A stretch of 64,000 bases of DNA from contig NC_134515.1 in the NCBI RefSeq assembly GCF_027942865.1, positions 11,895,339 to 11,959,338 on the forward strand, given 5' to 3'. Position 1 is the first letter of the stretch. Each line of letters opens with the position of its first letter. The stretch is from Odontesthes bonariensis (taxonomy: Eukaryota > Chordata > Actinopteri > Atheriniformes > Atherinopsidae). The notes under the pieces are model-generated. The model was given only the letters and a program-made list of their open reading frames with translations, was not told the origin of the DNA and did no database searches. A program made the position numbers and the translations under genes. Below are positions 1-64,000 of the stretch, one piece after another.

Positions 1-555
1 ATGCTTCTGTGGACACCACGTGAAATACAACACTGTCAGTTCAGACAATGTACAATAAACAGTGATGATACATTTATAATAACAAGACAACATAGCCAGC
101 TTTAGACTGAGGATACTGACTATAAACAGTTTATACAGCTCTGTTGTCAAATATATCAATTTCAAGTTAAATTTTTACTGCAACAGAAATATAATTACTG
201 TGATTACCATTTTACACAAAAAAATCTGCTTTCAATACAATAAAACAACCATATGCATGCACTTATATCGAATACAATCAATTAACTCTCCGGACCAGCT
301 CGATGATTGATAGCAGATGATATTTCACAAATGTCATTTCAATGTTTCGGTCCGACTCCTAAAACCAACTTCAGCAAAACGAATGCACCTCCAAATGATT
401 CCACACGGAATATTTCACGCTTCGTGTCCTCAAGTGTTCAACAAGAATTCATCGATCGAGCTCTGACAGGATGTGTTTAACGTTCTGCCCATGAGTCGCA
501 GTCATCACAGATTGGCTCGTGCAGCAGCATCTGCTGTTTCTGGAAAGAAAAGCTC
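1..555. other. Left-edge non-coding stretch, downstream of mad2l2
   Basis: No coding exon could be supported here. It should contain the mad2l2 3' UTR (minus strand), but no canonical AATAAA was seen on that strand. A plus-strand AATAAA at 239-244 could end a transcript entering from the left, but nothing else supports one. Confidence 0.4.
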
Positions 556-2931
556 CTACGTTTTCTGGGCTCTCTCTTCCACATAGAGCTGCATCTGTTC
601 AAGAAAAACAACCAAATATAACATTAAAACACGAGGTGTTTCAACATGACATTAATGATACTTTAGCAAACAGAAATTGTCTGAACTACATAATTAAACC
701 TCAACTTCTTTTTTTTTTTTTTAAATGACAAATCAAAGATAGGGATCTTTAAGCTCACCTTGACAATGTCAGACGTCATGGACTTGAGTGGAATAAGTCT
801 CGGCTCCTTCATGTGAACTTCCTGTTCATCAGCAACTATCCATGGAAAATCCTGAATGTGACAGACACATGCATACAATTATTCTGCGTTTACATGTTCA
901 AGTTTGTCGAGCAAAATCTTGCAGCTGTCTAAATGCATCAAGTGTTAATCTGTAGATTTAAAAAAACATACCTTAATGACTTGAACCTTCTCCATATTGC
1001 GTGTGGCGGCATCTCTGGTATGCACAAGAACTGTGAAAGAACACCCTGTAGCACAGAAACAATTCTACATTTAATTTCCAACTTTGCTTTTTTAATTTTA
1101 GTCAAATGTCTTCCATACGTTTTTATTTTCAGCTCAAAGAGATTAAGCTGATTGTTTGCTAATTTCTTGTTCTTTCAGGTTGTATTTTCAGGAAAGCTAC
1201 TGCTCATACAAACCTGAGGGAGAGACTACTTGGGGCCAAGACAATTTTTTTTACCCTTACAGGTTTACCGTTCCTCTCAGAATTTGCCCAAACCTTGCTT
1301 CCTTTGCCATGACTGGCAAAAATTAATGCAAAGAGCAAGCCTGAACAAAAACATGAGAAACAATCGAAGCGTTTGATTCACAGAGTGAGTTGGGCCACTT
1401 CTCATCCTGATGGGAACACCGATTTGTAAAAGTGTCTTATTAACTGTGTGTGCGATCAACTACAACTTTTGCACATGATACCCTACTAAATTCAGTGAGC
1501 AGCATAAGTTACAGACTGACACAGGTCAACAAGACTTCTCTCATTGAGTTTCTTCTTAGACATCTTTAGTTGTATCACTTTAAAACATCTTTAACAATAC
1601 TGTAAAACCAATTTATTGTTGTTGATTTATTTCAATAAAAAAACAGCTAATTTACATGTGAAAATAATACAATAATCTGTTTTGTTACCTGGTGGGTTAT
1701 TACTTAAAACCGCATCACACACGCTGATCTTCAGGATGAAAGCCCTCAAAAGCTGTTCCACATGTAACAGCAACGTGTCCGAGCTGTGATGACAAAAGTC
1801 ACAGTTACTGAGCAGGATCACCCTTAAAATGTATTTCAGAGTAAGCAAGCTATTTATAGTCATTGCTGATTATAATGTGAAGGGAAACCTGATGGACAGA
1901 AGAGGAGGTTGGGAAATCTCAAACACAAATCGCTCCACTGGATGATGCTCTTTGTCCATGATGACCACTACCACCTTCTCTGCATCATTCTATGAGGTAA
2001 AAGGAAATTTGCGCAGGTTTATATGGGCGGATGTGTGAGTGACACTTTTCAAAACATAATACCATAAAAAAAAACTTACCTTCTCAATGAGTGGTTTTAC
2101 ACAATGTAGTGTATCTTGGATATACCGATTAAGCTCGGGGTGACATGACATCTACAAATAGCCACAAAAAGACAGAAAAGTAGAGTAAGAGATGCAAAAG
2201 GTAAGCATCTTGTAAGAGCGCTAAAAATTAAGTCATCAAACATTAATCTATACCTGCACAGGTACATTGTATTTCTTTCTCTTCTGAAATATTCCAGAGG
2301 GATAAACTTCACGAACATATAAGATGAGATGAATAGCGACCTCCAGAAACTCGCACAAAATGTCAGCAACAACTGGAAAAGAGGGAGAACTTCAGTAAGA
2401 CCTCTTATGCATTAATTTCTAATATATTATCAAATCCAATCAAATTGATTTGTATAGCACATTTCATGTACAAAACAATTCAAAGTGCTTTACATAAAAT
2501 AAAAACATTGCAGCAGGGAGTGGAAGAAGCATTAAAAATACATAAAATAATATAAAGAGAAACAAATAAAATAATTTAAATGAATTTAAAAACACCCTTA
2601 TGACCACCATATACCCCTAATATAAATTCACTGTTATTTATCGGAGCCTTGTAACTCAATCAGCCATCAAATGATAAATACAAGACAAGATGACAGCAAA
2701 ACGTGACACGATGAAAGGTTTGTTAATCCAATGTGACCAGAATATGCAGATGATTAAGCAAGCGGTTATAGGCTTAAGATATAAAATCAGTTAAAGCTTC
2801 AAGCATCATTTATATTTTGACGAGGAAAATGACTACGACAGACGATAATATGACCGACATTTCATTCAAGTTGTCTTGGAAGTTGTCTCACCTTGTCCAA
2901 AATTGAGGTCTTGCCTAGTTAGTGTTGTCAT
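556..2931 (-). CDS. mad2l2: MAD2L2 / REV7 (mitotic spindle assembly checkpoint protein MAD2B)
   Basis: HORMA-domain adaptor. In vertebrates it bridges REV3L and REV1 in polymerase zeta, acts in the shieldin end-protection complex, and inhibits the APC/C. Coding exons on the minus strand: 2892-2931, 2254-2372, 2080-2151, 1889-1989, 1689-1783, 972-1045, 759-851 and 556-594. All have AG/GT borders, and the sum is 633 nt (210 aa plus stop; human is 211 aa). Diagnostic stretches are [20 protein letters not shown] (exon 2), [20 protein letters not shown] (exon 5) and [14 protein letters not shown] with [12 protein letters not shown] (exon 7). The C-terminus reads [12 protein letters not shown]. The start ATG at 2931 is chosen because it gives the family N-terminus [13 protein letters not shown] and has A at -3. 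An acceptor-like site just upstream (about 2945) suggests a separate 5' UTR exon toward 3.1 kb. Intron 1 contains an L2-like LINE tail. All splice phases fit, and I see no damage. Confidence 0.97.
2410..2640 (-). repeat. L2-like LINE 3' tail (intron 1 of mad2l2)
   Basis: Read on the minus strand, this ends with the fish L2-type signature: a short AT-rich stretch, a 'gtaaagcactttgaa' block, then 'tgtgctatacaaatcaa' and a TTGATTTGATTGG tail. The same block recurs on the plus strand at 46,864-47,108. Only the tail is present, with no RT sequence. Confidence 0.7.
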
Positions 2932-3129
2932 GTTTTATAACCCACCAACTGCAAACATAAGCAGCATAAATAATTTCCTCCAGCTAGTTGTTCGTGGTGA
3001 AGCAGCAGTTTGTCAACGGTTACTTATACAGAGGCTGTTTTTAATTGCTGGAAACCGATAAATCCAGACAAAAAAATATTAGGGGAAAAAAAGACAGCAG
3101 CATACATTAAAATGAGCTGAGGATATCAT

Positions 3130-3300
3130 CCATGGCATGTAGCGACCCGAAACGCGGCTTTTTTTTCGTGCTGTTACCGAAGATACCCGCTTCCTCGCGC
3201 ACGAAAGTGACGTCAGTCATTGTTTTTAAAAGCTGCGCCGTCCACCGTTGATGACGTCGCTTCAAGCGTTGATGCATGATGGCCAAAAATGCTTACATAA
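3130..3300. promoter_or_regulatory. CRE-containing promoter region upstream of mad2l2
   Basis: A CpG-richer island in AT-rich surroundings, with a perfect palindromic CRE (TGACGTCA) at 3208-3215 and a second near-perfect one (TGACGTCG) at 3252-3259. It lies about 280 bp upstream of the mad2l2 start codon and about 750 bp upstream of the divergent carrier gene. Known: full CREs bind CREB/ATF factors and are common in housekeeping promoters. Inferred: it serves mad2l2 and perhaps both genes. Confidence 0.5.
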
Positions 3301-3999
3301 GGATACTCATACACTGATTTTTATTTTGTTTTAAAGCATAATTAATGTGCATAGGGTTGTGTGTATTCATAGTAATAAGAAGAAGAATAAGAAGAGGTAG
3401 CTTCTCTGTAATGTGGTAACTTCACAATGAAGTACCTCATGATGACGTTCAGTTTGCAGAGCCAGAGGTGTGGATTTGCTCACAGTGGGAGCCAGAGATC
3501 ATTCACGAACTGATAGTGCTGAACTATGCAAAGGCTGACTTTGAATTATTGTCACGAAAACGTTATACAATGATGTGACGCTTAGAAAAGGTGAGGAGTG
3601 AGCAAATCCTTTATGATATACAACCGGAACGCGTAAGTTACTGGTTTCAGCGCTCGCAATGTGTGTTGTTGTATGTGTTAACGTTTGAACAGCGAAATCT
3701 GACAGTTTGACAGTGAACTAATGAGAAAATGAAATATTTTCGATCATATATACCGAAATCCTTTACATGACCCTAGGTGAAAAAAAATATAAGATTATCT
3801 ATGTGAACTAATCCATCAGTTGTATTCAAATACAGATGACTTTTCTTTTCTTTGATTTTCGAGGTCATGTAGTGACTTTTCACGGTAACCGCGCCACTGT
3901 GTGTGCTTTACAGCAGCTGTAAAGCGGCACTCTCATCTCTCCATAACAGCACAAGAACACTGATCTTCTTGCAGGCTGTGAAACTGTAGCCTACAAGTC

Positions 4000-6900
4000 A
4001 TGCCATTTCTGGAATTCGTAGCTGGGAGCATTTCAGGTAGAAATTGCTTGTAGAATTAATTCTAAACCTAATTACAGCACCGTAGGATACTTGTATTTGT
4101 GTGAAGAAATAATACTTACTTGTCGCCTTTAGGTGCAGTGGGACTTGCGGTTGGACACCCAATAGACACTGTGAAGGTTGCACAACACCCTGAAACCCTT
4201 GAATATGATTTATTATGTCCATTTTGCTTATCCTGACACTTAATGTTATTTTTTTTGTAGGTGCGTCTGCAAGCCCAGTCTGTGTATAAAGGAATATTTC
4301 ACTGTGTTGCGAAAACATACTCTCATGAAGGGGTAGGGGGTACATCCACACTATCATGGTTATAACACAGAGACTTTACCATCAATTATTTTGTTTTTAA
4401 TTTGTCTTTGTTAAATCAGCTTCAAGGTTTCTTCAAGGGCATGGCATTTCCAGTGATGACCACTGGCATTGTCAACTCGGTTGTCTTTGGTTCGTACAGT
4501 AATGCTTTAGATTACCTCACTCAGTCTCAGCACAGTCGCACCAGTCAGGTCAGACCAGCCTCTCCAGGACAGGTCTTCACTGCTGGCTGCTTCTCAGGCC
4601 TGGTGCAGGTAAGATCTACTGAGATTCATGGGCTGAAAACAACCTTACAGGACCATGACTGCAGAAATAGTTATTGATATGTCAGGGCTCCAAACCATCA
4701 CTATGAAAAGGACGATTCTGATAGAACAAAAGTCTTGACATTAAATCATAAGTGTAGCCATCATTATATAGATTTTCATATACCTTTTGTGGAAATTGAT
4801 GCGTTTGCATCTTGTAAAGACTTTAAGAGCAAGATACTCAGAACAGTTTTAAACATATCTTGTCAAAATCCAGTATTCAGGTTCTGTTGTAGGCAGAAGG
4901 CTGGACCCTCTCAGTGCTGTGGTGGAGAAACGGATGAGGAGGAAATTATATTCTATTTTGGAGAATAATGAACATCCTCTCCACAGCATCCTGGCAGGAC
5001 AGAGGAGCAGCTGCAGTGAGAGGCTCGTCTCTCTGCGCTGCAGGACTGAGAGGTTCGGGAGGTCCTTTGTTCCCACAGCCATAAGGCTTTATAACAGCGA
5101 CTGCTGAGTTCTTCTCAAATTGATTGATTGATTCTTTTATTTATTTATTTATTTATTTATTCAGTCATTTATTATTATTATTATTAGTTAGTAGTAGTAT
5201 TTTTACTAGAATTGGTATTATTATTGTTGTTGTTAATATACAATCATTGTAAATATTTATAATTTTTTTGAGCTACTTGACTAATTTGAATTTCTCCCAT
5301 TGGGGATGAATAAAGTATTTTTCTATTCAATTTCTATTCTATTAAGGTTGTTGCATCTTTTAGTATCAGATTAATTGGCCCTACAGCTTAATAGTAATTG
5401 GCTGTAATTGGATCAGGCTTGCCCAAAATGCTAAGAGTCCATACTTAAACTGTTCAGCACACATCTCCACTGTCATCCCTGATTTCTTTGTGGTAGTAGT
5501 AAAATTGACCATTTTTCAGTATTTACCAGTTCTCCATGGAACTGATAGAACTACAGTTGTTTTACATGACCACCTGACTACCTGCAATACCTCCCTTTTA
5601 TTCACAAATCTGACATTAATCACTCTCATTGAGGAGAAGAAATTGTTCTAAAGCACCTGAATCTGTGGAAAGTAACACCAGATTGCAGTTGTTACACAAA
5701 GAAAGTCACACAGGTGACATATAATCTCTGTTTGCTTGCTTTTGTAGGTGTGTTTAAAGTACACAAAGAAAGTCAACACAGTGACATAGAATCTCTGTGT
5801 GCTGGCTTTTGTAGGTGTGAGTCACCTACAGAGGCCACAGAGGAGGCTTTTGGTTGATTTAAGCTTGAATGTAAACTTTATATGATAGATTCCTCATCAA
5901 TAAATTTCACACAGTACTCTATATGACCACTAGGGGGGCTACAAGAGCCTCCTCTTTTTTAAAAAGCTGCTGAAAGGAATATAAATAGTTTTATATCACC
6001 TGAATCTGTAGATATTTTGTTTCAGGAATGACATTTGCTTACTTTTTACACAGTGACGGGTTGTTTGTGGTCTGATTTTTTTCATAGGCTAATTCTTCCC
6101 CCCCCCAAAAAAGGAAATAAAAAAAAAAAAAATCTGTTCTCAGGTGTTGGTTTGTGCACCAATTGACCTGGTGAAGGTGCGTCTGCAGGGTCAAGCATCT
6201 GCTGACCGTTATCGTGGACCCATACACTGTGTGACTGTCATACTGAAGGAGGAGGGACCCCGGGGTCTGTTCAGAGGAGGCACAGCTCTCGCTCTGAGGG
6301 ACGTTCCCTGCTACGGACTCTACTTCCTGCCTTATGAGGTCATTCGTAAGGCTCTAACTGAGACCGGCAAACAGCCAGGTCAGTCTCAGATCACACCTTG
6401 CAAAGCTAAATTTAGTTTATCATACTGATAAATATAAGACTGAAAATAACAGTGAGACGATATTTAAGATAGGTCAGATTTACAAAGTAGTCATTTATAC
6501 TGTATTAGTTTTGATTAATTAAAAGGATCCATCCTGTTGAATTAGTATCATTTTGATTTTTAGTGTTCCTGTTGTCTCCTTTTTATTTCTTTATCTAGCA
6601 AAAATAGCCCATCAAACTGTTTTATTTACTGTACATTGAAAGATGTTTTTGTTTTTAATCCTCTATTTGCATCAAAGAATAATTCCAAAACTAAAACTCG
6701 GCTAAGATCGAAACATCGTTTGGCCAACCGCTGGACAGCCATCCTGCATATTATAGCCACACGCATATACAGTACTGTGCAGTAGTCTTGAGCCACCCTT
6801 CATTTCTTTATATCTTTCCAGGAGATTGACGCATCAGTTTATTGGACCATGGACAGACATAAATGGAAATACAATATATAAGGCAAAATCAGATTAGCAC

Positions 6901-7838
6901 AATTCTAATGAGGTTGAAATTCACTATTTTAAGTGCCTTGAGATGACATTTTGTTGTAATTTGGCGCTATATATAAATAAACTGAATTTAATTGCACTGA
7001 AGGACATCCCAAAGCTCTTCTTTGGATGTGGGCTGCCTTTTTGTTCCATTCTCTGCCAAGATGATCCCACTCTGCTTCAATAATATTGAGGTCCAGGCTC
7101 TGGGGAGGATTCATCCCTCCATAAGACCTGCTGCCACTGATTTTCAGCCCACTTCTTGTGTCATTTGGCACAGCTCAGCCTTTTCTCCCTGTTTCCCTTC
7201 CTTAAGAACGGCTTCTTGATGGCCACCCTTCCATGGAGCCCATTTCTGATGAGGCTTGGGCCGACAGAAGATAGTTTTAGATCCACTTCTTTTCTTTTTT
7301 CTCCTCCACTTGTCCAGTTTACTTGAGTTTTTTTAAGTTACATTGCTGTCATTAAGCAAACACTTTGTAAAAAAAATTGTTAGGATCATTATATATGTAA
7401 ATTGTGTCACCGTCTGCCCATCAGTCTCTAACCAGGATGCATTTTTTGCTTTCTTTCCTCGATGTGGACACGATGTCACGTTTGTTTGGTGGGTTTCTTA
7501 CAAAGAATACAAAGAAAACAACAACTATCATAACATTTCTGATTTCTCCTGTCTTAGGTACCTTTGCTATATTGATGGCCGGGGGCGTGGCGGGTGTGGT
7601 GACCTGGGCCTTTGCCACACCCATGGACGTGGTGAAGGCTCGGCTCCAGATGTCCGGGGCTGGAGGCCGGGAGTACAGCGGTGTGCTCCACTGCATGAGA
7701 GTGAGCGTGAGGGAGGAGGGAGTGAGGGTGTTTTTCAAAGGCCTCCTGCTGAACAGCCTGAGGGCCTTCCCTGTGAACGCTATCACCTTCCTCAGCTACG
7801 AGAGTCTCATGAAGATTTTCTTCCCGCCAGCAAAATGA
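4000..7838 (+). CDS. Mitochondrial carrier, SLC25A45/47/48 group (closest in layout to SLC25A45)
   Basis: Six-exon member of the mitochondrial carrier family, located in the inner mitochondrial membrane. Exons: 4000-4036, 4133-4176, 4261-4332, 4420-4608, 6144-6378 and 7558-7838; the sum is 858 nt (285 aa). All three repeats carry the carrier signature PxDxxK: HPIDTVKVRLQ, APIDLVKVRLQ and TPMDVVKARLQ, each followed by the second-helix glycine/acid block. The N-terminus MPFLEFVAGSISGAVGLAVG and the short total length fit SLC25A45 (human 288 aa). The longer inter-repeat insert of SLC25A47 and A48 is absent, but some segments (LHCMRVSVREEG, RAFPVNAITFLSYE) also recall A47. I therefore give no symbol; a tree is needed to choose the paralogue. 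The ATG at 4000 has G at -3. A 3' UTR runs to the AATAAA at 8301. Confidence 0.9.
4860..5345 (+). mobile_element. Rex1/CR1-like LINE 3' end (intron 4 of the carrier gene)
   Basis: The open stretch at 4919-5107 encodes MRRKLYSILENNEHPLHSIL followed by RSFVPTAIRLYNSDC and a stop, as at the C-terminus of Rex1-type fish non-LTR retrotransposons. It is followed by an AT-rich 3' region and a 'gggatgaataaagta' tail with short TTCTATTC repeats. It is 5' truncated and has no intact RT, so it is dead on arrival. Confidence 0.65.
5694..5825 (+). repeat. Two-copy tandem duplication, period 67 bp
   Basis: Both copies begin 'acacaaagaaagtca', at 5694 and 5761. Each continues through 'gtgacata.aatctctgt' to 'cttttgtaggtgtg' with a few mismatches. 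It lies in an intron of the carrier gene, and no function is evident. Confidence 0.75.
6770..7290 (-). mobile_element. Decayed Tc1-like transposon fragment with a nested LINE tail
   Basis: The left end 'cagtactgtgcagtagtcttgagccaccc' type sequence (from 6770) matches the terminal region of a common fish Tc1-like family. From about 6995 the minus strand gives broken transposase-like translation, including PPQSLDLNIIEAEWDHLGRE at 7060-7130, the C-terminal Tc1 'NPIE..W' neighbourhood. Between these parts (about 6930-6995) sits an L2-type tail, 'ggcgctatatataaataaa', on the plus strand. It is broken by stops and non-functional. Confidence 0.7.
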
Positions 7839-8300
7839 GGTCACTCTCTGCAGGGAACACTTTGTTCCATAGAATGAAATATTTTCCATTTTCCTGTGGA
7901 GATTTTGATATACTGTATAAAACTTACTTTGTTTTCAGTTGAAAGTGTCATATTAGAGTAAAACTGGTGCTCAGATGTATCTTTTTTTGCCTCTTCTACA
8001 ACAGGTCGTGGTTGAAGTTGCTAATGTCAGAAACCTGAACACACTCTGAAAATAACACATCCTAAGTCCATCTTCGTCTCATGTGACTTAAAGCACTCTG
8101 AAAATAACAAGTTAAGCTGCTCTGGAAATACATTCCTATTTATCTGTGCTGGTTAATGCAAATAAGACTGAACAAGATTCATGTTTTTTTTATCATAGAA
8201 AAGTATTTTACTCCTATGAAAATGGCATAATTACAAACAGATATTCTTCATAATATTGCAAATATATTTCCTTTCAAACTGCAGTTGAAGTTCAGATATT

Positions 8301-8306
8301 AATAAA
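8301..8306 (+). terminator. Polyadenylation signal of the SLC25 carrier gene
   Basis: AATAAA lies 463 nt after the stop codon at 7838, the first good signal on this strand. The sequence between them (7839-8300) is AT-rich and non-coding, as expected for a 3' UTR. Confidence 0.55.
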
Positions 8307-8349
8307 AACCCTGAGAGGGGCAACACACACTTAGAAAAACAGAAAATAG

Positions 8350-9880
8350 ACATATTAAGCATCGACCTGTGGTTCTGACATATTTAACATTGCATTTACA
8401 TAATGACACTGTGATGAATCGTATTCTTTATTATTTAGCTGTTGTATTCTCTGTCAGACTGATCAGCTGTTCCCACGGTGCTACAACCCCAGCACCAACT
8501 GCTGCCTCCTCCATCTCCATCTGTTGTTCCAGACGTTATAGTACGACAGCATCGAATGTAGGAATGATGAACATATTGATTTGAAACACATGCTTTGTCA
8601 CATTTTTTTCTTCGACTGATACACAAAGCAGTGAATAGCAGTGAAGCGCTCCCTTACACACGAGTCACTTTTTATTGTTTGACTGAGTATACATGGCTGT
8701 GTTGCACCGTGCGGACGGCCTCGCTGAGAACTTTGTGGATTAGCAAAAACAAAACAATCAGGTGTCGCCCTGAGCTGTTTGTAGGTGATTATCAGTGGCA
8801 ACTCCTACCGATAATCAGCCGATTGTGATCTTTCAGAATCTGATGGACCTTTGAGGAGATTCAGGTCTTCAGCCGCAGGTTTTTGTCCACCCTCGTCTCT
8901 TATCTCAGAGGTCCCATCCACATTTCAGACATCCTCTTCCGTCTCCTGTTCAACAGTTACCAGCACTTACCTTTGTCCAGCCACGACATCCTCTAAATTC
9001 ATTTTTGTAGTTTCACTTCAGCACGCTACAGACAGTCAGGCTAGTACAGTAGCCTTAGTTGGAGCCCAGCAGTAGTGATGCAGTTAAAGTTGAAACTCTA
9101 CGAAGTGGAAATTAAATTGTTTTGTTCTTTATTTTGGTTTTAAATGGTCTTAAATCCCAAAATGTATTGATTTAAATTAAAATACATCTTTGTGTTCTGA
9201 TCTGGATTTGACATTACAGTTTCAGTCGCAATGATATAAACATGCAGTTGAGTTTTGTACTAAAGAACTTGCATTTAAATGTGAATTGTTTCTTTTGAAA
9301 AATGTAATTTGTTCTTAAATGTGGGGAAGATATTGTGAAATGTTTAATTATGCAGTCTCGAATTGTATCCACGAGTCTCCTGTTCATTAGTTTGTCCACA
9401 TGTGTGTGAAATCGATTTTTTTTTTTACAAATTTGTGAATATTTTTGTTTAATTGGAGCAGCTCTATGAGTCTTAATAGAAAGTTTATTTATTTCTTAAC
9501 AGTGTGATCTTCATTACTCTCTGAATATCTCAATGCCTCCTCTTTACACAGTAGCAATATTTGATCTGTGTGCATTTCATCTGCAAAATTGAATTGAATA
9601 CTTTATTAACTCCAGTTGAAACTGTGTTGTTGCAGATCAATTATTGAAAAATAAAACAAACAATTAAAAGTTGGACCTGTAGCAGAGTCGTGGTTGACAG
9701 ATATGGATTTAAAGTGATTTGCCTGTAATGATCAGTGTGTTTAGTTCTGATTTCTGTCTGTTTTGTTAAGTTCAGGTTAGTTCTGTTTTGTTTTCTCTTC
9801 TGTATTTGTTTGTCTTCCTTCCCAATTTATTCTGTAGAGCGTGGCCTCTTGTTTTTTTCATTAAGCTTACTTCCTGTTCT
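8350..9880. other. Intergenic, unidentified; possible decayed coding stretch at 8,805-9,002
   Basis: No recognised gene. On the minus strand from an ATG at 9002, one frame reads as an acidic, protein-like sequence (for example VEQETEEDV, then KPAAEDLNLLKGPSDSERSQ) down to a stop at 8805, broken by two in-frame stops. The overlapping plus-strand frame is Ser/Thr-rich and equally unrecognised. The rest (9,080-9,880) is AT-rich with no signal. Confidence 0.3.
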
Positions 9881-9889
9881 TATTTTACA

Positions 9890-10590
9890 CCTAAATTTGG
9901 AGAAGCTGGAGAAGCTGATTCATGCTTTCATCTCCAACAGACTTGACTACAGTAACGGTCTTCTGACTGGACTCCCCCAAAAGAGTCTCAAACAGCTGCA
10001 GCTCATTCAGAACGCTGCAGCCCGAGTTTTAACCAGAACAAAGAGATCACATCACATCAGCCCAGTTCTCAAGTCTTTACATTGGCTCCCGGTCAGATAC
10101 AGAATAGATTTTAAAGTTCTGCTACTCGTCTACAAATCACAGAATGGTTTAGGTCCAGAATACATGAATGACATGCTAGCAGAGTATAAACCCAGCAGAG
10201 CTCTGAGATCTACTGACTCAGGTCAGATAGTGGAGCCCAAAGTTCAAACTAGACACGGTGAAGCAGCTTTTAGCTGTTATGCTGCACACAACTGGAACAA
10301 ACCACCAGCAGAACTGAAATCAGCCACAACTGTAAGAACTTTTAAATCCAGGTTAAAAACATTTCTCTTTCCGTGTGCTTATGGTTGAGTTTATATTTTT
10401 CTTTTTCCCCTCTTCTTTGATTGCTTTTAACTGTGTTTTAATTTTGATTCTATTTTTTTTATTCTCTTTAAATTGCTTGTTTTTACACTGCTTTATGCTA
10501 TTCTTTTAAATGCCTTGTCTTTATGCAAAGCACATTGAGTTGCCTGTGGCATGAAATGCGCTATATAAATAAAGATGCCTTGCCTAAATT
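9890..10590 (+). mobile_element. L2-like LINE, 3' fragment of the RT ORF plus tail
   Basis: A continuous frame from about 9,895 to 10,388 encodes the C-terminal end of a non-LTR reverse transcriptase: LIHAFISNRLDYSNGLLTGL, NAAARVLTRTKR, HWLPVRYRIDFKVLLLVYK and [10 protein letters not shown]. This arrangement is typical of fish L2/CR1-group LINEs. It is followed by an A/T-rich tail ending 'gcgctatataaataaagatgcc'. The catalytic RT core and endonuclease are missing (5' truncation), so the copy cannot move by itself. It is intergenic between the carrier gene and slc35e2. Confidence 0.8.
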
Positions 10591-11800
10591 TATTTAGCAG
10601 ATCACCACCGCCTTTGGTTCGTTGTTCACTCCCTCAGTACAAATACTCCTTATCTTGTTTTGTCCATCTCCAGATCCTTGTCAGTTTTCATTGTCGCTTC
10701 ATCATGCCATCATGTTCTGTCTTTGTCTCGTTTTCAAAGCCTGTTTGTCCCAATCTGTGGGTCCTCCTCTTTTACTTGCAGTGCCATTTTTCAACTTAAG
10801 TAACTGTGTTTCAGTCCTTGTTCTCTGGTTTTTACTCGACACTTAAACTAATTGATTACACACTGTCCAGTGAAGCAATAACTAGAAAGTCATCATGGCA
10901 GTCCTTAAAGCTTAGAAAAGCTGCTTACTCTGGTGATAACTCTGAAATAGGACTCTCTGTATTTTAGTCAGAACTTTTCAGGAAAAATACATTTATCTAC
11001 TGGATTAGTTTTGACTGGCTTATGTTTAAACATCCCATCAGATCCCCATGACCTGACAGTCCAAGCCCTCAGCGTTGGGATCTGTTCCAATAGTTCAAAA
11101 TATTATCTCCTGCCGTCTTTTTCTAAGCTCTTCTCCTTGAACTTAATGGAAAATATCATGGGGTTAAGGAAAGATGATAGGTGGTAAGAAAGATTCTTAT
11201 TGAGTCAGGAAAATGCAACTGCGCTGCAATGAGACTCCGACCACAGACACTTAGCTGTGATGTGGGTTTGCTGCACTGAAACTGTTCAATAAATATTCTA
11301 CAAAAAGGGCTTTAAATAATTCCTCTGGTTTAATCACACATATTAGAGATAATATAGAATGTCTTTATTATCAAAATTTGTAACTGAAAAAGGGAATAAA
11401 AATGTTAAAAAGTCAACTATAGTGTTGTTGAAGACTACTCACACTCATCCTCCTGTCCTCATATTGATCAGTTAGTACAACTGGATGAAAATAAAAGAGG
11501 ACAGAATTTATCTCCTTTCTCCCGTAAAGGATGGTCTGGTGTATCCCACGCTAAAGGAGATAAACAAGGAGGCGTTGGAGCTCCTTTCCTTAACTCTGAG
11601 AGAATTCAAAGAGCTCTTATCTTGGCTGCTACGCAGAAACTTCCATGTCGTTTCACTCAGGAAGTGATGAAGTCATCCAGCGTTCATATCCATCATATAT
11701 ACTTCCGGTAAAGAAAACCTTCCATGGAAAGTTTCCAGGCAAACAACAAAGCTTGAAACACAAACTCAATGAACTAATAGCACACAAACAGCTGTACTTT
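10591..11800. other. Intergenic stretch without recognised features
   Basis: AT-rich, non-repetitive sequence. A 60-codon open frame at 11,485-11,667 has no recognisable motif and is not supported by splice sites or context. Confidence 0.5.
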
Positions 11801-11807
11801 TCAAGTC

Positions 11808-11813
11808 TTTATT
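11808..11813 (-). terminator. Probable poly(A) signal of slc35e2
   Basis: TTTATT on the plus strand is AATAAA on the minus strand, about 1.26 kb beyond the slc35e2 stop. The intervening 11,814-13,074 has no exon and is taken as the 3' UTR; it includes an A-run near 12,355-12,372. Confidence 0.5.
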
Positions 11814-13074
11814 GAGCTCATTGTGTTATTATGGTGCAAACACTTTCTCCCATCTTTTCAAGCTTAAATCACACTTACACACCACTCAAATGGGACAACT
11901 TGCTGAAGATACTTTTATTTTCTGCAAAGTGTTCACCACGTCATTACATCCTCACTGTTTTATTTGCACATGATCAAACAAAGAGTTCATCATGTTTTCC
12001 ACGTATAAACATTAAAAATGGATTGGCAAAGTGTGTCCGCTTGAACTTGCTTGTTGAAGCAGCGTGTCCCTTAAACATGGTGGAAAAATCAGTACAAAAA
12101 GACATGTTTGTACGGTATGAATATCAAATTATAGCCCACATCTGTTTTATGAGCGCAATAGTGAGCATTTCCTAAACAATATAATGACATATCATTATGA
12201 AATTAACATGTTTTAATGTAAATCAAAAATAAGTTCAAGTCAGTCAGCTCTTAGGATCAACCTTTGTGGTCACAACATGTGTGAGAAAAGACGAGGCTGC
12301 TTCTTTAGGTGCGAAAACTGCAGCAGAAAAGAAGCACTACTAAAGTGCTTCCACAAAAAAAAAAAAAAAAAAGAACAAAAAAAAAGACTGATAGTGATTA
12401 GCACAGACGTGTCCCATCTGGAAGCGATAAAACATGGTCTCTCGCTGCACTCCAGTGCGAGTACAATCAGAGACTAGAAGCAGCCCGACTGCAGCAATGT
12501 AAGCAGAACGAAGTTCACACGCATTTTAAATCATGTTGAGTTTGCAGATTAAACAAACACCTATCAGCATTCCTAGAATGCAAAATGTGGCTCTCAAATG
12601 TTTCACAAATTGTTTAAAATCTGTCAAACATCCAGTCTAAGATTTGGCCGGACAAGCCAAACAAAAATAATCACAGGCACCAAACCCCCTATTCACGTTG
12701 CATGATACGGACACACCATCACAAAATTTTACATTTTTACAGCCTCGTCGATTTACAGAGACCATACATTTAGCAGCTGCTGTACCACAGATGATCCACC
12801 AACACACAAATGTTAATCACTTCCTTGAAAAAGCAGAAAGTCATCCTGAGCTTCTCTTTTACTGACCAATTTGAGACAACAAAAAGATGCTTATAGTGGC
12901 AAACAGGTCAAGGACAAAGAAATACTGTTTGTGAACTTCCACACAACTGCAGATATCTTGGTCGAACAGACACTACAGTTTGTGCTATCAGCTTAGAGAT
13001 GACAGAAACATCGCACGGAGCCTTTTTATCTGGAATGTGTCGACATTTCAGGCGTTCTCATTTAGACTGTAGTC

Positions 13075-17182
<4,108 letters not shown>

Positions 17183-18441
17183 TTATGAAAGGGGGATGAG
17201 GAGCCAATAAGATGCTTTGACAGTTAGTCCATTTTCTGATGGCCAAGAAAACGATCAGCCTCTCAGTCTTGCAGTGGATCTTCTTAACGCCCAGTGCTTT
17301 TAGAAATAAAAGAAAATGATAAAGTAAAAAAACTAATTATTACTGGAAAAGTTTTTAAAAGAACATCTTCTGACTTTTTATATGCCGTCAGTACCCCAGA
17401 CGAGCCTCACTTCCAGCAGCTACAACAGTAACAGGTCAAGGCAGATAGCCGTGCCTCTCCTGGAGGTCTCATCCTGTTAAAAAGGACATTCCTCCTCTCC
17501 GCTGTCACCCGTACATGCTCAGGACAGGGGACTGAATCAAAGCGAAGATGGGATGCAATCCGTCAGTTTGTTCATCTTTAGAAATTGGACTAATCTGGTT
17601 TATAGCTAGATTAAACGAGGCTGCATTCAATTTGAATCCGGTTTATTTACTCTGCAACGTGCCACTCCAGAGCAGACAGACATTTGTCGTGAACTGGTGC
17701 GACATAAATAAAACGATTTGAGAAATCAACAAGATAACATTTTATCTAACTGCAGTGGGTGACCTCCCATGTTACAGCAGCAATCAAGAGTCAACAAAGA
17801 AAATCAGTGCAGTTATACAACATCAATATATATGTTTATATATAAAAACACATGAATATAGAAATAAGCTGTCTATAATACTTTTAAATGCACTCAAGAC
17901 AACTATAGTGTACAGTAAAGCTTGTTAAAAAAGAATAAAGTTGCAAAACAGGACTATACACAGATACGGGACAAGGGTTATGTTGACACTAACTACATGT
18001 TGCTGCTGGACTTCTACATTAACTTCTCAAAAGAGTATTTTCACGTTGCCGTATTGGTACATAAGCAATAGTTGTGAGTGCTTCCGCCACTGCTGCACAG
18101 TATACATCTTATTTTTTGTCATGTTATATACAACAAATTTGCAGCATTTAAATTATGCAAACGTGTTTTTTGTTTATTTTTTTAGAGACACTCGCATCTA
18201 CAACATTAAAAGTAGAGCTCTTTTGGTGAAATAGGCCCACGTGTTTGACAGGGAGAAGATAGCAGGTGAATCAAACCTGTCCAGTAAAAATTAAACATGA
18301 AAACTGGATTCATTAAGGCTGAGCTTTAGATTGTGGATGTTCCTGCCTCGTCGACAACAGACAGCGAAACGTTTCCACTCTGGGTGGGTTTGCCAGCTGC
18401 TCAAAGAAGCTCAAAATGTAACAGAGAAGACCACTTCTTAC

Positions 18442-18760
18442 CTTAATTCTGTAATTCTGGGTGCTTCAGTTTGCTACAGCAGAGTCAGCGAGGGCAGCGG
18501 AGTTTAGTCAAAGGAGGAAGCTGCACAGTAACGTTAGCTGGACGCTGTTGATCTGTGCAACACCCGGGGCAAAGGAGTGTCTCCAGGGGAAGCAGCCGGC
18601 CTGTCTGCCATGCTACACAAGACGAGAGACCGTTTAATAATCCAGCACCGAGAAGCAACGAAAATCTGCCACTCTGTGGTGGTAACATGGAGCTGTACAC
18701 CTCCGGGACGTGGCTAACAATCAAAGCGACAAGTCAAGCTACAAAGCAGCAGTCACAGGA
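18442..18760 (-). promoter_or_regulatory. Probable non-coding first exon and promoter zone of slc35e2
   Basis: On the minus strand a strong donor (AATTAAG|GTAAGA) sits at 18,440-18,441, with CpG-richer sequence upstream to about 18,760, unlike the AT-rich flanks. It is the right distance upstream of the first coding exon, which itself follows an acceptor-like 'caggcagcag' near 17,147. The transcription start is not determined. Confidence 0.45.
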
Positions 18761-19173
18761 AACAAGTAGGAAACTTCAAATTAAAACGTCACCTCGTGAA
18801 GTCAGCGACTGAACAATGGCCGAGAAGTTTGAGTTTATTTTAGTTAATTCTTTTTATCGGGTGATTTTTTTTTTCTCAACCGTGAAGATTTGAAAAAAGG
18901 AATAAGAATCCTGCTTTTAATTTCTTGATAAAGCCTCTTTCTTTTCTGTAAATCTCAACTCAATTTAACTCAGCTCCAACGAAACAAAATTATACCCCGT
19001 AATTTGTTAGCGGTGTTTTCTTTAAAATTGTAATCTTAAAAAAAAAAAAAGTGAATAAAACGCTTTAAATAAAAACGTACAACTAATCATTAAAGAAATA
19101 ACAAAGGAGGGCCAAATCTCGTGGTGTAATTATTGATCATGACCAGCAGAGGGCAGTGTAAATGTATATTTCC

Positions 19174-19435
19174 CAGAGCCGTATATAGAGATATATAGGC
19201 ACAATTCAACTACAAGGCGATTCACAGAGACATTAAAACAGTAGAAATAAAAAGCATGATTTAGATTTTAAACAAAAAAGAAAGAAAGAAGAACAATAGA
19301 TAAAATCAGTAGTTAAAATGTGATTAAGTTTTGAGCTTTATTCAAATGCAGCTGAAAATAGGTGTGTCTTCAACCTGGACTTAAATACACTGAGTGTTTC
19401 AGCTGATCTGATATATATCTCTATATACGGCTCTG
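19174..19435. mobile_element. hAT-like non-autonomous transposon (MITE), 262 bp
   Basis: Both ends carry the same 24-bp terminal inverted repeat beginning CAGAGCCGTATATAGAG, perfect between 19174-19197 and 19412-19435. The element is flanked by an exact 8-bp direct repeat ATATTTCC (19166-19173 and 19436-19443). An 8-bp target duplication with CAG-type ends fits the hAT superfamily. The interior (19,200-19,410) has no ORF and resembles a fish LINE fragment on the minus strand. It cannot encode its own transposase. Confidence 0.8.
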
Positions 19436-19443
19436 ATATTTCC

Positions 19444-20700
19444 ACGCTCTCTCAGCTCCATAACATATCTGCGCGCCTGCTTATTTATGCAAGTATGCAA
19501 TAAACAGCAGTGTTTTACAAGTGTGGGTGGAATACCCTGTGGATATGAACCAGCAGCTTCAGTTATTGTTACATCAAAATATCATAATGAAGGTCAGATG
19601 ATCTGTTTGAAATATTTCCAATATTGCTGATCTTTTGGGATTTTAAACACTGCCTGCAGATTGTCTCTGCAGCGACGTTTTAAGGTTTCAGGCTGGAGAC
19701 ACAGAACAATTACTAGCATTTGCAGCTGAAGAGAGCAGAAACTGATGTGATACCTTAAATGAATCTGTGAAGAAGTGTGTGGGGTGTTTTTTCCAGGCAC
19801 ACTTTGGGTTTTAGTATCATGGTTTAGACTTTACGGTCTGTTTATTCATGCTTACCGCACACAATCTCCATTTGGCCACATTTTGTAATCTTCCTATGGC
19901 TATCACCTATAACTGGTTTGACTGGTTTCAGAGTCCTTTTGGGTGTGATGAAATAGCCGACTGGCAGCATAATTGCGCAATCTCCAGAATTGTATGAAAA
20001 GCTAAGTTTAACTTTTGAGTCTCGAAGTAAACTTTCCTACATCTTGTTCATCCATCATCATCCATTACATAAAGAACTGATTAGCTTTGATGAGAAAGAG
20101 AAAAGAGGTTGTATGGTGTCACTAATAAAATGGTTGTTATTGAAAGTTGGATCAACAAGTCAACCAGTACTATGCAGAAGGCAGCATTTACTGCAGGGCT
20201 ATTGTGGCACTACAGATTGGCAAGCGTCCTGGTGTGATTAGTTAGTACAGATATAGAATTATATATTTCTGGCAATGGCAAAGGTTACATGGGCCAAATC
20301 TAGTATACGCACAACAAGCTAAAGGTAGGATGAGTTCTGTTCTGGCAAGTTGTGTGTTAGCCAGATTTTGCTTGAATGCAACAAACTGGAGTTAGGGATT
20401 TTTTGATATTCATTTTCCTCATTATTGCTGTGCTTATTTAAAAGAAGAAGGGTCGATTTTGTTTTCTATCAAAAGGGGCCTTTATATTATACTTGTATAA
20501 AAACATGCAAATTAATGTGTGCTAAGTAACATTATCGTATTTGAAATCCGTCACTCATAACATTAAAGCAGTGTACTCAATATTCTTTATGTGCTCCATG
20601 TTACACATAAAAAAAGACCACTGAGCTGTTGTTCTTGGCTAAAATGTCACAGAGAAACACATTCATGGTCAAGCTAAAGAGAACATACACCCTCTTTTAG
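19444..20700. other. Intergenic stretch without recognised features
   Basis: AT-rich single-copy-looking sequence. An 83-codon frame at 19,990-20,241 has no motif or splice support. Confidence 0.5.
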
Positions 20701-20704
20701 GACA

Positions 20705-21785
20705 TAAGAAAAGTCATTTGGCCCTTACCAGGTCAGAAAATTAAGTAAATGCACCTGCAGAGATGAACAACAACACGTTGCATATTACACCATGTCATTA
20801 TTTAACATGAACTCAGCCAAAATGTCCACTGCATGATTAAGTATCTTGTCGAACCACCTTTAGCAGCAATAACATGAAGAAATGGTTTTCTGTATGATGT
20901 TTTCAGACTCTCACATAATTGTTGAGGGGTTTTGATTCACTCTTCCAGCGTTGCTTTAGTTAACCTCTGAAGGTACCACCACAATATGTCCGTCAGGTTG
21001 AGGTCTGGACTTTGACTGGGCTATTGCAACACCTTTCCCAGCCTTTCTGGAGTCGATCTGCTGCTGTGTTTGGGATCATTGTCCTGTTGATGACCCAGTT
21101 TCATCCAAACTTTAGCTGTTGGACAGACGGTTCTTTGTATACTTTGGTATCCAGAGGAGTTCATGGTGATCTCAAATGACTGCAAGGTGCCCAGGTCCTG
21201 TGGCTGCAAAACAAGCCCCAATCATCAGTCCTCCACCTCAGTGCTTGACAGTTTAGTTGGTATAAGATGTTTGTGCTGATGCTGTGTTTGGTTTTCTCCA
21301 AACGTGCTGCTGTGCATTATGACCAAACATCTCCACTTTGGTTTCATCTGTTCCAGAAGTCTTGTGGTTTGTTCAGATGTAACTTTACAAACCTAAGCTG
21401 TTGCCATGTTCTTTTTAAAGAGAAGAGGCTTTCTCCCGCAACCCTTCCAAACAAGCCATATTTGTTCAGTTTTTTTCTAACTGTGCTGGCATGAACTTTA
21501 ACATTTAACATGCTAACTGAGGCCTGTGGAGTTGTTGCTCTTGGGTTTTTGCAGTTTCTCTGAGCAGGTTGTCGCCTGTCTTGTATGTTTCCCACTTTTG
21601 AATGATCTTTCTCACGACTTAAAACGACTTTTAAGGTTGTACTTAGTTTTTCACACACTGCTTCTGCATTTTAACATAGCCTTGGTTGAATAAATAATGG
21701 CACTGTGCCACGTGTTGTTGTTTATGTGAGGTTGCATTTATCTAAGTTTAGGACCTGGTAAGGACAAGATTAGTTTCTTTATTAT
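20705..21785 (-). mobile_element. Decayed Tc1-like DNA transposon
   Basis: The ends are inverted copies: the left contains 'cccttaccaggtcagaaaat' and the right, reverse-complemented, contains 'tccttaccaggtcctaaact', each followed by 'taaatgca'. Boundaries are approximate. The minus strand between them encodes a Tc1-type transposase in pieces: HASTVRKKLNKYGLFGRVAG and AQRNCKNPRATTPQASVSML in the N-terminal DNA-binding part (21,344-21,658), then catalytic-domain remnants in other frames with several stops. It is an inactive pseudogene copy of nearly full length. Confidence 0.8.
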
Positions 21786-21796
21786 GTTCTGATATG

Positions 21797-22040
21797 GGTG
21801 TGGTGGTTAGCACTGTCACCTCACAGCAAAAAGGTTCCTAGCTCGAATCTCGGCTGGGCCCTTTCTTTGTGAAGTGTGCATGTTCTCCACCGTACATACG
21901 CGGGTACTCCATCTTACTTCAACTGCACAAAAACATGCACAGTAGGTCACTTGGTTATTCTAAATTGATCCTAGGGGTTAGTGTGTGCGTGCACGGTTGT
22001 TTTGGCCCTGTGATGAACTGGTAACTTAGTTGTACCCTAC
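21797..22040 (+). repeat. tRNA-like teleost interspersed repeat
   Basis: It begins near 'gtggttagcactgtcacctc' (A-box-like), continues with 'aaaaaggttcctagctcgaatctcggctggg' type sequence (B-box-like), then 'gcatgttctcc', 'aaaaacatgca' and 'ggccctgtgatgaactgg'. This order is the widespread fish repeat. Tail fragments of the same family occur at about 31,210-31,300 and 50,983-51,050. Confidence 0.65.
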
Positions 22041-22189
22041 ATCACGTGTTCAAAAAAATAAATGTTTAAAAACTATTAGCGTATAAATGAAGTAACAAAT
22101 CTTCACATTTGAGAACATTACTGACTGTAGGGTATTTTGTGTGAATAAAAGTGTAAACGATTGTTATTGATTTTTCTGTTCATCGCAGC

Positions 22190-22396
22190 CCCCCTGCTCT
22201 AGGGTGCAACAGCACTTCGGAGCAGCAGAGGAAGAACAACGGAGACCGTAGAAGAAGAAATCAAGCTGTTCCTTTTTCTCTGTGGATGTTGGAAAATGTG
22301 AAACTGAACTTCTGTCGTTTGGAGGCGGGGTCGCTGTGTGAAAGGCTCACTGGAATGTAAACTCCGGGTTCGGGTCTCTGGGTTGTCTGCTGGGAA
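22190..22396 (+). promoter_or_regulatory. 5' UTR/promoter-proximal region of the unnamed membrane-protein gene
   Basis: GC-richer than its surroundings, with a GC-box-like 'ggaggcgggg' at about 22,320-22,330, ending at the ATG at 22,397. No TATA box was identified. Confidence 0.4.
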
Positions 22397-25300
22397 ATGG
22401 ACGAGACAAGGTCAGCCGTTTATCTTCCACGTTTATCAATTTCGTCATGACAACCGGCCGTTTGCGTCGCGAGAAAATGTAACTGCACTGTTCAGAGATG
22501 TGATGGATCTCGTTCCGCTTGTTGGCAAGTTATAACCAGTCAACACCCGTAAGATACACAACAAGTGAATGAAATGTGAAGCATCAGGGTGGCTTCATTT
22601 AAAGTCTGGAGAAGAATTACGAGTGAATTATGGTCGGCATGCTGGTGAATTTCTCACTTTCTCTTTCATTTTAAAGCACCAACTGTGGCAGACTAAACCT
22701 GAAACAGGTTGTCTCCTGTGGAGCTTTAACGTGATTATTGCAGGTCACGGGAATGGGAAACAAGTTGTATAAATTAGGTCAAAGATAAAGCATGAATAAG
22801 TACACCAAAAAGCTTGTGTCATTTCACAATCCCCGAATGTTGAAATTAGGGAAGTCCAGGGTGTGTCTGTCGTCATTCGCTGTTCATTAAGAGGGAGTGT
22901 TACAGGACAGTGTTGCCAAAGTGGACTTTTTGTCTAATGCAGCTGGTTTACATGGTGGACAATGCATACATTTGTTACCATCTATTGAAGGCAGCGATGA
23001 TAACGCTAGTAGAGCTGCAAATACAATGTAATTATTGTCTATTAAAGACATTTATTTAAAAAACCCACCTTGCACTAACATAGAAAATATGATAGCAACA
23101 TTTCTATCTGTCAAATTTGTCATTACTGTCATTACAACTGTTTTAGTCTCTTTTTCCAGATGAATCACTTTTTAAGTATGCATACGGGGAGGTGTAGTGT
23201 TTAACCATAACTGCACAAAAGTACAAAAAAGAAGAATGACATGAATACACTGAGAAAAGTCCTCCAAACAAAGTGATGTTTTTTTCTAAAGTATCTAACA
23301 TCTGTCTACGTTTACAGCGTCAACGTCAAAGTTGTCATGTGTGCGATATCGACAGGATGTAAGCCTGTAATTTGAACATTTTCGAATATCAGTTATTGTT
23401 GATTTGTATGTTCTCTATAAATAGTCCTTTTAACCCACGATATCCTGATTCAACATGTGCATTTCAAGCCTGGAGCAGAGCGCTATGCATCAACAAGACA
23501 CACAATAGTATAAGAGACTATTAAACATGAGTACCAAGTTGGTCATTTACATTCAAACCAGATATTTCTGTTTGATTTATTTTTTTTCCCCATGTTTTTT
23601 TTTTTGTTTCCTTAGTGGCTGAATGAAAAAAAAGGTTTTAGTTGATAGCATTAAGTTTAAATTAAGTTTTAATTTAATTTAATTAAGGCTCTTTTTAAGC
23701 AGAGCTTTAGTTCGTAATAGGTTAGGCCTGTGATAAGACATGTCAGGACTTAAACTGTGGATTTCACTTGGAAGATGCACTTGAATATTACAGAGCTAGT
23801 CCAAATGTGTGCTGTGATAAAACTCTACCGTGTCTTCTCACGCGTTTCCCACTTTCAGCTGCGCCGTTGCATCGGTCACTTCGAGGGAATTGGTATTGAA
23901 GTTTCACAGCATTTATTGAACTGAAACACGGAGCATACAGAGCACCACAAGGTGGCAGTATTCCCATCTTGACCTGCAATGTCAAATTACTGTATTACAA
24001 CACTCCCACTTAATTTTACAATAAGCTTAAGTCTTACTTTCTTTTATCAACATAAATCACTTAGGAGATGTATTATACTTAGACTCTTCTCTTTGACTAT
24101 AAGTCCCCTTTTTAACTAAAAAACTTAGAAAAACTAGCAAGACAATTTTAATTCCCCTTCTCCTTTCTATCTTGCTTACAGTTGTCTTAACTTAGGCTTT
24201 ATCAATACTAAACATTGGCCTACAACTTATACTTATCAGAGTTACACAGCACAAAGTCCAATCTCTCTCCTAAGATACTCAAACTTCTGCTTTGCTAATG
24301 GCTTGGTCAAGATATCTGCCTTCATATCATCTGTAGGACAGTATTGCAGTTGAATTTGTCCATTCTGCACACATTCACGAATGTAGTGATAACGAATGTC
24401 TATGTGCTTTGTTCTTGAATGATCAACTGGATTCTTAGCTATGGCAATAGCTCCTTGGTTGTCTTCTAGAATCACAGTTGGTGTAACATCCATTCCGAGA
24501 TCACTGAGTAGTCGTGTAAGCCAGGTACATTCTTGTGCTGCCTGGCTGAGAGCGACGTATTCAGCTTCAGCTGTTGACAGTGCGACGGTGTTCTGTTTCT
24601 TGCTGAGCCAGCTCACTGCTCCTCCACTCAGTAAGAAGACATTCCCGGTTGTAGAACGACGATCATCCTGATCTCCTGCCCAGTCAGCGTCTGAGAAACC
24701 AACTAAAGTTCCAGACTCTGACCGCTGGTACTTGAGAGCGAGGTTTGTGGTACCTTTCAGGTAGCGAAGTATCCTCTTCACAGCAGTCATGTGTGCAGTG
24801 TTTGGATCTGCGTTGAACTTTGACACAGCACTCACTGCTTGTGCGATGTCTGGCCTGGTGGCCATTGCTGCATATAGCAGGCTACCTACAATTGACTGGT
24901 AGGTACCTGGATTCACTGGCTTACTGACACCATCATTTTTCTGTAACTTCACATTTGCATCAGCTGGGGTTGTGACTGGATTGGCTTTATCCATCCCATA
25001 TTTCTGAAGAATGGCTTCAATGTAATGCTTCTGGTGAAGGTACACACAGTTTTTGATCTTGTCTTGAATTACTGAGATGCCCAGTATGTAAGACAGCTCA
25101 CCCATGTCTTTCATCTTGTATCTCTTCTTCAGAGCAACTTTCAACTCACTCATGCTCTCCAGTGACTCTGTGATCAAAATCAGATCATCAACATAAACAG
25201 CTAATATCTCTAGCTCCTGTCGAGCTCTCACAAACACACAGGGGTCTGATGTGCTCTGGTTGAATCCAAGATCTTTCATGAACTCTGTGAAAGTCTTACT

Positions 25301-28300
25301 CCAGCAGCGAGGTGATTGCTTAAGGCCGTAGATTGACTTCTTCAGCTTGCACACCAAGTGCTCTTGGCCTAGTTTCACGTATCCGTCTGGTTGTTCCATG
25401 TAGATTTCCTCCTCTAGATGTCCATTAAGAAATGCAGTGACGACATCCATCTGGTGTACATGCATGTTATTCTGAACGGCAAAGGACAGCAATGTACGGA
25501 TTGAGCTGAATCGTACTACAGGTGAGAAAGTTTCATCATAGTCAGCGCCATACTTCTGTGAGTAACCCTTAGCAACAAGTCTGCACTTGTATCTCTCCAC
25601 TTCTCCATCACTATGGTGCTTGACTTTGAACACCCATCTTGAACCTATTGGCTTTCTGTCTTTTGGCAATTCCACCAAGTCCCAAGTTTCATTTTCAAGC
25701 AGGGACTCATACTCCAAATCAGCCGCTTCCTTCCATTCCTTTGCATTAGAACTCATCATTGCTTCCTTCAGTGTAGTTGGTTCATTTACACTACAGACAC
25801 TGGCATAATGTTCAACCGTCACTATGTCTGCAAACTCATCATAGCCATACCTTTTTGGGGGGTTTCTGACTCTGCCGCATTCTCTCGGAGCTTTGTTGAC
25901 TGGTGTCTCATCAGCTGATGCTCCTCTCTCATCAGGACCACTGCCAGTATCACTGTCTGAACAAGACACTTCCACTTCCTGTTTCCAGTCAAAGTCTGTT
26001 TCATTGAAGATGACGTCCCGGCGAATCAGAATCCTCCTTTTCTCCTCATCGAACAGACGATAGCCCTTGGCATTGTTGGCATATCCCACGAAGCGAAGCT
26101 TCACCGCTTTCTTGTCCAGCTTTCTTCTCTCTACTTCTGGAACATGTGCATATGCCACACAGCCAAAAACTCTCATGTGACTGATGTTCGGCTTTCTGCC
26201 ACACCATCTCTGGTACGGGGTCTCTTGCTTTAGAAGTGATGTGGGCAACCTGTTCTGCACATAGGCTGCTGTTGCTACAGCCTCTGCCCAAAACATTTTT
26301 GGCAGCTTTGCATGAGACAGCATACTCCTTGCTGCTTCAACTAAAGTCCGATTTTTTCTTTCAGCTACACCATTTTGCTGTGGTGTATGGGGTACAGACA
26401 TTTCATGGTGGATGCCTTGAGCCTTCAGGTATTCTTGAAATTCTTTCGACGTGTATTCCCCACCGTTGTCTGTTCTCAGTCTTGTAACTCTTTGTCTACA
26501 CTCATTGGAGAATGTTTTCTCAAACTCTTTGAACTTGCTGAGCACTTCACTTTTTTGCCTCATGAAGTATACCTTGCAACATCTTGAGTAGTCATCAATG
26601 AATGTCACAAAGTACTTTGATCCACTTATGGATTCAGTCTGCATGGGACCACAGACATCACTATGAATCAGCTGCAGTTTGCGCTTTGAGCGGATTTCTC
26701 CCACTGACTTGAATGGCTTTCTAGACAGCTTGCCCTCCACACACGCTTCACAGAAGGAGATCTCTTTTTCTGCAGAAAAGTCCATTCCACTCACCAGAAG
26801 TTTAAGCTCCTTCAGCATGGTGGTGTGGCCCAGTCTTTGATGCCATAGGCTGGCTGCAACTGATGCACTTCCTGCTGTATGAGAGACAGGCGTACTCCCC
26901 TCCACGTCCAGCTGATATAATCCATCAGATCGTTGTGTTCCCATTCCTCGAAGATCTCCATCTTTTCCACGTATGTAGCACTGGGTCTTCTTGAACTGCA
27001 CTGTGTTCCCTTTTTTCACAGCAGCTCCCACTGAGAAAAGATTCCCTGACAGCTTGGGAACATACAGTACATCATACATTGTGACATCTTTGACGTCACT
27101 AACTTTAAAAGTCATTTTCAGTTTTACATTACAGAGTCCTTGTGCATCAACCACTCTGCCATCGCCCAGTTTCACTGATTGTGGCTTAGTGAATTCCTGG
27201 TAATCCTGAAGTATTTCTTTTGAACATGTCATGTGTTTTGATGCTCCAGAGTCGATCAGCCATTCGACCTGCTTCACTTTCTCATTCTGATTATTCTCTC
27301 TGGCAACAAATGCACTTTCAGTTGCAGTATCAGAATTTGCATTATCCTCACATGTCATTTGTTTAGCCTTGTGGGTTTGATTTTTATTTTTAAACTTTGG
27401 ACAATTTCGTTTTAGATGTCCTTCCTTCCCACATTTAAAACACTTCCATTTGGATCTGTCAATTCCCTCAGGCTGTGGATCCCCACGCACTTGAGTTGCC
27501 ATTGCAGAGGCGCCACCTGCTGTTGCACCACTGGTACTGTCATTTGCCTGCACTCGTTTTTGTTCCTCATTTACCAATGACTGCTTTACGAATTGAAGAG
27601 TCAAACTGTCCATCTTTGTCTCTAGGGCAGTGACAATTGTTGCATAGCTGGGTGGAAGACTACCCAGTAATGTCACAATCTGATCCTCCTCCTCAATGAC
27701 AGCACCGATAGCACCAAGTTGATCAGTTAATTCCTTCATGCGCTTCAAATGCTCGGTTATCGTTTCTCCTTCCTTCATTTCACATCTGAAGTACTTCTTC
27801 TTTAGAAACAACTTATTAGCTAGGGTGTCTCTCTCAAAATGTCCCTTAAGCGTATCCCACGCTTCTTTAGGTGACTGGCAACTTGTAATCAGGTACAGTT
27901 GAGATGCACTTACATTAAGCACCAACATTGAAAACGCTTTTTCTTTCTTCCTAGCGAATTCGGCTCGAGCAGCTGCGCTAGCATCTCCTGCTAATGTTTC
28001 TGTCTCCATTACCATGCCCCATAGACTTCGAGCTTTCAGCAGATGCTCCGTCTGGAATTTCCACGTAGCCCAGTTGTCTGGTCCACTTAGCTTGTCGATA
28101 AACAGTCTGTCCTCCATTGTGAATCCCACAATACCGAGTACTCCACACAAGATCTGTGTAAAACCACTGTTTAAAGCTAATTTACTGGAACTGACTGGGA
28201 CCGACTGGGCCCATGACCTATTGAAGTTTCACAGCATTTATTGAACTGAAACACGGAGCATACAGAGCACCACAAGGTGGCAGTATTCCCATCTTGACCT

Positions 28301-31300
28301 GCAATGTCAAATTACTGTATTACAACAATTGGAGCTTCAGTTCTGAAATGAAGTCATGTGGGCTAACTCATGCTTTCACTACAGTATCTGTTTATCAGGG
28401 AGATGAGCAATCACCGGCATTCTTAATGTGATCCAGCACTTTTTAGGGGCATACCAGAGCTAAAGAGCTCTGCCTAATTAGCAGCCAAAATTTGTTTTCC
28501 TTTACAGAAACGCTGACCCATTCCTAATATGTTTACTTTTTCAGTCCTTTGCTGGGTAACCAGCAGCAACAGAACCCAGATCTTCTCTCGCCAAACCTGA
28601 GGCCGAGACATCAGGATCTGATCCCCACACCATGTGGACCGGTGAGATCCTCTGCCTTTCATCCTTTTTAATCATTCACCCTGTGACACGAGGAGTGAAA
28701 TCCATGCCTTTCAGCCCCACTGTGGCCATATTTTCCTGCTTCTTGTGCTGTTTTCAGTTATGAAATTGTACTAAGATTGTACATACTGTGGTTTCAAAGA
28801 ACATTTGTCCTCGTCCCAGGTAGTTTCACTTTCTCGGTCGTCTCCTCTCTCTTGCAGATAAAGTCCTGGTCGGAGCTGTCGTGCCTGCTGAAGCTCTATT
28901 TCTGCTTCACCATCGCGTCTCTGTTGGCGCTGCTCGGCCTCACCCTGTACAGCATCTACAAGCAGCACGTGGACTCAGATATTTCTGATGAGGACAACTT
29001 CACCGTCTCTCTCATCCAGCTGGTTGGAATATGTGAGTAGCATCACTGTCAGCTGAGAGAGGAAGCAGACGTTTTCCTGCTGTGATCATGTGATGAAAAC
29101 TGCATTGGTGGATAAACGGTTCCCAAGGTGCTTGTGTCCGATTGGTGATCGATTCCCCTCGCAGATGCCTGTACATATTTATTTTAAACGGTTCGGTTTC
29201 TGTGTTTCAACTTCTGAGTCTCTCAAAATCCACTGTACATATTTCAGGGAAATGAGGACGTAAAAAGAAAAAAGATAATAATTAGAAAAAAAAAACATGT
29301 AACAACACAAGCAGCCTTTCAGATGACTTTCACATGACTCTTTTCAAAAGCCAAGTCTGCCCAAAAGTGAACTTGGAGCTCCAAACCTTTTTACTGATTT
29401 TATATAGGTAGAATATGTTATGAATGAAAAAATCATCTGAAACAGTTTGTTACTCTTATCTTACACATAAGTGTTTATCACATAAATCAGAGTAGTAAAT
29501 GTGTCTGCAACCCAAATGGAGTTCTTCCTTAATTACTGTGACAGCTACAGAAACGGCAGAGTTCAATTTAGATGCACACATCAGCCACAAGAAGAAACCA
29601 CTGCCTAATTTTGTGTTCTGTCGTGCTGATAAAACAGCTCTGACAGACCGTAAAAGACCCCTGAAAGTGTTCTGCTGTCGTTGATTTTTTTTAGTCATGA
29701 AAGTTGGTGGCTGATAACACCTGGCAACGTTTTTTTTTTTTTTTTTGTGAAACAAGTAGAAAAATCGCAGATATGAAACAAAACTATTTAATTTAACATC
29801 TGAACATTCTAGCTTTTTAAATAGACGGCACAAAAAAATGTAATAGCTTTGTCAGTTTTTTTTAAAGATGAAAACATTGTGGGTTAGGTTAGGGATTGAT
29901 TTGCATTTTTCAAACAAATACCTGTAGACGTTTAGATAAGCAGATGAGTCTGCAGTTGAAAGAGAGTGCTTGTAGAGCTTGTTGCACCTGGCGAATGGGC
30001 AGGAAACATGACTCCATCAAGAGAGAGAACAATGGAAAGGACAGTGAAACTCCTTGGAGAAAATATATACACTAGGTGTGTGGAAAAAAAACGTTACCAG
30101 ATTCTTTTAGTCTGAAAAGTGTAATGTCCATTCGTAAAATCCTTAAATCCATTTCTAATAAATGTCGTTTCCGGCATCATCTGTGCTACATCCACTGTGC
30201 AGTCTCGCAAGCCATGTGACTTCATGTGACTCGTGTCGCAACGTTGAAGAACGAGATTCATGGTCAAAGTGTGGAAGAACCTGTCCAAGCAGCAACCGAC
30301 ACTCACCGTCACGCCCGAAGGCAAACGTGTGGCAGCATTTTGATTTTTGAAAGTGTGCCGTCTGAGAGGAGCTTCACAAGGGCAGAGCAACGTTTTTTAA
30401 TCATGTGCCTGACTAAAAGTGTAATTTATTCCGTCATTTATTTTGTGAAAACCTCTTTTATAGCAAAGCCAAAATTATACGGAAACTGAATTATTTGAAT
30501 GTTATTTGAAATCGGATTGAATCGATTGAATTTCTACAATTATTGATGATGTGGGCTTGATGTCAGGTAAAGGATTAGGGGGGAGGTGGGAGTCATTATC
30601 GCTACTGTAAATGCACAGGTGGACACTTTTCTCATTCGTTCTGGTGATGCTGAGGTCATTTTTCAGGATGATAATTCATCTGGACACGGAGAAGGAGCGT
30701 TCAAGCTTCCTCCACTAAAAACACATCAACTCAGTGGCATGACCAGAAAACTGTTTGGATCTCAATCTGATTGGAAATTTACGGTAGAAATTGGAAAGAA
30801 AAAAAAAAAGGCCCAAGACAAAGCTCCATCCTGCAAAACTGATCATTTTAAACTGAATGAACATCCTCCGTGAGTGGTGATTATATAACTTCTGCGAGTT
30901 TCACTTCCCCCAAATGCCCAGTTGGAATGAGCTCTGGGGAATTTGGAAGCAGTAGTCACCACGTCGACCTCCTTCATGTTCCTAAAGCACCCCCAGCGTT
31001 TGATGCGTGCATTATCCCCGGTTTAGAGACGCTCTCGCAGTCATGAAAGCATCACAGTCTGGTTCTTGTCAAATTCACTCAGGTCCTCGCGTTAGCTCAT
31101 TGTTTCCTACTCTCTGCCCAGGATGCTGTATGAGCTGTAGTTTAAATAAAGAAATCCAGACTATGGTGGCTAATTATTTAAGCTTCTACTCTGTGTTTTA
31201 TTTCAACATCACAAAAACATTTCCGACTCTAAATTGCGTGGAGTGTTGTTTGTCTCGTTTGTCTCTGTGTGGCCCTGCGATGGACTGACCTGTCCAGCTT

Positions 31301-34300
31301 TGCACGATCTTGTTCCCCGCAGTGTTCTGCATCTACTACATCAGTCGTGGCGTGCTGCAGGAGAACAGACAGGAGCTGGTGGCGTTCGTGCTCAGCGTGT
31401 TGGTGGTCATGATCCGATCTGTGGTCAACTTCTCCGTGGTGGACTCAAAGGGCAAGCAGGAGCTGCTGTTAAAGGTTATACAGTCCTTTGAAGACGTTTA
31501 TCTGATTATTTTGTGACGTTTGTCTATTTATTTGGTCCCAAAACAGGGATCCAGATATTTTTTATTACATCAACACTATCCCTCTGTATACAAAATGTCT
31601 ATTTCTGTGCTAAAAATACATCTAGTTTATATCCTTTCTATTTATTGTAATATATAAATTCATACGTTTTTAATCCTTGAAAAATGCTTTCAGTCTTCCT
31701 CTTAGGTGCAAACAACCCTGAGCGCTTTTGTAAAGACGACAGGGGCCCTAAAACCCAGATCTAAAACTAAAGATCACACCCTACTCCTAGTAAATCTTAA
31801 TAGCTGTGAGAGTAAATGTAACTGAAGCTGTAACAATGTCATGACATCAAACTGACATCATTAAAAAGGACATGAGCTTTCTTCTTGTTGAAATGAGGTA
31901 TAGTTCCACCACTTGATGTCAGTGTTGTTTTATGTGTCAGCCCCATGTGGTCGTCAACAGGTTTGTCTGTTTCTGGAGGGAAAACTGATAGCTACAAACA
32001 AATCAGTTTGTCTTGGCTCCGAGCTGATGAGGCCAAATCATCTATATTTATCTTTATTTGCTGGTAAATCATGAGAACGTTGACTTTGGCTTGTGCAGAT
32101 GCGGAAAACACCTCAGTTATTAGCAGCACGGTTCTTCCCCTTAGAACATAGTTAAGCTCCTCCAACATGTTGCAGTGTAAAACTATTTACAATATTTTTA
32201 ATTCACAAGTTTTCTTTTGTTTAGCAAAGGAAATAGTCTGAAAATTGCTCGTTTCTTCGTGACACGTCGTTGCTGATGTTTGCTCTGAACAATCCTGGAG
32301 AGCAGCGGTAACGCCGCATGCTTGTCATTTCCAGCAGTCTGTCCGCCATCTTTGCTGCTCCCTGAAAGATCAAGACAACCCTCGAAGGCCTAAAACAGTG
32401 CAGAATTTCAGAAATGGCTCAATGAAAATGAAAATCATAAGCTAAGAAATGCAACAAAAATGAAATAGAAAATAAATGTATGTGAGAATTAATGTATAGA
32501 ATGTGAGATGGATTATTTCTGCTTTCATTCCCAAATTAATTTGTTTAACTTTGTTTTAATACCCCAATGCCTTTTTCAGTGCCATTTTATCGATTTTGCA
32601 TCATGATAATAATAATAGATTATTAATACATTACATTAAAATTTGAATAAAATGCAAGATTTACATATGGAGTACTAGCACAGGGCAAAATGAGCAACAT
32701 CTTTCTCATTGTATTCATTAATCATAGAATACTTTATTTACATTTTTTTTATTTTAGTTGCATTTATTGGCATATTTGTTTTTTTCTATTGAGCCATTCA
32801 CACATTTTAGTTTTTATTTCTAAAATAGTTTGACGAATGAGATTTTTCTATTTTGATTGTGGCATTGATGCTTCCCACAGAATAAATAATAGTGACTTTT
32901 CCTTGAGTTCCCTTTCTTTTATTTTTTTAATGAAAACTCTTTTTTTTCGTCAGATTGGTAATGGTGTCATGGTGTGCATGACACAGATTCGTCAAAAATC
33001 AATGACACAGCAGGAAGAATCTGTACTTTTTGTCACCAGCTTTTTGTGTGAAGACACAGCAAAGAAAGAGACATCAAATGTTCCTGTGTAACGTCTACGT
33101 GCTTTCATTTCCATTAACGGCATTCCTGCAGCCTCAGGCTTAAATTCCTCCACGTTCCTTCAACACTAGAGTTTATGTCCCCCGTGTTTGTGTTGCAGGT
33201 TCGTTTTGTGTGCATAATGTGTCTAGGTGTCGTGCACATGTTTTGCACCTTCCTTCTCATCCAGAGACCCAACATGATGGCGTTCCGTGTGGGCGGGGCC
33301 TTGGAGAGCGTGCAAGAGCAGTACTTCCTCCTCAACCTCTGTTTCTCCATGGTGACCTTTGACCTGCAGACTCAGGTACGTCTGCCATGCGGGGTCCACA
33401 GTGGAGACACCAGTAGTGACACCCTTAGGTTTGTTTATTTCCCAGTGCTGGTCCAAACATTTGGACGTAAAAACTGGCCTGCGGGTCAAGTGTGCACTCT
33501 GTTGGAACCGTGTACAACAATTCTCTTTATAAACTAAACCCTGCACGGCTCATAGGTGAATTTGTTGTAGAGACGTAATAAACACACCATTAAAAGCCTC
33601 AAAATATGTCAACAGACGTTGTAGGATTTGTGTCCTATGTGTGGAACATTTAAAAAGGCTGCAAACTTCCAAGATTTTGGTGTGGATGTTCGCTAAAACT
33701 GACCAAACGTTTTTACTCAAGAACGTGTCTGAAACAGGACCGAGGTTGCTAACTGAGGCCGAAATGATAAGGTCATAAGTTTCCTATAACATAACAGATG
33801 AATAAGCTGATGATTTTAATGTTGTGTATTTCGCGTTTGTCATGACATAGAACACAAAAGTAAATGTAAATGTAAAAGTCTGGAGTATTTAAACATGTCT
33901 CATTAGATTTATTTTTAAGAGCCAACACCAGGTTTGATCTCTTCTGTTTTACAGTTTCACAGAGCAGAGGGAGAAATGATCACGATCGTATTGTTCTCAT
34001 GAATTTAAACTTGAATGTTGGCAAACAAATCCTCTGCATCTGTGGGTCATCCTGTTTTTTCTCTGAGCTCTCCAGCAGTAAAATCCAACCTGATGGTTAT
34101 TTTCAGTCCAGGTCTTCTTTCTTATTTCCTTTCACAGTCTTTTTTTTGTAGTTTTTGCTTTATTCTTTATGTTTTTATTTGTTTGCGGTTGCAATACGTG
34201 TCACACTGGGAATAAAAACAAAGTACTGAAGTGCAGTTTCTCCACCTTTGGGTGCTGCAGGGCAGACTCAAGTCCAGGAATGTGCGTACACAAAGGTTGG

Positions 34301-37300
34301 AACACAGATTCAAAACGTCTCTAGTGTTGCTTTGACTTTGCAATGTTCATATCAGCCTCAGGAGATCAAGGTAAGACGTGTAGACGTGATACATGTGATA
34401 CGCTGCATTGGTTGGAAACTATTTAAAAAAAAAAACAAACTGGTCTTTCTGGTCTTGTCAGATGTCATTTTGCACAATAAAAGCGACTAAACCCATGTTG
34501 CTGCTTTCAGTGAGATGTGACGCATCTGTTGTTGTGAGAGCTTGTCTGTGTGCATTCTTCTGCGTCTCGTTCCTCTACGTTTTTGGGACAGAATGTCCCA
34601 TGAGTGACCTGGGTGTTGGGATTAAGCGGAGAATGATATGTGCTTGTTGCAAGAGACCTGGCTTCAGTAATGATGCGTTGTGGTGTGAACTTTTTCAGTT
34701 GTGTCTGTGTATCCTGATCACAACGTTGGACTCGGCCATGTCTGCTGCCAACAGAATAATCCTGGGTGTCGGTGTGGTCTGGGCCTGCCTGACCGCCGCT
34801 GTAGGGGCCGTTGCGGTGAGTGCTGTTTATCCTCCTCATTGTCAGGTCGCATCAAGAGACAAAAAACAGATGAACGGTGAAATATTTTATGATAATCAGC
34901 CACTATAATAAAACTCCTGACATTGTGAAGTGAGAAACATTGATCTTCCAGTTGCATTACAAAGTTGGCCTTCATGTGGCCAATTCACCCACCTAAACAC
35001 TTGTACAAACCAAGCATCACCATTGCACCACCTAACAGCAGCAGGACCGTGCACCACCCCAGATTCCAATCAAATCGATCATACGCATGATGCACCTCAA
35101 CAAGTTGACCCCAAAGTATCAACTGTCCCACAGGAAACCCCCTGAGATCCTTTGCCTATTTGTCAATGTGTCACAGCTGTTTTTTAGCCACAAGATAGGT
35201 CAACAGAATATAAGGCAGGTAGTTTTAATGTTTGGCTGATTGGTATATTGGCAGCAGTTGTGGTGAATTCAAATGCTGTGTTGTTTTTTCAGGTTTTAAA
35301 GGAAGCCAAGATCTTGGTTTGGGTCTTCATGGTGCAGAACCTTCCTCAACTGGCCTACTTTTTGTATTTGATGTACATGGTAAGTCCGCATAGACTTTTC
35401 TTGGACTCCAACAGGACTTTATGAAGTGAACTGATTTTCCCAGAGAAAATTGTGCATCTCAAGTCTTTTCCTCAAAGCATCAACATAGTTTGTTTACTGA
35501 GGCTATAAGGCCTTAAAAACATGTCATACTTGCACTTGCACTAAAAATGCTTGGTGACTTCCTTGAATTTCTGGGTGCTGCAGTTTTTAGCAAATATTTC
35601 TCAAGCAGCAGTAAAAGATGACTTTGATAGGACACAGTTTCAGCCAAGCTTTCGCTGTCAGATGGCCTCACATTTGAACCTGGAATACTTTGGTGTACAG
35701 AGGAGTTCATGGTGGACTCAATGACTGCAAGATGTTCATGTCCTGTGGCAAAACAAGCCAAATTATCAGCCCTCCACCACCGTGCTTAACAGTTGGTATG
35801 AGGTTGTCAAGTTGCCAAGTTCTCCACTGAGCAAATTCCACAACTTGAAAGGGACTAATTCTCAACCCGAGGGGAACTGGATTCCACTCAAAGACTTTTT
35901 CTTTTATCCCTCTTTTTTTCAGATTCAGACAGAGATTTATATTTATATATATACACACATACATACATGAAAACACACACATATATACACATATATATAC
36001 ACACATACATACATACATACATGAAAACACACACATATATACACATATATATACACACATACATACATACATACATGAAAACACACACATATATACACAT
36101 ATATATACACACATACATACATACATACATGAAAACACACACATATATACACACATACATACATGAAAACACGCACATATATACACACATACATACATGA
36201 AAACACGCACATATATACACACATACATACACACATACATGAAAACACGCACATATATACACATATATATATACACACATACATACATGAAAACACGCAC
36301 ATATATACACATATACATACATACATACATACATGAAAACACACACATATATACACATATATATATACACACATACATGAAAACACGCACATATATACAC
36401 ATATACATACATACATACATGAAAACACACACATATATACACATATATATACACACATACACACATACATACATGAAAACACGCACATATATACACACAT
36501 ACATACATACATACATGAAAACACGCACATATATACACATATATATACACACATACATGAAAACACACACATATATACACATATATATACACACATACAC
36601 ACATACATACATGAAAACACGCACATATATACACACATACATACATACATACATGAAAACACGCACATATATACACACATACATACATACATACATGAAA
36701 ACACACACATATATACACATATATATACACACATACATGAAAACACGCACATATATACACACATACATACATACATACATGAAAACACGCACATATATAC
36801 ACATATATATACACACATACATGAAAACACGCACATATATACACATATATATACACATATACATACACACATACATGAAAACACACACATATATACACAT
36901 ATATATACACACATACATACATGAAAACACACACATATATACACATATATATACACACATACATACATACATACATGAAAACACACACATATATACACAT
37001 ATATATACACACATACATACATACATACATGAAAACACACACATATATACACATATATATACACACATACATACATACATACATGAAAACACACACATAT
37101 ATACACATATATATACACACATACATACATACATACATGAAAACACGCACATATATACACATATACATACATACATGAAAACACACACATATATACACAT
37201 ATATATATACACACATACATGAAAACACGCACATATATACACATATACATACATACATACATGAAAACACACACATATATACACATATATATACACACAT

Positions 37301-39995
37301 ACACACATACATACATGAAAACACGCACATATATACACACATACATACATACATACATGAAAACACGCACATATATATACACATATATATACACACATAC
37401 ATGAAAACACACACATATATACACATATATATACACACATACATACATACATACATGAAAACACACACATATATACACATATATATACACACATACACAC
37501 ATACATACATGAAAACACGCACATATATACACACATACATACATACATACATGAAAACACGCACATATATACACACATACATACATACATACATGAAAAC
37601 ACGCACATATATACACATATATATACACACATACATGAAAACACGCACATATATACACATATATATACACATATACATACACACATACATGAAAACACAC
37701 ACATATATACACATATATATACACACATACATACATGAAAACACACACATATATACACATATATATACACACATACATACATACATACATGAAAACACAC
37801 ACATATATACACATATATATACACACATACATACATACATACATGAAAACACACACATATATACACATATATATACACACATACATACATACATACATGA
37901 AAACACACACATATATACACACATACATACATGAAAACACGCACATATATACACACATACATACATGAAAACACGCACATATATACACACATACATACAC
38001 ACATACATGAAAACACGCACATATATACACATATATATATACACACATACATACATGAAAACACGCACATATATACACATATACATACATACATACATAC
38101 ATGAAAACACACACATATATACACATATATATATACACACATACATGAAAACACGCACATATATACACATATACATACATACATACATGAAAACACACAC
38201 ATATATACACACATACATACATGAAAACACGCACATATATACACATATACATACATACATACATACATACATGAAAACACACACATATATACACATATAT
38301 ATATACACACATACATACATGAAAACACGCACATATATACACACATACATACATACATACATGAAAACACGCACATATATACACATATATATACACACAT
38401 ACATACATACATACATGAAAACACACACATATATACACATATATATACACACATACATACATACATACATGAAAACACGCACATATATACACATATATAT
38501 ACACACATACATACATACATACATGAAAACACGCACATATATACACATATATATACACACATACATACATACATACATGAAAACACGCACATATATACAC
38601 ATATATATACACACATACATACATACATACATGAAAACACGCACATATATACACACATACATACACACATACATGAAAACACACACATATATACACATAT
38701 ATATACACACATACATACATACATACATGAAAACACACACATATATACACATATATATACACACATACACACATACATACATGAAAATACGCACATATAT
38801 ACACACATACATACATACATACATGAAAACACGCACATATATACACATATATATACACACATACATGAAAACACGCACATATATACACATATACATACAT
38901 ACATACATACATGAAAACACACATATATACACATATATATACACATATACATACACACATACATGAAAACACACACATATATACACATATATATACACAC
39001 ATACACACATACATACATGAAAACACGCACATATATACACACATACATACATACATACATGAAAACACGCACATATATACACACATACATACACACATAC
39101 ATGAAAACACGCACATATATACACACATACATACACACATACATGAAAACACACACATATATACACACATACATACATACATACATGAAAACACGCACAT
39201 ATATACACACATACATACATACATACATGAAAACACGCACATATATACACACATACATACATGAAAACACACACACACATATATACACAGGTACATGTCT
39301 TGCCTCAGAACCCCTAGGTAGGTAGGTAGGTATCTTTCATGCAGGGGATTTGTTCCCTGGTCCCCCAGATGAAAGGGGGCAATCTTACCACTACACTATC
39401 CAGTCATAAATACATGAAAACACACATTTATATATACATAAATGTGTGTTGTTTCGGAAGCAGAGGATGGGCTGCCTTTTTCACAAGACTCTACCTCAAA
39501 GTACTTAAAGCTCAGCAGTTTATTAAAAGCCCTTCACACCTTCACATCTTTTCATCATGTTCATTTATTCGTTCAAACCACAGCTTACACAGCACAAAGA
39601 TTCATTGTGATATGAGAACCCCATTTCACGGTGATGCTCACTAATCCAGACAAGCTGTGCATGGAGACGGGGATTCCTGCTGGAAAACACATATTCTTTG
39701 TCATTACAGGTGGTGGAAAAATGGTTCCATGACAACACGTACACGCTGGAGGCAGCTGCTGTCACCGGAGCTTTGATTTCACTGCTGATCAAAGTGGTTT
39801 TGTTCTGGGGCCTCATCAGGCTGGTGCACAACTTTGGACAAGGCCTGAGAGAGCGAAGTGAGTTCACTGTGTGGTACATCACCTGGAGAAAATTTTGACT
39901 AGAAAGCATGAGCACACCAAAATATTTCCGTCACAACCTGACCTTTATTTTGTTTTCTGATTATATTTGCTTTAGTGTTTGCATCCAGCAGGTGA
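22397..39995 (+). CDS. Unrecognised multi-pass membrane protein, 328 aa, nine exons
   Basis: Exons: 22397-22410, 28545-28641, 28858-29032, 31323-31474, 33199-33375, 34699-34815, 35293-35379, 39710-39857 and 39976-39995. They sum to 987 nt with every splice phase matching. The start at 22,397 (GGGAAATGG, strong Kozak) fits because exon 1 ends in phase 2 and joins exon 2 in frame. A cytosol-like N-terminal tail (about 45 aa, Pro/Gln-rich) begins MDETSPLLG, an acidic dileucine [DE]xxxL[LI] pattern used for endolysosomal sorting. Seven to eight hydrophobic helices follow, for example LYFCFTIASLLALLGLTLYS, LVAFVLSVLVVMIRSVV, FVCIMCLGVVHMFCTFLLI, LGVGVVWACLTAAVGAVA and ALISLLIKVVLFWGLIRLV. I do not recognise the family; function is unknown. 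Intron 1 contains a copia element and intron 7 a 3.35-kb minisatellite. The model is very likely real; exon 1 is the least certain part. Confidence 0.85.
23894..24002 (-). repeat. 3' LTR of the copia element (109 bp)
   Basis: Read on the minus strand it begins TGTTGTAATACAG and ends CTTCAATA. It contains AATAAA (TTTATT at 23,912-23,917), a likely poly(A) signal, and the CTCF-core-like CCACAAGGTGGCAG at 23,945-23,958 (plus strand). It is identical to the other LTR. Confidence 0.95.
24003..24241 (-). other. 3' untranslated region and polypurine tract of the copia element
   Basis: A non-coding, T-rich (plus strand) spacer between the gag-pol stop and the 3' LTR. The bases next to the LTR read AAGTGGGAG on the minus strand and are the probable second-strand primer. 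Confidence 0.7.
24242..28117 (-). CDS. Copia gag-pol polyprotein, intact, 1,291 aa
   Basis: A single frame from ATG at 28,117 to TAA at 24,242. The open frame continues upstream only to a TTG at 28,150; the ATG gives the usual MEDRLFIDKLSG start. Order of domains: Gag (UBN2-like) about 1-200; CCHC zinc knuckle CFKCGKEGHLKRNC at 226-239; aspartic protease LIDSGAS (D289); integrase with HHCC (H426, H431, C456, C459) and D487, D550 and E586 in HSDVCGP, DNGGEY and GVAERKN; reverse transcriptase with QMDVVTAFLNG (D891) and YVDD at 975-978; RNase H with D1143, E1184 and D1219. The order protease-integrase-RT-RNase H defines Ty1/copia. No stop or frameshift, and all expected catalytic residues are present, so the protein is potentially functional. 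There is no frame boundary between gag and pol, so ratio control, if any, does not use frameshifting. Confidence 0.97.
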   Translation of the reverse strand: MEDRLFIDKLSGPDNWATWKFQTEHLLKARSLWGMVMETETLAGDASAAARAEFARKKEKAFSMLVLNVSASQLYLITSCQSPKEAWDTLKGHFERDTLANKLFLKKKYFRCEMKEGETITEHLKRMKELTDQLGAIGAVIEEEDQIVTLLGSLPPSYATIVTALETKMDSLTLQFVKQSLVNEEQKRVQANDSTSGATAGGASAMATQVRGDPQPEGIDRSKWKCFKCGKEGHLKRNCPKFKNKNQTHKAKQMTCEDNANSDTATESAFVARENNQNEKVKQVEWLIDSGASKHMTCSKEILQDYQEFTKPQSVKLGDGRVVDAQGLCNVKLKMTFKVSDVKDVTMYDVLYVPKLSGNLFSVGAAVKKGNTVQFKKTQCYIRGKDGDLRGMGTQRSDGLYQLDVEGSTPVSHTAGSASVAASLWHQRLGHTTMLKELKLLVSGMDFSAEKEISFCEACVEGKLSRKPFKSVGEIRSKRKLQLIHSDVCGPMQTESISGSKYFVTFIDDYSRCCKVYFMRQKSEVLSKFKEFEKTFSNECRQRVTRLRTDNGGEYTSKEFQEYLKAQGIHHEMSVPHTPQQNGVAERKNRTLVEAARSMLSHAKLPKMFWAEAVATAAYVQNRLPTSLLKQETPYQRWCGRKPNISHMRVFGCVAYAHVPEVERRKLDKKAVKLRFVGYANNAKGYRLFDEEKRRILIRRDVIFNETDFDWKQEVEVSCSDSDTGSGPDERGASADETPVNKAPRECGRVRNPPKRYGYDEFADIVTVEHYASVCSVNEPTTLKEAMMSSNAKEWKEAADLEYESLLENETWDLVELPKDRKPIGSRWVFKVKHHSDGEVERYKCRLVAKGYSQKYGADYDETFSPVVRFSSIRTLLSFAVQNNMHVHQMDVVTAFLNGHLEEEIYMEQPDGYVKLGQEHLVCKLKKSIYGLKQSPRCWSKTFTEFMKDLGFNQSTSDPCVFVRARQELEILAVYVDDLILITESLESMSELKVALKKRYKMKDMGELSYILGISVIQDKIKNCVYLHQKHYIEAILQKYGMDKANPVTTPADANVKLQKNDGVSKPVNPGTYQSIVGSLLYAAMATRPDIAQAVSAVSKFNADPNTAHMTAVKRILRYLKGTTNLALKYQRSESGTLVGFSDADWAGDQDDRRSTTGNVFLLSGGAVSWLSKKQNTVALSTAEAEYVALSQAAQECTWLTRLLSDLGMDVTPTVILEDNQGAIAIAKNPVDHSRTKHIDIRYHYIRECVQNGQIQLQYCPTDDMKADILTKPLAKQKFEYLRREIGLCAV
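28205..28218 (-). promoter_or_regulatory. Primer-binding site: internal initiator tRNA-Met match
   Basis: The 14 bases directly adjoining the 5' LTR read CTGGGCCCATGACC on the plus strand. This matches the anticodon-arm region of eukaryotic initiator tRNA-Met (CTGGGCCCATAACC) with one mismatch, so the element RNA would pair with the middle of that tRNA, not its 3' end. Drosophila copia primes in this way from a cleaved half tRNA. Confidence 0.8.
28219..28327 (-). repeat. 5' LTR of the copia element (109 bp)
   Basis: Identical to the 3' LTR at 23,894-24,002. It should act as promoter for the minus-strand element RNA. The CTCF-core-like motif is at 28,270-28,283. Confidence 0.95.
29033..31322 (+). 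other. Intron 3 of the unnamed membrane-protein gene
   Basis: Mostly unremarkable AT-rich sequence. Near the right end (about 31,210-31,300) is a fragment 'ggccctgcgatggactgacctgtccagc', the tail of the tRNA-like teleost repeat. A 98-codon minus frame at 30,094-30,390 is unsupported. Confidence 0.5.
31475..33198 (+). other. Intron 4 of the unnamed membrane-protein gene
   Basis: AT-rich, with no recognisable exon, RNA or repeat family. Confidence 0.5.
33376..34698 (+). other. Intron 5 of the unnamed membrane-protein gene
   Basis: No recognisable exon or repeat. The open frame around 34,408-34,908 overlaps exon 6, and the part before 34,699 is intronic read-through. Confidence 0.5.
35515..35900 (-). 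mobile_element. Tc1-like transposase fragment (intron 7 of the unnamed gene)
   Basis: The plus sequence 'ttcatggtggactcaatgac' through 'ccctccaccaccgtgcttaacag' closely parallels 21,160-21,255 inside the larger Tc1-like copy; the minus strand gives KHGGGGLIIWLVLPQDM. Truncated remnant. Confidence 0.65.
35938..39288. repeat. 3.35-kb minisatellite with higher-order structure
   Basis: About 70 tandem units of roughly 42-58 bp, built from ATGAAAACACRCAC, then ATATATACACATATATATAC-type blocks and (ACAT)n. Two unit types differ by acacac versus acgcac, a CpG variant. Larger blocks repeat: 35,967 to about 36,430 recurs at 37,735 to about 38,200 (offset 1,768 bp), and a block around 36,380-36,990 recurs about 0.81-0.84 kb further right. 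Apart from the TGAAAA interruption, each unit is alternating purine-pyrimidine. It lies wholly within intron 7 of the unnamed gene. The long open frames across it are a by-product of a stop-free repeat. Confidence 0.95.
39330..39403 (-). repeat. tRNA-like SINE head or tRNA pseudogene at the minisatellite edge
   Basis: The minus strand reads TAGTGTAGTGGTAAGATTG (A-box region), a CCCCC...GGGGG anticodon-type stem with a loop near TTTCATCT, then GGGAACAAATCCCC (T-arm/B-box-like). No good acceptor stem is seen, so it is not a functional tRNA. Array-like sequence (atacatgaaaacacacattta) resumes at about 39,411. Confidence 0.55.
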
Positions 39996-40487
39996 TACAG
40001 CGTCGAGCGGCTGTGGATCAAGGACGCAGCTGCGTGTCGATGGAAGCTTTAAATCTGGACACACCTGGATTTTTATTCAGCATTAATTCCACCAAAACAT
40101 CTTACCAAGCATTTTATTTACACATTTATTTCCTCTAACATTTCGTTCATTGTAGATAATTTATTTTGGCTTAATCAGCGTTTCTGTTTACAAGATGCAG
40201 AATGATTTTTTTCTCATAATGTTGTTGCACTGCTCTGGTTTGTTTTATATAAACTTACATCGAATGCCTTTTATCTGCTAGATTTTCAAGGGACGATATT
40301 TGTACTTTACTCTAACTTGCACTGTATTGTATGAATCTAATGCCTTTAGTGTATTTTCTTTAAAGTGACCAACATCCTCCGATTTTACGGAGGAACTGTG
40401 TTGTGATTTGCGTCTCGTTGACAGATTTCTTCTACTGAACTTTCGACTGCACTTTAATGCCTCTGTTTTTTTAAATTCACTATTCTA

Positions 40488-40493
40488 AATAAA
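40488..40493 (+). terminator. Poly(A) signal of the unnamed membrane-protein gene
   Basis: AATAAA about 490 nt after the stop at 39,995, with AT-rich 3' UTR between. Confidence 0.6.
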
Positions 40494-40734
40494 ATATTAA
40501 ATCTTTGAATTGTTTTTCAATCATTTTAAAAGGAAACTAGCGTTTTTAAGTATGAATGCAGGTCATGGCTCATCACACACACACACAACGGCAGCTTTTG
40601 TTGGACAGTTTTTCCTCAAAAAGTATGTATATTTGTACCTTACAGATCTCCATATTTTCCCAACAGATAACTTCACTCTCTTGTGGTTCCTTGAGTTTCT
40701 AAAAGTAAATTAGGAGGCAAAACCTTCAGTTATC

Positions 40735-41040
40735 AGGACCCTCTCAGCTGCCAGTTTGGGTTAGGGAGCAGACACCCTCTCGACCTTTAAGATTAGACTT
40801 AAAACTTTCCTACTTGATAAATCTTATAGTTGGGGTTGGTTCAGGTGACCCTGAAACATCTGAGTTATGTTGCTTTAGGCCTAGACTGCTGGGGGACCTC
40901 CCATGATGCCCCTTTCCTCACTCTCCATATATGGTAACGGTCTGGTGTTACTGTGTTTGTTGTCCCCTGTACAGTGTTCCTGTCCTCCCAACCGCCAGCT
41001 GGTCGAGGCTGTGCTACCTTTACTGGGTTTCTAAAACACA
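40735..41040 (+). mobile_element. L2-like LINE fragment
   Basis: 'ctctcgacctttaagattag' then 'cttaaaactttcctacttga' translates as STFKIRLKTFLLDKSYSWG, the RT C-terminal end seen in fish L2-type LINEs (compare [10 protein letters not shown] at 10,350). It is followed by degraded 3' UTR-like sequence. Intergenic between two converging genes. Confidence 0.55.
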
Positions 41041-41554
41041 CTCAGGTAACCTTTATGTCACATCTACAATCGATGCAACCTGAAGCAAACATTTATTCAT
41101 GGACTGAAAATGGGAGTGAGTCACAATTGATTAAACAGGGGGAGACGCATCCCGCTTTCAACCTTCAGTTTATTCAAGTAAAACAGCGAATTAGACACAT
41201 TAATAAACTTTATACAAAAGAGTTACAGGCTTTCAGAGTTACAAAGGTGAAAAGCACTTTGAGAGGGCAGTAAAGCTTCATAGAAGAGAAGTTGGACTTT
41301 GTTTCTTTCACAGAGTTGGTTTACAATTTTGGAAAACAGTTCAGAGCAACACTGGTTAAAAAAAAACCAGTAAACTTTCCTGAAAACTAAGACATCCTTT
41401 TGTCTTGGAATGCATTTTTTATGGGCTTCAGCTCTGTTTGAAAGAACTTCCCTGTTCCTATGTTCGACGACAGGGTGTAAAAACAGACTTTTCCTCATCA
41501 ACAAAAAGAATAAACAACTGACAATCTTATTAATTTATAAAAATACCAAATGGA

Positions 41555-41560
41555 TTTATT
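41555..41560 (-). terminator. Probable poly(A) signal of nadk
   Basis: TTTATT (plus) is AATAAA on the minus strand, 1.3 kb beyond the nadk stop. The 41,561-42,872 segment is then the 3' UTR; it includes a 12-base G-run (plus strand) at 42,656-42,667. Confidence 0.5.
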
Positions 41561-42872
41561 TTCAATAATATAATAATACATTAAAACCAGTTAATAAACA
41601 TGTTACAGCTCATTAGCACAATATTTATATACATACTCGGGGGGGAATGATTAACAGGTGACAACACTGGTTGTGTTTTTACTCCATCGTGATCTGTCGA
41701 GCCCGTTCACACACACTGGCATCTGGAAACTATGTCCCAGCAGACCTGTGAGGTAGGTCACCTTCTGGCTTACAGCAGGGGCGGCACGGCGGCAGTAAAA
41801 GCCCGTAACGATGCCTCAACATTCACACACGACCACCGCCCGCAGCCCACAGACATTGGTCTAAAAATGTGTTTAAAAAAAAAAAAATGTGGCTAGATGT
41901 CGCCTCGAGGACATCTTTAAAACCAGACCGTAAAAAGTCGTCTCTTTGTGTGGAATGAACTCTACCATCGCAGCTTTCGCGCCACAGCTGAACGTAGATA
42001 TGCAACATTTTTTTCCAATCAAGTGTTATGTTCTGCAAACGGGACACAAACAAAGTGGCCATCACAAAGATGCACGACACACACATCTGTGTGATTAAAA
42101 AGACAAAAACTACGCAAGCTCAAAGATAACGTTTCTGTATATTAGTGATACATGTGTAAGGCACAGGCTGTAAAGTTGGGCCCCTGGACGCACTGAAAGC
42201 AACGTTATTCGCCAGTTTTTAAAAATCATTTTAAACATAAACTGGAGTTAGATTTCAATTTATTTTTTTTTTTTTTAAAGTGCCGGAACAAACCTGATGA
42301 CACCCGTCGATATCAGCGCCTGAACTTTGAGCAGTTTGGCTCGAGATCAACTCAAGTGTTGCTTTTCCTTCAGTTTTCACTGAGGAAAGTTCGAGGCTGA
42401 AAAGTGGAGCCAAACTCCATTCAAAAATCCATCGTCTTAACGTCTCCTATCTGGAACATCATGTGGCATATTTTACAGGTTCCTCTTTAATGCTTTCATC
42501 CTCATTTCTTGTTTAATTATAGAAATGTTTCAGCTTCGTCCTTTTAAAAGATAGAAAGACTTTTACTCCATGATAGATGTTTTCTTGACACTTTAAGACA
42601 GTGTCATCAGTGTATGCTTCTTTTTTTAAATACATCAGGTTGTATTTAATATGTTGGGGGGGGGGGGTCATAGCTTGCCTCTCATTCTCACATATTCATT
42701 CCACTACAACATGGAAGAGCAACACTTCATACAATCATTTCACTGAATGTGAAAGGCAACATGGACAGACAGTTTGGACTGAAGTTTGGTAAAAACTTTC
42801 TAGCCTTCAAAGATTAAAAGCCGGAGACAGAGGGACGGTCGGGTTCAAACCAGGAGTGTCCCGCCGGCTGCC

Positions 42873-45800
42873 TCAGAACTCCTCGTCCTCCGAGCCGAAG
42901 TGGTTCTGCTTCTTCCGCACGTTCCAGTGCAAGCACTGGGCCAGGCTCTCGAACCAGTCGTTCACCGGGTCGCGGAAGCAGATGGAGGGAACGGGGAAGC
43001 AGGAAGTGGTGATGGTAATGCTAGAACAAGAGGAGAAAATAATAAAGATCTTATCTCGCAAGGAATGAAAGAAGAATGAGGAAAGTCCAGGCGAGAAGCT
43101 GCTGACATCAGATACAGCGACACCACTTCCCTCTGAAGCAACGCTGGCTTTTCCTTATTGATAACCACTGACAGCTCTTTACAAGAACCAGGAAGGTAAT
43201 TACGCCTGGCTGAATTAGACAAAGGAAGGCGTTGGATCAGACTCAGGGGTTGGAAGGGTACAAAACAAAGCCGGTAAGAGTTCTTTCTAATAATCCATCA
43301 GCAGCGCAGCATGTGGACTAACCTGTCTCCGTGGCAGATCTCTTGTCTCCTCCTTCCATCAAACGACACCCAGGCCGTGTTTCTGGCATCACGTGACAGC
43401 ATTATCTGGGGAACAACAAGGAAACACTGCATGAATATGAGGAAAAAACTTTCCCTCTCAGGGTTTAACTCACGAGGAGTTTTACTCAAACAACTTCTGG
43501 CTAAAATGATGGAACCACCACACTTGGAGGAGGTTTTTTCTAAGTGTGTGGTGGCACTGAGTTGATATGCCCTCGTTATTATCGTATCCTATAAAATGAG
43601 CTTTGAGTGACGTTTGACGTCTTTCTCGCTCAACCTGCATGTTTCCCTTTTAAAAACGCCCCCACTTTGTGTGCACTTGCCCCAAATGTTAGCTACAGCA
43701 CACTGGGAGCAGCCGCCGCTCTCAGGAGTAAACAACCTTTTTTAGATTTCCTTCTGTCATATCCACTGACGGCTCTCTTATTCTCATCATGTTTGCTGCC
43801 GATCAGGCGATCATTAACGTCTGCAAGCAGTCGTTTGCATATTCAGATGATTTTTTTGTGCATGTATTTCTTTCAGAAATGAGGCACTTTTTCCCCTCTA
43901 CTTCCACTGGGAAAACAGAGCAAAATGTTCTAACAATTTTAGTAAAATATTTGAGGCACGTTCAGAACGATCAACTATAACAATTAAATTGTTTTGCGTT
44001 ACAAAGTTATTTATTTCTTTTTTACAAAGCTGAACGAGCATCCTACGAGTGTGGTGAATCCATAACCTTTGCCAGGGGTTGGTAAAATAAAAAATGACAT
44101 AGTATTGGCTGTTTGAGACGACGGGCTGAGGGAAGGAAGAGGTCGCTATGAGCTCCTGCAGGAGACGGATGAACCGAGAAAGGAGACCAAGAAAACCACA
44201 AACAGCATGTTTGGAAGTGCCAGTGAAAACCGGCAGTGTGATTACCTTTAGCTCCACCCCGGCAGGCACCACAATGGGTCTGAAGGACAGCGAGTGTGGG
44301 CAGATGGGGGTGATCATGATGGCCGGCACGTTGGGATGGATCATGGAAGCTCCTGCTGCCACTGCGTAGGCTGTGCTGCCCGTAGGTGTGGACACTATCA
44401 AACCTGAGGAGACGCAGAGTCACGGGCACCGTTTCAGAGACACTCGAGTAGTTTATTCTTTCGTTTTGAACCTCTCAAACACAAAAGCAACGTGCACAAA
44501 TTGCAGAGACGAAGACCTGCTGGAGAGTCTGAACTCTGCTCGCTCCAGAGTTCAGGGACAGCACGTTGTGCTGATGCAACGCCCTGAAGTCCTGCGGCCA
44601 CTCACCGTCTCCCTGCACTGTGGTGATCAGGTGTCCGTCCAGGTAGAGGTCCACGTTGGAAAGATAGGGGGAGGATCCTCTGTCCACCACCACCTCGTTC
44701 AGTACCTGAAGCACACAGAGAGAAAACGAAGTCATGCATCAACTTTGGTCAAAATTGTGCTCTGCCGACATGATGTCACCCCATGATTCAGACTAAAGCA
44801 CCGATCTCGGTCTGCAATCCTCACATCTGCAGTTAGAGCCACGTTTCGCTGACACCATTCCTTTACTCACGCTGTTCCTCAACAACAAGTTCAAATGCCC
44901 AGAGGCACGACAGTGAAGACGGCTGAGTCATGACTATGAACCTAAAGTTATTTTGACCCACTTACAGCCTGAGCTTCAGACTAAACTCATGTCCAGAACA
45001 AAGCTACACCCAGCAGCTCAGATAGTGTGAAAGTTGATGCACATTACCTGATACTGCATGGCTTTGTGGCTGCTTTCAACGTCCCTGTTGGTATGGATGA
45101 TACCCTTTTCATCCATGCCGTCCTTCTTCTCCCAGTTCTCCTTAAACACCTGGACTTTCAAGCGACTTCGCAGGATGATGGCAGCGTTGCCTACAGAATA
45201 CACAGTTTACATATCTAAATTAAACCCGTGCTCTAGAACACTTTCCCTAAGCCGATTAACAGGTCGGAACATTCAGTACCTTCAATGATTTGGGTGACCT
45301 GAGACTGGTAGGAGTCGAAATTGAAAGGTGTCAGAAAGCCCAGGGAACCCAGGTGGAAGGCCATAACTGGTGGAACGCTGTCCTACAACCACATTAAACA
45401 AAGGGAGGGGGAGATTGTTGTGCTGCGGGCGGTAAAAAACACACGGGGGCTCTTTTTTAAAAGTTACGCCGACTTGCTGAATACCTGGAAGAGCGAAGAC
45501 GCGTACAACAAGGTTCCATCTCCACCAAGACAGATGATAAAGTCGATACGATTAGACAGGTCGTCGAGGTCTGAGGAACATAAAGACAGAAAAACACATT
45601 TACACTTTCTTTCTCTTTAAGGGAAGTGCTGTGAGCAGAGGCGTCGCGGTAGGGGTCGTACCTTCTCTGAAAGTGCAGAATTTCTTAGTAATGGCCCCAA
45701 AGTTTTCATCGCCTGAAATAGCCGGGTCGTCCAGAACCTTCTTCTCCACGTAAACCATCATGTTTTTCACCTGCAACAAACACTCTTTACAGACTCCGAC

Positions 45801-48800
45801 TGCTACACGGTGATGGGATTTGCATGGGTATGAAGGGCTGCTGGGCACCCTGCTGGCAACGGTCAGCGTCGGCGTGGACGTACCTCGGTGAGGAAAATGC
45901 AGAGCTCTTTGAAAGGCTGGAGCAGACTGGCATCTCGGATCTTCTTAATGACAAGGACACTTTTTGGCGGGTTGTTCCACGTCAGTCTCTGGCTGGCGGG
46001 GTCCTGAATGTGCCTGAACGTAAAGACATAACTTCAGGACAGGGAAATCGCTCACAATGTGCACATGAAATACAGCAACGTCTTGCATAAGCCAAGTCTA
46101 CGTGGGGCTGGAGTCTTAAACCTGAGCTGATGTAACTAACTAAGGATTCATCCTGTTCATCATAACCAAGACAGCTTAGTCCCGATCCAATTAGAAACAT
46201 CAGCTTAAAGTCTACACACATGCCGTCTGCAGGTTCTTCACTTTTACTCAACCACCAATTGTGAACCAGTCAGAGTTTTCAGAGGAAAAGTAACCTTTCA
46301 GGAAGTTCCTGCTTTTACAACGCTTGTGCGCAAAACTGAGGAGTTAGAAAGTTTGTGTGAAAAAGATTATATAAAAAAATGACTCAACCAGCTTTATGCA
46401 AACTGAAACTAATCTGAAAAGGAGAATAAAAGGGCATGAGATAAAAGTGGAAACTGCCAAAGGGGGTTTGAATCCATCAGCAACAATCCCGGTGCCTGTT
46501 TACAACAGTTAGATCCGGCTTTCAGCAGGCACAGCGCAGTCATACATATCATGACCGTGCAGCAGAACGTCTCCGCTTCCAATACAATCATTTATTTTTG
46601 TAGTGCTTATGCAAGAGTTCAGGATTACAGCTTTGAATCATCCACGTATTAGTCTGTAATTAGACTTCCAGAAGTTAGGATTCATGGATTATTGTGTTGG
46701 CTCGACGAGAATGACTGGAGGTGTCACAACAGGTCAACAGTGATGAAAATGTTTGTCTAGGTTTGAAGTCACCAGTCATTTGATGGTCTGTGTCACCGCA
46801 TCACAAGGAAAAATGCACCCAATTTTATTCACTTTGTGAATGTATAAACTGGAACGGTAAGTCCCAACAACCAGATGGAGACATTTTTAAATCCAGGTTA
46901 AAAACATTTCTTTTCTCATGTGTCTATGCATGAACTTATCTGGACTGTTGCTTGTTTTTAAATTACTTTATTTGTTTCTCTTAATATTCTTTTATGTCTT
47001 TTTAATGCTTCTTACACTTCCTGCTGCAATGCTTTTATTTTATGTAAAGCACTTTGAATAGTTTTGTACATGGAATGTGCTATACAAATAAATTTGATTT
47101 GATTTGATCACCTATTTCAGATAAACCGTATCAGTATCGGACTTTTACACATTCACCTGTGCTGCTTTAAGCCTCGATTCAACCTGTGGAACAAGTCCCT
47201 GAAACAGATGAAGAGATTTGAGGAAATGACCGCCAATTCAAAGCAACTCCGGAGAACTTCTCCATTTTATACTTTAGAAAACATAAATGAAGAACTCAGT
47301 GTTATCTGGGTTGTGCAAACACTGCAAAGCTCAGAGTGATGACACAAAGGAGGTTATTTTCACCACATCCGGTCATCTTGGAGCCCTGTGACAGCACTAC
47401 CAACACCTGTGACCTTCTACCTGCTGCCGTTTTTAACGCTAATGAAAAGGCATCACCATGCGATTGCGACTATATATATTTAAACCTGGAGAAAAAAAAA
47501 AAAAAGCATCATTTTGACATTTCCAGTTCCTGATTTTCCCAAATCTTTTTAAACCAAACGGCATCATGCAATCACACACAGAACCAACCACCAACGTACA
47601 GCATGAAAAAAAAACTGCCATTAGCAAACGATGCCAATGAAAGGGATTTCCAAAGTGAAGCGGACGTGGGTCGCTCCAACGTGAGCAGACAAACATCTAA
47701 GAGTGAAACTGGGCAGACCTGCTCTCATATGATTCACAGGAAACAAAAGCAAACCTTCGTTAGCATTTCAACAGGCTGTGATCTATTCACGGGCAGTTGC
47801 TCCTCTGACCACCTCAAAGCATCCACACCCTGACCTTCCGCTTTCATTCGACAGCCCCGCTCTGTCCACACCACAGCCTGCCTGTCATAACACACGCTCA
47901 AACAAACCCTTGATGTCACACTGGCTGCAAACATCCACATCTCTTCAGCCTCGCACGCTCAGCTCAAACTTAAACTTCCATCGTTTATCCTCCAATGTCT
48001 GTAAAACCTTGAAACAGGGCAAACGGTTATCTTCTTCCTTTTAAACTAAAGAAGCACAGCTCCAGAGTTACATCAGTGTAATATCAGTGCACTGAAGCGG
48101 TCTGAACATCAGCTAATAGCCTCATTCCTAAAATACGTTTTCCCTCCTGCTGATAGGATGGAGAACTTCTCACCATTTCCAGACTTTGTTCTCGCTGTGG
48201 CTCCCCGGAGCGTCCTCCAGCACGCACTGGTTAAACTTCATGGCGTTCACAAGAGATGCTCCGGGCTGACGGCTGGAGAATGCGGCTCTTTCTCGGTGGC
48301 CCGTTGAGACAAAGCAGCTCTTTCTGCTTTAATAAACTTCCTTGAATGGGACACGTTTTGGAGCAGGTACCGGCTTCTGTTCTCACATCACGCTGAAGAT
48401 TGGACCGCCGGCTGTCTGAGAGGCAGAGCGAGCCTCAGAGTCCTCTCCACGCGCTGTGGTCAGGCCCCGGGATCAGCTGACAGAGCCCACAGAGCTGGAC
48501 TCACTGCGGCTATATTTGTCCCAGGAAGGACTTAACACTAAACCTTCTTGGTGCATTCTGCAGCCGAGCTGAAGCGCTCTCATCTTAAGGTTGACTACAT
48601 CTTTGGCCCCACCCTCTCTGCTGTGCTGAACCCGCCCATTTCAGGGAAGGCCCTCCGTTGGTAGGCAGGTGTGACTCACTGACTAAACACAGCAACAGCT
48701 GCTTCTCAAAGCAGTACTTTTCTATTACAACACCAAAGGTGTTTTACCTGAATTACCTCAGAGTGTGGAGCAGTAAGAGTGGAGGAAACAACTGGATGCG

Positions 48801-51800
48801 TGTTTGCTTATCGGGTTTTATGGGAAAAAAGCAGGATGGACTGAAGCTTCCTGATGTCAGGTTACAGTAAAGAAAGTGACCTCATCTTAACTAAAAAATG
48901 CAAAATAAAGATTTATGTGAAGAAAGTTACTTATTGATGGCTTCAGCTTAAATACCAACACAGCAACTCAAACATTATGCATGGGATTAACACAACTCAT
49001 GAGACAAAGAATGCGCACTATTCAGATACCAGATGCTTCCTGCTATTATTATTCCATTCATTACAGTGGGAACCAACTCTGAACTTCTGATAAACATCTG
49101 ATACATAACTGAATTCTTCTGCATCATTTTACTGATTTGACATTTTTCTTTAACACAACAGCGTCAGAGAAAGACGACGCTCTGTACAGTCCCTCCCACA
49201 GTGAACGCGTGATAAACCATGGAGAAGAGGTGGCTCTAAAAACACTATTTGGTGAACTGTTTTGCCCAATTCGAGGATGTGATTAATAGTGGAAAACAAG
49301 GCGTTGACAGGTGGACATTCCCTGTTAATGATAAATGTGCTCTAGTAATTATCACCTGAAACAAAACCATGAAATCAAGGCTGTGCTCTATATACCGCGA
49401 CTAGTATCACAACCGCACCCTTGCACAAAAAACGACCGCAAACAATAAGCGCACGCAAAACCTTAATATGAGGAAACTGGTCTTCCCAAAATGTCAAGCT
49501 CCCAACTATTGTCTGTAACACACAGATTGGTTTTATTACTTTTAACCTGCCTAGCAGCTTTGAGAAGCTAATCCCTGAAACGCTTTGGCTTCAAGGGAGT
49601 CACTTACGTGATTTAAGGTGTCACTAGGACAAAAGTCAGGCCAGGTTCCGACTAGCAAACATCAAGAGTCTTTCACAATGCACAAATAACCCGTGTTATC
49701 TTTATCGCAGTCCAATACAAAAGCTCTGCAACTATTAAAAACCTCCACAGCTCAACTTTAGATGCGTCAGAGTGCTGCGAGAACAATGGACGTGAGTACA
49801 GAAGAAAGTTGGATTGGAACACTGAATTACATAATAGAGCAAGTTATTTCGGTACGTCTGGAGACCAAATTAAAGTATCAAATGAGCCAACACCTTTCAT
49901 GTGGTCTGCACCCTCGTTTTGGGTTAGGTTTTAAAGTATGTGATGGATGGAAATGTGTAAAAAGGCAGGGAGTTTAAAAATCGCTATTTATGATCAATAA
50001 CTAACACCCACGTGTTAATACATATGAATAGTCCTCGTTTCGGCTAAGACAAGCTATGGTTAAAGCTCGACTGCTGTTCTTGTCTAGTGATACAAGCACT
50101 TTATTGACTAAAGTCAGAAGAGCAGTGTTTAAAAAGCTCCCCATATTAAGTACTTTACACACATTTCGCATCCCATCGGGCTCTGCCGGGCCGACACTGC
50201 TGACATTTCTCTTGCTTGCTCGTTTACCTTCTCGTTAACTTAAGTCTTAATCACCCATTCAGTGAAAAACCCTCTCACAGCACATTGTGTATGCGACAGC
50301 TGCGTTTGACAGGTTCTCATTCGTGATCAGCTCTGGTTGTTTTAAGCGCAGCGCCTTTATATATACGCACGGCCATATGGGGTAAAACCCACCTTTGATT
50401 CACAGACTTGAAAATTACACAAGAGGATGTTGGGACATTTAAGTGGAACGAGTTCTCAGAAACAGACAGTTTAGCAGAAGTACACCGTAAATGTTTGGAA
50501 AACACATCAACTGTTTGACAGTCCAAAGGAGAATGGGGTTTTCACTTACATTTCTCCCTTCAGAAAAAATAAGATGTCAAGAAATTATGTTCCCTGAGCA
50601 TGTGACGCACATGTGATCTGTATTTTTGCAGACTATAGAAAGGAGAAGTTATGGATGTTCATTTCTTACTGACATTTGTATGATTTGAATAGCTGTGTTG
50701 TTGTTTAAGGCTCTAACCAATCATTTAAAATGCCCCTGCTCTATTATTATTATCAAATTCTTATTATCAAATAAGCATCTTAAGTTTCTTCGAGTGTCAT
50801 GGAAATGTGCTTACTGAGTTCCATTATTTCGGTTTGACTCACAACAGGGAGGTAACTTCTTGTCTATAAAAATGGAACATTTAGGGTGCTTAAAGCAACT
50901 TTTTTTATCTGCTGGGAAATGTGCCAAACTAAATGTGACGAACACTCATTTGTTTTATTTGTGTTGGTGTCATGTAAATGTGCCGGCCTCTCGTTCCGCT
51001 GGGATGAGCCCTGAACCGGATAAAGTGGGTACAGAAAATGGATGGCTACAATTCAACACCCAACTTTATCATTGTTATAACAGTCCAACAAGAGATGAAA
51101 TATTTGCAGGTGCAGCCAATATATATATATATATATTTTTTAAAAACTAGCAATAATTTAAAATTTTTAATTTTCTTTTAAATCAAAAATACTGAGCTTT
51201 TAACCCTTTATTAGTGACCATCATGAGCCCTTTCGCGGTGTCTCAGTTGTTTTACGATAATTATTTATCTATTTGTGCATAAGAGACAATAAAAACATGA
51301 TCATGAGAATAAGATCTCTGAAGGTGTATCTAAACATGGATTTCTATGTCTTCTGTTTGTATGTGTCAAATAGGAAATAAACATTTGGTCCATAACTACA
51401 TATGATACAATGTGTGTGTGTGTGTGTGGGGGGGGGGGGTTTACACAGTCTTATGTAGAACTGTAACTGTATTTTTATCTTATCCACCGTCTCATGACTG
51501 TAGCAACAAACAAGGACACAAACACTCCAGTGATGCTTTAAAAAAATGTTTCTTTGTAACTTACATCACTGCATGCGGGTTCTGGAGCATGCAAGCCTTT
51601 GGGCCAAATGTAGTGACGGGGCTCGGCCCGTGAAGTGACTGAGTCCTCCTGAAAGAAACAACAACAAACACTCGGGTTTTAAACAGGAAGCTGACAGCCA
51701 CGTATGGAAATACAGCTAGTTTGCACCTATAACATATACAACCGCAACGGGTTTCGATTTCAGACGTGTAGAAACACAGCCTCCGACTCGGCTGATTTTA

Positions 51801-53557
51801 GGAGCATCGTACACTTTGTCAGTCTGGTGCCTTTACTGTGTCAAGACTTTCCACAGAGCTTGAATAAATGCAGGAATGCATTGCGAAATACTTGGCAAAC
51901 ACTTTTAACTCTTCTAGCAGCAGCACAAACATCATTAGGTAATAATAAAACAAGCACCACAGTTTTAACAGCAGTTAACACATCAGACATTTTTATCTAC
52001 TCTGCTGCTCATGAGAAAACACGAAGTCGCTTCCTTAAAAGAGTGGAGAAATCCTGCAACACTGTGTTTGTATTAGGCTTTGTTGAAATAATCTAAGCGT
52101 ATTAGGGGTGAAAGGTCAGAGATACTGGGCTTTGACGGAGCAAATGCAGCCTTCATGCTGAATCACATAACAAATCCTCTTAGTCTGATTCTGTGAAATC
52201 ACCACCTGTTGTTTACCACTTCTTCAGGCTCCAATAATTAGTATTTTAATATGAAAAATGGTAGAAATGAACCAGCGTAACACAGAATGTGTTGCTCACA
52301 GTGACCAGACATCGTTAATTAGCAGCACATCTGCGGCTCTAAAGAGTTTGTTAAATTATCCTTTTTGGTATGGAGCAGAAGCCAAAAAAAAAAGAGAAAG
52401 GATCCAACGGGATGATGATGATGACTGCAGGGAACTATTTTTAGTGACACCAGTTGTAACAATTTTGTAACACGGATCAGCTCTGTGCGATGCGTTTGCC
52501 ATCTTGCTTTTGGATCTCTTCTTCCCACCGCTGTAAAAAAAAAACAACTAGTTTGATAAGTTACTAAATGTTACAAAACATTTATTAAGAAAAACGCAAA
52601 ACGAAAGTTGAGAAACAGGATGAGAGTTTTGAGACTGCAACATGTGGGAGAAGTGAAAAGACACGTTTCACATCTGAGTGAAGCATCCTTCGTTTACCTG
52701 GAAAATATACTTCAATCCGGCCCGGATCTTTACAAAGGGCTATTATTACAGCTCATTGTTTGTTTTTACATACCTTTTCAAAAGACTAACGTCGGGTGCT
52801 AGTATGAGTCCATTAAGTGTATCGTGGTAAGGTAGTGGTAGGCCACCAGCATTAACAAGTTAGAAATTCATTTAAAAACATGTTAAGATGGGATGAGATT
52901 GTCTTAAATTCTGGGTTCATTATATGCTTTTAACCAAACTCATTAAAACCTCTCAGCCAAAAGAAAGCCCAAATCCCTAACCCTTGTGTTTTTTTCTTTT
53001 TTTTTTCTTTTCATAAGCCACAGTCCGATAAAGGGAAAGTGAATCACACCTTCACAAATGAGGACAGACTAATGCATAATGCATGTACGGGAGTTTATTT
53101 CCACAGGTCCAACGTTTGGTTTTCTCAGAGACTTCCACTTTGTAAGAAACCTCATCACAGTTGCTAAAATACAGACACACAAACAAAACCCTTACAACAT
53201 CTGCAGGGAGCAGACACATCACACCTTACATTTTCTGCTTCAGTAAACTCGTATTCAGGAACTGAACCCATGCAACACATTTCTCAATTGTCAGAGGTGG
53301 TTCAACGCACACCGTGTCACAAGACTGTTTCAAAAACATTTCCAAAGCCACCGAGTTTCACAAAAATCGAAAAACAACAACACGTTTAAGCCCCTTGAAA
53401 TTCACCTGAAATCAGAGTAGCTGCTGGCCGCGGAAGTGCTCAGACTGCGGGTCTTCTTGTTGCGTCGAACCAGGCTGCGGCCCGGGACCTCTCCTCCATC
53501 ACAGGTGGAGCAGCAGAATGGAGCAGTCCCCATTCGCACCTCTTGTCCGCCGTCCAT
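42873..53557 (-). CDS. nadk: NAD kinase (NADK)
   Basis: Cytosolic enzyme that phosphorylates NAD+ with ATP to make NADP+. Coding exons (minus): 53406-53557, 51565-51648, 45884-46013, 45662-45770, 45485-45570, 45280-45382, 45048-45190, 44606-44705, 44246-44403, 43323-43405 and 42873-43020. They sum to 1296 nt (431 aa; human 446). Every splice phase agrees. The catalytic GGDG motif is in exon 5 ([16 protein letters not shown]), the NE motif in exon 8 (NEVVVDRG), and [15 protein letters not shown] in exon 9. The regulatory N-terminal block [20 protein letters not shown] is exon 2. The acidic tail HFGSEDEEF is shorter than the human Glu-rich tail. The start at 53,557 has A at -3 and G at +4. A separate 5' UTR exon ends at a donor at 54,166-54,167. 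Introns 2 and 1 contain repeat fragments and an alternative first exon. Confidence 0.97.
46864..47108 (+). repeat. L2-like LINE 3' tail (nadk intron)
   Basis: 'tttttaaatccaggttaaaa' then 'acatttcttttctcatgtgt' (RT C-terminal remnant), then 'gtaaagcactttgaatagtt' and 'gtgctatacaaataaatttg', ending in ATTTGATTTGAT. Same family as 2,410-2,640 and 9,890-10,590. Confidence 0.75.
48174..48241 (-). CDS. nadk: Alternative 5' coding exon of nadk
   Basis: On the minus strand an ATG at 48,241 opens 22 codons ([20 protein letters not shown], then WK) plus two bases to the donor TG|GTGAGA. That phase-2 end matches the exon at 45,884-46,013, where the canonical exon 2 also joins in phase 2. The product would replace the canonical N-terminal block by a short one and keep the whole kinase domain. 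In-frame stop TGA upstream of the ATG and GC-richer flanks (48,150-48,480) fit a separate promoter. No transcript evidence is available here. Confidence 0.6.
50983..51050 (+). repeat. Tail fragment of the tRNA-like teleost repeat
   Basis: 'ccggcctctcgttccgctgg' through 'gtacagaaaatggatggct' is the characteristic 3' end of the repeat seen at 21,797-22,040. It lies in the nadk intron. Confidence 0.6.
51411..51439. repeat. (TG)n microsatellite followed by a G-run
   Basis: Nine TG repeats run directly into twelve G residues, about 125 bp from nadk exon 2. Confidence 0.9.
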
Positions 53558-54167
53558 CTTTGACAGCCAGGCTGCAAGTGACCTGACAGGGAACATCAAT
53601 CATTTACGAAGCCCGAGTCAGACATGACCAGGCTAATAATGACTGATCTGAAACAGTCCCGAGCTAAGCTGCTCCAAACGTCCAGGATAAAGTAACCACC
53701 AATAATTCAGTCAGTATAACTCTCTTTACCCTCCATTTCAAATACTTCCCCACATACACGAACACTAATCGCGCAGTTTAAACCACTTCTGAGTTTATAT
53801 TAAACAAGATGTGTTTGCAAAACCTTAAAGTTAGAAGTCAGAGACTCTTCTAAACGACTTAAAAGTTTCTCCACATTGCCGTCAATGGGCCATAATTTTA
53901 GAATTATGTTCGGTTAAAGTAAAGCTAACAGGTTAGTTACTACGGCTGCTAGTTTTCTTTCTAAATTGCGGTTTTCCAAACAGTCTAACCATTCTATGTC
54001 CGTTTGCAACAACAAGACCTCCACCGACTTAAGCGGATGAGATGTGGGGGATCCAGACGGTACAACAGCGGGTGAACTAGCTAAGCCAGTTTTTAGATAG
54101 TTAGCAAGCTAAGCTACTAGTCAGCCGGTTTAACAGAGAGCGAAATACTATCGACTTCCAACTCTAC

Positions 54168-54352
54168 CTTTTGTCCACAGCGTCAAGGAGGACTACTCAA
54201 AGTTGGAGCGCAGCAAACGGCCGTCGGCTTGATTCGTTGGATGACAACGTTACACCATCTTACTTTACCCGAGAGCTGTCAACGGTCAGCTCATGACTTC
54301 CCGATACTGGCTGACCAATTGGAGCCACGCGTCGCCGGTGACGTCATATTGG
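54168..54352 (-). promoter_or_regulatory. nadk: nadk 5' UTR exon and promoter
   Basis: A donor at 54,166-54,167 (GGACAAAAG|GTAGAG) closes a non-coding first exon. Upstream, on the minus strand, are CCAAT (54,348-54,352), a perfect CRE TGACGTCA (54,339-54,346) and a second CCAAT overlapping an inverted copy (54,315-54,322). This is a TATA-less, CRE/CCAAT housekeeping layout. The start site is inferred near 54,240-54,300. Confidence 0.65.
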
Positions 54353-54359
54353 AAGGCTT

Positions 54360-56460
54360 CTCTCAAAGTACGGAGTGCAGGAGGCGCCAATAAACATCAC
54401 ACACCAAAACTTTAAACGAGAAAAACAAAACAATTAGGCGCAAAGAGGAAAATAAATGTTCTATATACAATGAAAAATTAGATAACTATGTTAATGAAAT
54501 AAATAGCGTTGAAATGAATAAACAAAAATCAGGCGATGACGGAGCGTTTCAAAGGCCTCACCATATTTAAGGAATGAAATCGCATCGTGTTAGCAAGATA
54601 ATTAGGTAACAAGATTAATTGAAAAAAATAAATGAAAAAAAACATTTAAAATTTCCAGATCTAAAAACAAACAAGAAAAAAAAGCTTAGCGATTAGTTGC
54701 TAAGCAACATCAGACCAAGATTTCATTTTATACTTTATACTACAGCTTTTCAGTTCAGTGAGTCCTAAACTGAGCTCCTCCATTGATGAACTGTTTTTCT
54801 ACAGGAATCATTTCACACCCATCCTTCAAGCGCTAAGATTTTTCCTCAATATGAATCAAAACTTTTTTATGTGAATGTGTCTATTTTATGAAGAATTGTT
54901 TTGCCCAGTATAAAATGATATCACCATTAACAGGTATTCTGATAACTTCTTCTACAACTACATTGGAGTTGCTTTTAGTTTAAAACTTAAAAAACACAAT
55001 TTTTCCTATTTCAACTATGTGCCGTTTACTCATAAAACAAGTTCGTAATTTTAACTCGACACTTTAATGAGCCAAAACAGATCTAACAGAATACCAAATA
55101 TCATCCTTTACAACAACCAACAGCCCTTGTCTGCTGTTTGGTGTCACTGGAACATTTAATTCTATATAAACTGAAAAGATTTGAGACCGTCGCTGCATTT
55201 TTACAAATTTCCACTCAAACTTGAACAGATTAAGATTTTTTGACTGTTATTTCTGAACCAATGAGACCCCTAATGTTCCTGAAATTACATTTCCACACAT
55301 AAGGAGGTAACGCCATGTTAAGACATTATGGAGTAAATCTATTTAAAGGTTTTTTATTTGTGGTTTTATGTTTTTATTTTATTCTTTTTCCCAATGTTGT
55401 ATTTGTGTTTTTAATGTTGTAAAGTGTCCTTGGGTGTTTTGAAAGGCGCTGTCAAATAAAATGCATTATTGTTATTATTATAATTCATACACAATCTTTT
55501 TCATAAAATAGAAGGAACATCTTAGTCATTCTCATTACCTCTAGAGGGCAGTAAAGGCTAGTGAATGTTATTATTATTACCATTTACTTTATTTATATAG
55601 CACCTTTTAAATTTTATACATAAAATGTAACAAAGTGCTGTACAGGTTAAGAGGTTAAAACACCCGACCCCCCACGTATCCACACACCCACTCACTCAGA
55701 CAGACAGACATGTACATACAGTGGCAAACAGGCTTTCTAAAATGCGATATTGCTGGGCACTGAGGAACCAGGTGAGGAAAGCGTTTATTTGGAGAATCAT
55801 CCACTCCAGGAAGTCTCGCCGGCCACAGCCCCAAGGGGCGCCGCCACAGGGGCCACCCCGACCAGGATGGACGGAGGAGCCCACGCCGCGGCCGTAATGT
55901 ACGGCCACCGTGCAGCGCTCCTCCAGCCCCCAGAGCAACGCCCTCCCAGGCAGCCCCAGCTCCACTCCCGGTGTGGAGGGCTCCCCTTGAGGAAAACACT
56001 GGAACTGGAGGATAAAATCGATAATCAAAGTAGTAGTAAAAGAATAGATATCAGCAAAAAATTGAATAAATGAATAATAAAAAAAAATGTTATTAAACAC
56101 CAAATTAATACAAATTAAAAAAAAGGTTTTGGTGGAGAAAGAATCTGAAGGAGCACCTAGTAAAGAATTTATGGACCCAGTAATAACTTTAGATGGCATT
56201 TAACACCTTTTCTTCTTTACATGGTATCCAAGAAAAGTGGACAGTTGATAGCATTCAGCAGTTCTGTAAGTTTACAGAGTGAAGAACAAGATGAGCAAAG
56301 TAACTTATTTATAAGCCGTACAGAGGAGCCAGGCTGATTCAACAGTGGATAAGAAATTGTTTATTTGACTTGAACATAATTACAAGGAAACCAAACAGTC
56401 TGCAACATTCTAGCTTCAGTGGGAGTCGCTCTAAGTGAATCACACTCAACACAGTAGGTC
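54360..56460. other. Repeat-rich intergenic DNA between nadk and gnb1
   Basis: No gene. It contains two LINE/SINE-type tails: 'aaagtgtccttgggtgtttt' with ATTATT repeats (about 55,360-55,490, plus) and 'tttatttatatagcaccttt' (about 55,570-55,650, minus). A GC-rich repeat-like block (about 55,750-56,030) follows, whose minus strand begins MILQINAFLTWFLSAQQYRI. These look like old retroelement debris. Confidence 0.5.
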
Positions 56461-56474
56461 ATCTCAAACTGCTT

Positions 56475-58909
56475 TTTATTACATCTTAAATAACAGTACA
56501 TTTTAATATAGTTTCTATCTTGCATCCAGCTTTCGGTTGTACACTGACTGACTCAAAATTAAATACAAAAGGTGAAAAGGGAAGAGAGTGGGGGTGCGAG
56601 CTCTACAGTTATTCGATGGAGAAAGAGAGAAAAGGAAAGGGGATTTAATTAATTTTAAATTTTTTTTATTTTGTTTTATTTTTTTTTGCCAACTCCAGGC
56701 CTAACGCACAATTACAGCACATTTTTTTGTACAGAATGTCGCAGAGAAAAAGAAACAGAATGGAAAATAAAAGAAAGAAATGTCACTACTGCTAAAGAAA
56801 AGAGCGCATTTGTTTACAAGGAGAAGGGAACAACAGAAAATTCTGCCATTCAGACGCTGCAAGATCTTTTTTTTTCCCATTTTCTATTAAAGGACAGAAA
56901 AAAAACCTGTTATAAAATGCTTCTTTGTGAATGGAATTTGCTTTGCTACAGACGGAATGAAAATTTATTTGTTCCATTTGGATCGTGTACGTTCAGGCGA
57001 ATGAATGTATATGCGTGTACAATTTAAGCGTTTATGTTACTTCTTTAATTTGTGGAATCCCTCCCAAGAATGGACCAAGTAACCGTTTATGTTGCAGGGT
57101 TTGCTTCTCGAGTGCATAGCTTTGACATTTTAGTTGAATCGTGTATGCACAGAGTAGCCAAAAACAAAAAGAAAAATAGAAAGAAAAATATAAATACCAT
57201 TGTATTGATATATTCAACAGGTTATTTTCTTAAAAGAAAAACATCAAAAAGGACTTAATTCCATATGCACCTTTTAAGCAATTCTACAGCATGCGATTCT
57301 AAGAGATAACCCACCCATGGCAGACAACCAAAATCTTTTTTTTTTTTAATCGTTTTTAACTTAAAAAGTTTCAATATCATTATTTTCAAACATTGATTTA
57401 TACAACATGTCATTCACAGAGTAGTAACTGCATTTCCAAGCACGGAATGGGCACCTCTGTTAAAAGAGAAACGTCCGCATTGTGACCAGGCGAAAGTGGA
57501 GGTAGTCCCTACCCGACCAAATCACATCACTGGTCCCAACCGCGGGCAACCGAAACCAGGGAGAACAAAAGTCAAGTTAAGGAGGAGCGGGGAGAGGGGG
57601 AAAAAAAAAAAGAAGGAAAAGAATAAAAAAGGGGCAGGGTGGATTATGATCCGATGGGTTAATCTTCATTTAATTATTCTACACTGTTGCCAGACAAAAA
57701 GGTGTAAGAATGGTTAAAATGGTTTGTTGTTTTTTTTTGCTTTTTTTCCTTGTTTTCCGTTTTAAAAACGAGCATTCATTATCATAAACAGCATGTGCTT
57801 GGTTAGTTAACGTTTTTTTTCTTTAGACATTATTCTATATATGCAAAGTTTAATTTTTGTGCAAACAAAGATTTGTGGACTACGCTGGAAAAAAGAAATA
57901 GTAAAAGTATCATGGGGCTAAATATACAGAAGGGCCAGAAGTGGCTTGAGGACTCCCTGTTGACGCTGAATTCTCACTCTGTTCTCCGGTGAGATAAAGC
58001 TGGACTTAAAATTACATGATTTGGAGGTTCTTGAACTTTTCAACCTAAAAACATTCCTTTAAAACGTGTAAAGACTAGAAAATAAAACAAAGCTTTGATC
58101 CTCATTTTAAACATTAACTGACAGTTCACTGATCTACCTCTCTTCAACAAAATATAATAATGAAAACAGAGAAACAAAAATAAACATGGCCAAAAAGCTA
58201 TTAAGAGTTAGATCACTGTCATGTAAGAACCTTCACTCAGACCTGTGCATAATGAGGATGCAGGACACGTTCGCTTTGTGGTGGTGGCGGGTTTTTTTTG
58301 TATTTTCCAATATTACAATAGCAGATCAGACCGCGGTCGTTGGGGGGGACGCACTAGTTTTTCCCCCTCCGGTCCACTTTGAAACCACTAAATTCCTCGA
58401 GCTTGTTTTGTCTTTGTTTTGTGTGTAGCTTAACGAGTGACAGACAATTGTGCTCTTTTAAATGAGAAGGAACAAGAGGGAGAACATTTTTGCCCTTGAT
58501 GGGTTTTTGGGGTGTTTGGAGTCAGTATCATGGTGTTGTTTTTTTTCTTCAAAAGATTGGATATGCAATAAATTGAACATTGTGATGTTGGAATGGTCTT
58601 GCACTCAACTTTGGAGTCCGGATGCCATCTGGAAGAAAAAAAAAAACAAAAAAAAACACATTGTTTAATAATATTATTCAGCAACACTGACCAACTAAAT
58701 TACTGCACAGGGAAAGAAAAACATTTCATTTGAAACTTCAGAGGCCCAAAAATTTGATTATTTCACTCTATGGGGGGTGTTGAATTTTTGTTTTACATGT
58801 TGCATTTTGTCTCCCAACCATCAGGTGGCAGCAAATACAAAGTCTACGTGGAGCATCATGCAGCTAATGCTTCAGTTATGTCTTCCTCTGGCTCATTTAC
58901 CTTCAGACT
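56475..58909 (-). other. gnb1: gnb1 3' UTR
   Basis: The minus-strand AATAAA (plus TTTATT at 56,475-56,480) lies 2.4 kb beyond the stop codon. The interval has long T/A homopolymers and no exon, consistent with the long 3' UTR typical of GNB1. Confidence 0.55.

Positions 58910-64000
<5,091 letters not shown>

What the first reader, a model, noticed from the sequence alone, without database searches (positions are those of the whole stretch)
23889..28332. Intact, apparently very young Ty1/copia element in a fish genome
Seen: identical 109-bp LTRs, 5-bp target duplication ATTGG, one 1,291-codon gag-pol frame without stop or frameshift, and all expected protease, integrase, RT (YVDD) and RNase H residues. 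Known: copia elements are rare in vertebrates, and GalEa-type elements with very short LTRs are reported from fish and crustaceans. Inference: insertion so recent that no LTR difference has accumulated; the family may still be active.
Basis: partly seen in the sequence, partly recalled or inferred. Interest (0 to 1): 0.8.

Follow-up and report, generated by a model that had tools for sequence, protein, structure and literature searches.

The report
Recently inserted fish Copia retrotransposon copy

Summary
Observation confirmed: a minus-strand Ty1/copia element at 23894-28327 with identical 109-bp LTRs, duplication ATTGG and one 1,291-codon gag-pol frame. Two corrections. Clade: the primer site matches the anticodon arm of initiator tRNA-Met ("half-tRNA", Hemivirus type), 13 of 14 bases here and 14 of 14 in five siblings; the site called strictly conserved in metazoan GalEa (PMC5445492) is absent. 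In the same genome 8 of 11 other copies read have the half-tRNA site and fall with the window's RT; 2 have the tRNA 3'-end site and fall beyond a 100/100 split; 1 shows neither. So probably not GalEa; Hydra clade is likely but untested. Age: 0 changes in 109 bp bound it only loosely (under 1.4 My at 1e-8, 3.9 My at 3.5e-9); ten private changes across the element suggest about 0.2-0.6 My. Of six near-full copies two have intact frames and identical LTRs. Copia is not rare here: 121 RVT_2 matches, nine in stop-free frames of at least 1,300 aa. Present activity is unproven. A well-preserved member of a known kind.

The parts
23889..23893 (.). target-site duplication ATTGG, left copy
28328..28332 (.). 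target-site duplication ATTGG, right copy
28219..28327 (-). 5' LTR (109 bp, coding orientation; ends TG...TA)
   Evidence: identical to the other LTR
23894..24002 (-). 3' LTR (109 bp); AATAAA at LTR positions 86-91 (window 23912-23917), no TATA string
28205..28218 (-). [quoted passage not shown]
24242..28117 (-). gag-pol frame, 1,291 codons plus stop
27548..28048 (-). Gag capsid region (Retrotran_gag_2; relative of the solved Copia VLP protein)
27401..27442 (-). CCHC zinc knuckle, aa 226-239
27239..27253 (-). protease motif DSGAS, aa 289-293
26381..26683 (-). integrase core (rve), aa 479-579; D550 and, just past the Pfam stretch, E586
24962..25693 (-). reverse transcriptase (RVT_2), aa 809-1052, YVDD at 975
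24557..24859 (-). RNase H region, TRPDI (1087) to ALSTAEAEY (1179-1187)
   Evidence: motifs only
24003..24011 (-). polypurine tract AAGTGGGAG directly before the 3' LTR

Best explanation
A complete integrated copy of a low-copy Ty1/copia LTR retrotransposon family of the Hemivirus type (half-tRNA primer site; most likely the Hydra clade of Copia). Likely cycle: an RNA runs from one LTR to the other and is translated as one Gag-Pol polyprotein; Gag forms particles; the 5' half of the host's initiator tRNA-Met anneals through its anticodon arm to the site next to the 5' LTR and primes minus-strand DNA; the polypurine tract primes the plus strand; the integrase inserts the product with a 5-bp target duplication. 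Anatomy, primer match, relatives and duplications are shown. Transcription, particles and priming are inferred from Drosophila copia and yeast Ty5. On the rates used the window copy went in roughly 0.2-0.6 My ago or later.
For: LTR pair, duplication and frame; domains in copia order; Gag piece matches the solved Copia VLP protein, PDB 8vvw, E 6e-19, and the integrase piece a solved integrase, 7z0h, E 3.5e-17, which I recall to be that of Ty1; half-tRNA site 14 of 14 in five siblings (four insertions, since C13a and C13b are one), 13 of 14 here, against initiator tRNA genes in four loci of the same genome; primer type agrees with the deep RT split in the 10 copies whose type could be read; five-bp duplications in 4 of 6 near-full copies: ATTGG, GGAAT, GTTCA, GAGCC (the last two after setting the LTR ends by eye); 10 private changes over an element of 4,434 bp.
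Against: This copy's primer site has one mismatch to the tRNA. No transcript, small-RNA or population data. Clade not tested with named references; the window RT shows YVDD and TRPDI, two of three motifs given for metazoan GalEa. No RT match at E<=0.001 among solved structures. C13a and C13b have no target duplication and share flanks. L034, in the other RT group, showed no primer site.
Confidence: 0.9

Rival explanations
1. It is a GalEa-clade (Zeco1-like) element.
For: Short LTRs; fish carry GalEa elements (PMC3587641, passages); the window RT has YVDD and TRPDI, two of the three motifs listed for metazoan GalEa in PMC5445492 (passages), while the genome's 3'-end group has HVDD (6 of 6 rows) and TRPDA or TRPDV (4 of 4 rows that reach it).
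Against: The primer site stated to be strictly conserved in metazoan GalEa is absent; the site present is half-tRNA. RT is only 26-31% identical to the 3'-end group and separated from it by a 100/100 split, with a long-branch warning. The window Gag matches the Copia VLP protein, while the one Gag of the other group that was tested does not. YVDD and TRPDI are common in Copia at large (recalled).
Confidence: 0.04
2. The insertion is older than it looks: 109-bp LTRs may be identical by chance or gene conversion.
For: 0 of 109 leaves a 95% upper bound of 2.7% divergence, up to 1.4 My at 1e-8 or 3.9 My at 3.5e-9 per site per year.
Against: Only 10 private changes in the whole element when six copies are aligned, and an open frame of 1,291 codons. 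Some of the 10 (5 silent, 3 replacing, 2 outside the frame or at gaps) may even predate the insertion.
Confidence: 0.1
3. Assembly artefact.
For: None found for the window copy. C13a and C13b share flanks, which could be a real duplication or an assembly one.
Against: The 300-base left flank has one match in the genome, itself; clean target duplication; the copy differs from every sibling; it lies in a 40-Mb contig.
Confidence: 0.02

Closest known systems
Drosophila copia (genus Hemivirus, Pseudoviridae)
   Same: Related Gag (8vvw, 'Copia VLP protein', E 6e-19); half-tRNA primer (copia's use of a half-tRNA is stated in PMC5371799, passage); one gag-pol frame in copia order (copia's own layout is recalled).
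   Different: Host; 109-bp LTRs that end TG...TA. Copia's LTR length and ends were not checked here.
Hydra-clade Copia elements of fish (zebrafish Hydra1-2; nototheniid CoNotoB to F)
   Same: The non-GalEa Copia lineage reported from fish (PMC5941688, PMC6387122, passages); its CoNotoB is said not to align reliably with the GalEa family CoNotoA, which resembles the distance seen here.
   Different: Membership not tested: no named Hydra sequence was available. No primer site is given for the Hydra clade in the passages I saw.
GalEa / Zeco1
   Same: Short LTRs (CoRex2 133 bp in PMC3587641, passages); present in fish.
   Different: Metazoan GalEa primes from the tRNA 3' end (TGGTAGCAGAGC); the window family does not, and its RT and Gag are far from the genome's 3'-end-primed elements.
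53%-identical RT lineage of the same genome (L029, L030, L036)
   Same: Half-tRNA primer site; LTRs that end CAATA; one stop-free frame of 1,301 aa in L029.
   Different: LTR repeats of 258-265 bp as aligned, against 109.

Membership tests
Pseudoviridae (Ty1/copia) | Integrase ahead of RT; copia-type Gag, integrase, RVT_2 | tested here: met
Pseudoviridae (Ty1/copia) | LTR pair, primer site for initiator tRNA-Met, polypurine tract (PMC8515867, whole text) | tested here: met
[quoted passage not shown]
   by sequence match only: 13 of 14 here, 14 of 14 in five siblings; the primer molecule was not observed
GalEa clade | Primer site TGGTAGCAGAGC right after the 5' LTR, strictly conserved in metazoans (PMC5445492, passages) | tested here: not met
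GalEa clade | RT groups with GalEa elements | tested here: inconclusive
   outside the group that holds the genome's 3'-end-primed elements, but these are stand-ins; no named GalEa sequence was available
GalEa clade | RT and RNase H motifs KARLVA, YVDD, TRPDI (PMC5445492) | tested here: inconclusive
   window KCRLVA, YVDD, TRPDI; stand-in rows KARLVA (5 of 6), HVDD (6 of 6), TRPDA or TRPDV (4 of 4 that reach it)
Hydra clade | RT groups with Hydra1-1 and Hydra1-2 | not testable with these tools
   no named eukaryotic element sequences held

The most novel reading that the evidence does not exclude
The family has shrunk its LTR to about 109 bp, against repeats of 217-307 bp in the half-tRNA relatives of the same genome. 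The polyadenylation signal ends 18 bases from the LTR end, so U5 would be almost absent and 3'-end formation would lean on flanking host DNA. Each window LTR also carries a CTCF-like core, so the family could spread insulator-like sites. Against it: AATAAA is kept in only 10 of 15 other LTRs and the exact CTCF-like 14-mer in 12 of 15.
Probability: 0.15. Interest if true: 0.45.

Novelty: new member of a known kind. Interest (0 to 1): 0.2.

Why it matters
It corrects a clade guess and shows in one genome, for the copies read, that primer type (half-tRNA against tRNA 3' end) follows the deep split of Copia RT. It also shows why very short LTRs should not be used alone to date insertions. For the host it is one of several Copia families that hold intact, recent-looking copies.

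Tried and rejected
GalEa membership was rejected mainly on the primer site, with the RT split as support. An LTR-only age was set aside as too weak and replaced by private changes. A different primer tRNA was considered for the window's primer site and rejected because five siblings match the initiator tRNA exactly; a genome-wide pattern search for the alternative did not complete and was not repeated. Relatives in viral contigs: RT query, none confirmed of 7 pattern matches; LTR 30-mer, none. The integrase comparison with solved structures did not separate the two Copia groups; the frame of L035 is cut by a stop inside the integrase and only the part after it was searched. An empty site elsewhere in the genome: the 300-base left flank has one match only, itself; the right flank was not searched. 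L034 gave no LTR pair and no primer site. Copies at C7, C21, C19 and C27 are broken fragments and were left out of the six-copy counts. Tree rows dropped: of 33 loci tried, L021 for length and L042, L049, L050, L059 for a stop, leaving 28 plus the window. Rfam and tRNA scans of the window were empty.
Full report
What is there. On the minus strand at 23894-28327 lies a 4,434-bp LTR retrotransposon: LTRs of 109 bp, 109 of 109 identical, flanked by ATTGG on both sides, with one frame of 1,291 codons from ATG 28117 to the stop at 24242. The Gag piece matches the solved Copia VLP protein (8vvw, E 6e-19) and the integrase piece a solved integrase (7z0h, E 3.5e-17), which I recall to be that of Ty1. 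The RT-RNase H piece has no match at E<=0.001.

Primer. Directly after the 5' LTR stands a 14-base site complementary to the anticodon arm of initiator tRNA-Met. The genome search for the initiator tRNA scored 40 of 793 candidates and listed 40 matches. In four of these loci, genes picked out by the first ten bases of the arm show the same arm in all 17 rows printed, some rows being the same gene in overlapping loci (ARAGORN on the same loci). Five sibling copies (C13a, C13b, C14, C24, C19; C13a and C13b are one insertion) match 14 of 14 bases; the window copy matches 13 of 14, its mismatch being private to it. This is the half-tRNA type. [quoted passage not shown]

Probably not GalEa. PMC5445492 (passages) states that metazoan GalEa has the strictly conserved site TGGTAGCAGAGC. 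The window lacks it. Of 11 copies of other lineages read for the site in the same genome, 8 have the half-tRNA site (L029, L030, L036, L031, L032, L033, L062, L063), 2 have a 3'-end site (L035, L061; both TGGTAGCAGAGG, 11 of 12 bases of the GalEa motif) and 1 shows neither (L034). In an RT tree of 29 rows the window family and the half-tRNA lineages lie among 23 rows, split 100/100 from 6 rows (L034, L035, L060, L056, L057, L058) to which the 3'-end-primed elements belong; L061, L062 and L063 are longer stretches around tree rows L058, L052 and L043. Primer sites were not read for the other tree rows. The program warns that long branches meet at this split, so it should be read as two distant groups, not as a rooted history. 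The first frame of L035 has no match to the Copia VLP protein and its Gag part hardly any to the window Gag (best E 0.034), while the Gag-protease stretch of L032 matches the window's at 2e-12. Against this reading: the motif trio given for metazoan GalEa fits the window in two of three (YVDD, TRPDI), while the 3'-end group has HVDD in 6 of 6 rows and TRPDA or TRPDV in the 4 that reach it. I therefore call that group GalEa-like by primer only. Hydra is the other Copia clade reported from fish in the passages I read (PMC5941688, PMC6387122) and is my best guess for the window family, by exclusion.

Family and age. The LTR search gave 19 hits, which I count as 18 LTRs because the two C19 hits are halves of one. 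Each adjoins internal sequence (for C19, on one side), so no solo LTR was found; the tool calls its counts lower bounds. Six copies are near full length: C15 (window), C14, C13a, C13b, C28, C24. Five-bp duplications: ATTGG (C15), GGAAT (C14), GTTCA (C28) and GAGCC (C24), the last two after setting the LTR ends by eye; C13a and C13b share flanks and have none, so they are one insertion duplicated. LTR pairs differ at 0 sites in C15 and C14, 3 in C13a and 5 in C13b; C28 differs at one site and has lost the LTR end next to the primer site; C24's pair shows no substitution in the aligned part. Frames: C15 and C14 intact; C13a has one stop, C13b one frame-breaking insertion, C28 and C24 several breaks. 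Pairwise differences from the window: 27 of 4,433 (C14), 30 of 4,432 (C13a), 33 of 4,432 (C13b), 61 of 4,382 (C28), 81 of 4,101 (C24). Private changes, counted at columns with at most one gap: window 10, C13a 7, C13b 9, C14 14, C28 39, C24 61; the low C13 values reflect their shared history. The window's ten are 5 silent, 3 replacing and 2 outside the frame or at gaps. Dividing by 4,434 sites and 1e-8 per site per year, the rate used for fish LTR elements in PMC11117352 (passage), ten changes give 0.23 My (95% upper 0.41); at 3.5e-9 (recalled as a slow fish rate), 0.64 My (1.19). The LTR pair alone bounds the age only at 1.36 or 3.87 My. So the copy looks young, but the identical LTRs are weak proof.

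Context. The genome has 121 RVT_2 matches, 119 over the curated cut-off; one element can give several matches, so this is not a count of elements. Nine of the 121 lie in stop-free frames of at least 1,300 aa: C15, C14 at 10.7 and 23.1 Mb, C12 three times, C16 twice, C6. The one on C6 (L033) has 267 of 267 identical LTR bases, a better case of recency than the window. Copia is thus neither rare nor singular here. The window's 300-base left flank has one match in the genome, itself. Nearby genes, from 10 of 316 listed open frames: NAD kinase C-terminal domain at 43901-44419 minus; G-beta repeats at 61643-62662 minus (one frame over, one under the family's cut-off); DUF7789 at 33118-33534 plus, with a sub-threshold second match at 34399-34905. 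NADK next to GNB1 is vertebrate synteny as I recall it. A stretch at 28545-28641 plus has an open frame with splice-like borders, so the element may lie antisense in an intron; inference.

LTR anatomy. AATAAA is at LTR positions 86-91, no TATA string is present, and the LTR ends TG...TA. AATAAA is kept in 10 of the 15 full or nearly full LTRs of other copies, and missing from both LTRs of C28. A CTCF-like core occurs in the window only in the two LTRs, 2 matches against 0.01 expected; but I wrote that pattern from a recalled consensus with one position left open after seeing the LTR, so the expectation is no fair test. The exact 14-mer is kept in 12 of the 15 LTRs and in neither LTR of the intact C14 copy; close kinship alone would explain its being kept.

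Literature. Searches for Copia with GalEa, half-tRNA, Hydra clade and teleosts, zebrafish primer sites, short LTRs, Hemivirus and fish and Hydra1-2 or Zeco1 showed no title or abstract start that names a half-tRNA Copia family in fish. I read passages of a few of these papers only, so this is no claim of absence.

Verdict. Real, well preserved, apparently young, of a known kind; clade guess corrected; present activity unproven.

Noticed in passing
window 35951-39262: 3.3-kb AT- and CA-rich minisatellite (periods of 34, 42, 54 and 96 bp, strongly strand-skewed) that creates long open frames in several frames.
   Followed up: no
window 23945-23958 and 28270-28283: CTCF-like core CCACAAGGTGGCAG in both LTRs, the only two matches in the window to a recalled consensus that I had loosened at one position.
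   Followed up: partly
G000 C13 21.4-23.9 Mb (L037-L040): Initiator tRNA-Met genes alternating with tRNA-Arg(CCT) genes; the 40 scored initiator matches (of 793 candidates) are all on C13. One family copy (C13b, 21.76 Mb) lies within the span of these matches.
   Followed up: partly
L017 and L018: C13a and C13b have the same flanks about 7.4 Mb apart and no target duplication: a segmental (or assembly) duplication of one insertion.
   Followed up: partly
G000 C7 2.96-3.52 Mb (L022-L025): Cluster of rearranged fragments of the same family; three of the four loci share nearly the same internal piece, probably spread by local duplication.
   Followed up: no
L031, L044, and G000 C12:1081912, C12:4083860: Another Copia lineage (half-tRNA site read in L031) with four 1,336-aa stop-free frames and near-identical RT scores; perhaps a more recent expansion than the window family.
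   Followed up: partly
window 28545-28641: Possible exon on the plus strand, about 210 bp past the element.
   Followed up: partly
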